Made by a program: the position numbers and the translations under genes. A stretch of 64,000 nucleotides of DNA. Origin: Cladocopium goreaui (lineage: Eukaryota; Sar; Dinophyceae; Suessiales; Symbiodiniaceae). The DNA lies in the NCBI GenBank assembly GCA_947184155.2, contig CAMXCT020001635.1, positions 35,607 through 99,606 on the forward strand, given 5' to 3'. The notes under the pieces are model-generated. The model saw only the letters and a program-made list of their open reading frames with translations. It did not search any database and had not been told where the DNA came from. Every line of letters begins with the position of its first letter. Positions within the stretch are counted from its first letter, which is position 1. Of this stretch, positions 1 to 64,000 are shown in pieces.

Positions 1-1
1 C

Positions 2-3000
2 TTCGCACTTGAACAGCATAAGAGCATTTCGACTGAGTATGGGCTGAATGTATCCATTGAGCAGCACTGGAGGCTTGGAGACCCCCATAAGAAGACCGCT
101 GCACCAGATCGACATGACTATGAAATTGCAATGGTAGGTGGGAGAGAAACCTTACCTGGACCTGACTGGCATAAGTTGTACCGATGGTTGGTTAGTCAAA
201 GCCCTGCTTTCTTGCCTTACCACACGGTATATTTGGTGACGGACAATCGTGATTTGCAATCGGATAAGGTCAAGTCTGAGCCTGGACTCAGTCATTGGCC
301 AATGGTCGCTGCTTGGTGGAAAGAACGGTTACGCTATGTCGGCCCATATGGAGAACTCACCACAGTTGTCTTTGTCCACATTTCAGCTGACACTGGTCTC
401 CATAAGGTACACCCGACATGGGCAGGGACGTACATCCTTGATGCGTGTGTGTTCCTCTTCCCGGCCATCAACTTTGCACTGATTGACAGCGATTGTGTGC
501 CAGTGACTCTCTTTGAGATACGGGAACTTTGGCTGGCGAGCACTGACCCAACCCATTCAGCTGCATCAAGCACAGTTGCAAAGAGCAAACTGTCAAGCCC
601 CATTGCGTCATCGCACAAACGTGCGCGATCTGTGGACACGGGAAGGGACATGCAACAGCCTGGTCCACCATCGAAGCTGTCTAGATCGCATAGTGCGGAC
701 CATCTTGCTGTCCGAAAAGCAGATCCACTACGAGCCCCTCCGTTCACCTACGGTGCCAATTTGGCAGACGAAGTTGACTATGGTGATTCGCCAGACCCGA
801 GTCCCCGCATGTCTCGTCGAGTGACGTCCAGCAGCGATGACTCTTCCCCGGCTGGGTCAACTAAACCCACTCGGAAGGACAAAGTAGCCGTGGATGAAAC
901 TGCCACTGCGCCTAGGCCCAAAGGAGTCATCCTTGTGAGTGAGGCTTTCACTGAAATCAATGCTGGTCTGGTCATTGTATTAGCTTCGGGTCATGAGAGT
1001 CCTGTACCTGTTACTGTCTTGGATGACCCAGACACAGATCCTGATGAAATTGCCCGCGTTATTACCATTGCTTACCACAGACATGTCGAAGCCTACCTAG
1101 CTACTACATATCCACCTGCAGACGTCGAGCAAGCAGTCGCTAGTGGATTACTTGGCTCTCCTCTGCTTGGCACGTCCACACGTGTTACTGCAGATTGGTG
1201 CCATGCGTGGAGCTTGTTAGGCCAGTGGTCTGGACTAGTTACTTTTCCTGTCCCAGCCTCTGGAGTCTGGCCGCGCCATGGTCATTTACGGAAGATCCTT
1301 GATGGCTACCAAGGCAGGCAACCAAACTTCCATAAATGGGCTAGGCCCGCCTACGAGCAAGGGGCCCTTCCGACCCTTAGCCTGCTGCCCGGTGAGGTCA
1401 GTGTACGAGTACTACCAGGAGACAAGATGTACCAAGCCATGGCAATCGAGCCACATTACATGCGGCCTGTTATCCTGCATGGATTTGGCACCAGTGCCAA
1501 GAAAAGAATGCCGAACAGTCTCGCTGACCTCGCCCAATTCGGCTGGTTGCCGCTGGCTGCTGCTTTATTTGGCACGCATGAATGGAAGCCCCAATGGCTA
1601 CATCACAATTTCCTTCCAGTGGTTGGACTGCGGTTGCATGCCAAAGTGCCTCCTCCTCCTCTCTCCCAAGCTCAACTGATCTTGCTGTGTGGATTGTGGC
1701 AACGAAAGGAACAATCGGAACCCTCATGTACGTCGCTGCAGCAAGCAGCTCTCCTGAAGTTTGGTCTTCCGTTACCTTTCCGAGAAATGGCTAAGTGGGA
1801 AATCACTGTCAATAAGCAGACTATAGATGTTGGAGAATTGTCCAAACAAAACTACATCGGAAGACAACCCGAAGCTGCGATGCCTGCTGCACTCAAGGGC
1901 TCGGCTGACTGGGCATCCTGGGTCTTTTCCCTCGTAGAAGTCTGGCAAGATGACGCCCCAATGCAAGACCGACCCCTTGAAGTGCATTGCAGTGGATTAG
2001 GGGGTGGCCTACTTAGTGGCGAACACGAATATGATATTTTCCTGCAAAATCTTGCGCAAACAAAGGTGTATGGCCCATCGCTTGCGATGACAGATAATTG
2101 GGAAGAACATATCACCCAATTGGGCCTTACCAAAACAGTGCACGAATATGCGGTATACCAGCTCCTTTCCACTGCTGATGGATGGACAGCTTGGCGTGAT
2201 TTCCTCCCTGAACAGTTCTCTGATCCACAGCTGCTGCTTACGAGAGCGATCCGCCTCATTGAGGCCGCGAACATCCGGCCAGCCCACGCCAGGCCACCAC
2301 ATCCGACCTGGTCAACAGCAATTATGCAGATCTTCCGTTGTTACCATCCACAAGGGAAACAGCTTTTTCTGAAGTCATGTTTTCCACACTTGGTCACTAC
2401 AGCGGACAACAGAGGGAGCAGGGACATTAACGTGTATGGTTTCTCGGCAGGGTCCTATACGGGCTTAGCAGTCCACGAGATCCTGAGTGAATTTGCTGCG
2501 TTCCCTGGCCTCACTAAAGTTGCTGCGATTGCGACGCCGCCAGAGATGCTGCGACTTGCCACAGGCGAACGCCGAGTCACACTGGTGCACTGCCTGGAGG
2601 ACCGGCTATGTGTGTGGAGACCTGCTTCTCTGACAGAATTTAACTATCAGGTTGTTCTTATAGAGGGGCACCCCACCTGGAGTGGGCGTGCCAAACATTC
2701 CTATGGCCACTTGCTCTTCATTGACCTTGACGAAGGAGTCCACGAAATCCAGAGGCTACAAATCACCACCCCGCAAGTTATTCCACATGGGGTACGGTGC
2801 GAGGGATTGCTGCGTGTACTCTCATGGGTTAGCTTTGACCTTCCTGAGCACCTCAAGACGACTCTAAGTGATTTGTTAGTAGCAGCTGGAGAAGGGAACA
2901 CGGAGCTACAGAATATACCCATTGGTGGACGGGACATTCGGGATGGTCAGCCTGAAACGGAAGCTGACCTACAAGCAGTTCTGATTGCGATGATTCCCAC

Positions 3001-4260
3001 ACCGGGAGGATCCCACGATGAGGGTGGGTTGCTGTTTCGCAACCTACTGGCGGAATTCCTGCGTGGTTTCTCATTACGAACCCTCATCTTCCTACTGGAC
3101 ATGGTACTTCCGCAACTAGACGCTTATCATGTGGGACGGCAGCTCCAGCATCTCCAGCCCTGGGTCAGTGTGGAACTTGCTCAGCAGAAGAAGCGAGGAC
3201 AAACAGGAACACGTTTGCAGCTCACCTACCAATACGAGGCTTATGCTGGGTTTCATGTCGTTCACCTACATACTGATGGTGCCCCGCTCCTGCTCTTCAG
3301 TGCACCGTCGGATGTTCCAATGACCTCGCCGCGAGAACTTTGTGAGGCTGGGAATCTAGGCAACTTGGAAGCCAATGTGATGGCGGGCAGAGCATTACTG
3401 GGTGTTCTCCAGTTACCAGACACTCAGCATCGGTGTGTCATATTACTTGTACATGAAAAGGTGATGTCTAGCGGAACCAGTAAGAACCCTGCTCAGCGAG
3501 CGATCAAGCGCATTGCCCCGAAGTTGCTGGAGCTCGTTATCGTCTCGCTACCCATTGCTCGGACCTTTTGTGGGCGGCTTTTGGACCAGTATCTCAAAAC
3601 AATGAGTTACTTTGATCCTGCAAAGGACTGGCCGAAACCCATCGAAGACTACGTGTCCATGACCGTTGTATGGGAGGAGCTAGCCTTTCTGGGAGACACA
3701 CGCAGCCGCCATGAACTCTTAGTGTTTGCGCAGGCTAACCAGTCGCGCCTACCATTGGCAATGGGCATCGTGCAGCCGCATATACCTGTTCGCCGCATGG
3801 CCAGCGAGCGCAAAACGCAGCTGACGGATGCATTAGTCAGAATTTTGAAACGGTTTTTGACACCAGCCACAATATCAATGGATGGGGCCCATGACAGTTA
3901 CTACTGTGAGTATCTCCTTCCTTTAGCAGCCCACGGTGATGGACATGTCTTGACAGTTTCCATTGCATTGTTACTGGCCATTCTGACAGGAAGATCTGAC
4001 TTATGTATTGCAGGGGTTTTTGGTGCTGGCAAAACGCGGTCCCTTGCGGTCTTGCTCATTGCCCTGAGCTGCGAACTCAAGGAATTTGTTGCCATCATCT
4101 ATACGAAAGAAAATGTAGCTGCCAAAGCACTTGCGGATCAACTAAGTGATCTCGCGCCCCCCACAATCAAGAGCTTTGGTAGGCTAATTGGACGCATGGA
4201 GGAAGGCAAAGGAGAAGCATATGCCTCCAAGATTGACGTCCGATGCATCGCAATAGAATC
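2..4260 (+). pseudogene. N-terminal and central part of a giant multidomain protein (glycosyltransferase-like, alpha/beta-hydrolase-like, SF1 helicase)
   Basis: One frame is open from base 2 to about 4250, so the gene starts left of the window; the ATG at 131 is internal. Residues below are counted from that ATG. Residues ~115-125 hold a DSD motif (485-493) after a run of beta-like hydrophobic residues, as in DxD glycosyltransferases. Residues ~165-260 are Ser/Pro-rich and low-complexity. At 2438-2452 there is a GFSAG nucleophile-elbow motif (Ser772), followed by Asp824 (2600) and His860 (2708), an order compatible with an alpha/beta hydrolase. At 4013-4036 the Walker A motif GVFGAGKT opens an SF1 helicase motor. 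No intron is apparent in >4 kb, unlike the intron-rich DNA downstream. The frame changes near 4235-4255, after which the helicase motor continues in another frame. The helicase assignment is strong, the glycosyltransferase moderate and the hydrolase tentative. Confidence 0.72.
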
Positions 4261-4641
4261 ATCGCTCACAAGAATGTACTCATTGCAACAGGTGGCTCGG
4301 ACGGCGGAAATGGCGATGCGCTACTCCAGCTTTGGCCATTGGATCTCTGCATCATGGATGAAAGTCAACAGTATGGCAACTACCATGAAATTGCAGCTCT
4401 CGCTGCTATTCAACAACCAACCCTTACTGTTTTCATTGGTGATCATAGGCAAACTCCAGGCGGATTGTCAAAAGGCCGAGCAGCGGCTGTCAATCGTCGC
4501 AAACTGTTGCAACGGCCGTTAGGGCTCCGAGCACTTGATAAGTCAGGAGACTATCTTCCGCCGGCACGAATGACAGCACTTATAGCGCAGCTTTGGCCTG
4601 ATGCGAGCCAAGATCCGGAGTCTGACTGTTTTCATTGGTGA
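4243..4641 (+). pseudogene. SF1 helicase motor, Walker B and motif III segment (shifted frame)
   Basis: This segment continues the protein above in the next frame. It carries Walker B (LCIMDESQ, about 4345-4368, a DEAD-box variant with E as the catalytic acid) and a Q-containing motif III (GDHRQTPGG, about 4438-4467), as in Upf1/ZNFX1-like superfamily 1 helicases. These motifs sit about 325 and 420 bases after Walker A, which fits one RecA-like domain. The frame differs from the Walker A segment, so a small indel lies between ~4235 and 4255. That is either a true lesion or an assembly error. The segment ends inside the duplicated block at 4426-4742. Confidence 0.75.
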
Positions 4642-4742
4642 TAGGGCTCTGCTGATAGTGTCAGGAGACTACCTTCCGCCGGCACGAATGACAGCACTTA
4701 TAGCGCAGCTTTGGCCTGATGCGAGCCAAGATCCGGAGTCTG
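4426..4742 (+). repeat. Imperfect tandem duplication inside the helicase gene (199-bp unit, second copy with 81-bp deletion)
   Basis: A block beginning ACTGTTTTCATTGGTGAT at 4426 starts again at 4625 (offset 199). The second copy then skips 81 bases and rejoins, so that GTCAGGAGACTA/C, at ~4542 in copy one, recurs at ~4660 (offset 118). An AGG lies at the deletion junction. The net insertion of 118 bp is not a multiple of three, which matches the change of open frame seen across this point. The two copies are nearly identical, so the event is recent. Confidence 0.9.
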
Positions 4743-6297
4743 ATCTCTTCAGTTTGCTGCGACTCGCAAATAAGTCGCATAGTGGCCCATGGACATCTAC
4801 TCCGCAAGACTACGAGCTGCCTGCTGCCCTGGGCGTGTGCTTCACTGCCGAATATCGTGCCAGCTGGACGCACACAGCAGCCTGGTTGCAGCAGCTCTAG
4901 CAGTCCTGCTAATTGCCACAGCACCAGAGGAATTTGGAGTACCTGAGTGCACCACAACCCTTGAGGCTGCAGGGTTATGTGGTCCTCACCGGTGGGGTAT
5001 CATTCTCCCTAACAGCTCACGGGTCTCAATGCTGACTTACCAAGCTATTGTTGCAGTTCGATATCCTGAGTTAGTCCTCCACGAGCCCAATCACATCTAC
5101 ATTGGACACTTCGTGCCACATGAGTCCACTGTGGCACAAGGAGGCTTCCGGACAGTACTGTGGAAGGCACCTAAAGATCTAAGAGCTGCAGTCGAGGACG
5201 TCGTTGCCTTCTGCACTTATCTGAAGAATTATTATCGCAACTTGCAACAGGGAGCGACCTCGCAGCTGCTTGTCCTATGCAATCGTACGGCGGTGCACAA
5301 CTTGCTGCTCCAACATGGCTTCCAGTCCGCGTGGTATGGTGGGCTGAGAGTTTCCACCACTTCCTCTGCCGCGGGGGCAACAGCACGCATTGCGGTCATT
5401 GTTCAAACAGGCGTTGGGTTTCTAAGTGGAGGACGTCGGGATGCAACAGCAGATGAGCGCGAAGACTGCTATGGGAGAGCAACTGTAGCGCTCACAAGAG
5501 CCATTGAACATACCTATATTGTCTCGCCTCTTGATATGGCAGGCATGATTGGCATGGCTCAGACACTAGGAGTGTACCATTATGGCTACTTCACGCTGAA
5601 AGGCCGAGACATTCAGTACCATGGCCCTTCAAAATACCCCAGTGACAAAAGTGCCATACTGGACTGGGGATTAGTGGATCCATTTATTTCCCAAGATAAA
5701 CCTCCCCTTGCTATTGCCATGATAGTGACCACCAATGGCACGCGAGTGTGGCGACGATATCGGTTGGTGGTGGCATGCAGAGACAAGCTACGGCTACCCC
5801 CTGATGTCCTTGCAGCGTTAGAGTCCCGCACGCGTGATCATGTGCTGACGACCAGCGGGTTTTTCCCCTGCTCGATTGATCGGGAATACTTGTATGGTTA
5901 TGCTGCTGATGGGTACAGATCTCCTCTCTGGCTCTGTGCAGCCTATAATGGGTCCCCAGCACTTGTTCATCGACATCGAGGCCACAAGGTCTTCTTTCAC
6001 GTGGGTATACAGGATCGGCAACTTGTCGTAATACCGGGTATCCACTACTTCGATGCCCATCGGTTGCAACCGGACCTCTTGGACACATTGGATCGCCAGA
6101 TTGATCCAGGGTCCATGAATTTTGCAAGCCCCGAGGGTGCAGGAGACACAGTGAATGACCCCTCCTCGGATGAGGAAGCGGCCTCTACCGATGACGAGAG
6201 TGATCCAGAGGACCCTACAGTTGCATGGTGCCCACCTATACCTGATGCAGCTGAAGATCCTCTGAAGATGAGATCGCGAGTGCAGCTGACAAGCTAG
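4642..6297 (+). pseudogene. SF1 helicase C-terminal motor domain and acidic tail
   Basis: After the duplication the protein resumes in a second frame (about 4660-4899), then moves to a third frame that stays open to the stop at 6295-6297. The conserved tail of the motor includes motif VI (VALTRA, about 5485-5502), typical of Upf1-like SF1 helicases where the Arg contacts ATP. It is preceded by an RDATADERE segment. The end (about 6120-6230) is acidic and Asp/Ser/Glu-rich. At ~6255-6297 the coding-like frame shifts again into the next segment. Together with Walker A and B upstream this completes both RecA-like lobes. Confidence 0.72.
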
Positions 6298-7353
6298 CAA
6301 TCCTGATTACTAATGTCCAACCTAACGGAAACCCGTTTTGCATACCCGAAAACCTTGGAGTTCTCCCACAGTTATGGCTACAGGCGAGATTGACGTTGTC
6401 TTTGACTGCCATCCAAGAAAAGTTTTCGCGCATCTTGCTGAGTGTGGCCTGTGAACTGTGGTTGCGTGGGCAAAGCGCCACGATGGAGGATGTCCTCCTG
6501 CAGACGGCAAGGGCTCTCACAATTCGTTTGGCAGAAAAGCTCGCCCAAGCGATGAGCTCGTTGATGAGATTGGCTGAATCCATGGTGACTCCAGAAACTG
6601 AATGCTTGCTGTATGCCACGTACTGGTTTCGGCCCATCCTGTCTGAGCTCATCGGCTCGGCCCTTGAGAGCTCTGAGGTGAACCGGAGTCGAGCGCCGAG
6701 TGGCCCAGTAAAAGTCCTGGTCACTGATCGGCCGCATCGACGCACTACTGGGCTAGTGGACCTTACGAGTGGTGCCTCTGCCCTATTGGCATGGTTCCCG
6801 GCTAGCTGGGCTAGCAAAATTGCTCCCAAACTTCTTGAGAATGCCCCTGAGAATGCGCAGAAACCACAAGAAATCAACATCGCATGCCCGAAACGTTCCT
6901 GTGACGAGACTCCAGTGGAAGGAGCAAAACAGCTGCTCCAAGCAGTAAAATTTGCTGCCAAAACCATGCCTGGTTTTCGTCTTGGATTGGATGAAGACTT
7001 TCAAATGGCTGGATGCTTCCAGGAGCTCATCCATGGATACACATCAGGGCTCGTTGAACCATGCATGATGCGAGGTCTCCAACCACTGGGACCGACTCGC
7101 ACTACTCTGGAAGTGATCATACCTTCTCAAGAAGGGCTTACACCTGAAAAATGGAAAGAAACAGCCACACTGTGCCCACTTGATTGGCCTTCCAACTACA
7201 GTCTGTTGCGATTGTGGCATACCAATGGGAGCCTGCATCAAACGGTAGCGCGACTCAGGAATCAACTGTCGCACAGCCATATGTTTGCTGAATGGACCGT
7301 GCATCTCAACAGATTTGCAGAGCGTGTTTTATTCCAGCAACCTGCAGTTTATG
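6255..7353 (+). pseudogene. C-terminal extension of the helicase protein, interrupted by the retroelement
   Basis: This frame is open from 6255 and overlaps the last 43 bases of the previous segment, so a one-base shift would join them. It encodes about 365 mostly helical residues, rich in Leu/Ala, with no motif I recognise. Codon choice and composition resemble the helicase segment rather than the decayed retroelement that follows. At 7353 host sequence stops and repeat A1 of the retroelement begins; the ~40 further codons open past this point belong to the element. The missing 3' end is found at 15249. Confidence 0.6.
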
Positions 7354-7715
7354 GGAGCAACTCATTTCAAAGAAATGATGATCCCCTTATTTGTAATGAT
7401 GAGGAAAAATTTTGTAGTGACAAAATTAGGTTGGGCTGTTGTTTCTGTAACCTGTTTTTCACCTTACGCTAAATCAGTACAAAGAACAAACTTGAAAACC
7501 TGAGCATTTTAAACTAAAATGGAAATGCTTCTTTGGTTTCACACAAACAAGAAAGGCTCTAGGTTTTTTGGTTTTGTGGTTTTGAAGTTGCAAAGACAAA
7601 CTCTCAAAACAACCTGGCAGGGCAGCATAAATAATTTTATGTGCGCGCACGCCTCAAACCAGGGTGGGTGAGGTGGGTTTTTTTCACTTCACTTTTGAGT
7701 GAGTGTGAAATTTTA
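7354..7715 (+). repeat. Split direct repeat A1
   Basis: These 362 bases begin GGAGCAACTCATTTC and end GTGAAATTTTA. They recur at 14397-14756 with only a two-base difference in a T run (7 versus 5 T). A1 is the left terminus of the retroelement, and the first ATG of the element lies 23 bases beyond it. The left junction falls within a host codon. Confidence 0.95.
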
Positions 7716-7737
7716 GCATGGGGGTAGGTAGTTGGCC

Positions 7738-8614
7738 ATGGATTCTTCTTCAGAGGAATTCGGAGCGAGCCTGGCAGAGTCTGGACAACAAATTGGAGGA
7801 TCGGAAACAACTGGATTAAGCCATTTGGATACTGGTTTTCTTGAGTTTCAGAACTTAGAAGTGGACGCTGGAGAAATTCTTGAGCCACGGACTAATCTGG
7901 ACTTTGCAGATCTGTTAGGTTTGCCTGATGACAATGCTGGCTACTCACCTTCTGTGTGTACTGACTTTTCGTGGTTTTTACCGGAAACTTCAGTGGAAAC
8001 AACCTGGGTGTTGCAAGCAAGGGACTACAACCAGGAAACATGGGTGCTATCAGCTTGGAAGATCCTTTCAGCAGAGAACTTCAAACTTCTTTGGGGACGG
8101 AGTAGTTGGGTTAATTTTTGGACATAAACCAGTCAGTCATGGACATGATGGAAAAGAGTTCAAGCGACCTTTGCCAGCACCTGTGATACAAGAATCGGCA
8201 AGTGCGTCTTCACGTGAAGTCGAACGGAGAGTTTTTCCAAGGCCTGGCCAAGAGGTGAAAGGTTTGATGCAACGTGTCAGGGACATACCTGGACGCAGCT
8301 GGCAAGAGGAACGTGGAGCAGTGTTGCAAACTTCAGTCAGAAGTTGGGTTATGCTGACTGATACCTGGTTGCCGGAGAGTTCAACTTTGATTGCAGTTTT
8401 ACACAACTGCAAGACCTTTAAGGAGAAGGCACGGATGCTGGTGGATGTTTTTTACAACAAGTCACCTCAGGCTTTGATGAAGCGAGTAAGCCGTTTTCAA
8501 AGACTTTGCACTGCTTTGCAAGTAGATGATATTAGGTTTCCTTGCGTTGAAGAACAGGTCTACAACTTTTTGAAATACAGGAAACTGTCAGGGGAGCGCC
8601 GTCATCAAGACTGA
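7738..8614 (+). pseudogene. N-terminal part of the element's first protein (leads into tyrosine recombinase)
   Basis: An ATG at 7738, just inside A1, opens an acidic Ser/Glu-rich frame to 8127. The conserved part continues in another frame (about 8130-8614). It has a basic Trp/Arg-rich stretch and a segment with Phe-Tyr-Asn-Lys-x-Pro-Gln that I associate with the N-terminal region of tyrosine-recombinase proteins of dinoflagellate retroelements (recollection, not a search). A small indel near 8100-8130 separates the halves. Confidence 0.6.
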
Positions 8615-9480
8615 AGTCGTTCTTTGAGGCTCTGGTCTTTGTCAGGTATGTGTTTAGTGTTGACGCTCTTCAAGCTTTGGCAGGAAGCCGCAAGTGCACA
8701 AGTGCTGCATTCACTAAGAGTTTGAACTGTCCGAAGCAAGCATAACATTCACTGTCAAACAATTGCAAGTTTTTCATGCAGTGCTACGGGAATCAGAAGA
8801 AATCTGGAATAGGGTGATGGCTGGCATGGTCCTTGTTGTTTCTATGCAAGAGCCAGATGGTCGGACCCTCAGCACGCTGAAGCCATGTTTGAAGATAGGG
8901 ATTTTGATGGTCACATTCCAATTTTTGGAAGCAAAAACTGCAGTATCTGAGACGGCAAGAGCGTATCATTTTGAGACGTCAATCTTACCGATGGCATCTC
9001 CTGCCATTGATGTCACAGATGACAACTAGGGTTTGCAATGGACTCATGTTCGAAGAGTTTGAAAAATTGATGACCCGACTAGATATCAGTTGATGCCTGC
9101 ACCTGATAGCATGCTGGAACCAACGTGGCGTCCTTCGACAACGCGAGAGGCCAAGATGTGGATGCATGGGTTGTTGGGTGATACTTTGAACGGAGCTCCA
9201 AAAGACACTGGTCAATTTCGCAAGTGCACATGTTTTTTCCTACATGGCAAAGAGAGGTGCGTCATTTGAGGACAAGCTAATCTCGGGTTACCATGCAAAT
9301 CCCATGAAGATGGCACTGGTTTACAGTCGGGAGAAGGCGGCCCAACGGTTGGCTTTGCTGGCTCACGTTTTGAATGAGACCCAAGGGGTGTCTTTGACCC
9401 TGACTGCACAAGAAGTGGAAGGCTTAAAGCAGGGACAGCGCCGTTTGATCAGGTGGAAGCATTTGCAATCAATTTAAAGG
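8615..9480 (+). pseudogene. Tyrosine recombinase catalytic domain (decayed)
   Basis: Pieces in several frames line up as a tyrosine recombinase. Box I appears as YARARWSD at 8843-8866, in a different frame from its flanks, with the catalytic Arg about 8855. An EAKTAV segment follows at about 8930. The box II region near 9190-9230 is degraded, with no clear HxxR. The C-terminal part runs from 9244 in an open 77-codon frame and keeps the nucleophile region, with Tyr at 9322-9324 in a VYSRE context. At least two frameshifts and the degraded box II make this copy non-functional. Confidence 0.75.
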
Positions 9481-10438
9481 TTCAACTGACTCTGAGTGAA
9501 TCGAATGCCGGTCAACAGGTTAAATCGTGTTCTGAAGGATCCTGGCCGAAGGTTGTTGAAAACCAGACCAAGCCTGGAGCCGAGATTTCAAGCAAGGACA
9601 TGTCACCACACATGCAAGTGACGCGTCGGATAGTGAAAGCCATGCCTTTGCACCGGTAGTTGGACACTGTTTGATAGAAAAGCAGGTTGACAAAGCGTTG
9701 TGGCAAAAATTGCAATTCAGAAATGTTTCACCTTGAAGGGCCGAGCATGTGAAGGTCCTTCTTTATGGAAGGAGGATCACTGCAGGTTTCAAAACAGGCA
9801 CTGGGGTGAAGTCAAGTATGACTCAACCAAGTGCGAACAGTGTTTCAGATCGAAAGACAGCTGAACATGCAACGTTCCGCAAATGTGGAAAATCTTTTCC
9901 GAGCGGCAGGCTTGTTTCCCAGCTGAGATTCACATGTCACTTTTTCCGTTTAATTTCAAGCATGGAATTCACGAGTTTTGCGGTCATGTGTTGAACGGCT
10001 TTTGAGGCGTGACAACAGGATTCCACAATTTCAGTGAAAAAGAAAAAACCTTGAGGCAACAGGCGAAAGGTTTTGCATCGATGCTGTACTCAGAAGTAGT
10101 GCATCTCTCAGGGCAGTTTCAGGACTGTCACATCAGCGAGGAATCGTTGAAGCTTGAAGGTTCAAGCAGAAACGATAGGTCGTTGAGATATGGAGAGTTG
10201 TGGACATGAGTGCAAAGTTTTAACTTCAATTTTTAATGTAGAAAGTCTTCATGGGGTGGCATGCACTGATCATACACACACGAGGCTTTGATTACCAGGG
10301 TTTGCACCGTTTGCATGACGAACAAGGTTTGGTTGCAAACCATTGTGCCAACACGTTCAAACTCATGCTGATGGCTTGCAGTGCCTGAAATATCTCACTT
10401 GACGCACAGTCAGACTGGCAGTTTAGCTATCGCCCTCG
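9481..10438 (+). pseudogene. Decayed tail of the recombinase protein and spacer before gag
   Basis: Short coding-like fragments occur in mixed frames. Examples are a VLLYGRRI stretch at about 9755 and, in another frame, a KCEQCF Cys pair near 9830, which may be remains of a small zinc-binding C-terminal module. No frame is open across the segment. From ~10010 to 10438 I see no recognisable protein. Confidence 0.4.
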
Positions 10439-11641
10439 ATGTCTCTTGCCGATTCCGAAGCTGCGTTTGAGCAGCACTGCAGCAAATTGGTGGGGGATGG
10501 TAGCTTAGCAACCTTGTTGGTCAACCATGGTATCAAGAGCTTGAGTGCTCTGGCTTTTGCGTCGGGAACACCGCAGTCACCGCCAACAGAGGAACAATTC
10601 AAAGAGTTTGCAACGCAGGTGAATGGCGGAGTGGACATGAGTTTTGGTATGCAAGCGCACCTCAAACGTCTGCATTTCGAAGCCGCTGCAATAGTGATGG
10701 CTGAGTTGAAATCACGTGCAATGGACACTACACCAGATGGGGCTAGGAAGCTGCCTTTAGCAGAAAAAGCAGCACGGTTCAAGGAGCAAGAGGCCAGACT
10801 CCCTGGCCTGCGCCTGAAAGGCGAACTACAGCCGTCCTACGCCTTAGTGGATCTGGTGGCACAAGTCAAAGAGACGAACTGCATCACTTGGATTGCTCCG
10901 AGTAAGTGCACTAAGAGAGACAGTGAAGTTCAAAACAGCCTCAAGGAGAAACCCGTGATCCTTTCTTTAGAACAACAGATGGTTAAGTTGGCCACACCCA
11001 CAGAGCAGCTGGTGGCCGACACTTCTACAGATTTGCAGTTTCAATGGGCGCTTCAGCGCCGTGGCTTGGCGTACGATCAGTGTACGCTCATAAAGTTTGA
11101 CGAGCATGAAGCTTGGGTACAACAGCTGCTGGGACAGCTGACCAAAGAACCACCGCCTGGATTCACGAGAGTTTCAATCAGCCAAGCAATTCGAGCAGAC
11201 AGGGAACTTTTTACAATAATGGCCCAGGAGCTGCAAGACTCTGTGCAGCCTGACCCCCGAGGAGTTCTCCCAATGGAGGCCAAGTTGAAAGAGCTCAGAA
11301 CGGACCCTAGGGTCACAATGTTCTTGCTACCCATGGCAAAAGGTAGCCCAAAGGAACAGGAAAAAGCTGCTTCCTCTACTCCGACACCAAAGGCCACTCC
11401 TGGACCTCCTGCACGACCTACAAAGAGGGCAAAGACCTCTGCCAAAGCGAAGGCAATGTGCCCTAGTGAGATGAAGGGATTTGCACAAAGAGACGCCAAT
11501 GGACAGGCAATTTGCTGGGCCTCTAATCAGAAAAGTGGGTGCAAACTCGAGGTGTCAAATGGACGTTGCAAAAAGGGCATGCATTGCTGCATAAAGTGCC
11601 ATAAGAGCAATCATAGCTTGGTCACTTGCCGCTCCAGCTAA
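10439..11641 (+). CDS. Gag-like nucleocapsid protein with CCHC zinc knuckle (retroelement)
   Basis: This is an intact 400-codon frame with a clear ATG at 10439 and stop at 11639-11641. The N-terminal ~300 residues are alpha-helical and charged. Residues ~305-340 are basic and Pro/Ala/Lys-rich, as in RNA-binding linkers. The C terminus has a Cys-x8-Cys-x8-Cys-x4-His arrangement followed by a perfect retroviral-type knuckle CX2CX4HX4C at 11588-11629. It is likely to coat the element RNA. It lies between the recombinase and the RT region. It is the only long undamaged frame in the element, which is notable beside the many breaks on both sides. Confidence 0.85.
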   Translation: MSLADSEAAFEQHCSKLVGDGSLATLLVNHGIKSLSALAFASGTPQSPPTEEQFKEFATQVNGGVDMSFGMQAHLKRLHFEAAAIVMAELKSRAMDTTPDGARKLPLAEKAARFKEQEARLPGLRLKGELQPSYALVDLVAQVKETNCITWIAPSKCTKRDSEVQNSLKEKPVILSLEQQMVKLATPTEQLVADTSTDLQFQWALQRRGLAYDQCTLIKFDEHEAWVQQLLGQLTKEPPPGFTRVSISQAIRADRELFTIMAQELQDSVQPDPRGVLPMEAKLKELRTDPRVTMFLLPMAKGSPKEQEKAASSTPTPKATPGPPARPTKRAKTSAKAKAMCPSEMKGFAQRDANGQAICWASNQKSGCKLEVSNGRCKKGMHCCIKCHKSNHSLVTCRSS

Positions 11642-11766
11642 CTATCGACAAAGCAGGACAGCGTGAACACAGCAGCATTCTTAAAGAGAAAGTTGCACGA
11701 TGCGAAAGTGGTTTCCTTTGCTAAAAGTCAGATCAAACCACAGCGTCAAGATTCACCCTTTTTTGG

Positions 11767-12630
11767 ATGTTGAACAACAACATGTGGAATGAATGTGACT
11801 CCAAACAATGGGGTAAAATACAGTGTCACCTATCAGGACGCCAAAGGCGACCCAAAGTTCCAGGGCAGGAAATTACAAGCCTTGCTTTTGTGGAGATGCT
11901 TGCAGGGGCGGCAAGGCTAGCAAAGATAGCACTAGATCAAGGAACGGGCGTTTTGCCGGTTGACAAAATATCGGAAAGGGCCTCACAGACCTTTGTCGCA
12001 AATTATGATGCGACCAACCCTGAAGAATGTCAAGACCTCATGGCTCTTTTAGAGAAGGAGAAAGACAGACTGTTGGCTGTCCACCTTGCGCCAACTTGCT
12101 GCACAGCTTCAAAGGCCTGAAAAAGAAACTTTGGCGATTTAGGCACAAAGGGTTCGCGGTGCCTGGACTTCTTCGGGCAAAAGACAAGCTTGTGGGCTTA
12201 GATAAATGGGCAGGTTTGGATAAAATGCACACGGAAGCCGCCAACATGGTATTTTCAGCAACCGCAACCATCATGAAGTTTCGCATTGCAAACAACATTT
12301 AGTGCTCTTTGGAGAATCCGGAAAAAACACGTTTTCTGGGATCATCCTGCAATTGCAGAAATTTTGCAGGACCATGTTGGCTTCAGCAGTTATTTAATTC
12401 ACCGCATGCACGGGGGTCCATGGAACAAAAAGACAAGATGGTGGGCCTCTCACATGTCTTTTTTCCGCACTGCTTTAAGTGATGGCAGCCACCAACATGC
12501 CACATGGAATCCAACAGTAGTATGGAAACAATTGAGTTTCCCCACAGCAGAAGAAGCAGCACACCCCTGCGGTTGCACATGGAGAGCAACAACCACAAAC
12601 GTTGGATGAACAAGTTCCAACGTACACCAA
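11767..12630 (+). pseudogene. Methyltransferase-like segment and start of the RT polyprotein (decayed)
   Basis: The open piece 11767-12120 contains FVEMLAGAARL, which looks like a SAM-binding motif I, and ends with an LAPTCCTASKA stretch resembling the Pro-Cys loop of C5-methyltransferase-like folds. After stops and frame changes, 12286-12609 gives an NKKTRWWAS stretch and a Cys/His/Trp-rich part ending FPTAEEAAHP. I recall this pairing upstream of RT in dinoflagellate YR elements. Whether it ever methylated anything is unknown. Confidence 0.55.
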
Positions 12631-14003
12631 CATGGCACACTGATGGATCATGGACATGCTGCCTAACGGTAAAAACTACGTCATGGTTTGCGAGTTTCAC
12701 GGTGGAACCGGAACGAAACCAATTTTTTCTGTAGTAGCCGAGAAGGCAGAGTTGTTCATCGACAATTACAATGGGGGAAAGTGCGGGTCGATGAAGGAAG
12801 ACATTTTGCGGGTCGATGAGGGAAGAAATTTTGAGTCAACAACCCCAAAAGAGGTGCAACTTGATGATCAGACGTTGCAAGGGTTTTTTGACCTTGAAGG
12901 AGAAACCTTTTGAAATGAAGTTTGCACTGCAGGTATACTCAGAGAACCATGGGACTTGTTGCTTTGGCCACCAATGCTGGCCATCCCGGGCCCATGTCCT
13001 TGCAATTGAACTCGGAGGTGACGGAGACGCTGCGGATCCATTTTTCGCTGGACCCGCATCTGGGTGTCAACGAGAAGGCCCTGTTTGCAAGTTTTTGGTC
13101 ACAACGTTGCAAGGAGCCCGACAGTGAATAGACAGCCTTGCATGCAAACCTAAAGACACCTTCGCGTTTAGTCCTGCGGGGCAAGCGTCTTTTGCTTTCA
13201 AAAGAGATGCTCGAGGCATATGAATACCCAGACAAAACTCTGGTGGACAACATCACCTATGGGTTCCCTCTTTTCCTGGATGGCTAACAAAGTAGCATGT
13301 CTTTACAGTTGGTTTGAAGCGTCCTTCACAAAGCGCAGAGTCGGCACTCAAAGTGGCAAAGGACGTCAATGGGGGCATTTGCAAACAGGTGTCGTTAAAC
13401 ACCCTGACCCTGACCTGGACAAAGAGGTATGGGAACAGACCCTAGAGGAGTTGAGCAACATATGGACATGTCTGGATGAAGAATATGAGCCTTCGAAACA
13501 CTTGATTACGAGTGATTTGGCCTCTGGTAGGAAGATAAGATGCGATTCATAGATAACTGCACTGGAGGAGGTTTTAACTCCACCTGTGGAGTTTGCGAAA
13601 GCTTCAAGGGTGCATGCCATAGATGAGATGGCCTCATACATAACATGGTGCATGACTACGTTGTCTGGGACCCCCCTAGATGAAGTGGTGGACAAGAAGT
13701 ACGATTTGGAAAGTGCATACAAGCATTGCCGATGCGTGTTTCTTCCGGGATCATGAAGCGGCCAAGGGATCAATCATTGCTGGATCTACCACCAGCGAAA
13801 ATGGCAGTTGGTTAGTTAGAACACTTTCAGTCCATGAGATGAGATGTCAACTGAAAGTCTGGTTTGCAAGAGTTTCTATTGGCAACAATGTTGCTGACAA
13901 ACCCAGCAGGCTTGACGTGACAGAACTGGTCGCTGAAGGCGCTAGTAGAGTCACTATCAATTGGGACAAACTTTTAGAGCAGATTCAGAAAATACAGATC
14001 TGA
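12631..14003 (+). pseudogene. Reverse transcriptase/RNase H region (heavily decayed, internal deletion)
   Basis: Recognisable islands are, first, a conserved pre-RT block around 13162-13270 (GKRLLLSKEML, then DNITYGFP). Second, in a shifted frame at ~13610-13725, an IDEMASYITW stretch leads to RT motif A (YDLESAYK, catalytic Asp at 13703). Third, from ~13750 to 14003 there is the C-terminal RNase H/connection end with FARVSIGNNVADKPSR. The RT palm between motif A and this tail, including the YxDD-type motif C, is absent, so there is an internal deletion near 13725-13750. Confidence 0.75.
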
Positions 14004-14013
14004 TGAGTGGGGG

Positions 14014-14396
14014 TGACGGTTGAGCGGGATCGTACTTTCCCCGCTGCTCTGTTAAGAAAAAAGGTGTGCTCCCAATCTGACATGTTCAGAAAATTTTTCA
14101 TCCGAAGGGATTGACAGTTGACATGTTTTATCAAGTTGTGAGAAAAGATTGTTTCGGATCCGGAGGAGATGCAAAACAATTTTTGGTGAAGGTTTTTCGA
14201 CGGCTGGGTTTTTTGGCAGACAAAGAACGTTCAGCGAAAGAATCACAAGCGATGTTTTCGCGTGTGGTCGTTATGGAGATATATATGTATATACATATAT
14301 AGTTCAACACGACACGTTTACTGTACGATAGCGATAAGGCCACAGGTTAAAGGTGGAAACTTCCAACCCAGCCGGTTTCCTCGAGAAACAAATAAG
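14014..14396 (+). repeat. Split direct repeat B1
   Basis: These 383 bases begin TGACGGTTGAGCGGGATCG and end CTCGAGAAACAAATAAG. They are repeated at 14865-15248 with one base difference in a T run. A2 starts immediately after, giving the B1-A2 junction. Near the end is an AT-rich palindrome (GATATATATGTATATACATAT, about 14279-14299). Confidence 0.95.
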
Positions 14397-14756
14397 GGAG
14401 CAACTCATTTCAAAGAAATGATGATCCCCTTATTTGTAATGATGAGGAAAAATTTTGTAGTGACAAAATTAGGTTGGGCTGTTGTTTCTGTAACCTGTTT
14501 TTCACCTTACGCTAAATCAGTACAAAGAACAAACTTGAAAACCTGAGCATTTTAAACTAAAATGGAAATGCTTCTTTGGTTTCACACAAACAAGAAAGGC
14601 TCTAGGTTTTTTGGTTTTGTGGTTTTGAAGTTGCAAAGACAAACTCTCAAAACAACCTGGCAGGGCAGCATAAATAATTTTATGTGCGCGCACGCCTCAA
14701 ACCAGGGTGGGTGAGGTGGGTTTTTCACTTCACTTTTGAGTGAGTGTGAAATTTTA
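14397..14756 (+). repeat. Split direct repeat A2
   Basis: This is a 360-base copy of A1 that directly abuts B1. Near identity with A1 implies either a recent insertion or gene conversion. The B1-A2 junction is the expected recombination-circle junction of YR elements. Confidence 0.95.
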
Positions 14757-14864
14757 CCCGCCCAACTGTCGTTTTCCCGCCCCAAACTTTTCATTGAAAC
14801 CTTGGATGCTTCGCGCAAGGAAGGTTTCAAAATCATATTTCCAATCGCCTACCCCTCAGCCGTT
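14757..14864 (+). other. Linker between A2 and B2
   Basis: These 108 bases are present only here, between A2 and B2, and are not found after A1 or before B1. They contain an inverted repeat, GAAACCTT...AAGGTTTC type, at about 14796-14829, which could form a hairpin. In a textbook split-repeat element A2 and B2 are contiguous, so this is either an extra terminal segment or an internal part lost from the other copies. Confidence 0.6.
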
Positions 14865-15248
14865 TGACGGTTGAGCGGGATCGTACTTTCCCCGCTGCTC
14901 TGTTAAGAAAAAAGGTGTGCTCCCAATCTGACATGTTCAGAAAATTTTTTCATCCGAAGGGATTGACAGTTGACATGTTTTATCAAGTTGTGAGAAAAGA
15001 TTGTTTCGGATCCGGAGGAGATGCAAAACAATTTTTGGTGAAGGTTTTTCGACGGCTGGGTTTTTTGGCAGACAAAGAACGTTCAGCGAAAGAATCACAA
15101 GCGATGTTTTCGCGTGTGGTCGTTATGGAGATATATATGTATATACATATATAGTTCAACACGACACGTTTACTGTACGATAGCGATAAGGCCACAGGTT
15201 AAAGGTGGAAACTTCCAACCCAGCCGGTTTCCTCGAGAAACAAATAAG
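14865..15248 (+). repeat. Split direct repeat B2 (right end of the retroelement)
   Basis: This second copy of B ends AACAAATAAG at 15248, where host coding sequence resumes with TAGCTGGACATGCC. The left host end (TTTATG at 7353) and this right end share no direct repeat longer than the single G, as expected for YR integration. Confidence 0.95.
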
Positions 15249-15490
15249 TAGCTGGACATGCCTTGCAAGCCAACTTGCGGGAACGAACCTTCCCAGACAG
15301 GAAAGTCCGCAAGAGGGTTCCTCCGGAAGATCTGGATGAACATCAACGGGCGATTCGAGCGCTACATCAGCGAGCTATTGCTCAGCAAGCAGCTAACCCA
15401 GTTTCGTTTGCACTCACCAATGAATGGAACGACACTATCACATCGGACAAGAAGCATCATTTGGAACATTTCATGAGAGGTACGACATGA
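15249..15490 (+). pseudogene. 3' end of the helicase protein, beyond the retroelement
   Basis: Joining host base 7353 to 15249 keeps the frame: the split codon becomes GTA (Val), and about 79 further codons run to a stop at 15488-15490. The sequence is rich in Arg/Gln/Glu and helical, including an AIRALHQRAIAQQAANP stretch, similar in composition to the segment before the insertion. A GTACGA near 15480 could also serve as a splice donor, so the true end is not certain. Confidence 0.7.
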
Positions 15491-15630
15491 TCCCTCCAAC
15501 ACCTATTCTCATCACTTTTTCCCTTTGTCCCTCATACAACATTGGCTTTTGTTTCATCAGCAACGGAAGTGGGAGTTTACTTTAATCACTATTTGGTCTT
15601 TCGTCATTTCTACTTCAGGTTACTGTCCAT

Positions 15631-15830
15631 ACTGGTGTGTCTGTCCAAAGACGTGACAGGTGCATTGGTATGCAGTCGGGGACACAGCTCTTCCTCATTT
15701 ATAATTGTCAGGTTCCTCATGACCCATGCCTGGGAGGCTACTTCCACACTGGTGTGTCTGTCCAAAGACGTGACAGGTGCACTGGTATGCAGTAGGTGAC
15801 ACAGCTCTTCCTCATTCATACTTGTCAAAA
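15631..15830 (+). repeat. 117-bp tandem duplication
   Basis: A block starting ACTGGTGTGTCTGTCC at 15631 recurs at 15748 (offset 117) with about 80 matching bases and few changes. A weaker trace of the ATGCCTGG/TCCACACT spacing continues to about 15895, suggesting a third degenerate copy. Confidence 0.85.
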
Positions 15831-18496
15831 ATGTTCTGCCACATGCCTGGCCCCTACTGATTCAGACCTCCAACAGCTAGTATCCACACTCATGTGTTTT
15901 CATGTGGGAGTGATAGCCTAGGCATAACAAGCCGAGCAGCATGCTTTCCCCTTGCACTAGTGCTTAGAATGTGTTGTCCAGTCGAGAGCTTAGATTATAC
16001 TAAGGCCTCCTCACACCATGAAGCCCACTGCATGAGTGCATGCTCTCGTACCCGGTGCCTGACAATCATAGGTGATGATGTAACTGTTTTCGTTTTCCCC
16101 TGACGTAATACTGACGAGACTACCCCTCTCCCACCCTTCCCACTAGTTAAGGTACGTGAATTCGTCGTTTTACCCATAGTTGTTGCAATTTGCAGAGCTA
16201 CAGTAGGCGTAGTGCCTCGGTTGTTGATTCTGTTTTGTTTTTTTTTGGTCCCTGCCTGCCGTAGCCCTCCCTCCCCCTCGGATGGTCCTCGTTGGCGCCT
16301 TGGTCCAGGTTTTACTGGTCCCTCCCTCTGGGTATCGTTGCTTCCGGCGACGGCCTGGTTGCCGTGCCTCTGCGCGTGGAGTGTTTGTTGCGCACTGTTT
16401 CCCCTCCTCATCATGTCTCATGGCAACAAAGGCCTTGGCCCTGTGTGGGGATCTTTCCCTCTACACCATGCTTCATGTGTTGTTGGGGTGCTGTGTGCTC
16501 CCTCACTGAGGTATTCATCATTGTATGATCCTTGTCCCCTTCCTGGACTCCGCTAAGACACGTTCGTACCCCTTCTAGTGCGTGTGTGTCCTTTCTCTCT
16601 CTGTCCTCTGCTGCCTCCTGGCTCCTCTCCTCTTTTCCTCTGTTGGCTTGTTGTTTTGCATGGGTTGTACTTTGGCCGCTCCCCCCTCTTTGCTTCCCCC
16701 TTGATGGCAGGTTTCGTTTTGTTTGGGCGTGTGTTGTTTTTGCTTCCTCTGTTGCCTGGATACCGAGGTTACAGCTCTGCACAGTCACCCATTTTTTCAC
16801 CATGGTTACATTGATCTTATCCGGTAGTGACTAAGGATTTATCCGAGGTGGGACAGCTTTTGCTCACCGTCCCCCCCCTTTTTGGTTGAGTTGATCCCCT
16901 TTTGAATTCGTTTGTTTGTTTGTTTGTTTGTGTTGAATTTGTCTGGTGGCTTCCTCTTTGGCTGTCTTGGGATGGGCCCTTCTCTCTCTGTGTTTTGTTT
17001 CCTGTGTGTTTTCTTGAGGGGCGGTAGATTCCCGGTAGAGCCATGGACTAGGCTGCACTGCAGTGAGCTCTACTGGCGCTGTCCAGTTGTGCTTCCTGCA
17101 GTTCAGTCTGGAGCGCCCGAGTGCAGCAAAGCCTGCCCACATGGTTCGTTGTGCGGATTTTCTGTATTGCTATGGCCTATGGCCCACTCGATGGGAGAGT
17201 GGCTTTGTCTGGAATATACAGATGCCTTCCTGTGCATCCGGTCCTCTCCGCAGAACTTGCTGGGACGATGACGCCTAGTGACTCCTGTCTGAGTATCTGG
17301 TGCTGGCGCACCGAACCACCTTATCTTTGATCGTTTTGGTGCACAAGTCTTACAGCAATGCGAATGCGACTTTTGTATACCTACCTGCAGTATCATACTG
17401 GAAGTGCTCACGAGCCCATGTTATGGTCGAAACATCATTTGTCTGTCATGGCCGTACTGAGCCGGTCAGGCCTTTAGCCACTTTTTCACCCACGGCCTTA
17501 GGGTCTTGGGCACAAGTCACGTGACGGTTTCTGCAAGTGCTCACACCATGTTGCAGGCTGTCAGTGCTCTCCTCCCCGTTTTGGGGGGGAAATAGATTAC
17601 AGTCCCTTGCGGTGGTGTATACTGACAGGAACAGACTGCCTGGCATACGCTGAACAATACAGGGTGAACAGCAGAGATGCGGAAGTTGATTTATTGACAA
17701 ATCGTCCATACAGGCGGCCTCTGTCGAACCACACATCAGTCTGCCTACAATATTGGACTCCCTTTGCTGTTCTCAGGTAAGACGGTCTGGGCAATCAGGT
17801 ACAACACTTCATGCACCGCCGCAATTAATTAGTTTGCATGTTTTTGAGGATGATACAGTGGCTAAGGTCGCTGTATCCAAGGCAAATCTGAGAGTTTTTT
17901 GTTTTGGTTCTTGTTGGGCCCTGCCCCTTTCTTTGTTGCTTCGCTGTCTTGCTTTGTGGCGAAACGCAAATCTGGCTGGGGGATTTGCGGGTCGTTTTTG
18001 GTTGTGGTTCTTGTTGTTTTTTTGTTTCTCGTGATGATTTGCCGGAGATTTTTGGACCACACGAGTCCTGTACACTACTGCTTTTCACTGCTTACGCAAT
18101 TGTAAGGACCGTGCCTAGTGCGAATCGGCCAAACCAGAGGAAAAAAAAAACTTCATGCATGTCCATTCGACAATATGCAATATATCATATAATATCACTT
18201 AATCGTTATGTCTACAATTTTCTGTGGCATATGTCATTTGTTTGTACATAATACCCGTAAAAGGTCGCTCCTTGAGATGTGCCAACTGCAGGCACCTGGA
18301 CAGCTTTTGTTGTTTTCACTCACTCAGTGCGCTCGGCCGTCATCGATCCGAGCAAGTTCTGCAAGTCCGACACCGAAAGTTGACGAGCTGCCTGAAGGAG
18401 GGATCAAGGGTATAGAGTGCTGGGGATATCTTATCAACATCTCAATATATGGTCAATATTTTTGGCTATATCTCAGAAAGCAAATACATGGTGCCT
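15831..18496. other. Long stretch with no supported gene, pyrimidine-rich on the plus strand
   Basis: About 2.7 kb has no convincing coding sequence. From 16200 to 17050 the plus strand is strongly T/C- and GT-rich, with runs such as (TTTG)n near 16912-16935. From 17890 to 18030 it is T/G-rich. Short open frames overlap on both strands with no domain or splice pattern I trust. A plus-strand fragment around 18270-18420 looks mildly coding but has no support. Confidence 0.5.
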
Positions 18497-18744
18497 TCAA
18501 CGGGCAAGAACAAAACCAGACTGCGCCTTGACCAACTTGGCCTTTCGCTTCTGCGCGGCCTTCATGTGTGCTTTGTTAGCTTTGAAGGCCTGACACACGC
18601 CAAGCAGGGAAAGGTTGCAGACTGGAAGCACCAAACACCCATTCAACCCAAACACGAAGCTACCTCGCGCAGCTCTTGTCGTCGCTGCTTGAGCTCGGCA
18701 AGCTCAGCCTGCAGCACCTGCCCACACTTGCAATCACAGGCCAT
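18497..18744 (-). CDS. Tiny two-exon coiled-coil protein (57 aa), or the start of one
   Basis: On the minus strand an ATG at 18744 opens exon 1 (18744-18664, 27 codons). It has a CDCKCG cysteine cluster and then a heptad-like run (LQAELAELKQRRQELRE). A GT donor follows at once. A 74-base intron (18663-18590) ends in TGTCAG, and exon 2 (18589-18497, 31 codons with stop) is Lys/Ala-rich (AFKANKAHMKAAQKRKAK). Both exons are in phase 0 and uninterrupted, and composition is continuous across the junction. I do not recognise the family. It may be the 5' part of a longer gene or a relic. Confidence 0.55.
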
Positions 18745-18805
18745 CACCGATCAATGATGGATAGCGCCGCTTGGACACAGAATATGCTTAAAGAATCCAA
18801 AAACA

Positions 18806-19206
18806 ATGCACTCGCTGGCTCCCAAAAACTGGTTCCAAAATGACATTGAAATTCAGATACGTCATGTATCTCCCCCCAGTACCCAACTGACCCTCTGCCA
18901 GGTCACTACCAGCGAAGTCGATGATGCCACCAAACTTCTAGAGAAGCACGCCAGAAGCTTGAAGGCATACAAAACATCTCATCCCAGAGGGTCAATGACC
19001 TTGAGGCGGCCATACGCCAACTCTGTCAGATTTGCTGCATATTGGATAGTTGTACAATATCTGCCAGTTACGAAGTAACCCAAGCGCAGAAAGCCATACT
19101 GCAGCTTCATCATACAGCCAGAGGAGCCAGCACGTCATCGAAAGAACTCAATGCGCAAATATCACCACGCACTGATGACGAGCACACAACTACTTGCGAG
19201 CACTAG
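18806..19206 (+). pseudogene. Broken coiled-coil reading frame
   Basis: A frame around 18895-18955 reads as helical (VTTSEVDDATKLLEKHA). At about 18950 the coding-like character switches to another frame, which continues as a coiled coil (RQKLEGIQNISSQRVNDLE) to a stop at 19204-19206. One indel would join them. The segment has no start codon or splice context I can defend. It is best read as a decayed copy of a coiled-coil protein. Confidence 0.4.
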
Positions 19207-22090
19207 GGAGGTGACACTCCCCTCAAACCGCAATCCTGCTGATGCTGATGCTAGGAAAAGATCAACTGAGCGGACTCTGAGTGTGCCCTGAGTGCCGTAG
19301 CCTCGCTGTCATTTTCACCTTAGATCATGTTTCACTCTCCTGTTTCACTGCGGTAGTTTTTCTCACCACTTTCGTTGCGACCCGGCTTTGTCGGTGTTTG
19401 CTTCAAAGTGTCAGGGTGAATGTCATGCCGTGAAGGCTGCTCTTTGTGATCTCGGGGATCCTGGCTGGGGGGATCCCTGGTTTCCGCATTGAGCTTTTGT
19501 TGCTTCCCACACCCTCTCAAGAGGCCCAATGTGTTTTGTGGCGGGTTTGTTTTGTTTTGTTTTTGTATGGGCCTGCGTCAACATGGCACAAAAGATGTCA
19601 TTTTGCATGTAACGAGATGATACTAAGCTATCACCTCCAATTGATCTTCTCACTCATAAACTGGAACTGTCACGTCACTGCTCTGTGTTTTGTGTTGTTT
19701 TGGTGTGGTTGGTGTTTTTTGTTTGTTCTTGCGTTTTTTTGTTTTCTTTTGTTTTTGTGGTGTCTTGCCTTGTTTCCTGGATGTGCGTGACAGTGCATTG
19801 GACTTGTATCGGTCCTCCACCAGTTTACTTTTGCGGCTACTACAGCAACGGCCTTTGCGTGAATTAATTAATCAATTAATCCCAACTACAACATGCTCTT
19901 AAACATGTTGAACGACCTGGCGGAAGCCACGAAGGCGTCGGACGGAAAAAAAAGACCCGGAAGTTCACATTTGGTCCGTTGCCATTTTTGTTTCAAGCCA
20001 CTTCGATTTCGTTTTCCCCACAACTCTATTCTCTGCCATTCTGTAAGAGTTGAGGTGCTTTTGGAACCCCCACCTTTGGAGCCCCGAATCTATATAATAT
20101 TATTGTTGAGGTCCCTCAGCAATGATTGATAGTTTGCCCCGTTTTTTGTCTGGTTTGCTGTTGGTCTTGTGTCTTTTCTGTTTAAGTTTGATTTGCCAGC
20201 TTTGATGGACCCTCTGAGTCCTTAGGACCGAGCCTTAGAGCGACATCGGCCGAACGCGAGGAAAAAAAAATTAGCAATGATTGATAGTGTGGCAGTGGGA
20301 CACTGTGGTGCCTTCTGGACTTGCAAAAGTACTGCTGTTTGTCAAAGCTGCGCCAGTTTTGGCGCAGAATCTTATTTTCGGAGCTGTAAAACATTGGCCT
20401 TGGACTCCAGAAAGTAGTCCTCCACAGTTGCGTTGAAAAATTGATGGTCAAACAATTCCCAACTTTGATCCACTTGCGTCATGCGAAGACCTTTTTTGAT
20501 GGGATTGCCCACTGGACTTTGTATTGGTCCACTACCAGCTCTTTTGAGGCTGCTGACCCAATTGACGGCCTTGCAAGCAATTACAATTCAGCTTGTCTGC
20601 TGCGGTTGAACGTGTGTAACGACCTGGCGAAAGCCATGAAGGCGTTGGACGGAAAAAAAGCGTCATGCGAAGACCTTTTTGTGTGAAAGTTTGGTGAGAG
20701 GATGTACAGTGTACTGAACCACCTTGAACTTACTTGAATTGAACATCTTTAAACCTATCTTGGAACAATGTAAGTGCAGGTGAACAGTTAGGAAACCATT
20801 TTAAGTTTGTAGGAACCGATCTGTGAACTGGAGAACCCAGGCACCTATAGGAACGAGGTAGGAACCAATTTGGAACCAAATGGAACCAGTTTGAGCATGG
20901 AAGAGCTTGGAGATGGATTTTCGTTTGTTTTTGTGGTTTGTGGTGTTTTTGGATGTTCTTTGACCCATGTCCTAGGAACTTGATGTTGTGACTGTATTTG
21001 GTAGGAGTTTTGTAGGGTATTTGTGAGTTTGAGCTGAAGACGTTTTATTTGGAGAAGCTGGAAGAACGTGTTTAAAGCTTGAGAACTCTTTTGAAGTAGT
21101 TTGAGAACCTTTGAGTGTCAGTGCGTTTTATTCTGCACTACTCTTCTAAGAAGAAGAGTGACTGAGCTGTCCAACCTGTGTGGTTTGGCTCAAGTCCGAG
21201 CTGTGAAAAAGAGCTGCCGCGCCGCACTCGTGTTTTCACATGGTAGCGGAGCCATGAAATCTCTATAGAAGCGCTGACACCAAGGGCGTCTATAAAATTG
21301 CAAACGTTGACACTGGATAGGTACCCCCAAACAAAGGATGGCCCTAAAACGCACAATGTTTCGAAGCTTATAATTTTCGAGAGGATATTGCAAGGAGGAA
21401 AATAATCAGGATGAATGGTTACAAGCCCTTGCGATTTCTATCAACTTAGGCAGCAACGTCGCAAGGCAAGGTCCGGAAAACCAGCCATTTTGATTCACAT
21501 ATCTGCCAACGCACGCGCGGATGCCTGCGGATGCCCCTGCGGATGCCGGAGAACCCTTGCGAAGGACCACTGCGGATGCCAAAAGCCAGCAAAAAATGGC
21601 CGCGGATGCATTTCCGGCGTTTGAGAAATACAAAGTAATAGAAAGCAACCCGCCCTGCGGATGCCCAATGGGGTGTGTGGCACATTGTATGGGGGGGAGG
21701 GGGTTTTCTGCCGTTTCCTCCCCTTCCCTCGGTGACGCCTTCGTGTTGAGGAGTTCTCTTCTTCCCACTTGCGGCTTCCATGCCTCTTTCCAAACTTGGC
21801 CTTGCCACGCGTTGACTCCCCATCAGGTCTCGCCTCCCAGACTTGGCCCTGCCACATTCTAGGTTCCCATAAAGTGGTTTCTGCGAAACCGGTGCCTGCC
21901 ACATGTTGACGTCCTCAAAGGCGGTTTCTTCCACAGTAGCTCCTGCCATGCGTGCCTCGGGCAGGCCTCGGTAAGCCTTGGAGCGCCTCGAATGCCAACA
22001 AACCTGCTTCATCATGGCCCCCAAAACAGGATCCAAAAAACCAGTAGAAACATGGCGGCCAGAAAGGGACCTCGACTGTACAAGAAACAA
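19207..22090. other. Intergenic stretch with dispersed repeats, no supported gene
   Basis: No gene seen. It holds T-rich tracts (19670-19770), degenerate AGGAACC-type words (20720-20900), and several repeated blocks listed separately. Around 21500-21670 the word TGCGGATGC(C) recurs about six times. Open frames here overlap on both strands and are compositional. Confidence 0.5.
19966..20085 (+). repeat. Dispersed repeat, copy 1 (partner at 22563-22670)
   Basis: A block with AAGTTCAC, TTTGGTCCGTTGCC, CACTTCGATTTCGTTTTCC and CTTTTGGAACCCCC in order recurs at 22563-22670 with substitutions and small indels. An upstream ACGACCTGGCGGAAGCC block (about 19911-19955) also recurs near 20615-20665. These are fragments of a dispersed family. 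Confidence 0.7.
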
Positions 22091-22436
22091 AGTGGGACGC
22101 ACAGAGAGAAAAAGCATGTATTAACACTTACGCTCATGCTAGTGCGTCGCAAATCTGCTTGCAAAACCTCTGCGGGCAGCAGCAAACTTCTCCGATGGCT
22201 GACCCACTTTTGGGTCCAAATCTGGATCCCAAAACGGGGCCCAAGCAAAGACCTAAAAGAAGGAATGAAAATGTGATCCAATTCTGGACCCCATTTTGGG
22301 GTCTATATTTGGACCCAAAAATGGGGTCAGCCATCGGAGAATTTCGCTGCTGCCCGCACATGTTGTGCAAGCAGATTTGCGACCCTGCAGCTTGAACATG
22401 AATGTCAACTCATACCTTTTTCTCTTTGTGCGTCCC
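22091..22436. repeat. Foldback element: ~346-bp near-palindrome with ~155-bp arms
   Basis: The left arm begins GGGACGCACAGAGAG at about 22091 and runs to about 22247. The right arm, read on the opposite strand from 22436, begins GGGACGCACAAAGAG and follows the same order (CAAATCTGCTTGCA, GCGGGCAGCAGC, TCTCCGATGGCTGACCC, TTTTGGGTCCAAAT). The loop is short (about 20 bases near 22256). No coding is evident. It looks like a foldback or MITE-type element. Confidence 0.85.
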
Positions 22437-22454
22437 AAGTCCGGTTGCTACTGT

Positions 22455-22921
22455 ATGTTGAATGTTTTGTGTGGCATCTTTTGATGCTAGGGAAGTTGAA
22501 GCAACGGAAACCACAGTGCGAAAGTGTCATGTACTTGAACATATGCGTTCACTGCACAGGATCCGGAAGTTCACCTTCGGTCCGTTGCCGTTTTTGCTTC
22601 AAACTTCCCACTTCGATTTCGTTTTCCCCCCACCACCCCCTGAGGTTTTGCTTTTGGAACCCCCCACTCATACTTCGACTGTAACATACCCCATTTCTTT
22701 GTGTTGTTTGGTCGCTTTGTGAAGGGTTACCATCGTTGAAATCGAGGTCACCCTGCACATAACGGACCCGCTGGTTCTAACTAGTGTACAGACTTGGACC
22801 CAACATTGGCACCATGCCTAAGAAAGGATTACGCACCACTTGCGGCAGCTCTTATGTTGAATGTTTTGTGTGGCATCTTTTGATGCTAGGGAAGTTGAAG
22901 CAACGGAAACCATAGTGCGAA
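22455..22921 (+). repeat. 67-bp block repeated about 400 bp apart
   Basis: The block TGTTGAATGTTTTGTGTGGC... ending GTGCGAA at 22455-22521 recurs at 22855-22921 with one visible difference (CCACAGT versus CCATAGT). It lies between the foldback and an AT-rich tract at 22924-23120. Between the copies is repeat fragment 22563-22670. Confidence 0.85.
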
Positions 22922-23791
22922 CTATATAATACAATTTGAAAAATTTATTTTGTGCAAGATGTTTTATTTAATATTTTTATGTTTATATATATATATATAT
23001 GTATTTTTCAGGTAAATAATATTATATTATTTTTTTGATATATTATATATTTTTTATTATATACATGTTTTGAGATATTATTCAATTCCTATTATATATT
23101 ATATATGCAATATTTTTAATATATTTTTGTTTTGTTGTATTATATTTGTTCGATTTTCTTCTGCATTTTTTTTGAAAATATATATTATATATATGTATAT
23201 TCACACATTTGACGTGCTTTGTATTCTACAAGTGGTCTCCAAGATGATTATATGTTTCATTGTATTCTACAATGTCATGCTTTGTGCCGCATTGTACGAA
23301 AATGAAATTGCAACAAAAAACGCGTGAATTTCAGTGGAAACAAAACAACACTGTTGAAAACAACGTGTAATCTTGCAAAAATATGGACGGGTAACAAAAA
23401 ACAAAGGAAAAAACAAACCTAAAAACAAACAACACAATTTTCTCAAAAATGATGCCAACGGGCTTAAAAAATTGCATGGATTAGTTTATTTAATTTAACT
23501 ACAATTTTTAGCTGGTGAATGTTTAAATTTGTCTTCGAACGGCAATTTTTTAGTTTTGTCAGTTTTGTTTTGTCAAATTTAATGCGTGTTGTATGTTGGC
23601 GTGGACCGCAAAATCAGAAATGGCATTCAAATACGTGCATTCAACCATTTGAAAAAACACGGGAACTGACATTTGAATTTGTTTAACATGAGACATTAAT
23701 TGCCAGTCTCTGTCACTCCGCATTGAAGCAAACACATTGTGACAAAAATGGCAATTGGCAAACAACACAACGCACGAAGTAAATTCCAGCT
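22922..23791. other. AT-rich intergenic tract upstream of a small gene
   Basis: Very AT-rich (ATATATAT and TATTATAT runs at 22985-23110 and 23175-23200). No gene seen. It ends 5' of the ATG at 23792, so part of it may be promoter or 5' UTR, but no defined element could be recognised. Confidence 0.5.
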
Positions 23792-23867
23792 ATGGCCGCT
23801 CCTGTGATCTTTGAATACGACCCAGCCACGGGTCAAACACTGGCAAGTGCCATCCCAGAGGCCTTGG
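23792..23867 (+). CDS. First exon of a small plus-strand gene
   Basis: The ATG at 23792 opens 25 codons beginning MAAPVIFEYDPATGQ and ends after one extra base at a GTGAGT donor (23868). The donor matches consensus well. A likely next exon is 23969-24020 (after TATGTAG, before GTGACT), which joins in phase and reads DNNHKAFGQGGQFQHIC. Other frames of that second exon and its neighbourhood are also open, so only exon 1 is firm. The protein family is not recognised. Confidence 0.55.
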
Positions 23868-25791
23868 GTGAGTGAATTATACCATGTTTCCTATGGACAA
23901 TGGATGACAATGGCACATTTTTAGATGATTTACCTACTAAAAATGGGTGGTTTTCCATGGCTATGTAGACAATAACCACAAGGCGTTTGGCCAAGGTGGA
24001 CAGTTCCAGCATATTTGCATGTGACTTTGCTGCTGCGCAGGACCTCTTGCCTTTGTCGCTGTCGGACATAGCAGAAGATGGACCAATTCTTGGGCTGGAT
24101 TCCTAGCAAAAAAGTCACCGATTGCGTTCTTGGAGTTTCTTGGACGTGCTTGTGATGCAGCGCATGATGACAGAACAATCAAAACCACATGTAACACGTG
24201 ATATGAGAATACGAAGTCATCGGTGCGTCTCTGCTATGGCAAATTGCCTTTAGAATGGGTCCACTGTGTACGTGAGCCTGACATGAAATGAAATGTACAA
24301 TGGCAAATTAACAATTCAATTTCTTGGAATTTTGGGCTGGTGTTTGTGTGACCAATCTGTACCAGTGCTCGCTTGACTGTCAAAACGTTTGACTCATCAG
24401 TGGCCAGCAAGATTTGATGGGACATGTATATACAAACTATTGATTAGAATTGTCATGTTTCTGCGCTTTCTACACTTGTTTGTGGATTTGTGGGCTAGAG
24501 GATGTTGAGAAAATTTTGGTATATTGTAGCTTGTAGCGTAGCTTAGAGTAACATAGTGTAAAAAAAACCAAGAACAACACATTGAGCCGTCGGACCAAAC
24601 CATTTCTGGATTCGAATTTTTGTTCCAAGGAGTGTTCATTATGCAACGAACACAAATTCTTTATCTCAACGCCAAATTGAACACAACACACGACAGAAAA
24701 CGTGGATGGGGATTGCCACCATCCACTTTTACAGTGAGTCAATAATTTTCAGAACCGCCAGAAAATAGGCGTTTTCGATAATAATTTTATATAATAACCA
24801 TCATAAATTTCAAGGTGTTTCAATTATCAACGAATCAGTGTCCATACTGACTACTGATTTCACATTCTTCAGGTCAGGTGTTGCCAACGAGGCATGCTGT
24901 GTTTAGCTGTGCTGCTGACTAAGTGGGGGTTACTGATTGGGGGCGCCTTGATTTAACAATGTATCAAAATAAAATGACATTTGCTTAACATATAAATTCT
25001 GGTCCTTTATGCTGACGTGATCTGAACTACTCCAAGTCAATCCATTATCCAGTCTTTGCAGCCCCAAACCCAAGCAAGTGAGATGCAAAAATAAACTTCA
25101 AGTTCGTATCGCCTGAATCAGATCCTGATTCCACCTCAAGATGCCATCAAACAAGATACTAAGTTGTTATATGTACCTGGACACAGTTTTATTGGAGCTG
25201 GTTTGCAGGTTTGTAGTGCACTTTGACAGGTCCATATTCCTGTTTGGATAGGTTTCCTGCACCATTTCCAATGGAAAATTCATCTGAAACCTGGAATTGT
25301 GGGATGTTTATCTACACGATGATTAAGCTTTCTGATTAAAACATGATATAGTTTTTCATCCTTGATTCTGACGTGTGTGTGCTTGCGGTGGAGGCTGAAA
25401 CTTGGTATCTTCTTAGAATCATCGAAAGAAACCGGGATGGCCAATCGCCCAAAGACATCCTAAGTAAAACCTCTTTGGGTTTGTCTAAACACAGACCCCC
25501 AAATCCATTGTGGGGGTATACATACACCATTTTGAGACAAAACCATTTAGCTATGGCAGGTATGTGATCCTCTGGAACCACAGCGTCGGGGTTCCCAGCG
25601 ATTCCAATCCCGATGAAAAGGGATCATTGCAATCCACTATTGGAATAGCATGGAATAGCTATATCCAAATCAGTACTATTTGGTTTCTGACACTCAATTC
25701 CCAAAGCCCGCAATGGCGCTTGCAAGTCTTTTGGTCCAAGAGAAACTTGGTTGACACGATCAAATGCCAGTGCCAGATGGTCCCACTGAAG

Positions 25792-25940
25792 GCATTTTTG
25801 CCAAAATCTTATTTGGATGGGCAATCTTGGCCGTGATTTTCTACGTGTGGTCCTACGTGCGTGAGGGCAAGTTCATTGGAGAAGACTACTTTGAGGATAG
25901 TCAGGTCCAAAACGTCCAAAACGAGAAGAAGCACCACTAA
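25792..25940 (+). CDS. Last exon: single transmembrane anchor and short charged tail
   Basis: After an AG at 25790-25791 one frame gives a hydrophobic helix (about IFAKILFGWAILAVIFYVW). A charged soluble tail follows (REGKFIGEDYFED, then ENV/NEKKHH-type residues) to a TAA at 25938-25940. The composition change from membrane to charged tail is typical of a C-terminal anchor. Exons between 24020 and 25792 are uncertain; an open stretch at 25510-25780 may contribute. It is probably the end of the gene that starts at 23792. Confidence 0.55.
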
Positions 25941-26458
25941 AGCAAGGAGAAGATGCACCAGGATCCCGAAAACTCACAGAGGGCACAGAGCTCTGAGTGT
26001 CAACTGATTCTGTGTCCTGCGACTCCTTTTTTTCAGAAAACCTTTATGGATAAAAACTTGAAAACGTGATGAACATGTCGTTCTGAGAACTCCCGGCAAG
26101 AATGGAACTGCACATGATGGAGTTCCTCGAACATCCGTGAAGAGGTGCAGTGGAAGAGCGGATGTGCAGATGTGGAGATCAGGCCTGCAATTTCCAGAAG
26201 AATCGCACCAATATTCTCGCTTTAGTGGCCAAATGTCAGTTGCACTGGACTTCAAAAACGACAGGTCCAATCACACTGCTCCGATCAGTGAAGAGATTTG
26301 CTACTAGGTACAAGAATTGTTAGGCATGACTTGGCCGGCTTGTCCAGACCGCTGCGCCGCTGCCTCTCGGAAAAGGACTTTGTGCGTAGCTAATTTCTCC
26401 TAGGTCTCGAGTGTCACTTTTTGAAAGATCAAATTTGGACTGGTCAGATCTTTGAAAA

Positions 26459-26742
26459 ATGCCAACATCGGTTCCCGAGGCCTGCAACCTTACCATACCT
26501 CCGTTTGAATTGTTTTCTGCCATTGGGAATCCCAAGAAATTGGGAATCCCCCAAAAAATCAGGTCTGCAACTTCACCACCATTGTTTTTCCATCATTTTC
26601 GCCTTCATTTTAGCCAGAAATCAGGGGGGTCCCATCCCCCATTTCCACATGGTTTTCGCCGTCAGGCGTGCCGAGTGCACCCAGCAGTATGCCCAATGCT
26701 CCACGGGTGCAGCCCAGTGTGGACACGCCAGTACTGAACCAG
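26459..26742 (+). CDS. Candidate start of the next intron-rich gene (two exons)
   Basis: An ATG at 26459 opens about 34 codons (MPTSVPEACNLTIPPFELF). A second piece, 26666-26742, sits between a GTCAG acceptor and a CAG/GTGGGG donor and reads as 25 Pro/Ser-rich codons (VPSAPSSMPNAPRVQPSVDT). The donor of the first exon is not settled: the clear GT gives the wrong phase, and a GA donor would fit. Function unknown. Confidence 0.4.
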
Positions 26743-27494
26743 GTGGGGTTGGTGATGGTGGATTTTCATTGGCGGATTTGATTATTCTGAATTCGAGCGG
26801 AAAAACATCAAACAAAATCGAGAAACAGCATCCAAAGTCTCAGTGGAGTTTCGTTTGTAATCTTATGATGCTATAGCTTATGTCACATAGGTTTGTGCAA
26901 AAATGGGTTTTCCCTATACCGAAACCCTATGGTTGATCATCATTTTCCATATCTAAATAGCCCTAAAAAATTGGGATATTGCAGGTTTCTCTTGGCGTAT
27001 CCATCATCTGTCCACATGAAGGCTGGCAAAGCCAAAGTTCGCAGAGCTGTGAAACAGGCGGGGCCCTGCAGATTGGAAGGGGAAGCTGAAGCACGAGCAA
27101 ATCGGGCAAGTCATGTGGGTTTGTCTGAAAATAAGGCACACCCATCATCATTTTCCCACTTACGATTGCCAATTATTGGGGGAATACCTGGACACCATGG
27201 TACACCTTTTTTTTTTAAGGCACAGCCATGTACTGAATGACACTTATATATATAGTTTTGTTTGAGGGTTCCATGATGCATCCATGCGAGTCTAGAGCTG
27301 GCAACAATTCAGGCAGCCTCCCTGGACGATCTTGTTGCGAACTCAGCTGGAAACAGGCCACTGCTTTGGTAAACAGCCATTTAGTCTGCACGGAGTGCGG
27401 GGTGTCAGATTGAATTTGCGCATATTTCAACAACACGCTGCAAAGATACTTCCTTTGTACAAGGCTTGTACATTTGACTGTATCATACCTTGTA

Positions 27495-27594
27495 CCCTCT
27501 GGTAAACTAACATAGCTATGGAAAATCACCATTTTTAATGGGAAAATCCACTATTAATGGCCATTTTCAATAGCTACGTTAAATTACCAGAGGG
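27495..27594. mobile_element. MITE, 100 bp, TA-flanked inverted repeat (copy a)
   Basis: It starts CCCTCTGGTAAACTAACATA and ends with the approximate reverse complement, CCAGAGGG. It is directly flanked by TA on both sides (27493-27494 and 27595-27596). The interior is also near-palindromic (AATCACCATT / AATGGCCATT). It matches copies b, c and e in size, ends and TA flanks, as in Stowaway-like elements mobilised by Tc1/mariner transposases (inference). Confidence 0.88.
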
Positions 27595-28446
27595 TACTCG
27601 TAAGACAAGACCTGAAAAGATGTGCTTGGAGGTGAGAATAAAGTTCTTCGCTTCCTGGACCAAGATTTCAAATGACCATCACGAACCAACAACCATGTCT
27701 ACAGCAAGTCAAGTATATAATATACGATATACACATATATATATATGTCTCTACACATAATATTCAGATTTTGGACTTGAAGTCGAGACCAAGAACACGC
27801 TTTGAACATCGAGGCTGATTTTGATTTGCTGTTTTCAAGGCTGAGATTGAGAAAGCTCTGGACTCTGGAAGGACGGTAGCTGTACCAACTTCCTCACCAG
27901 AACTTGGGTGACCCACTTAGGGGTCTTCTAGTTATAAATGGATATATTTCACCATATTTCACCCTAGTGTTCTAGGGGCATGATGTCCGACCCTACCTAT
28001 GAGATTTATGAGGGTTGGCATGGATACTCATAAATAGTCCTAATTGCACCCGAGCAGAAGAGTCTGCGAGAGGCTTGCACTAGAAGATACGTAGATAGGC
28101 GCGGCCTCCTGCTCAACCATGGCCAGGATCTCTGATTCCCTCGCAGCGAGACTAAAACTTGGCCCTGATGATTTCATATCTTCCAGGTGCAGCAACACCT
28201 ACCACAGGATTCACAGCTTCTGCATGGAACTGAAGTTGCAGCTCCTAGCATCTCCACAAGAGAGATCAATCGTCAATGCTGCTACCTGATCCACTCGCGG
28301 AAGTTGAGTGCCGGTTGCAGGTCAGAGTCGAGTGCTCCTTTGCCACTGGGAGCGTTTGCTTCTTAGATGGATCAAGGTTGCAAAGTGGGGTGTCGCCCAA
28401 TTCTCATCAATCCACTTAAATCACTTAAGATCGGCCCTGAGAAGTG

Positions 28447-28542
28447 CTTCATGTGATTCCAACTTTAGCATCCATTGATCTGTTGAGGAAGCATGGCAAG
28501 CTGCGACCAAGGCAGGTTCTGACCCCCGGAGGCCTCCTGAAG
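28447..28542 (+). CDS. Probable exon
   Basis: An open stretch reading IDLLRKHGKLRPRQVLTPGG runs up to a GTGAGA donor. The frame also stays open past the donor for about 26 codons with a Thr-Pro repeat (VTPLTPLTPL), so the exon may instead run to about 28622. The acceptor is not clear. Function unknown. Confidence 0.4.
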
Positions 28543-29557
28543 GTGAGAAACTTCATCGAGCGGGCCAAGACCCCAAGACCTGTGACACCGTTGACACCTT
28601 TGACACCTTTGGCACTGATCAAACATTCATGTTTTGTTCATGTTCCTTTCATGTTCTGCAAGTGTTTTCATGTATTTCATGTTCCATACTTTCCTTTTTT
28701 TTCTCGCACAACCACTTTTTTTCTTGTGAAACACTTGGACATTTTTTGAACATGTGCAGAGAGGAATTTGAAGAAGGCGATTAATGTATATTAATAGTGG
28801 CAGGAATCACTATAATCTATTAATATTATGAACATTTTTTGTATCACACAGATCATAGTGGCAGGCGCTGGCAGGTTGCTTGTTACAACCTGTCATGCTG
28901 AGAGTTGAGGCCACAGATATGGAGAAGCTCGCAGAGGTTGACAAGGAACGGGTGCAATGGATGTACTGAGCCACATGACGTAGCACGGTCGCAGATTGAG
29001 ATGTGATGTTTAGTATGTTTGTATTTATGCACATATGATACATCTATTATTTTGCATCTATACAATGTGATGAAATGAAATGCAATGCAATGTAATATAT
29101 TGTATTCCATTGTATTGTGTTCTGATGCGATGCAATGTATTGTGTGCATTGACTTGCAGTGCTACTGCAGACATGTCCAGCTTGTCAAGCTGCATTGTTG
29201 CTCTTTAAAGAGATGGATAGTCTTGATCTTTCAATTCCAATCAGGGGCTCAAATAGTCCAAAGGTGTAGAAACCTCTGTAACAATTTGAGATGGTGGAGA
29301 GAATTTCCAATGTATCTGAACCGATCAGAGAGTACATCCCCAAATAGATTCAAATGTTGGTAAAATCCGCAAAGTGAACTGCAATAAAGTAGTTGGTTTG
29401 GCTTTACCCAGCCAACTGCCGATGTATCAATCATTTTGTCATGCCAGTTCTAAAAACTATGACCAGTTGGTTGAAAATCGGTTATTCAACATCCCCAGCA
29501 TCCCGGTTCCACCGTTCTATTCGTTTTGATCCCCCATTTTTTGGGTGGTTCAACCAG

Positions 29558-29690
29558 TTTGCCCCAGCACCCCACCGCAGGCCCTGCAGGCGGGCGATGT
29601 CTACCGCCTCCAGGTCATGCTGAACTTACAGCCACAGGCGCTGTTAGAACGAGCTGGAGAAGGGGATGACTGGTATGACTTGGATGATTT
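29558..29690 (+). CDS. Probable exon
   Basis: After a GGTTCAACCAG acceptor one frame reads PPQALQAGDVYRLQVMLNLQ and continues with Glu/Asp-rich residues, helical and charged. The donor is not certain. A short piece at about 29917-29967 (MTQDIRKPGEEQPEED then stop) could be the terminal exon of the same transcript. Family unknown. Confidence 0.4.
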
Positions 29691-32500
29691 GAATGATCCA
29701 TTGGCTTATATATATATAAATATAATTATATTGATTTTTTAAAATGGTGATGCATGGATGATTTGGATGGGTACTCAAGGCTATTTTGGATGATTGAATG
29801 ATTCAAGACCAACGTTTGGACTGCTGGCCTGCGAATTTCTTGGTACTTCTTGCAATGCTTTGAGAAGAGTGACTGGTTGTAGTGGATAGTTTGGATTTTG
29901 ATGGATTTTGCTGATCAAGATGACACAGGATATTCGGAAGCCTGGCGAGGAGCAGCCAGAGGAGGACTGAGTGTTCTTGATCTAAGAGGGCGATCTAAAC
30001 AGGTGGAACGGCTGACAAACCATGCTTGTGCGAGGAAGAGTACGATCCCTTCACAACAGCACCAGAAGTTTGACACTCAGCAAAAGCTTTTCCTTGCAAT
30101 GACCGATCTCAAAACTACTTCGTATCAAACGCACACAGCAATGGAACATTCCAAACATCACCGTTGGGAAAGTTTGGAATCTACCAGGGAACGATCACTT
30201 GGGCAGCACAGACCTCCTGGTGCCAGTTGCAGCTGCTTCGTGGCTCAAAGAGCGCATCATGCTGTCTTTTTGAGCAAGACCTTGGATGGCACAGGCTTCA
30301 AATTCAGCAGTGCCCAACACTTCTGGTGGTTGATGATTACATGGGTTTGTACTAGTACATGCAATTGAAACTTCACTTGCTTGAAGCTCACATTGCTGAG
30401 ATTTTTTTGAGAGGTGCCTTGTCTGCACAGTGTCAAAGCGCTGCTGCTGTTTTTTATTGCTTGGTGGCAGGTGATCAATGCTGTGACAGCAGGATTGGCG
30501 ACCACTACTGAACTAGATGAGGCATCATTCTGACACTGTCACTATTCCCTTCCGGATTGTGTCTTTAAAACAAAATCCCTGGTCCAACCATCGTTGGCAT
30601 TGTCCGCTATGAAGATCAGTAATTTGTGCTTGTGATGGACCTCGTGTTAGAGTCAACCTATGTACATATACATATATACGTATGTATATATATACTGTAT
30701 ATAATTTTAGATATATAGATGTATAAATATGTATATAATTGTATATATATATATATATATACACGGAAGGCCTTCGCGAAGTTCCTAGAGAGTCCCGGCT
30801 GGCGAGAACTGCAGACCCGAACGGCACGACGAATGTGAGCCTTGTCCGAGATTTGGAGCTATCAGTTCTGTGGATGAACTCGGAAAAAAAAAAAATCAAA
30901 AATGGTGATCGAATGGTGGATTTAACAAGCAAAACCTAGGAATTTATAATTTGAGTAGCCAGATTTGGATTTAAACCATGCAAAACTTTGATTTATTCAG
31001 CACACATTGGGATTTGGCCACCAAAGTTGGCGATTAAATGAGGCTTCACGATAATTTAATTTGGCTGTAAGGGGCCAATGGCTTCATCGCGGTACTATTA
31101 GTCGCAGCACTTTGGAGCCGCTGTGTGAGTCCAAGGATCATCTTCCGCTCAATGATTTTCAGTTGTTAACAAATCCGTATAGCTACAGCATTTGTTTTTG
31201 CGCTTTTGTCGCTGATTTCCGTGGTTTTGTCGATGCACATTCACATTTCGTGTCTGAACATCCAGGCAATGGAAAGTGCACATTTGGAGATGGTCTGATA
31301 GGATTCAACAAATTGGCTCCCCAGCCAGGTTAGATTATCCAATCCCTTCTGATTTGCCAGTTCAATCATAGATCCATTTTCTTACTGCTTTTCCACATTG
31401 TCATAGAATTGGATGATGGGAAAATTTACAGGAAACCCCTCAAAAATTGATGGTAAAAACACCATGGTTTCCGGTGAAGATTTTCCCAACAAAACCAATC
31501 CATTGACCGAGGCGATGGATCCTACACCTTTGGCGAGCTCTCAACAGATGCACCACCGCATCTGTGCCCTGGCGCCACAGGCGAAAGGGGTCCCCATTGT
31601 TTTTCAATGGGAGAATCAATGTGGCTTGTTGTTTTCAATTGTTTTTGGGGTAATCAATCCACATGAAACATATGATTTAAGAAGAAACAACAACATACAA
31701 ACAACTATATTCCAATGTGTTGGATATTTTCCATATCCTACACGATTTTTGGGCCCTGCATCTTGGTCAGAATCTGCCCACTTGAGCCAAGGAAATTTGC
31801 TGAAGGCCTCGTTCAAAGGTTGCGGCTTGCATCAAAGCTCCTGCCATGTTTGTAGTCGTCCATGTTCCTGCCATGTCCATTGAATTTCATTGAAATATCT
31901 GAAGAGTGGCTGAACATAGTGGCTGAACATGGTTGAACCCCAGGAATCGGCTGAAGTGGCTTCAAACCTACAACTGGGGTGATTTTTGACGATTCCAGGA
32001 ACGATTAATTGAGTTGATGATGAATGTTGCCTACCAAGGATCGGACACTTGCAGACAAGCAATCCAGGCAGCGCAATCATCCCCCTACAAGCCTTCCTGA
32101 TCCTTGGTGTAGAAGAGTGACTCAAAACAATAATGCAATGCCTTTGCACAGGATTTTGTCAAGATGGCTAGGGTCAACATGGATTTTCCAGATGGACCCA
32201 CAAAATGGGTCATTTTTCGTACTGAAAACCATACATTTTGCGGGTTGATTATTTTGACCCCCAGATTTCCAGGGAGATATTAGACCTCTGCCTGCCTTGT
32301 GAGGTGCCTGTACGAGGATGGGGAGGACTGAGCCTTGAAAGGCGGGAAGCTGAGACAAAAACCTATGAGAATTATGAGAATGTAGAGAGAGTCCGACTTC
32401 GTGTGGATTGGAACAACTTTTCCATTTTATTTATGTTCATCGGTTCATCGTCATTTTTTTTTGCACCAGCACGTGAACTTGGGTGAACACCGTTGGCCAG

Positions 32501-32632
32501 GACGCATGTCCAAATCACGTGCACGACTGTCGGCAGCTGACGCTCTCCTTGGGCGCTGAAAGGGAGGTGGTTGTGGAGGGGCAACGAATGATGATGAGGC
32601 GAGACCGGCGAAGCCTGTGGGTGCCAAATTGA
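32501..32632 (+). CDS. Probable terminal exon
   Basis: After GTTGGCCAG a 43-codon frame runs to a TGA at 32630-32632. It is rich in Arg/Asp/Val, with a Cys/His pair near the start (DACPNHVHDC) and a basic MMMRRDRR stretch. Upstream of the acceptor this frame has a stop, which supports the splice site. The next 50 bases contain a short CCCTAGGAC minisatellite (32645-32685). Confidence 0.4.
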   Translation, partial: DACPNHVHDCRQLTLSLGAEREVVVEGQRMMMRRDRRSLWVPN

Positions 32633-33479
32633 GCAGTTTCAAAGACCCTAGGCCCTAGGACCCTAAGCCCTAGGACCCTAAGCCGTCACTGTGTATTGGA
32701 CCCAGTTGAGCAGTTATTCAAGTAAGATCTTACCATCAATGATTTGTGTTTTTTTTTAACCATCAAACATACTCTATGGCGATGTAATTGAATGTAATTG
32801 ATATATAAGGGTTGGTTATGGTTGGTTTACCACATATATTTTTCTGTTGGGGGGAATACTACAACCCTTTGTATGTAGAAGATTATTTTGATTAAAACTG
32901 GGACTCCCGGATTAAACAATCAACTTTTTGCATTTCAATGAGGTTTTGATTTCACTGCTCAATTGAGAGTTCCAAAGCCATAGACAAAGGGATGGGACGG
33001 GACACGTTCTTTATTGATCTCTATGAAACCAGCTGGTGTACCACCATTCAACTATCAAGATTGCTTAGTATGTGGTTAGTACATAGTTAGTAAATACCTT
33101 CTATCTACTCAGACATAGATGATACTGACAACACACCCCATGGATACACATATAGATGGAAAAACAGAGGTGGGAAGAGTCAGAGAAGAGAAGAAGAGAA
33201 GATCAGAGATGAGAAAGAGTCAGAAGAAAGAAGATGCAGGTGCGGGAAAAGGTAGAAAAGTCGCGATTCACGGTGTGAAGTTTCAGTATAACCATGGAAT
33301 GATTTCAGGTAACGAAGCATGGTTCCGCATTTTCTTGCCGTAGTTACCAGATCACACATTATGCCGTGGTTCCGGCGTACTCTCTTCACTGTGTTTTTCC
33401 AATGATTTGTGGCTCCAGAGGGTCGAAAAGTAGGCTCGCTAAAGCGGCGGGTGCGGAGCCATCTGGGCAGATGAGAGAT

Positions 33480-33790
33480 GAAAAATTGCACGCCGTTGTG
33501 GCACGAAGCACATTTGCAAGTCAAAATGTTAAAAGACCAAAGGTTCGGAGCACGTAATGTGGAACAAGTGCACACCATTGTGGCGCGAAGCACATTGCCA
33601 AGTCAAAATGTACAAAGCACACCAACGTTGGAGCACTTTTGGAAATTGAGATGTTGAAAAAGCGCACGACATTGTGTCGTGAAGCACATGTCGAAGTCAA
33701 AATCTACAAAGCACACCAGCTTCGGAGCACTTTTGGAAATTGAGATGTGCAAAAAGTGCACGCCGTTGTGGCGCGAAGCACACTTTTGGA
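33480..33790 (+). repeat. 80-94 bp tandem array in composite repeat copy 1
   Basis: Units begin GAAGCACATT at about 33506, 33587, 33681 and 33773. Each contains AAGTCAAAAT, CGGAGCACTTTTGGAA, GAGATGT and a GCACGCCGTTGTGGCGC end. The reverse strand is open across units and gives repetitive Cys/Phe-rich translations that should not be called genes. Confidence 0.85.
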
Positions 33791-34371
33791 CGTTCAGATG
33801 TCGTTTTTGCGTGGCAGGCACAAGGGATTGTGCACCTTGTCAAGAGTGTTGGCAGGTGTGGGACATTTGAAGAGGATCTGCAAACATGCATTTCGCGTTG
33901 CAGGTGCAGTACAAGAGACATGTTCATCAGAGATGTTAGGAGGTCCGGGCGCTGATTTCCTGAGAGGGGTTGCATTTGGGAGCATCAGATCTTCAGGTTT
34001 GCTAAGATGATTTTGTGTGACACTTGCAGCACTTTGTATGATCTGGCTTTACTTTTTCGTGGCCCGCGCAGTACTTTAGGCAGATGGAGTGGAGAAATCG
34101 CAAAATGCATTGGTACGAGGCCGTGAGCTCTGTACTCACCTTTCCATTTTTGAAGGAAGTCTCGCAGAATTGTTTCGTTTTTGACGTTGTCAAGGTGGAA
34201 AATTGTGGACGTCTTGCAGGCTTGCTTTGTTTTTGACGTTGTCATCTTTGAACATTGAGGAGGTCTCGCAGAATAGCTTAGTTTTCAAGCTCGCAGATAG
34301 ATAGATTAGATTAGACTAGACTAGATTAGATTAGATTAGATTAGATGAGAAACGAAACGATAGATAGTGAA

Positions 34372-34404
<33 letters not shown>

Positions 34405-34540
34405 AAGACAGACAGACAGGCAGACAGACAGACAGACAGATAGATAGATAGATAGAAAGATAGAAAGAGAGATGAATAGATACTTAGACTGACGGATAGA
34501 TAGACAGATAGAGAGATAAACAGATAGACAGATAGATAGA

Positions 34541-35030
34541 CAACTACGACTACACTACGCTACGTTACAACTACAACTACCACTACACTACAACTACAAC
34601 TACAACTTGAACCTGCACTTCAACAACACTACAGCTACAACTACAACTACAACTTCAATTTCAACTTCAACTTTAACTTCGCTGCAGCTACAACTACAAC
34701 TACCACAACAATACACTACAACTACCATTACCACCACGGCTACAACTACAAGTACAAGTACAACTACCATTACCACTACGGCTACAACTACAAGTACAAC
34801 TACAACTACACTGCAACTACAACTACAACCACTACTACAACTAGCACTGAACTACACTACTCTACACTACAACCACAACTACAAGTGCAACTGCAGCTAC
34901 AACTACACTGAGCAACAGTACAACTACAACTGCAACTACAAGTACAGCTGCAACTACAGCTACAACTACAATTACCACTACACCTACAACTACAACTGCA
35001 CTACAACTACAACTACAACTACAAATTACA
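34541..35030 (+). repeat. (CTACAA)n-type microsatellite field
   Basis: About 490 bases of ACTACA/ACTTCA hexamer- and trimer-like repeats with interruptions. Translated frames are only Thr/Tyr/Asn/Leu/Gln repeats. It is preceded by GATA/GACA repeats (34281-34545). The same pair of satellites is present in composite copy 2. Confidence 0.9.
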
Positions 35031-35580
35031 CCACACCACGCCGCACTACATTCAGCGGTTGTGGGTGAGGTGACCACTGCAACTACTCCAAAAGCACAGC
35101 TCCAACCACCTTTCGGTCCATCAGTGGAATCGCTCTGCCACCCATGCATCAGTAACAACTCACCTCTTCTATAAGTTTCCGATTTTTGAAACTTCCACCA
35201 CCGCCTTGTGCGGTACTACTGGTATATATCTTTCTATTTTGTCAACCGTGGATGAATAAACTCTGGGGCTGTCTCATTGGGCAGATGTACACGGCGAATT
35301 ATCACTGTTTGGGGGACGACCTCGCAATTAATCAACCAGGGTACTGTAGATGTTCATCCGGTGTTGACTTTGCCGGTCTTATCCATGGCCTTTCACACCT
35401 TAGTATTTCTACATGCCCATGACGTGTGGTATACATATATTTACATGAATAGATATATCCCAGGTATCTTCATATCCATACTCTGACTTTTTTCGCACTC
35501 CCAGAATCCCCTAAAAATCGTCGAAAGTTACCCAACAAACAACGAAAAAAGTGAAAATTCACATTTTTTCTGCATCTTAG

Positions 35581-35689
35581 GGGTTTACGACCTGCTCAGG
35601 CACGGCGATATCTTGGTGCTGGACGGCGAGCGGTACCTTGGTGCCGCCAGGGCGGCCATGTTCCACTTCGACGTTGACCAGAGGCTATG
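35581..35689 (+). CDS. Exon of an intron-rich gene
   Basis: A TGCATCTTAG acceptor ends at 35580 and a GTAAAC donor starts at 35690. The frame with two leading bases reads VYDLLRHGDILVLDGERYLG and continues AARAAMFHFDVDQRL, with strongly coding composition. It is GC-rich against AT-rich introns on both sides. It ends in phase 2. Family not recognised. Confidence 0.6.
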
Positions 35690-35908
35690 GTAAACATACC
35701 TTTTGAAGTATAAGATATTGTATGTTTAGCATCAACTGTAGAGTGATAAAATCATATGTATATATATATATACATGTGTACATGTTTCTGATATTTTGGA
35801 TATTCAAATTATCCCAGTACCGAATGAAAACCATGATTTCATCCCACTGTGGAGTCTCAAAAACAACGTTTCCTGTCTTTTTTGACAGGTTGATGTTGAC
35901 CCTTGAAG

Positions 35909-36029
35909 CAACTTCAACTTGGATGCCAGCCTCAAATACCTATGTTCCCTCGATTTTGAGGCACGGGGTGCCAGCGCAGCGGAACAGGCCAATGCGATGT
36001 GGGAGAGTCAGGGCTTGAAAAAAGCTTGA
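35909..36029 (+). CDS. Exon in phase with the one at 35581-35689
   Basis: After CCTTGAAG, one base completes the split codon left by the previous exon. The frame reads NFNLDASLKYLCSLDFEARG and then an Ala/Glu/Gln-rich helix to a TGA at 36027-36029. A GC donor (GGGCTTGA near 36011) could remove the stop and continue the gene. An alternative acceptor 18 bases upstream (TTTTGACAG) opens a different frame, so the exact start is unsettled. Confidence 0.45.
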
Positions 36030-36240
36030 ATAGCATCCGAAGCAACATTTTGGTTGGTGAATCAAGCTGGTTGATCAACCCCCAAATAGTTTAATGAACT
36101 CCTGATTTTCGTTGGTAAAACCCCGTTTTGATGAGAATGACAGAAAAGACTCCTTGAGAGTGTAACACCTTGACATTTTTCTTATGCAAATGGTTTAAAT
36201 GGATCCATAGAGACCACCCGCACAGGTCCAGTCAGTCCAG

Positions 36241-36292
36241 GGTGTCCGTGAATATTTTTTTCACCACCGGCAGCGACCAAGCTTCAAGACCA
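36241..36292 (+). CDS. Short exon with strong GTGAGT donor
   Basis: Bounded by CAGTCCAG and GTGAGTGC. One frame reads VSVNIFFTTGSDQASRP. Too short to assign. Confidence 0.4.
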
Positions 36293-37062
36293 GTGAGTGC
36301 AGCGTGGCCAAACGCCTTGGGCATGTTGGGATGGGGATGGAATGGATTGGAATACCCCACACACCTCCATTTTTCACGAACCAGATGGAAAACCCAATAG
36401 GGAAACCGGAGGAAATGATCTATGACTGGTGGATTGTCATGGATTTCCATATTTGTATTGATTCATTGGAGGGTATATAAATCCATTGGTTTATCATCAT
36501 TTTCCCAATATTTTGAAATGGTCATACGAAGGGGGCGATGTCCTATTTTCAGACGGACGAGTTTGGAGGCAGGTCAAAACCCATGGTTTTCCACGAATGC
36601 CAGCTTATCTAGGTGTGAACCGACTGGTCTTAGGGTTTTTGACCGATCCCCATTTAATCAAGTTGGGGTTATTGGTATTGACCCACAGACATAACCTATT
36701 TATATAAAGTGGTTGTTGGTAGTGGATATTTGGAGATATGGAGAAGGGTCAAGATACATTATTTTCTGTATGAACGAGTGGATGACTATCCATGAATGCC
36801 AGTAATCATGTGAACACCGGGATGCCAGGTGTTTTGATCTTCGGATATCGGAGCAATGGTTGATGCCCCAACTAAATGGGAGGAGCGAAAGAGCTCACTT
36901 ATCCCCAGAATCACTGGGCACCAAGGGTCAGCAATTTCGCCTTGGGGGTTCACCCCGGGAATCGTCCAGGAACGTGGATTATAATCTCAGTGACAAGCCT
37001 ATTTACCCTAATCGAAGGAAGTTTAGAAGTCAAATTTCCGACAATATGGACAGATCGAAAAG

Positions 37063-38891
37063 AAGAGGTGGGAAGAGTCAGAGAAAAGAAGAGAAGAAGA
37101 AAGAAGATGCAGATGCGCGAAAAGGTAGAAAAGTCGCAATTCACTGTGTTTTTCTAATGATTTGTGGCTCTGAAGGGTCGAAAAGTAGGCTCGCTAAAGC
37201 GGCGGGTGCGGAGCCATGTGGCCAGATGAGAGATGAAAAATTGCACGTCATTGTGGCGCAAAGCACGTGGCGAAGTCAAAAGTGTTAAAAACGACGGGTT
37301 CGGAGCACTTTTGGAAGTTGAGATGCTGAAAAAGCGCACGCCGTTGTTGCGCGAAGCACATTTGGAAGTCAAAAGTGTTAAAGCTGAGGGGCTCGGATGA
37401 TTTTTGGAAGTTAAGATGTGCAAAAAGTGCACGCCGTTGTGGCGCGAAGCACATTTCGAAGTCAAAAGTGTAATGGGTTCGGAGCATTTTTGGAAGTTGC
37501 GATGTTGAAAATTTGCACGACATTGTGGCGTGAAGCACATTTCGAAGTCAAAATCTACAAAGCACACCAGCTTCGGAGCACTTTTGGAAGTTAAGATGTG
37601 CAGAAAGTGCATTTCGAAGTCAAAATCTACAAAGCACACCAGCTTCGGAGCACTTTTGAAGGTTTAGATATGGTTTTGCGTGGCAGGTGCAAGGGATTCG
37701 GCACTTTGCCAAAAGTGAGGAAAATGTAGAGATTTTCTAACATTTCCAACAACGATGGCAGGCGTGGGGCATTTCAAGAGGATGTGCAAACATGCATGTC
37801 GCATGGCAGGTGCAGTACAATAGACATGTCCATCAGAGATGTTAGGAGGTCCGGGCGCTGATTTCCTGAGAAGGGTTGCATTTTGGAGCATCAGATCTTC
37901 AGGTTTGATAAGATGATTTTGTGTGACAGGTGCAGCACTTCGTATGACCTGGCATGACTTTTTCGTGGCAGGCGCAATACTTTAGAGACATGGATTGGAA
38001 AAATCGCACAACGCATTGGTACGAGGCCGTCAGCTCTGCTCAACTTTCCATTTTGGAAGGAAGTCTCCCAGAATTGCTTCGTTTTTGATGTTGTCAAAAC
38101 GAAATTTGAGGAAGTCTAGCAGACTTGTTTCGTTTTTGACGTTGTCAAATTCAAAAATTGAGGAAGTCTCGCAGAATTACTGCGTTTTTGATGTTGCCAA
38201 GTTCAAAGTTTGAGGAAGTCACGCCGCAGAATAGCTTCGTTTTCAAGCTTGCAGATAGATATCTAGGTAGATAGATAGATGCAAAGATAGACAGACAGAT
38301 GGCTAGATAGACAGCATAGATAGATAAACAGACACACACACATATATATGTATATAGACAGATGGATAACTGCAAGTACACTACACTATAACTACAACTG
38401 CAACTGCAACTACTACAACTACTACAACTACTACAACTACTACAACTACTACAACTACCTTACAACTGCAACTAGAACTACACTACAACTACAACTTCGA
38501 CTACACTTCAACTACAAAAACTACAACTGCAACTACAACTACATTTCAACTAAATTTCAACTACACTACAACTACAACTACAATTACTACAGCTACTGCA
38601 ACTGCAGTTACTACAACTACAACATCACAAATTCATGAACATCAACTACACTACAACTACAATTACACTACAACTACGACTACAACTACAACTACAATTA
38701 CGTGGCACTTCGCTACCCACACTACATCCTGCAGCTGTGGGTGAGGTGACCACTGCAGCCACTCCAAAAATCACAGCCACCTTTCGGTCCATCAGTGGAT
38801 TCGCCCTGCCATCCATGCATCGCAACAACTCACCTCTCCTACAGTGTCCTATCGTTGTAACTTCCGCCACCGCCTTGTGCGGCACTACTGG
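37063..38891 (+). repeat. Composite repeat, copy 2
   Basis: This second copy of the 33164-35222 structure has the same block order: purine tract, AAAGCGGCGGG block, tandem array of ~80-93 bp units (37250-37660), GCGTGGCAGG block, 50-bp GTTTTTGA(T/C)GTTGTCAA array (38075-38240), GATA/GACA and CA repeats (38250-38365), (CTACAA)n field (38369-38700) and a terminal block ending TTGTGCGGCACTACTGG. It lacks the 113-bp insertion seen in copy 1 and has one more tandem unit. Confidence 0.9.
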
Positions 38892-39223
38892 TTATGACTG
38901 AAATTTTAACCACACTTGCGATTCCTGGGGTGAAACACGAAGTAGACATGCATGGAATATGGACCCTAAGCAGGTTGCAAGAGAATGGTGGGAACTAGAT
39001 AGATGAGGCCCCAGCCTTGTGTTTTGCAGAAGTGAATAGCACAAACCAGTGAGGTAAATCATCAAAAGGGTGCTGGCTATCAGAAACTTGGCCTCATTGT
39101 TATGCAATTTGTGTGTTGTTACAACTCTTTGACTGAAGCATGAGCTGACGCTTTCATGGGTTCATACTAGTTATGTTCCTCCCATTTTTCTGGCTACAAA
39201 ACCGATCAAATGTCATGTCCAAG

Positions 39224-39429
39224 GAGATCTGGTGGTGGCAAAGGACGGGGAAAGAGCAATGGAGACAATGGACAGGGCCAGGGCAAGGTTCTTTAGTTGC
39301 AAGAATTGGTTGGCAGCTCTGGCAGAAGACCTTTGTGGTTGTAACATGGGGATCAGTCAATCTTTATGGGATGGTCTGGCAAGGTCGGACAGCCAAGAGA
39401 AGGCTATCGCAATCGTCACTCGACGGCAG
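39224..39429 (+). CDS. Exon A of a phase-consistent three-exon run
   Basis: After CCAAG, two bases and then 68 codons (DLVVAKDGERAMETMDRARA ...) end exactly at a CAG/GTATGT donor in phase 0. The sequence is helical and Arg/Ala-rich with several Cys (SCKNWLAALAEDLCGC). A second frame is open for the first third and Gly/Lys-rich, but it stops early. The next exon joins in phase. Protein family unknown. Confidence 0.65.
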
Positions 39430-39804
39430 GTATGTGGGGATGGCTGAAAAATCGGTTGAACATTTTTTTTGGAGATAGCACATAAGTTTACCATCTATTT
39501 TTGTGTTCACCAGGGGGTTAATTCATAGTCATATTCTTCGATCCAGAAAACATGAAGGCAACCTGTCAGATGACATCAGTCTGGCCTGCAATCTTAAGGT
39601 TGGAACCACAGAAGGCAGGACTGAGAATGGCTTGCAGATCCTGCAGTTGGCGGTAGGGCCTGATCACCAACTTGCCGGATGCATAGAGGCCAGAGCTTTT
39701 GGAAGACTTCTTTTGGTGCGATTGGTCCTGTCGGAAACCAATGAACTCTCGAGTTCTAATTTCCACTGGTTGAAATTGATACATCCACCTTTTCCTTGCA
39801 ACAG

Positions 39805-39927
39805 CATGGACTTCTGTTCGAGGATGGCAGAAGCATGGCCTTCAACAGCTCGAGCTCCATGGAGCACCTGGATCTCTGGGCCTGGATAAAACCCGGCGTG
39901 GCAAAAAGATGCTGTGCCCTTGCAATG
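39805..39927 (+). CDS. Exon B (phase 0 in, phase 0 out)
   Basis: A TTTTCCTTGCAACAG acceptor with a good pyrimidine tract is followed by 41 codons (HGLLFEDGRSMAFNSSSSME, then HLDLWAWIKPGVAKRCC). A GTCAAA donor comes just before an in-frame TGA. If the donor is not used, the protein would stop at 39936. Confidence 0.6.
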
Positions 39928-40235
39928 GTCAAATGAAGAATGCAATAGGCATCACATGACATCACGATTGTGCGCTGCACTGCCAAGCTAGGCGATCAGA
40001 AGAGAACAATCTCAAATCTTGATAGACTATTCTACAAAAACTCGATATTTTGTGTAAACTAACAAAGATATGAAAAACTTGTCATTTATAGACTATTGTA
40101 GATTTTTATGAGCTTTCCATGGCCTTTCTATATCTATGATAGTTTAACCCCAAGGTAACAGTGTGTAACAGTAATGCCATTCTCTTTCGATTGTGTTTGC
40201 CCAGCAAAGAGCACAAGGGTGAAGATTGAGTCAAG

Positions 40236-40338
40236 GGCTATTGCCTAGCGGCGTCCCGGCGTCCCGCTGAGGAAGAGATTCAAAAGCCAAAGCCAAAGAA
40301 GCTTAAGGCAGTGGCTGAACCTCTGCCTTCGATTCCAT
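40236..40338 (+). CDS. Exon C
   Basis: After GAGTCAAG the frame reads GYCLAASRRPAEEEIQKPKP and continues KKLKAVAEPLPSIP to an in-frame TGA at 40338-40340. A GA donor (CCAT/GAGTCT) would avoid the stop and give the phase needed by a candidate exon at 40644. A stop upstream of the acceptor in this frame supports the splice point. The Lys/Pro-rich linker suggests a disordered region. Confidence 0.55.
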
Positions 40339-41012
40339 GAGTCTTAGAGAGTCTTGGGGGATGGTCAATCTATATTTTCTCAGGATTTACCCACAATTCC
40401 CATGGACTCCGCCCCATGGTAACTCGACCGCACATGACATGTCGCCTGCAAGGCCAAAAAGTCGAAGAAAAGAAACGCCGAAGCCCAGGATGGGCACCTT
40501 CCAGCGAAATCTTCCAGCGAATCATCATTTTCCCCATCTTTTTCGCAGCCATTTTTTTTGGGCTTAGTGGTGAAATCTACTGGTGAATCATCATTTTCCC
40601 ATATTTTCCCGGGTAAAATAGCAGACTTTACTAATCATGCGCCAGGCGACGCCCGGATTGGACAGTTTGCAGCTCGCGAGCCTAGCAATGCCATGTGCAG
40701 CAATAATCAATATGTCAATAACAGAAGATCCATAGATGGGAAATATCCCATTAATACTCATTATAATATGGATTATAAATTATCCCCATTCATGGATTAA
40801 TGCATCCTATAGTTGAGGATAATGAATTAATTGTCCCATGAGTATCCCATCAATTCTTGGGCATGATCACCTTTTTTTGCCGTTTCCATTGAACCGAAAA
40901 CTATAGATATTCTTAGCTTGGAGATGAAGGGCCACTCACCAGCGCGTCAAATCTGGGGATTCACCATGGATCAACGCTTGAGTCAGTTCGCCTTAGCTCG
41001 ACTTAGTTTCAG

Positions 41013-41147
41013 GGACGCCAGGGACGCTCCGCTCCGAGGTCTGCCTATGACGCAAGCTCCGAGGAAGGAGTGCCTGGCAAGAAGAAACGAACGGCGAGCA
41101 ACAAGGAGCACGGAGTGTCATTGGATCCAACTGGAGTTTGTGGTGTG
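41013..41147 (+). CDS. Exon with basic, low-complexity linker
   Basis: Bounded by TTAGTTTCAG and GTAAAC; exactly 45 codons, phase 0. The favoured frame is Ser/Lys-rich (SAYDASSEEGVPGKKKRTAS). A second frame is also open and Arg-rich, so the frame is provisional. It may continue at 41332 (TATGTTTCAG acceptor). Confidence 0.45.
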
Positions 41148-41574
41148 GTAAACCCTGGCTGCCATAGACAACTACCATGACTGGGGATGGTTGAATTCCC
41201 AACCATTGTTCAATTGGTAAGCAGTTTGGGAGGGTTTGTGGCTTTGAGTCTGCAACAGTAGATGAATTGTGGGTGATAGGGATCGATTATGGAGTTTATG
41301 GGGCCCAGTTTCGATAAATCTATGTTTCAGGAAGCATCCATGGTCAGCCTGTGTTGTTTCTTTCCTGCGCCCCAAACGAAAGCAGCAGATGTTTCATGCC
41401 GGAGTTGCTGACATTGGTGCACAGCAAAAGGATTGGCAAATGGCGTTCATGCCCTGAACATGGTACTTGCATTTACTAATCCAGAGCCATGTACCAGTGT
41501 TCTTTTTTAAATTTGGTGCATCATCTTGTTGGTTATATGATATATATATATATACAATATATATATATTATCAT

Positions 41575-41665
41575 CCCATTAATATCCCATTAATACCCAT
41601 TAATATCCCATTAATACCCATTAATATCCCATTAATACCCATTAATACCCAATTAATAGTCCATC
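41575..41665 (+). repeat. Tandem CCCATTAATA(T/C) minisatellite
   Basis: Alternating ATTAATATCCC and ATTAATACCC words repeat about eight times. It follows a TA-rich tract and lies in intron-like sequence. Confidence 0.85.
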
Positions 41666-42110
41666 AATATCCCAGTATGCCACCATTTTTGACGCGTAGA
41701 TCAGCATTGTTGTTGGTCAAATTCCCATCAATCGCCATCCTTCGTTGGTTGAATCCAAATTAATCCAAAATTTTCGTGGTGAAATCCAAGTTTATCCCAA
41801 TTCTTGTTGGTTAATTTCTCATTTTAATGGCCCAATCCCAGCCGCGAATCCTGTCGCCAATCCAGGAGCAAACCTTGGCCTGGCCAATGGCAGCCCTGCC
41901 ATGTCAAGCAGCATATCATGCTTTTTGGTCTTGAAAGACTTCAAACAAACCATACATTCTGGATAAGCAAATGATAATGACCTCACTGTGACGTCACTGG
42001 AAGCGGAATCCTCCCAAAATGGCGCAACTTTTCAGGCTTGCTTCCGCGGGGGGCAGCAAACTGAAGACGTGTGGCCAACCTTTTGAGGTCAACTATAGTA
42101 TTGATCCAGA

Positions 42111-42178
42111 ATAGTTGAAAGTTGATACTATAGTTGATTGGATAATATTATAGTTGATAGTATCAACTATTCTGGATC
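42111..42178. repeat. Inverted repeat (GATCCAGAATAGTTGA ... TCAACTATTCTGGATC)
   Basis: Perfect 16-base arms at about 42111-42126 and 42163-42178 enclose a further near-palindrome (TGATACTATAGTTGA / TAGTTGATAGTATCA). It can form a stable cruciform or hairpin. No TA-flanked MITE ends are present, so it is a separate element type. Confidence 0.75.
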
Positions 42179-42360
42179 ACCATATACTATGAATTGATTG
42201 GTAATAGTTGATACTATAAATATTACCAAACCATCCAAATACTACAGTTGATTGCCGATTCCCAAGATTTTGATGATCATCTCCCCATGGTTCGGGGATG
42301 TCCCCAGGTTTGATGACACCATTGCGGGTATGACCACTTACGAACTATTAACAAATCCCT

Positions 42361-42440
42361 GTAGAATAGTTAATAGTTAATAGTTAATAGTTAGTAACTT
42401 AATAGTTAATAGATGTTAATAGTTCATAGTCAACTAACTG
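42361..42440 (+). repeat. TAGTTAA heptamer repeat
   Basis: TAGTTAA recurs about seven times with small variants, 250 bases from the inverted repeat that also uses TAGTTGA words. Confidence 0.8.
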
Positions 42441-42761
42441 TAGAATACCAGTTGCCAGTTAACTATTAACAATAGAATAATTCACCAATGAAAACCAACC
42501 TTCGCCGATCTCCGCCAGAGCTGGACCTGGTTGCTGAGCCGGACTCAGCAGCATCCCGAGTTCCGAGCGCCCGCGGCTAAGGTCCCATGGGTTTTTCACC
42601 ATGAAAAAAGGAGCAACAACTTGGGTGAATCAGCTCCAACTCATGACTTAGTTGAAGAACCCCAACTCCAGATTTTTATTGTTTTGTTAGACATGCAGAT
42701 ATTTGGGATCGATGTAAGACATGCATATGTTTGAAATCCTATTGATTTGTTAGACTGCCAG

Positions 42762-42893
42762 GGGTATTGCTACTGGAAATGCTGTTGGCTGACAACGATA
42801 AGGAGAAACACCAGAAGCTGATGGGATTTTCTGGAAATGAAGTGCCTGACTCCAAAACTACACTGCAGAGTCAGACAACCGAGTTGACAACTA
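42762..42893 (+). CDS. Exon of an intron-rich gene
   Basis: A GACTGCCAG acceptor, two bases, and then a frame reading VLLLEMLLADNDKEKHQKLM and a Ser/Thr/Gln-rich tail. A GTAGAT donor follows at 42894, before an in-frame TAA (42899-42901). Other frames are interrupted. It is either an internal exon or, if the donor is not used, a C terminus. Confidence 0.55.
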
Positions 42894-43185
42894 GTAGATA
42901 ATGATGATTTGATCCAGGTATTGTTTGGTTTAGTTGACTGCCCTAGGCCAACGATAGCCTCGGGTACCAGATGGGCTGAGGAAGCTGCACAGTCAAGCTG
43001 TTTGTGAATTGCCTTGAGTTATGGAAAGAAACGATGAGATAAAACTTGCTGTCCATCTGTTCAAGGAGGAAAGAGACTTCCATGCTGGTTCCGGGTGGAG
43101 TGAAATTGTATAGGCCTAAATGGGGCCCCCAAATTTTCATGGTCCTCACTTCATTTTCAGTCCCTTATTGGCGGTTTAACATTAG

Positions 43186-43286
43186 GGGGGAACAGCCCAT
43201 CTGACCGGCATTGTATTTGAGGAGACCGACAAACCAGAAGATGTCCAGCAACCCTTGGCAGCTTGGCCTGAGGATTTAGAGAAGAT
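43186..43286 (+). CDS. Exon of an intron-rich gene
   Basis: It starts after TTAACATTAG and is followed by a GTGATA donor that lies over an in-frame TGA. It reads GGTAHLTGIVFEETDKPEDV and continues QQPLAAWPEDLEK, acidic and helical. A stop upstream in the same frame supports the acceptor. The next DNA is a TA microsatellite (43290-43335). Confidence 0.55.
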
Positions 43287-43289
43287 GTG

Positions 43290-43323
<34 letters not shown>

Positions 43324-45003
43324 GTACGCATTGTATATCTATTTGTAGAATATACATGTAAGGTTCCTCAAACAAGTGCATATGGTCACAAGGGCGTCAT
43401 GTATATATATATACATACATACACATACATGCATGATTTCATCGAAATTTCATCGAGAATGTATATATATATATATACACATACGTATATGAGGTATACA
43501 CACATATGTATGCTCCTGTGCCCCGTGTTCCATCCCCCAAATGGTACGGTCCCCACACTTCCCCCTCAAACCTCCATTTGCACACTCATTTGCAGCACTT
43601 GGGAGCCATAGCCTCCCATTTGCAGCATTTCGGACCCACAGCCTGCCAACAAGACCTTACATACTACCTATATACTGCATGTCACACGTACAACTAATCC
43701 CTACAATCATACAAACTATCTCCATACTGTTGTTGTTGTTGTTGTTGTTGTTGTCCCCCAGCTTATACTATACTTGTACACTCCTTACGCTGTATACCTT
43801 ATCCATATATAGCCTGTGCACTGCCTATATCACATACTCCTTGTTTACTGGCTCTAAACACTACTCACCACCCCCTACTCCCACCAAAACCCTTAAGGGG
43901 GAGGGGTAGTACCTCGATACTCCCTATACACTCTCAATATACTCCCTATATACTCACTATGTCACTATGTCATATGCACATAGCTGGGGCGAGAAACAAC
44001 CCGCTTCCTCCTTGTGATCTGCAGGCCGTGGCCATTGCGACCTCTTTGGTGTATGTGCCCTATGGAGAGTTGGGCGGAGATGTTGGCTCTAAAAATCGAT
44101 GGATGTGTTGGGGGGATAAACCCTAAACCATACCTCGGAGATCATAAACGACATTGGTATCAATGTTGGGGTAACATCATCTATCATTGGACTTTGAACA
44201 AAATGGGTTTACAAATTGCACCATTTAAATGTGGGCAATTGGGACATTGTGGAGATCATCATCAACAACCACCTGAAACATGGTGCTTTGAGCATCTAAT
44301 TTTTTTTTTTTCACCTGCCAAAATGGAGATTTAGCCATCAACCTGAATGAATGATGGACAAGATTTGTTTCCCCGAAAATTGGAGATTCATGAGAAACTA
44401 TCTTCCTGACTTTGTTGCCACAGTACACTTGAATGGAACTGGATATGTCCGAAGCTTGAGGATTGAAATATTCATAAGAATCGACTGCCGGAAATGGGCA
44501 AAGGGCGAAAATTTGACCCCAACATATTCACAAGAAAAGGGCTATCAGAGTTTATTCTGAAACCGAAACCTTGTGCATTTCGAGGTGCTAAATTTTCCGG
44601 ATTCACATAGCTAGGGGCATCATTGCCGCATATTTTTGACTCATGGACTTTGACTGATACCAATATCAACCCTGATCAACAAGCCGTGGTTGATTCATCA
44701 GGCGGGTAAAGAAGTGGTGCCCCCGAATTTCTCAACCAGCGGTTTTTTTCGACTGACCATTTGTTAATCAAAGCTGACCATGGAAATTTCCTCATTTATA
44801 GATGCATTTTTCCATTAAAGCCTCCGCTAATAGGCGACTTCCCGTTTCCCATGTTAGAATACCGAAGGGTAAATTCCATAAATCAACTCTATCAACCATT
44901 ATCAACCACTATTAACCGTTATTCAGCATTTATAACCATGAACTAGCAACTATTAATATCTATTAACCATTATTTTCATCCGTATGGTCCTTTATATTGC
45001 CAG

Positions 45004-45070
45004 GTTGGAAATCTCGCCAGCGGCTATGATTCCAGACACCTGGCACGAGTCGCTGCGGTGGACGAGAAAG
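45004..45070 (+). CDS. REX4/ISG20-like exonuclease, exon 1 of the recognised domain
   Basis: Bounded by TTGCCAG and GTACGG; 22 codons plus one base. It ends SRHLARVAAVDEK, which matches the strand after the first catalytic motif in DEDD 3'-5' exonucleases (RNase T / Exonuc_X-T fold). It joins the next exon in phase to give DEKGEILLDLHVKPRS. The exon that should carry the first DxE acids was not found upstream; a GC-rich stretch at 44025-44095 lacks them. Confidence 0.7.
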
Positions 45071-45126
45071 GTACGGACCGCGGTGATTTTGGTGCGGTGG
45101 ACCGCTGGGGCGGACGGGTCAAGTTA

Positions 45127-45226
45127 GCCTCTGGTAAACTAACATAGCTATTGAAAATGGCCATTTATAGTGGATTTTCCCACTAAAAATGGTGATTTTC
45201 CATAGTTATGTTAGTTTACCAGAGGG
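45127..45226. mobile_element. MITE, 100 bp, TA-flanked (copy b)
   Basis: It starts GCCTCTGGTAAACTAACATA and ends TTACCAGAGGG, flanked by TA at 45125-45126 and 45227-45228. It is a near-complete palindrome and lies in the intron between exonuclease exons 1 and 2. Confidence 0.88.
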
Positions 45227-45936
45227 TAGCTATGAAATGAGCAACTGGGGGAAGAAACATCCATAACCCCGCTACAAAATAAAGTGTACCATAAACTGGT
45301 CACAGGGTTGATATGGCATAGCCAAAATTGGCAGCCATGGTTTTTCACCAGAAATGGGTGGAAATTTCTAGCAGTGTGCATTACAACTAGATGCTGGTTG
45401 GGGATATGACTCCAGCAACTTTCTGGTTGGCGGTTGCAAATATTTTGATGTTCCCCCGATGGGAGGACTATCCCAATTTACAAATATGTTTTGGATATGT
45501 TGATGCCACAAACCCTTCATAGTTGCTGCTCAAATTGCCATCAACTCTCGGAAAACTTTTATGTCACGTTGTTCACTTTCAACCTCCTTCAACATTAGAG
45601 GTTTGTTTGAGAATGGGACGTGCACTCCCCATCTTACGGGCATGAACAAAGTGGGGGAATTCTTGATTAACCACGGGATGGAACGGGGTTTGACCAGGAA
45701 TAGGGTACTGCGGTATACACCCCAAATGACTATTTTTACTTGAAAAACGGTGATTGAGTCCCAATTTATTGGTCGCACCTTTTTTTTCAGACAAGCAATA
45801 TTCCTCATTCTTCCCCATTAATATCATCCCATTATCATCACTATTAAACCATATTAAACCGTATTAAAACCATATTAAAACCATCATTCTTCCCCATGAC
45901 CGTCTTCGCCAAAAAACGTCGCCCTTTTTGTCGAAG

Positions 45937-46025
45937 GCGAGATTCTGCTGGACCTTCACGTCAAACCGCGCAGCAAGTTGCTGGACTGTCGCACGCACAT
46001 CACTGGTATCAAGGAAGAGGCACCA
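45937..46025 (+). CDS. REX4/ISG20-like exonuclease, exon 2 (VKP ... RT.ITGI signature)
   Basis: It follows TTGTCGAAG and ends before GTGATT in phase 0. It completes the split Gly codon and reads EILLDLHVKPRSKLLDCRTH followed by ITGIKEEAP. The VKP, the D.RT and the TGI positions are the family signature of REX4-type RNA exonucleases (rRNA processing in other eukaryotes). Frame, phase and family agree, so this is one of the firmest exons in the window. Confidence 0.8.
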
Positions 46026-46649
46026 GTGATTTCACAAATTCCCCGGTGGGCCATAAAGGGGCCTAGGTATTTGTTGATTTACTATGATTTACTGTGAAAA
46101 TTCCCCATTGTAGCCCTGTTAATTAGCGGTGAACTGATTTTCCACGAATTTGCTGTGAATTCCCTGGTGAATTTATAATCAGCTTTCATGAATTGACCTA
46201 TAACTTGTCATTAACTCCTCATTAGTTCCACCGCCTGTTGAATCCCCAGTAGGCCTATATATATTCACCACCAAACGATTGTTATTACTCTGTGATTGGA
46301 TTAATTGGTAAACTCCAACCATAGTTTGTTGGTCAATCCGATTCAAATCGCCATTCGTCCCTGTTGATCTCCTAATATTAACTCCTCGGTAAAATCTCCA
46401 TGAATTGCTGCTTGTTAGATCCCATGTATTCACAAGTTTGATGGTGAACTCACCGTTGAAACGATGGTCAAACCGACATCTTCAATGAATCCAGAGTTTT
46501 AATGCTTAGATCCCAAGGTTTCATGGCGAAATCCCCATTTTTTTTGAAGTCGAAATCCCTAGTTTTCCATCCTGAAATCAGTGAAATCTGGCAGTTTTTT
46601 CAGGATTTTTTCGGTAAAATCAACCGATTCATCCAGAAATGCGCTATAG

Positions 46650-46735
46650 GCGCTCCGTGAGAGCTTCGGAGCGGTGACCTTTGAGGAGGTGCAGCAGAAA
46701 TTGCTGGAGCTGCTGAGGCGGTTCGCCGTGGGTAG
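46650..46735 (+). CDS. REX4/ISG20-like exonuclease, exon 3
   Basis: After GCGCTATAG, phase 0, it reads ALRESFGAVTFEEVQQKLLE and then LLRRFAVG-R, ending in phase 2 at a GTATGA donor. The V.FEEVQ..L.ELL helix precedes the conserved ILVGH in this family, and the next exon supplies exactly that in the right phase. A GTAGGT four bases earlier would give a phase that does not fit. Confidence 0.75.
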
Positions 46736-47978
46736 GTATGAAATGGGGGGTATGTCATGGGTAAAACTATGGTGGAGTGGAAATTTTCATAGTTTTAGCC
46801 ATAGTTTTAGCATTGACCACAGTTTCAATTTCAATAGTTTTAGCCATGGTTTTGCTAATTTATATATCCACTGACAAATTTACCATTTTATTTGCTAAGA
46901 TTTGATTTAAAAAACCATAGATGGTGTGTAATGCGTTTGAAAATGGGTAAATTTGTCTATAATTTGTCTATAGTTTAAAATTGCCAAACAGTTTACTGTT
47001 AAAGTTCTCAATTCTTTCTTAAATAAGTGTCCAGCTCTGTCCAGGTCGTGGTGTCCGGCTCTCCCGATGTCTCCAATTCATTTGTCTCCCCATCTAGCAA
47101 TTCAGATATTTATTATACAGTCACATACATATTTGACCAAAATCTAGCGACCTCATCGCACATGTATATATATATATGTATACGTGTATATGTGTATATA
47201 TATATATGCTTGTATAAATAGATATAGATGGCTGGATAGATAGATCCATAGATCGCATTGGAGCAGGAATGAAAGGCCGTTGCCAGTAATCATCCAGTTG
47301 GTTCAGGATCAATGCCAGTTTCAACAAGACCAAAAACGCAACTTCAGAGCATGCTATCAATGCATATCAATGCGATAATGAATCCAAAGGCGTTTTTTAA
47401 AATTGTTATTCCAGTAAAACAAGTGACATACTAAAACTGGTATTTGGAAAATTGTAGTGGTGTGATTGTATGACCGGCATGATACGATTTTTTGGCACTG
47501 GCTCAAAATCAGTAACGACCCTCAACCATGGATGGTTTCAGATCCAAAAAGAGTCCATAAAATGGTGTATAGCCACCCCCTCAGAGAAACATATCAGGTA
47601 TCACTATTTGTTCTCTTTTTCTTGTTTCTCTTTTTGGGGATTGCTACAAATCATCCAGATTATCCCCATTATATCCCAACACTGTTGTTGGTTTACTTGA
47701 ATGTTTTTTTTTTCATGGTTCATAACCCCGAAATATCGCAGTATTACTATCCAATGTTACAAAAAACAGCGATAACCATTGTTATCCCCTGATCATCTCA
47801 TGATTATCCAATTATCATTTCATTCGTATTCCATGGTTATCCAATTATCCAATTTTATACCATTATTATCCAATTATACCATTATTATTATCCAATTATA
47901 GGATGATTATACCATTATTATCCAATTTTTATGGCTTCATAAGCCCCATTTTGTGACTCACCTTGTGTGGGGTTGCAG

Positions 47979-48037
47979 GCCGCGCACCATCCTGGTGGGG
48001 CATCGCTTGAGCAGCGATTTGGAGGCGGGGTTGATGG
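47979..48037 (+). CDS. REX4/ISG20-like exonuclease, exon 4 (ILVGH..SSDLEA motif)
   Basis: GGGTTGCAG acceptor and GTAGGG donor. It reads PRTILVGHRLSSDLEAGLM. The GH...DL(K/E)A motif carries the second catalytic Asp of DEDD exonucleases. A further piece at 48885-48940 reads ALQLFHGPLVDVALPDPQ, which looks like the following region with the third Asp, but the phase does not match the GT donor here; a non-consensus donor or an assembly indel is needed. The final His motif was not located with confidence. Confidence 0.72.
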
Positions 48038-49751
48038 GTAGGGATGGAGATAGTTGTGAAGTGCCTTAGGCCTACTTCTAAGGCTTCAACATGAAAAACC
48101 CGAAAACTCATGCGAAACAAAAGCCACACTGAAAAATGCAAAAAAAGAACAAAACGATACAAAACGACTATTTTGACAAAACTAAAAAATGCAAAACAAC
48201 ATGGGAAAAAACGAAAGACAAAACACATCCAGTATACATTTGTATGTGGCATATGTGGCTGCCCTTTTTTGTTTCTTTTGTTTTTCTGTTTCGTTTTTTT
48301 TTCTGTTTTTCCTTTCGCAGGTAACCTGGTGACCAGGATCTTGAAAATGAAAAAAACCTGAGGAACAAAAACGTACAAAAAAACGAAAACACAAACTGAA
48401 AATGCGAAAAAACAACGGAAAACACCGAACAGAAAAAGACCACATAGGAATGGGTGTATTGTTTTTTTTTGGGTATTTTTGGTTTTAGTTTTGTGCTCTT
48501 CTGATTGTTTTTTTTCCAAATTAGGTTTGGAGTAGGTTTTGTTTTTGTTTTGATTTGGTTTTAGTTGTTTAATTCATTCTATGTGTTTATCATTTTATAG
48601 AAGTTGCTTGTAAACCGCATCACAATGATATATATATATGTATATACACATACAGACATACATACATCCATTTGTCCTTTATTTTTCAATCACATAATTC
48701 ATTCAATAATCATTAACCTATTGATTTACTTATTCATTTATTTATCTTTTTTTTTCCATTAGGCATAGAATTTATTTATCTACTGATATATTTACTTATT
48801 TACTCATTTACTTATCTATTCAAAGACTTGACTCACATCTTTTAGTGCATTTTAAAGACAACTGCAGATTTTTTGTTTTTCCAGGCATTGCAGCTCTTTC
48901 ACGGACCCTTGGTTGATGTTGCTTTGCCAGATCCTCAGGCGATGGCAAAAGATACCAGAAATCATGGTTATCCAGGGGAATATCCAGATAGGCAAGTTAT
49001 AATCATTGATAGTCACAATAGAACCAGAATCTATGATGTATAAAACCAGTAATATCATTATTAACCATAATATAACCCTGCTATAGGGTATACGGGTTAC
49101 AACCCAGATACTGGATCGGACCGCCGGTGGATTTTCTTCATTTTCATCCTGTCTCAAAATGAGGAGTTCACAGAAAAAATGGGATGATTGACGTTTGGCG
49201 GAATCATTTCCTGGGAAAGACGTGCTTCTGTGGAGATGCTGTGAGCATTTTTTTCGCTCAGGTTGTTTGCTGTGGACACGCGCAAAAAGCCCTGTGCTTA
49301 GAGACACAACTTTGTGGAATTCAGAATGGCCTTCGGCAGCATTTCTCAGATGTCAGCCACAAACTTTCTGGGAATCACCAGGTACCAGTACCATCCGCTT
49401 CGATACATTGGCGAACAGGTGCTCTTGATCGCTGTCTGGCGCTGAGGGCGGGAGTCATTTTTTGTGGGAAAGCCAATGATCAACCTACCATTTGGGATGG
49501 TAAACATAGCACCAATAAAATGGTGATGACTTGGGGATGGTTTCTGGCAATGGGTTTACCAGTTTACCACATCATATGGAATCCATTTGTTGGATGATTT
49601 TGTGCCCAAAGTATAGTCGATATTGAATCATCCTAATCTAGGCTTGATAAATTCATTGTCCCATGGTTACGGTTGTTGGTTTCACGCCCATTTTTCTGAA
49701 TTTGGAGCCAGTTCTAGCCAGTTCTAGCCAGTTCTAGACTTCTGACCCATA

Positions 49752-49854
49752 CCCTCTGGTAAACTAAAATAGCTATTGAAAATGGCCATTTATAGTGAGT
49801 TTTCCCAATAAAGAATGGTGATTTTCCATAGTTATGTGGCAGTTTACCAGAGGG
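49752..49854. mobile_element. MITE, 103 bp, TA-flanked (copy c)
   Basis: It starts CCCTCTGGTAAACTAAAATA and ends GTTTACCAGAGGG, flanked by TA (49750-49751 and 49855-49856). Same interior words as copy b (GGCCATTTATAGTG, GGTGATTTTCCATAG). Confidence 0.88.
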
Positions 49855-50686
49855 TACCCATCATGGGGATTTGGTTGTTGCGAACACCAAGACCAAACCT
49901 GAAGAAGTGGAGTTCCAACCGCAAGATGCCGTGGACTCCGCTCGGCTTGCGATGAGGCAGTACACATATCTGAAGCCGTTCATGTTGGTTGATAGAAAAC
50001 CCATCATTTTGGCCTGATCCATTCAAGTATGTGTATATATAATTATATATATATATATATTACAGCATTTTCAAATTATCTTGTATTACTCTATATATTT
50101 CTAGTGAAACTTGAAATGTGAGCCCCGTATTCGGCAGATTGGGCAGGCTAGCTTTGCATGAATCCACTCAATCAGCTTGGAAGCCCAGCCTCTGCAGCCT
50201 GCGCTAGTTTCTGATCTGTTAAGATGAAAGGAGAATGTACAGGGCACAGTGCAGAGTATTACCCACTCTCAAGTTCCAGCTATTGAAACTTCCGTTGCGT
50301 GAGTTCTGGTCTCAGTTGGCTAGGGCCAAAAACGGTTTACTCACCAAAGATTGATTATATATATATATATACACACAATGTTTCTTCAAACACGTGCCAC
50401 AGATTCTTTAGGGCCCATTGGGGTTCGACTCATAAATGCATATCAGCCCAAATATGATGGTTTAGGACTCCGAAAAAAGGTTTGTTTATCATTTACAATT
50501 CTGGGTAGTATTTGGAAATTGACCTGTTTGTCCAGGCTTACTCACCTTTTAAGTCTCCAGGATTTAACTATGAAATTTTGGGGTTACAAAAAAAATCGGT
50601 CCAAAGCCCTGACATTTTCAAAATGGGAGAATTGCAGGAGCTAACCATAGTCATAACCATGAGGCTCCACTTTCTGAATTGCCTAG

Positions 50687-50854
50687 GTGCCAACACCCGC
50701 CTTTCCTCCACGGGAAGGCAGCGGACGAGAGTTGGTGGCAGGAAGCTCTGGACTGGACTCTGGCAGGACCTCTGTTGGTGGCGAATGTGATTCTTGACAT
50801 TCTTGACATTCTTGACATTCTTGACATTCTTGACATTCTTGACCAAGAAACGCA
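50687..50854 (+). CDS. Exon containing an in-frame (Ile-Leu-Asp)6 minisatellite
   Basis: A TTGCCTAG acceptor, one base, and then a frame reading CQHPPFLHGKAADESWWQEA, a Trp/Leu-rich part and VANVILD. Six perfect copies of ATTCTTGAC follow (50790-50843). A GTGAAA donor is at 50855, before an in-frame stop. The Trp-rich segment is open only in this frame without early stops. The repeat gives a hydrophobic/acidic helix. Family unknown; it may belong to the same transcript as the exonuclease exons. Confidence 0.55.
50790..50843 (+). repeat. ATTCTTGAC x 6, perfect 9-bp coding minisatellite
   Basis: Six tandem identical 9-base units, length a multiple of three, inside the exon above. Perfect identity implies recent expansion, and copy number could vary without breaking the frame. 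Confidence 0.95.
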
Positions 50855-51787
50855 GTGAAACTTCCGGAACAATCCCAAAATCCCTGGTGCTTGAATGTGC
50901 TTAATGGGTATATTTGAAGGTATTTACCCTTCAACATGTGGGGTGTGAGCCAATAAAATATATAAGATACGACGGAAGTGATGCATCACGCAGCGTGCTA
51001 CAAAGTGGTTGAATTCGGATCTAAATTGTCAAACTGGGAATCCTGCCATCAACCACAGGCCGCCCAATCTATAAACCAATTCCAACCCTGGTCCTTAGCA
51101 AGCAGCTGAGTTATTCAACGGTTGCGATTTTTTTGGATGCACATGACCAAAGCTAGTGGTAGCTAGCTGGAGTTTATCTTGTAAAGCAAGGGATGGGGAG
51201 CTCTCAGTCCAAAACAGTGATTTCTCACTTGAAACCCCCAAGCTTCCGTCCGGAGTTCAGAAGCAGATGATCGCGGGCTCAAATCCTCCAAGGGGGTTGG
51301 CGAGACCTGCATAAATCCTTTTTTGCAGATGCCGAAGCAAACTATTATGCAACTTTGGGTTGCACTGCATCCTTGTTCCTTCCAACTAAACCAGATTTAG
51401 CCCACCGACCAACTCTTCTTCTTTCCTGTTTCCATATCTCTATGCCTGCTTTCCTACTACCTCTTCCTTACCCATAGCTTCGGTCCACCCCCCTGAGCCT
51501 CAAGTCCACTTAGGGATCCCCAAGATGCCGCATGGGCATGGGTCAAAATCAAACGCCAACAAAATTGGTAGGTGAACATCCCAAAGCAGAACTATGCACT
51601 ATGCATTAAATACATGCCAAGAAAAAGAAACAGTTGGAAAAAAAGTAGTTATCCGAATAAATAAACAAAACCATGGAAATACGATAACCACGAGGATTTG
51701 AGTGTTTTTGCATTTGGAGCGGCAAATTTGGTGGACCTAGGTTCGACACATCCCTGCAAGTTTGTACCTCAGGCGCGCCGTTTCCAG

Positions 51788-51922
51788 TGCTCCGTGCCGT
51801 TCTCCGTGTAGTGCTCAGGTTGGGGCAAGGAAGCTGCTCTCAGATTGAGCAAAGTCTTGGGAGTCGGAGAGGCAGCTGGGGAAAGCAAGTGATGATGAAT
51901 GGCTACTTGGTGGTTCACCCCA
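51788..51922 (+). CDS. Exon with consensus GTAAGT donor
   Basis: A GCCGTTTCCAG acceptor and a CA/GTAAGT donor. The only long open frame reads LRAVLRVVLRLGQGSCSQIE, then a Ser/Arg/Gly part and MMNGYLVVHP. It could start earlier, at an AG at 51774. Family not recognised. Confidence 0.55.
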
Positions 51923-52559
51923 GTAAGTGGGTTATTAGCAGCGCAGTTCTAAGTAGGGGGAGTCAGGATTTGGTCCAGTTGCAACTGGGGTTATCAATAA
52001 CCCACGTATTAGCTGGGGTGAACTCCAAGTAGATTCATAGGTCAGTTTTGATCGTCACACCCAAATCTTTGTTCATGTCCCAATTGTTGGTTTCATAGTC
52101 CACTTTTTTGACTGATGTCCATATTGGTTTGCTAGCCTACCCATTCCTGTTGATGGATCGCCCATTCTTGTTGATTAAGCCTCCCATTCGTGTTGGCCGA
52201 AATCCCAATTTTCGTACATCAGCCCTCAAAATGTGCCACTTAACCCTTGCACTTTTGTTAGCTGTTAGTGAAATCCAGATTTTCGGTGGTTCTTTCCAAT
52301 CTTGTTGAAGCCTTCGGTTTCGTTGCTTCACCCTGAACTTTGCGTGATTATTCTCCGTTTGTGTTGCTTAATCATGCTTAATCCGCGTTTTGTTCGTTCA
52401 ATTAAGATCCCATTTTACCATCATTTTTGTTGCTTCAATCCCCATGAATCAATTTTGTTGGTCAATTGGTCAACTCCACATCTTTTGGAGTTGATAATGG
52501 AGGGACCAATCATAATTGGTCCAGCAGCATTTATCTCATAATTCGAGCCTTAAATTTAC

Positions 52560-52626
52560 CACTCTTTTAGTTTTCCCAGCTACAAAATGGTGATTTTCCA
52601 TAGTTTTTTCTATGTTTACCAGAGGG
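52560..52626. mobile_element. MITE fragment, right half only (copy d)
   Basis: It has the interior AAATGGTGATTTTCCATAG and the right end TTTACCAGAGGG followed by TA, but the left arm is not recognisable. A decayed or truncated copy of the same family. Confidence 0.65.
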
Positions 52627-52693
52627 TACCACATTTTTTGAGGGATAATCCGAGAGACCCAAGGCGCCGACGCCCATTGACTTAACTTGCCAG

Positions 52694-52754
52694 GTGCAAG
52701 TCCGTTGGATCCTGAACGATCTCGACCCAAGTGACTGGAGGGGGGAGGCAGGCC
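52694..52754 (+). CDS. Short exon
   Basis: After TTAACTTGCCAG the frame reads VQVRWILNDLDPSDWRGEAG. The best downstream donor is GC (GGCAG/GCCATG). The Trp-rich, acidic sequence looks coding, but it is short. Confidence 0.45.
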
Positions 52755-53651
52755 ATGGTTAACAGGGAGGACCATAATGGTCATTCATGGGGATTAATGG
52801 TGATATACTGGTTAGTAAGAAAAGCATATCTGGATGAATGGCAAGAAATAAGGAGGTAAAGTCACTGGAATGGTGCTTAGGTTTATGGGAATCATCCCTA
52901 AATGTCCGCACGTTTCAGCTATTTTGAGGTTAGTGAATCATCATTATTGAGCCATATTATTTAGACGAGAATTTATCCACAAAAAATTGGGACTTATTCC
53001 AGAAGAATAGGTATTCAATCAACAAAACATGGGATTTCTCACAACCAAAGCTGCGCTTTGACCCTCACCAAAATGGGGATTTCAACAAGCCAAACATTGG
53101 ATTCGAAGCAACAAAATAGCTAAATACCCCTTTTTGGCCCATTTTCTGGATGAACATCCATGTGGCAGCTATTCTCTAGGATGACCATAGCCACATCAGG
53201 TGTTTTGATTTTGGAATCGGTGATAGAATTGGAGTCAACATCTGCGATTTAGCATCCAAAATAGACATGGAAGATTGTACGATTGTCTCTTTCCAGTTGG
53301 AGATGAATTGTTTGGGCAATTTTTGACCCATACCCAAACAAGCATTCAACTCGCATCCACTATACTTGATAACATCCACATTATGGATTTCAAAACCCAT
53401 CATGTGGTCTTGCTGGATACTTGACAACAACTATATATGGCTAGGGGTCGGTACCCTTCTCTTCACACCAAACTCGCCGGCATGGATATTCAGCCCATGG
53501 AAAAATCATCATCAGAGCTCCATTAAACGTCACTAAACCCCGCTGAACCCCCATTACTTCATGGTTAAACTTACTCATGATGATGATTTTAGGAATGGAT
53601 TAACATCATTAAACCACTATTAAAAAAACAAACAAAGTTTTTTGTTTGCAG

Positions 53652-53755
53652 CTTTCGACCGTGCTGCAGGCGGTGATCTTTTTTTCCCATTCCGACCAGC
53701 GAGACGACGTCTTCAAAGCAGTGAAGGGCCTCACGGACTGCGAGAAATCCATGGG
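53652..53755 (+). CDS. Exon of an intron-rich gene
   Basis: A TTTTTTGTTTGCAG acceptor and a GG/GTATGG donor. 34 codons read LSTVLQAVIFFSHSDQRDDV and continue FKAVKGLTDCEKSMG. The flanking introns are AT-rich, with an (ATT)n run at 53787-53835. The fold looks alpha-helical. Family unknown. Confidence 0.65.
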
Positions 53756-54292
53756 GTATGGGCTTTGGAATGGGAATTTCAGGGGTAAATACATTATTAT
53801 TATTGTTATTATTATTGTTATAGTTATTATAATATACGTATGTATATATATATATGAATATTGATATAAGTAAATATGTTACTTTACTGTACATAGAGTG
53901 GGATTTGATTAAGTCCTTCAATCCTTCAAGTCCAATATGGGAGCGCGATCCCATCAAGGATGTTGGGATGTTATCAGCTATCCCTTCTTCTCACAGAAAC
54001 CACACTTTTTGGATGGTAAATTCGTCAAGAAACAAGGGCAAAGCCATACATGCTTTGTTTTGAAACTAACAGTATTCCAATCTTAAACTAGAATGTGGAA
54101 ACGCGATATGGATTTGTCGGAAACGAGGGAGCCAAAAATCCGCTGAATCATCATATTTCCCCAATTTTCCCCTTTTGCAGTGGTCATTATGGGGGTACTG
54201 CCTATTTTCAGACATATCCTATCATATCCATAATGGTAGATATCTCCACTATCATCCCATGTTGGGTCGCATCATTTTGGGGTCGGAACCAG

Positions 54293-54379
54293 GACGTTCA
54301 CGTCCAGTGGGAAGATGCACCGAATGCTCCTCCCCTGGGTGCTTTCTTGTCCGAGCAGGCGCCATCGGAATCTGAATAA
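54293..54379 (+). CDS. Probable C-terminal exon
   Basis: After GGAACCAG, 28 codons read DVHVQWEDAPNAPPLGAFLS and end EQAPSESE, then TAA at 54377-54379. An acidic, Pro-rich end is typical of a C terminus. A second frame is also open, and the phase does not match the exon at 53652-53755 directly, so another small exon may lie between. Confidence 0.5.
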   Translation, partial: DVHVQWEDAPNAPPLGAFLSEQAPSESE

Positions 54380-55148
54380 ACCAGCAGAAAGATGTGGATT
54401 TCAGCTTGTATCTACAGGTTTCCTTAAAGATGTGGATTTTCAACGGAAAAACCTTGTATTTTAGATGCCCCAACTCTGAAAGTGTCAGGCGAATAGTAAT
54501 TTACAGGCCTAGACTTTTGATCCGTGAAATCGGCAAAAAAGTCGATCATATTGCTTTTAAGGAATGACGGGAGATCCTGTGTGATGGAAACCATGGCTGC
54601 AACATTTCCCACTCCATGAGGGGCTAGGTCCAAGTACTTTTATTTGCTGATTGCATCAATATTTTGCTGCTTACTCTCTGGTGATCAAACATGGCTTGCT
54701 GGAAAATCCCATAGAATCCCATAGATATAGATGCAATTCACACTAAAACCTTGATTTATAGGGGATTTTCAATTGCCATGTGGCAGTGTGTCAAAACCTT
54801 GTACCCCTGGTGAACATCAAAATAGCTGGTAAATGGATGTTCATCCCACTAAAAATGTATCTATAGGTATTGGTCCATAGCCATGTGGCTGATTCCCGGA
54901 GGGTTTTTGTCTCATTTTGCCAGTTCCCGGCGCTTCCAGCCTCACGGCAGCGGGATCATTCTCGCCAACGGTAGGCCCTTGTGGAAGCCTTTTCCAGATT
55001 TGGTTCGGACCTTGACGTCCTCGGCAGGTGCAAGACATGAGGAGTTTGCCAGGAAATGAAACCTAGCCGAAAAAGACATGTTTTTTGATTGTTTTTTGAT
55101 TGTTTTCAACCATTCTGATTTTTTCCAAATCCAAATTTCAACGTTTAG

Positions 55149-55284
55149 AGCTTTGGAATGGCTTGAAAGCAGTCGTCATCTCCCCGGATGAGTTGCCGCT
55201 CCAAGGCATGGTGGTTTGCCCGAAGCTTGGAGCAGTGCTGTCGCTGCACATGCAAACAACGAGCAAAACAAATCAAAACACCAG
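55149..55284 (+). CDS. Exon of an intron-rich gene (phase-linked to the next)
   Basis: An AACGTTTAG acceptor and an AG/GTACAT donor. It reads LWNGLKAVVISPDELPLQGM and then VVCPKLGAVLSLHMQ with a Thr/Asn/Lys-rich end. It ends with two bases, which the exon at 55573 completes as Ser. Confidence 0.62.
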
Positions 55285-55572
55285 GTACATCCGTTATCTG
55301 TTGTGACTCTCTATTTGGTATTTGGTATTACATTGTGTTACTATTGTTGTTGTCGTTGTCGTCATCGGTATTGCCATCATTACTATTGCTACGTTCTTCT
55401 TCTTATTGTTGTTGTCATGGACCATTGGTGTTCATTCATTGTGTATGCTATAATTTTCGTTCTCAATATAATCATGATTATTACTAGTACTATTATTGCT
55501 ACTTTATGAAGATTATGAAGATCATTGTTATTGACCTTGCAATATGACACCGTTTGTTTCCCACATTCCTAG

Positions 55573-55647
55573 CAGCCTCACCCAGATTGGCCCAGGCGCG
55601 CGAATACCCCGGCGCCCAACGACTCAGGAGCCGATGCTTGGCCAATG
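55573..55647 (+). CDS. Exon following 55149-55284
   Basis: A CACATTCCTAG acceptor, one base, and then SLTQIGPGARIPRRPTTQEP and MLGQ, with a GTTGGG donor. Pro/Arg-rich. Consistent phase with the preceding exon. Confidence 0.5.
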
Positions 55648-56016
55648 GTTGGGGATATTAACATTTATCAACCATTAGCTAACATTAATTGGCCAACATT
55701 TGAGTTTTTGGGAACAACCATTAGAATATGGGGATATTTGAAGCATCAAATTTAGACATATTTCACCAGCTATTTATCAACCATTGGAATATGGGGATAC
55801 TTTCACCACTAACCAGCTATACCATTGAATATGAACAGGGATTCACCATTTCTATATTTGTATATGATGGATGATACAGCATGGGACGGAAATTTGGGTG
55901 CAGACATTTGAGACACAATCTGTAGGCCAACAACAATATGTTTCTTACTGTTCCATTTGGGGCTTTCCGAGGTGCCAAAAGTTGTGGAGAGAAAAACAAG
56001 TTATCTTAGTCATGTA

Positions 56017-56122
56017 CCATCTGGTTATTTAACATAGCCATGGAAAATCACAATTTTTAATAGATAAACCATCTATAAAATGGGCCATCTATACCATGGC
56101 TATGTTAGTCATAACCAGATGG
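56017..56122. mobile_element. MITE, 106 bp, TA-flanked, divergent (copy e)
   Basis: The ends are CCATCTGGTTATTTAACATA and ACCAGATGG, with compensating changes in both arms (CCCTCTGG to CCATCTGG). Flanked by TA at 56015-56016 and 56123-56124. Paired changes in both ends suggest a distinct subfamily. Confidence 0.82.
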
Positions 56123-56844
56123 TAACTCATGATGTTGATTGGGAATCCCAGGGCGAACAATTTTGGATGTGGTATCCATGGCTAAATGGTGTATGGCGGT
56201 GTCATCATGATCCTTGCCTCAATTTTTGTCTACTGTACCTTTTGACTATCATTACAAACATAATCATCATAGCTATAGTGATTAATCATTTATTATTGGT
56301 TATCCATTGATTCTGGGGAGTATCATCTATTTGATTTTGTCGTCCCGGACGATTTCATGAGGACTTCACAATGGATACCATGGAGACAACCATCTTCCAT
56401 TGGATGGGTATCCAATCATCCATGGATTGATAGGGCTTTATGGATGATCCAATCATCCTCCATGACCATGCATTGTCCATGGGAAACGATCCGTTTGACC
56501 AATTCCTGTTGTCATCTCAACAGGAACCTCAATCCTTTGCTTTCGTCTCCTACTTGGACGGTGAGGTGAATGGACTGAGATGTGGCAATAACATGTGGTA
56601 AACCCATGTTCTGGGATGCTTTTTGCAAAACCTTCCATAGATCTGGGTAATCTATTGGTTGTTCCATTGGTGAGTCACTTCTTCAGAAAAAAAACCTACC
56701 TGACGAGCTGCAGCTTGAATTCAGACAGACTTTCAACGGCCTCTTTGAAGGTACAATGGAGTAAGGCCATTTGTTGGGAGTAACATTTCCTTAGGCCTCG
56801 CATAGACCTCAAAAAAAGGCGCCGCACTTCTGATACCTCGATAC

Positions 56845-57039
56845 GTGTCAAAATCTTTGGCCCCATACATGGATAGTTTCGCACCAGACACGGGTCCTTT
56901 TTGTGGCTCCGCCGTTTTTGATCCATCTTTGACCCATACTTCCACTCCAGTGCCTAGTGCTTGGCAGGATGCTCACAGAGTCTCCAAAAAGCCTTCCGTA
57001 GAGGCCTGTCGATCACTGAGTCAAGAGCTCACAGTCTAG
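56845..57039 (+). CDS. Probable C-terminal exon or open segment
   Basis: An open frame of 64 codons ends at TAG 57037-57039. It reads SLAPYMDSFAPDTGPFCGSA and continues with Ser/Thr/Pro-rich residues. The opposite strand is also open, so the coding strand is not certain. No clear acceptor. Confidence 0.35.
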   Translation: MSKSLAPYMDSFAPDTGPFCGSAVFDPSLTHTSTPVPSAWQDAHRVSKKPSVEACRSLSQELTV

Positions 57040-57571
57040 TTCCGCTGTAGTCTGGTTGAACAATAATTCCCCAACATGGGATGAACATCGCTAGACTTTC
57101 ATGTTCAAAATGGGTGGATTAGCCACGACATGATTGTGATGATCCTCATGATTGTTGGTGCCAATGGGTCAACGGTCTCATCCCGTTGTCGGGATTCCAA
57201 AGTCTTTTTGGCAGCAGTGGGTGAGATGCGGATAGAGATATCACAAACTTGGAGATATCATCTTGTGTTGTCCTATGATTTGGAGGATTCCATTGATTGA
57301 TGATTGTCCCATAATCTGTAGCAACGTAAATCACTAAAATGGGACACCTCATATAGTCTTTGATGATCCATGACTCCTCCCAACAATGCAGTAGCTACAA
57401 CAAATCAAGTTTTGGATGACCTCCAAGTCTAACATCTTCACAAACAGTAGTGTATTTTCAAGTAAATGTTCAGAAATGTATATGGAAAAACAACTAGAGA
57501 TGGTCAGGTTCTTACAACCGCCATTTTCCCTCGGGCCATTTGGTGTCTTTTCTGTTGAAAGGGGCGACGCT

Positions 57572-57640
57572 CTAGGTGCCCATCACCGACACGTGGCAAC
57601 TGGAATTGAAGCCCAGGCATAGCGGACGGGAACCGCCAGG
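57572..57640 (+). CDS. Probable exon
   Basis: After GACGCTCTAG the frame reads VPITDTWQLELKPRHSGREP. The donor is not clear, and the frame stays open to 57773. A second frame ends with a stop at 57620-57622. Confidence 0.4.
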
Positions 57641-58239
57641 AGTTGTGTTGTTTTTTCACTGGATTGGTTGGGGAACATCAACAGGAAACCCATGTTTTTT
57701 ACATATTTTTGCCATGAATTGCTTATGGGTCTCCGGTAGATTTTCCAAAGCAAACCAATCCAGTATTTTTTGATAGTCGATGGGATATGTCCCCAACAAC
57801 AAGGATTATGAATATTTACGATGTTTGATAGCCTCCGGTAAGTTAACAGCTCACTGGAATAGATGACCCGTTTAGTTCGATGATACCAGAGTTGCAACCG
57901 CTTGGGGGCTGAATACTTCACCAAGGTACCGGGGTTTCACGCCATTGCCATTTCAAGTCCTCAACACCGGAGCATCCGTTGGTTGGTCACCTTCAGTTTA
58001 CCTGAACACCTCTTGAAAGGAGTTTGGAAAAGAAACAGAACATCCCCTTTAGATGTCTTTAGATGGTTTGGCTATTGAACCTGAGGACCTTGCTAGGGTA
58101 AACAACAAGGGACATGAAACTGGGCGGTGGTCAGGCTGGCCAAGTACGGCAACAGCAGTGACAAGCGCGTGGCTGGCTCAAGGGCTCGCTCAAGAGGGGA
58201 CAGAACTGACTTCACCATGGGGATTTCATGGGATTTTAT

Positions 58240-58500
58240 GTAATTTCAGAGGGACCAGGCTTTTGAGTTTGACCACACTCTGCATCATCCGGCCCAGCGT
58301 GCCATCATATCTGGCTCAACCTCAGAGGCGATTTTACGTGTCCCACCTTGAGACCAGTCCCCCTGGTCACCTATGATGGAGCCTCTGGTACCACGACCTC
58401 CGAAGGACCCGAAGGACGCGCCTGGAAAGCCGATCCGGACACTTTTGGGCGCCCAGAACGCAACGAAGCGAACGGAAGGCGGAGATGGTAACGTGAAAGC
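58240..58500 (+). CDS. GC-rich coding-like block, frame unresolved
   Basis: A GTAATTTCAG acceptor lies near 58245 and a GGAGATG/GTAACG donor near 58487. Three different frames give long plausible segments, for example DQAFEFDHTLHHPAQRAI early and LVTYDGASGTTTSEGPEG later. This suggests two exons with a short intron, or an assembly indel. Confidence 0.4.
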
Positions 58501-58685
58501 CTGGAGGCCAAGTGCCGTTCTAAGGCGATTGCCAATCATTTCTGAGACTTGGATTATTGGTGAAGAGATACGAAGATTCAGGAAGAAAGAATACTAGGGA
58601 CTCCTAGGGACGTAGTGTTGGTATGAAGCATTTTTTTTTTGATTTTTGTGTGTTCCTTTTTTTGCCAAGTTTTCACCATGCTGAG

Positions 58686-58817
58686 GAAGAGGACAAGAAG
58701 CCATCACTGGAGAAATTGGTGGAAGAAAGGGAAGCGCGAAAGCAAACTCGCTCAAAGTTCCATGGTCGGGCGTTAGAGTGGAGCCGGCAAGGAGCAGATG
58801 GGGCCCTTGCTGGATGA
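58686..58817 (+). CDS. Probable C-terminal exon, highly charged helix
   Basis: After CATGCTGAG the frame reads EEDKKPSLEKLVEEREARKQ, then TRSKFHGRALEWSRQG, and stops at TGA 58815-58817. A Glu/Lys/Arg-rich coiled coil. Other frames are interrupted. Confidence 0.5.
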   Translation, partial: EEDKKPSLEKLVEEREARKQTRSKFHGRALEWSRQGADGALAG

Positions 58818-59129
58818 AGATATGTTCTTAAATGGTGTTGTCTTGAGGATTGGAACCCAATTTTTAATCCCAGGGTCGAGAACAGCTCATTTTTGTTCGC
58901 TGCGTTTTCGTTTCAATTCTGTGGTAGCTCTCATTGTGGGACAAATCCATATTATGGCTTTGGTCTACAAACATATTAATTATCATCAAGATTATATTAA
59001 TTATCATCTACTATATCATTAACAATCCATATTATAATAAGAAAGACACGATACTTGTTCAATCATTTGTATTCACCATCCAGCTATGAGCCGACTATTT
59101 GCTCAGTGTAAACCAGGGTACCAAGGGTC

Positions 59130-61018
59130 TTGACAACTTAAATAAATAAATCAATCCATCCATCCATCCATCCAATCTGATCCATCTCATCCCATCCGAT
59201 CCCATCCCATCCCATCCCATCCAATCAATCAATCAATCAATCAATCAACCAGTCAACCCTAAAACCAATCAACCTATCAAGCTATCGAACTATCTAGCTA
59301 TCTAGCTATCTAGCTATCTAGCTATCTAGCTATCTAGCTATCAATCGATCAATCAATCAATCAATCACTCAATTTGCCTATCTATCCTATTATCCCATCT
59401 TATCCCATCTTATCCTATCTTATCCTATCTTATCCTATCTTGGCCTATCTTATTATATCTATCCTAGCTATCCTAGCTATCTAGCTCTCTAGCTATCCAG
59501 CCATCAAGCCATCTAGCCATCTATCCTATCCTATCCTATCCTATACTATGCTATCCGTCTGTCAGTCTGTCCGTCTGTCAGTCTGTCCGTCTGTCAGTCT
59601 GTCCGTCTGTCAGTCTGTCCGTTTGTCTGTCTACGTGTCTATGTGTCTATGCGTCTATGTGTCTGCGTGTCGGTGTGTCTGTGTGTCTGTCTGTCTGTGT
59701 GTCTCTGTATCTTTTTATCTGTTTGTCTATGTATCTGTTTGTCTGTGTGTCTGTGTGTCTGTCTGTCTGTGTGTCTGTGTGTCTGTGTGTCTCAGTATCT
59801 GTCTATCTGTTTGTCTATGTATCTGTTTGTCTGTGTATCTGTGTGTCTGTCTGTGTGTCTGTGTGTCTGTCTGTCTGTCTGTCTATCTGTTTGTCTGTCT
59901 GTCTGTCTGTCTGTGTGTTTGTCTGTCTGTCTATCTGTTTGTCTGTCTGTCTGTCTATCTGTCTATCTGTCTGTCTATCTATCTATCTCTTCAATCTCTT
60001 CAATCTCTATCTATCTCTATCAATCTCTATCAATCTCTATCTACCTCTATCAATCTCTATCTATCTCTATCTATCTCTTTCTATCTCTATCTCTCTATCT
60101 ATCTCTATCTATCTCTATCTATCTCTATCTATCTCTATCTATCTCTATCTATTTCTATCTATCTCTATCCATCTCTATCTATCTATCTCTATATATATAT
60201 ATCTATATCTATATCCATATCTATATCCATATCTATATCCATCTATATCTATATCTACCTATATCTATATCTATATAAGTCTATATCTATATCTATCTAT
60301 ATCTATCTATATCTATATATGTTTCTATATCTCTATATATCTATCTATATCTATTTCAATATCTATATCAATATCTATCTATATCTATTTATATCTATAT
60401 CTATCTATATCTATTTATATCTATATCTATCTATATGTATCTATATCTATCTCTATCTATCTCTTTTCTCTATCTAGCTCTTTTCTCTATCTATCTCTTT
60501 TCTCTATCTATCTCTTTTCTCTATCTATCTCTTTTCTCTATCTATCTCTTTTCTCTATCTATCTCTTTTCTCTATCTATCTCTTTTCTCTATCTATCTCT
60601 TTTCTCTATCTATCTCTTTTCTCTATCTATCTCTATTCTCTATCTATCTCTTTTCTCTATCTATCTCTTTTCTCTATCTCTTTTCTCTATCTCTTTTCTC
60701 TATCTCTTTTCTCTATCTCTTTTCTCTATCTCTTTTCTCTATCTCTTTTCTCTATCTCTTTTCTCTATCTATCTCTTTTCTCTATCTATCTCTTTTCTCT
60801 ATCTATCTCTTTTCTCTATCTCTCTCTTTTCTCTATCTCTTTTCTCTATCTCTTTTCTCTATCTCTTTTCTCTATCTCTTTTCTCTATCTCTTTTCTCTA
60901 TCTCTTTTCTCTATCTATATCTATCTCTTTTCTCTATCTATATCTGTCTCTATCTCTACCTCTATCTATCTATCTATCGATCGATCTATCTATCAATCAA
61001 TCAATCAATCAGATAGAT
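59130..61018 (+). repeat. 1.9-kb pyrimidine-strand microsatellite field
   Basis: Successive zones are: ATCCATCC/ATCAATCA (59150-59250); TATCTAGC (59285-59340); TATCCTATC (59390-59560); GTCTGTC/TGTGTGTC (59550-59960); ATCTCTATCTAT (59975-60190); ATATCTAT (60190-60450); CTCTATCTATCTCTTTT and CTCTTTTCTCTAT (60450-60930); and CTATCTAT/CAATCAAT to 61012. The plus strand is almost free of purine runs. Long open frames across it (up to 455 codons) are simple Ser/Val/Cys/Leu/Tyr/Ile repeats and are not genes. Confidence 0.97.
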
Positions 61019-61109
61019 CTCTAGATATACATGTATAGACGTAAATATGCCTGACCCCAACCTAGCAGGGAAACCCATCCTACCTTCCATCACACTTTCG
61101 GAGCTTCAG

Positions 61110-61189
61110 GAGATTCTGAGATGCGGATTGACGTCAAGGAGTTTGCCGCCCTGTTCGATGACACACCCACTGACCGGAGCAGCTCGTGA
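61110..61189 (+). CDS. Probable exon ending at a stop
   Basis: It follows CGGAGCTTCAG. The frame reads DSEMRIDVKEFAALFDDTPT and ends DRSSS, then TGA at 61187-61189. Acidic and helical, it resembles calmodulin-like EF-hand edge composition but has no complete loop. A second frame is also open. Confidence 0.42.
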
Positions 61190-61620
61190 AAACGTAGATC
61201 TGGGTTTGTTGGAAAATTACAGGAGTACTTGAAATCCAGCAAAATCCCATGGTCCTGTAAAAATTGGCATTTGGGGAATATTCACCGTTGGACAAACCCA
61301 GCTGTTGATGTAGGAGTGCAGTGTGAACAATGCATCAGAAATTCACGAGAGCGACTGCTTTCCGAGATTGGGAGGCCAACGCCACAAAATTTACATATGG
61401 CTTTAGGATGCTATATAGGTGAAATTTTTCCGCCTCACCAAGAGTTCCGGTCCTGTGGGCCCTTTGCTTTCCGATGCCCAATGACTGCATCACTTTGATC
61501 CAACAATTTTCCGGCTTCCCAATCGAATGAACAGTAAATCCATGTCTAGTTTTGCACAGGCTTTCGACAAAGCTTTAGCCCTGTCGGTTGATCGCTGAGG
61601 GCAATCGATTCCGATGACAG

Positions 61621-61686
61621 AAGATTCCCTGGGAGCCTCACGTCTTCCAGAAGGGGTCCGAAATCACGGACGAAATCATGAGATGA
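61621..61686 (+). CDS. Short probable exon
   Basis: A CCGATGACAG acceptor, then 21 codons (KIPWEPHVFQKGSEITDEIM) and TGA at 61684-61686. Only this frame lacks early stops and has balanced composition. Short, so provisional. Confidence 0.4.
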   Translation, partial: KIPWEPHVFQKGSEITDEIMR

Positions 61687-62133
61687 TCCTTTGAGTTACT
61701 ATACAAGTAGGATTTACTGTTTGGTATTAGGGGAGTGAGAAAAATGCTTCGTCTCTGGCTTACATTCCCATTTCTCTGGGTTTGCCAGTAAGCACTCCGA
61801 ACTCGAGGGACCACTCCAAATCCATGCGAAGACATCATCAGACATCGTATAGTGTGTGCATCTTGAGGTGTTGCCTCCACCACCCTGGTGCGTGCGCAAG
61901 TTCACCTAAGATGCTCGCAGCTTTTGTCTCGGAGGGCATTGTCAGAAATGAATAGAAATGATGCAAATGATCAGAAGTGCCATTCGACAGATGTCAGAAA
62001 GTGTGTGAGTTTTTTTAAAACATGTATACAGTTCTGAATGCCGTGTTTTATACATGTTTTCCATTTAAAACATGTGTTTTTTAATTCTTTTTTTGGCAAT
62101 GCCGTTCCAAACATTCCAAAACTCTCCGCACAG

Positions 62134-62291
62134 ATTCCAAGCAAATTCCATGCAAACAGTTTTGTGGCGTCGGCCGGGCCACTGGCCGCTTCAAAAGCGT
62201 TTGTGGCCCGGACAGAAGCGTTTTTGCTGCAATCACGTGCGAAGCGCTGAAAAGGGAAGCAGTTCGCCGCTTCGCAGATGAAGATAAATGA
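62134..62291 (+). CDS. Exon of an intron-rich gene
   Basis: A CTCCGCACAG acceptor. The favoured frame reads SKQIPCKQFCGVGRATGRFK, then SVFAAITCEALKREAVRRFADEDK, to TGA at 62289-62291. The two other frames are also partly open. Helical, Cys-containing. Family unknown. Confidence 0.45.
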
Positions 62292-62323
62292 AGCTGCTGG
62301 TGGTCAGCGCAATTTCACTCCAG

Positions 62324-62574
62324 AAAGATGTTTTTCACTTTGGGCTCTCATAAAGAAAGGACGAGGCAAGCAGAAAGTGTCTTGTTTAAAGTGCAGTGGC
62401 AAGTTCTGTGGCGCCAGGTCGCTGTCAAAGCTGGGCTCGATGATGATGTTGGCTTTGATTGGATCCATTTGATCAAGAGGCAAGGGTCATTGGAGTCATT
62501 GCAATGCCAAGCCGCCACGGAAGCAGCCCGAAGTGCGTTTTTGGCCAAGCGCTACACTTTCCTGTTGTTTGATG
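62324..62574 (+). CDS. Long exon with clear splice sites
   Basis: A CACTCCAG acceptor and a GATG/GTAACA donor. The frame with ATG at 62328 is open for all 82 codons (MFFTLGSHKERTRQAESVLF, then a Trp/Gln-rich part and IHLIKRQGSLESLQ, ending FLAKRYTFLLFDG). Alpha-helical, basic. It could start a gene or continue one. Family unknown. Confidence 0.55.
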
Positions 62575-63511
62575 GTAACAGACCTGTCTTCATCCAAGAA
62601 AATCAACCAATATACTCCAATATCTCATTCTTGACCCAGTAAAATGGTAATTTAACATATGGGCAGTCAAATTTTGAGGTCATATTTAGCAGCAACCATG
62701 TATTCAATGTATTAATATTTTTTTCTATCTGTTGACCCATGCCCATAGAATAAAATTGGCTAAACCCCCAAGTTCCGTCTTGGAACATGCTCAGGTGACG
62801 GCCTCTGTATCGGAAAAAAACTTTGCGTCCCGGAGCTCGTTTTTTCGGCCATTTCGGGAAGCAATAAATTTGGAGGTACCTACCATATAAGGCCTATGTT
62901 TCAGGTTTTATATATATATATATACATGGATTTAGCACCAAAACTTGGCTTTATATGGTACAGTAGCTCCCCCATTTTAGGATCTTGGAATTCCCATTGA
63001 TGGGGATTAAGGGGGGGGATAATACTGGGAAACGCCCACCACAAACCACGGTGGATGTAGGCGATGAAACCATGTATTTGGGACCATGGAATTGGGGTGT
63101 TTAATGTAAATGGGGATATGATTACCAGAACAACTTACAGCAAGAGATCTGGAATGACGGAAATTGGATTGGGGCAATTATCCCCAGATAGCTGAACTTT
63201 TAAGGATAGTTGATTGTAGTCTATCCGGATAGGTTTGGAAACCCCAGTTTGCAGATCATTTTCTTTGGGAAAGGATGGATTTTCCATATCTACATTAGTT
63301 TACCTCACGGATGTTTTCTCTTTTGATCATTCATGTTCTTGCGCCTGAAAACGGTTGAATTTTCTGACACATGTGCCATGATCAAAACTTGCCCATATTC
63401 AAACATGGTCAGCAATCCATTAAGTGTGTGTGTTTTTCCCCACCTGCCTTGTGAGGGTCTCTAGATTTTATCAGAGTTGCTTCCGCCTCCTCCTTCCTCC
63501 TCCTCCGGCAG

Positions 63512-63610
63512 TTATGCCCTCAACTGCGAGCTCCAGAGCTCAGTGGGCACTGCCGGACCTCAGCCAGACGCCAGAGAGAATGTCAAATACCAGAATAATG
63601 CAAGATAGAA
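63512..63610 (+). CDS. Probable exon merging into a minisatellite
   Basis: A CCTCCTCCTCCGGCAG acceptor with a strong pyrimidine tract. The frame reads YALNCELQSSVGTAGPQPDA and continues to a stop near 63609. The downstream end overlaps the AGAATGTCAG repeats. A second frame starting at ATG 63514 is also open. Confidence 0.4.
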
Positions 63611-63830
63611 TGCCAGAAAGGATGTCAGGATAGATGCGAGAAAGAATGCCAGCATGAATGCCTGAAAAGATGCAAGATAGATCCAGATAGAATGTCAGAA
63701 TAAATGCCAGGTAGAAGGTCAGGTAGAATGTCAAAGTATATGCCAGAAAGAATGTCAGATAGAATGTCTGAATAATTATGCCATATATACTTTCAGATGG
63801 TATGTCAGAAACTATGTCAGAATAGTGTTT
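63572..63830 (+). repeat. Degenerate ~15-20 bp AGAATGTCAGATAGAATGCC minisatellite
   Basis: About 15 variants of AGA(A/T)(A/T)GNCAGA(T/A) recur, starting inside the exon-like piece at 63512 and fading into intron sequence by 63830. Confidence 0.85.
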
Positions 63831-63978
63831 CAGGGCGGGGATAACTCGAAGAAAGTAATTGTTTTAAAATCCATTCTACGAGTTACCATTGAGGGATGAA
63901 TGACTATACACTAGATACCATGTTTTGACCATAACATGTATGAAAACATCCATTTGCTTGTGGCGGGACGCATTCCAG

Positions 63979-64000
63979 CTTCAGCAGCATCGTGAACTCT
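63979..64000 (+). CDS. Start of an exon cut by the window edge
   Basis: A GGGACGCATTCCAG acceptor is followed by CTTCAGCAGCATCGTGAACT, open in at least one frame, running off the window. Confidence 0.3.

Follow-up and report, generated by a model that had tools for sequence, protein, structure and literature searches.

A probably trans-mobilised tyrosine-recombinase retrotransposon with split direct repeats and an open gag frame in a dinoflagellate genome

A 7.9-kb insertion in the 64,000 nucleotides of Cladocopium goreaui DNA that we analysed (the window) was predicted from its letters alone to be a complete tyrosine-recombinase (YR) retrotransposon, which raises the question of whether it is complete and, if its enzymes are broken, of how it could have come to insert. 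Comparison of positions 6500-16500 with themselves showed two interleaved direct-repeat pairs in the order A1, coding region, B1, A2, B2, in agreement with the predicted arrangement of near-identical pairs around a protein region, and this layout is real and not due to chance. The A pair (363/361 bp) aligned as 7350-7715 against 14393-14756 with 99.2% identity over 366 columns, the differences being a single mismatch immediately beyond the repeat and a gap of 2 bases in a T run. The B pair (383/384 bp) aligned as 14014-14396 against 14865-15248 with 99.7% identity over 384 columns, with 0 mismatches and one 1-base gap in a T run. Within the A and B repeats there are no substitutions, and the copies differ only in the lengths of these two T runs. 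The repeats and the interrupted flanking frame are as follows.

6255-7352, plus strand: left part of the interrupted flanking ORF, the target (ORF list, flank joining)
7354-7715 (7353 equally possible as first base), plus strand: A1, left outer direct repeat, 99.2% identical to A2 (boundary analysis)
14014-14395, plus strand: B1, internal direct repeat, 99.7% identical to B2
14396-14756, plus strand: A2, internal direct repeat, abutting B1 (self-comparison)
14757-14864, plus strand: unique spacer from A2 to B2 (self-comparison)
14865-15248 (15247 equally possible as last base), plus strand: B2, right outer direct repeat (self-comparison, boundary analysis)
15248-15490, plus strand: right part of the interrupted flanking ORF, in frame once the flanks are joined (ORF list, flank joining)

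Apart from these repeats, the 6500-16500 comparison shows only a tandem pair of 94 bp at 15617-15827, and all remaining self-matches of at least 200 bp in the plus-strand comparison of the whole window are below 88% identity. Soon after the right flank, a 117-bp tandem unit is present twice (15617-15850). Farther along, 33385-35227 and 37140-38895 form a diverged direct duplication (pieces of 76-88% identity), both copies of which contain related tandem arrays (93-94-bp and 52-bp) as well as microsatellites of the AGAT and ACAACT types. A TCTA/GTCTGTCT-type microsatellite of nearly 2 kb occupies 59150-61010, and the 515-aa ORF that runs through it is a repeat artefact.

The ends of the element can be placed with almost the precision that had been predicted: they are fixed, but one shared G leaves a 1-base ambiguity, so that the edges are 7354-15248 or 7353-15247. 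The left flank reads ...CAGTTTATG, the right flank reads ...AAATAAGTAGC, and at the internal junction, where B1 meets A2 with no gap, ...AAATAAG is followed by GGAGC...; A2 and B2 are 108 unique bases apart. When the flanks are joined (7352 to 15248, or 7353 to 15249) they make a single open frame of 366 + 80 codons, and this restoration is not automatic, because the element's 7895 bases are not divisible by three. A restored frame with one shared G argues for insertion without target-site duplication, as is usual for YR retrotransposons of the DIRS order; coming from a single insertion, it supports rather than proves the point, and it makes the joined flank the probable sequence of the empty site. 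Upstream of the element there is another open frame of 504 aa (4783-6297), in which the stretch VGFLSGGRRDATADEREDCYGRATVALTRA is reminiscent of the C-terminal region of UPF1-like helicases; searches of this frame against Pfam (E<=0.1) and PDB sequences (E<=1) gave no match.

Homologue searches returned 368 relatives of gag (120 of them listed), 106 of the YR and 17 of Pol. Some of these, mapped onto the window, give the coding order YR (7738-9861), then CCHC gag (10439-11638), then Pol, which begins at about 11654 and runs up to B1. The order and the dinoflagellate lineage are supported by P0243, a partial protein of Symbiodinium necroappetens in which the C-terminal part of a YR (residues 6-227), a gag (273-654) and an RT (712-973) follow each other in one chain. 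The YR P0123 and the Pol P0227 are each on an 85734-base contig, and the gag P0065, the YRs P0177 and P0198 and the Pol P0239 are each on 68251-base contigs, which suggests that each of these sets comes from one contig. A gag relative of 60% identity, P0055, was deposited as a protein of a Myxococcota MAG on a 2870-base contig, and is probably eukaryotic contamination. The coding features are listed below.

7738-9861, plus strand: tyrosine recombinase pseudogene (ORF1), 78.9% identical to P0122 over 692 residues
10439-11641, plus strand: intact gag ORF (ORF2), 400 aa with stop, 95.8% identical to P0001 over 400 codons, with 0 lesions
11588-11629, plus strand: C-x2-C-x4-H-x4-C zinc knuckle in gag (CIKCHKSNHSLVTC), shared by 107 of 120 homologues listed
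11654-14016, plus strand: Pol pseudogene (ORF3) with MT-like N-terminal domain, RT and RNase H, 17 frameshifts and 6 stops
12782-12833, plus strand: 25-bp tandem duplication inside Pol (tandem-repeat scan)
13700-13750, plus strand: site of a 305-residue deletion (P0227 residues 690-994), fusing RT motif A to the C-terminal part of RNase H

The recombinase fragment first noticed at 8615-9480 belongs to the longer YR pseudogene, which has 14 frameshifts and 2 stops relative to P0122; of its catalytic positions R, H/W and Y are retained, and K and H are replaced by E and Q. Its intact homologue P0123 models as a Cre-like tyrosine recombinase, a fold that describes the relative and not the broken protein of the window. 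The family has the residues R-K-H-K-H-Y at Cre-like spacing, for which we assumed Cre numbering, and box II reads HxxK in place of HxxR in 75 of the 76 rows ungapped at that place in an alignment of 83 of the 106 YR relatives (P0121-P0226). As in the DIRS order, a tyrosine recombinase thus stands in place of a DDE integrase, on the evidence of the homologue's model, the element's own copy being a pseudogene. None of 42 YR relatives matched the Pfam integrase family PF00589 at E<=1, and the YR profile found in the PDB one 36-residue chain at E 0.83. Judged by its sequences the family is very divergent, and since Pfam misses it, counts of such elements from Pfam-based pipelines would be too low.

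The RT and RNase H remnants predicted at 12631-14003 proved to form the C-terminal portion of a Pol pseudogene whose start lies near 11654. Its 17 frameshifts, 6 stops and 305-residue deletion, with smaller gaps besides, are found against each of the homologues P0227, P0228 and P0229. The deletion removes LPFGAIG, FFDDY and FELELLP relative to all three and TDGACEG relative to the two that possess it; the active site and catalytic core of the RT went with it, and the N-terminal part of the RT and the RNase H end were kept. The TGA that ends the Pol frame of the homologues is the first triplet of B1. Although the model is weak (mean pLDDT 55) and the fold is that of a relative, P0227 models as RT plus RNase H, domains expected of the DIRS order; the structural comparison rows shown span residues 534-913 and 919-1058 and barely cover the N-terminal part. 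The Pol profile had no match in the PDB. The stretches F-AGTARL, ACGTAS and ENP of the N-terminal domain resemble what we take to be C5 methylase motifs. Six pieces of this domain had no Pfam match at E<=10, and its only two matches among PDB sequences had E values of 0.88 and 1.3; PF00145 was unmatched in these six pieces and in 15 Pol proteins, of which 8 have the entire N-terminal domain and 1 has part of it.

The predicted CCHC gag is present with its knuckle, and its frame is open throughout. Its relatives gave two sub-cut-off matches in Pfam, and its profile nothing better than E 0.06 in the PDB. The description of the element as complete must accordingly be restricted to its ends: the YR and Pol are dead, the RT core is deleted, and gag alone is open. 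The layout of the repeats, the Cre-like homologue of the YR and the RT/RNase H homologue nevertheless bear out its assignment to the YR retrotransposons with split direct repeats.

The damage might be only apparent, if the frameshifts were errors of long-read sequencing in an element that is really intact, and both differences between the repeats do lie in the lengths of T runs, where such errors are typical. We rejected this reading as hardly credible, because errors of this kind would account neither for the 305-residue deletion, the 8 in-frame stops and the changed catalytic residues, nor for lesions common to other contigs, and because gag and two flanking ORFs (366 codons up to the insertion; 504 aa) are open. 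The evidence for common lesions comes from proteins that match the window out of frame. P0121 (15 member sequences) matches the out-of-frame YR at 7995-8156 with 83% identity and within 8748-9656 with 73%, P0173 (6 members) matches 7928-8656 in a shifted frame with 98.4%, and P0019 matches 10251-10559, mostly in the non-coding stretch before gag, with 86%. Each of these zones is matched by one protein of 243 (65% identity, full cover), and these are protein predictions, not DNA. P0121 and the window have in common the out-of-frame stretch VSMQE...LSTLKPCLKIGILMV. When the YR is measured against P0121 instead of P0122, its frameshifts fall from 14 to 6 and its stops rise from 2 to 4, the fall being as expected if several frameshifts were inherited.

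When did the enzymes break? The absence of substitutions in the repeat pairs implies that the insertion is recent or that the repeats were homogenised. Under the second alternative, an autonomous element would have inserted and decayed in place, its repeats kept alike by gene conversion or by slow mutation and its gag left open by luck. The heavy damage to YR and Pol fits this account, and conversion between B1 and B2, which are close together, would be easy. Against it, A1 and A2 are 7 kb apart, there are 39 lesions in the 4434 bp of YR and Pol and no substitution in either repeat pair, and YR lesions recur in protein predictions from other contigs. Assuming a uniform lesion rate, about 10.6 lesions would be expected in gag and 0 were observed (P ~3e-5); with the smaller YR count obtained from P0121, the expectation is about 8.9 (P ~1e-4). 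The clean repeats, the shared lesions and the lesion-free gag led us to reject simple decay after insertion, and we consider the broader account unlikely. The near-identical repeats and the lesions common to other copies make it most likely, as far as sequence comparison can tell, that YR and Pol were already broken before insertion. The open frame of gag and its 95.8% identity to P0001 suggest that selection may keep it open.

We therefore regard the element as probably a semi-autonomous, trans-mobilised YR retrotransposon of 7.9 kb, of a dinoflagellate-type lineage, with the order YR-gag-Pol and split direct repeats; it would be semi-autonomous in that it supplies its own gag. A circle model accounts for the transposition of split-direct-repeat elements. 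Along its lines, transcription would run from A1 to B2, and the transcript would be packaged by the element's own gag. The Pol of an intact relative, a putative helper element, would provide the RT that makes cDNA, and the junction of B1 with A2 inside the element, being a copy of the one in the circle, would template the missing ends to give a circle. The YR of a relative would then recombine this circle into the target. Gag would thus be self-supplied and kept by selection, and both enzymes would be borrowed in trans.

One structure at the internal junction invites a further speculation.

14388-14437, plus strand: hairpin across the B1/A2 junction, with 11-bp outer arms and an inner 7-bp stem

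The last 8-9 bases of B together with the first bases of A form the 5' outer arm, which pairs against A; because this arm spans the B-A join, neither outer end alone can form the hairpin. Its predicted free energy is -19.5 kcal/mol (z -4.45, reached by 0 of 200 shuffles), which wider controls show to be only moderately unusual. Hairpins of attC sites are recombination substrates for integron integrases. By analogy, the element could belong to a gag-only YR lineage in which the borrowed R-K-H-K-H-Y recombinase acts on folded single-strand cDNA with this hairpin as its substrate, a reading that we hold to be highly improbable. If true, it would reveal how the cDNA circles of YR retroelements become integrated.

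Trans-mobilisation, which remains our preferred reading, would make this a YR retrotransposon on its way to parasitising its own family, with the particle gene kept and both enzymes borrowed. Among the matches listed for SymbioDIRS, dinoflagellate/Symbiodin- DIRS and non-autonomous YR literature, no title or abstract opening mentions a gag-only YR element, though full texts may differ. For tests of integration, the insertion offers base-precise ends, a copy of the circle junction and what is probably the sequence of the empty site. Scans of viral and genome contigs with gag, YR and Pol gave no match, hence no second DNA copy, and a plasmid collection searched with A1 gave none either. The window's own pieces had 3 sub-cut-off Pfam matches (for 10 pieces; 0 for a set of 7), none of 7 proteins matched NCBIfam, PHROGs gave weak matches to RNase H for 2 of 6 and otherwise chance-level matches, and there were 0 matches in Rfam and 0 to a DinoSL spliced-leader motif.

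How, then, does the element relate to known systems? The dinoflagellate lineage that had been proposed agrees with P0243 and with the closest published elements, the SymbioDIRS of Symbiodinium, reported to have repeats in the A-coding-B-A-B layout, a YR in an ORF of its own and two arrangements of the ORFs (PMC5890265). In SymbioDIRS-Dnmt3, Pol combines RT, RNase H and a methylase, and the two architectures differ by a shuffling of the integrase ORF and the Pol ORF (PMC5890265). Our element shares with it the repeats and the separate ORFs for YR and Pol. It differs in that Pfam finds here neither the DNMT (PF00145) nor the YR (PF00589) described there, and in having an intact gag with dead enzymes, which the accessible text of PMC5890265 does not describe. 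A dinoflagellate YR element is thus already known from that report and a YR-first order probably so, and the present element is a variant within a known class, not a new class.

The original prediction had filed the element with Ngaro, PAT and VIPER. The repeat layout agrees with this, but it is the sole basis for it, and the order YR-gag-Pol with internal repeats after RNase H differs. A proper Ngaro or PAT element, merely reshuffled, would have the same A1-ORFs-B1A2B2 layout (PMC8547959 for Ngaro, PMC4157794 for PAT), and the CCHC gag recalls Pat1. Yet here the YR precedes gag and Pol, whereas the internal repeats of Ngaro and Viper are reported downstream of the YR (PMC4157794), and Pfam, which is reported to detect the YRs of DIRS and Ngaro (PMC3783388), failed with the YR relatives. 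We rejected Ngaro proper because the YR comes first, and find such a reshuffling very unlikely. The element resembles Ngaro in its split direct repeats and in having a YR instead of a DDE integrase, and departs from it in that Pol ends at B1 and has an MT-like N-terminal domain, and in its very divergent YR. With PAT elements (Pat1, Toc, Kangaroo) it shares split direct repeats and perhaps a methyltransferase, the N-terminal pieces here not being recognised as Dam by Pfam; the position of the YR differs. VIPER of trypanosomatids also has A1 at the 5' end and B1A2B2 at the 3' end, and some VIPER have the gag motif CX2CX4HX4C (PMC6681497), but the host group and the position of the YR are different. 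In its gene content, it has parallels in RLG_Sabrina and RLG_WHAM, in which gag is intact, the enzymes are missing and mobilisation by a partner is thought to occur (PMC9744471, PMC5738225); these are plant LTR elements of the DDE-integrase kind, whereas ours is a YR element.
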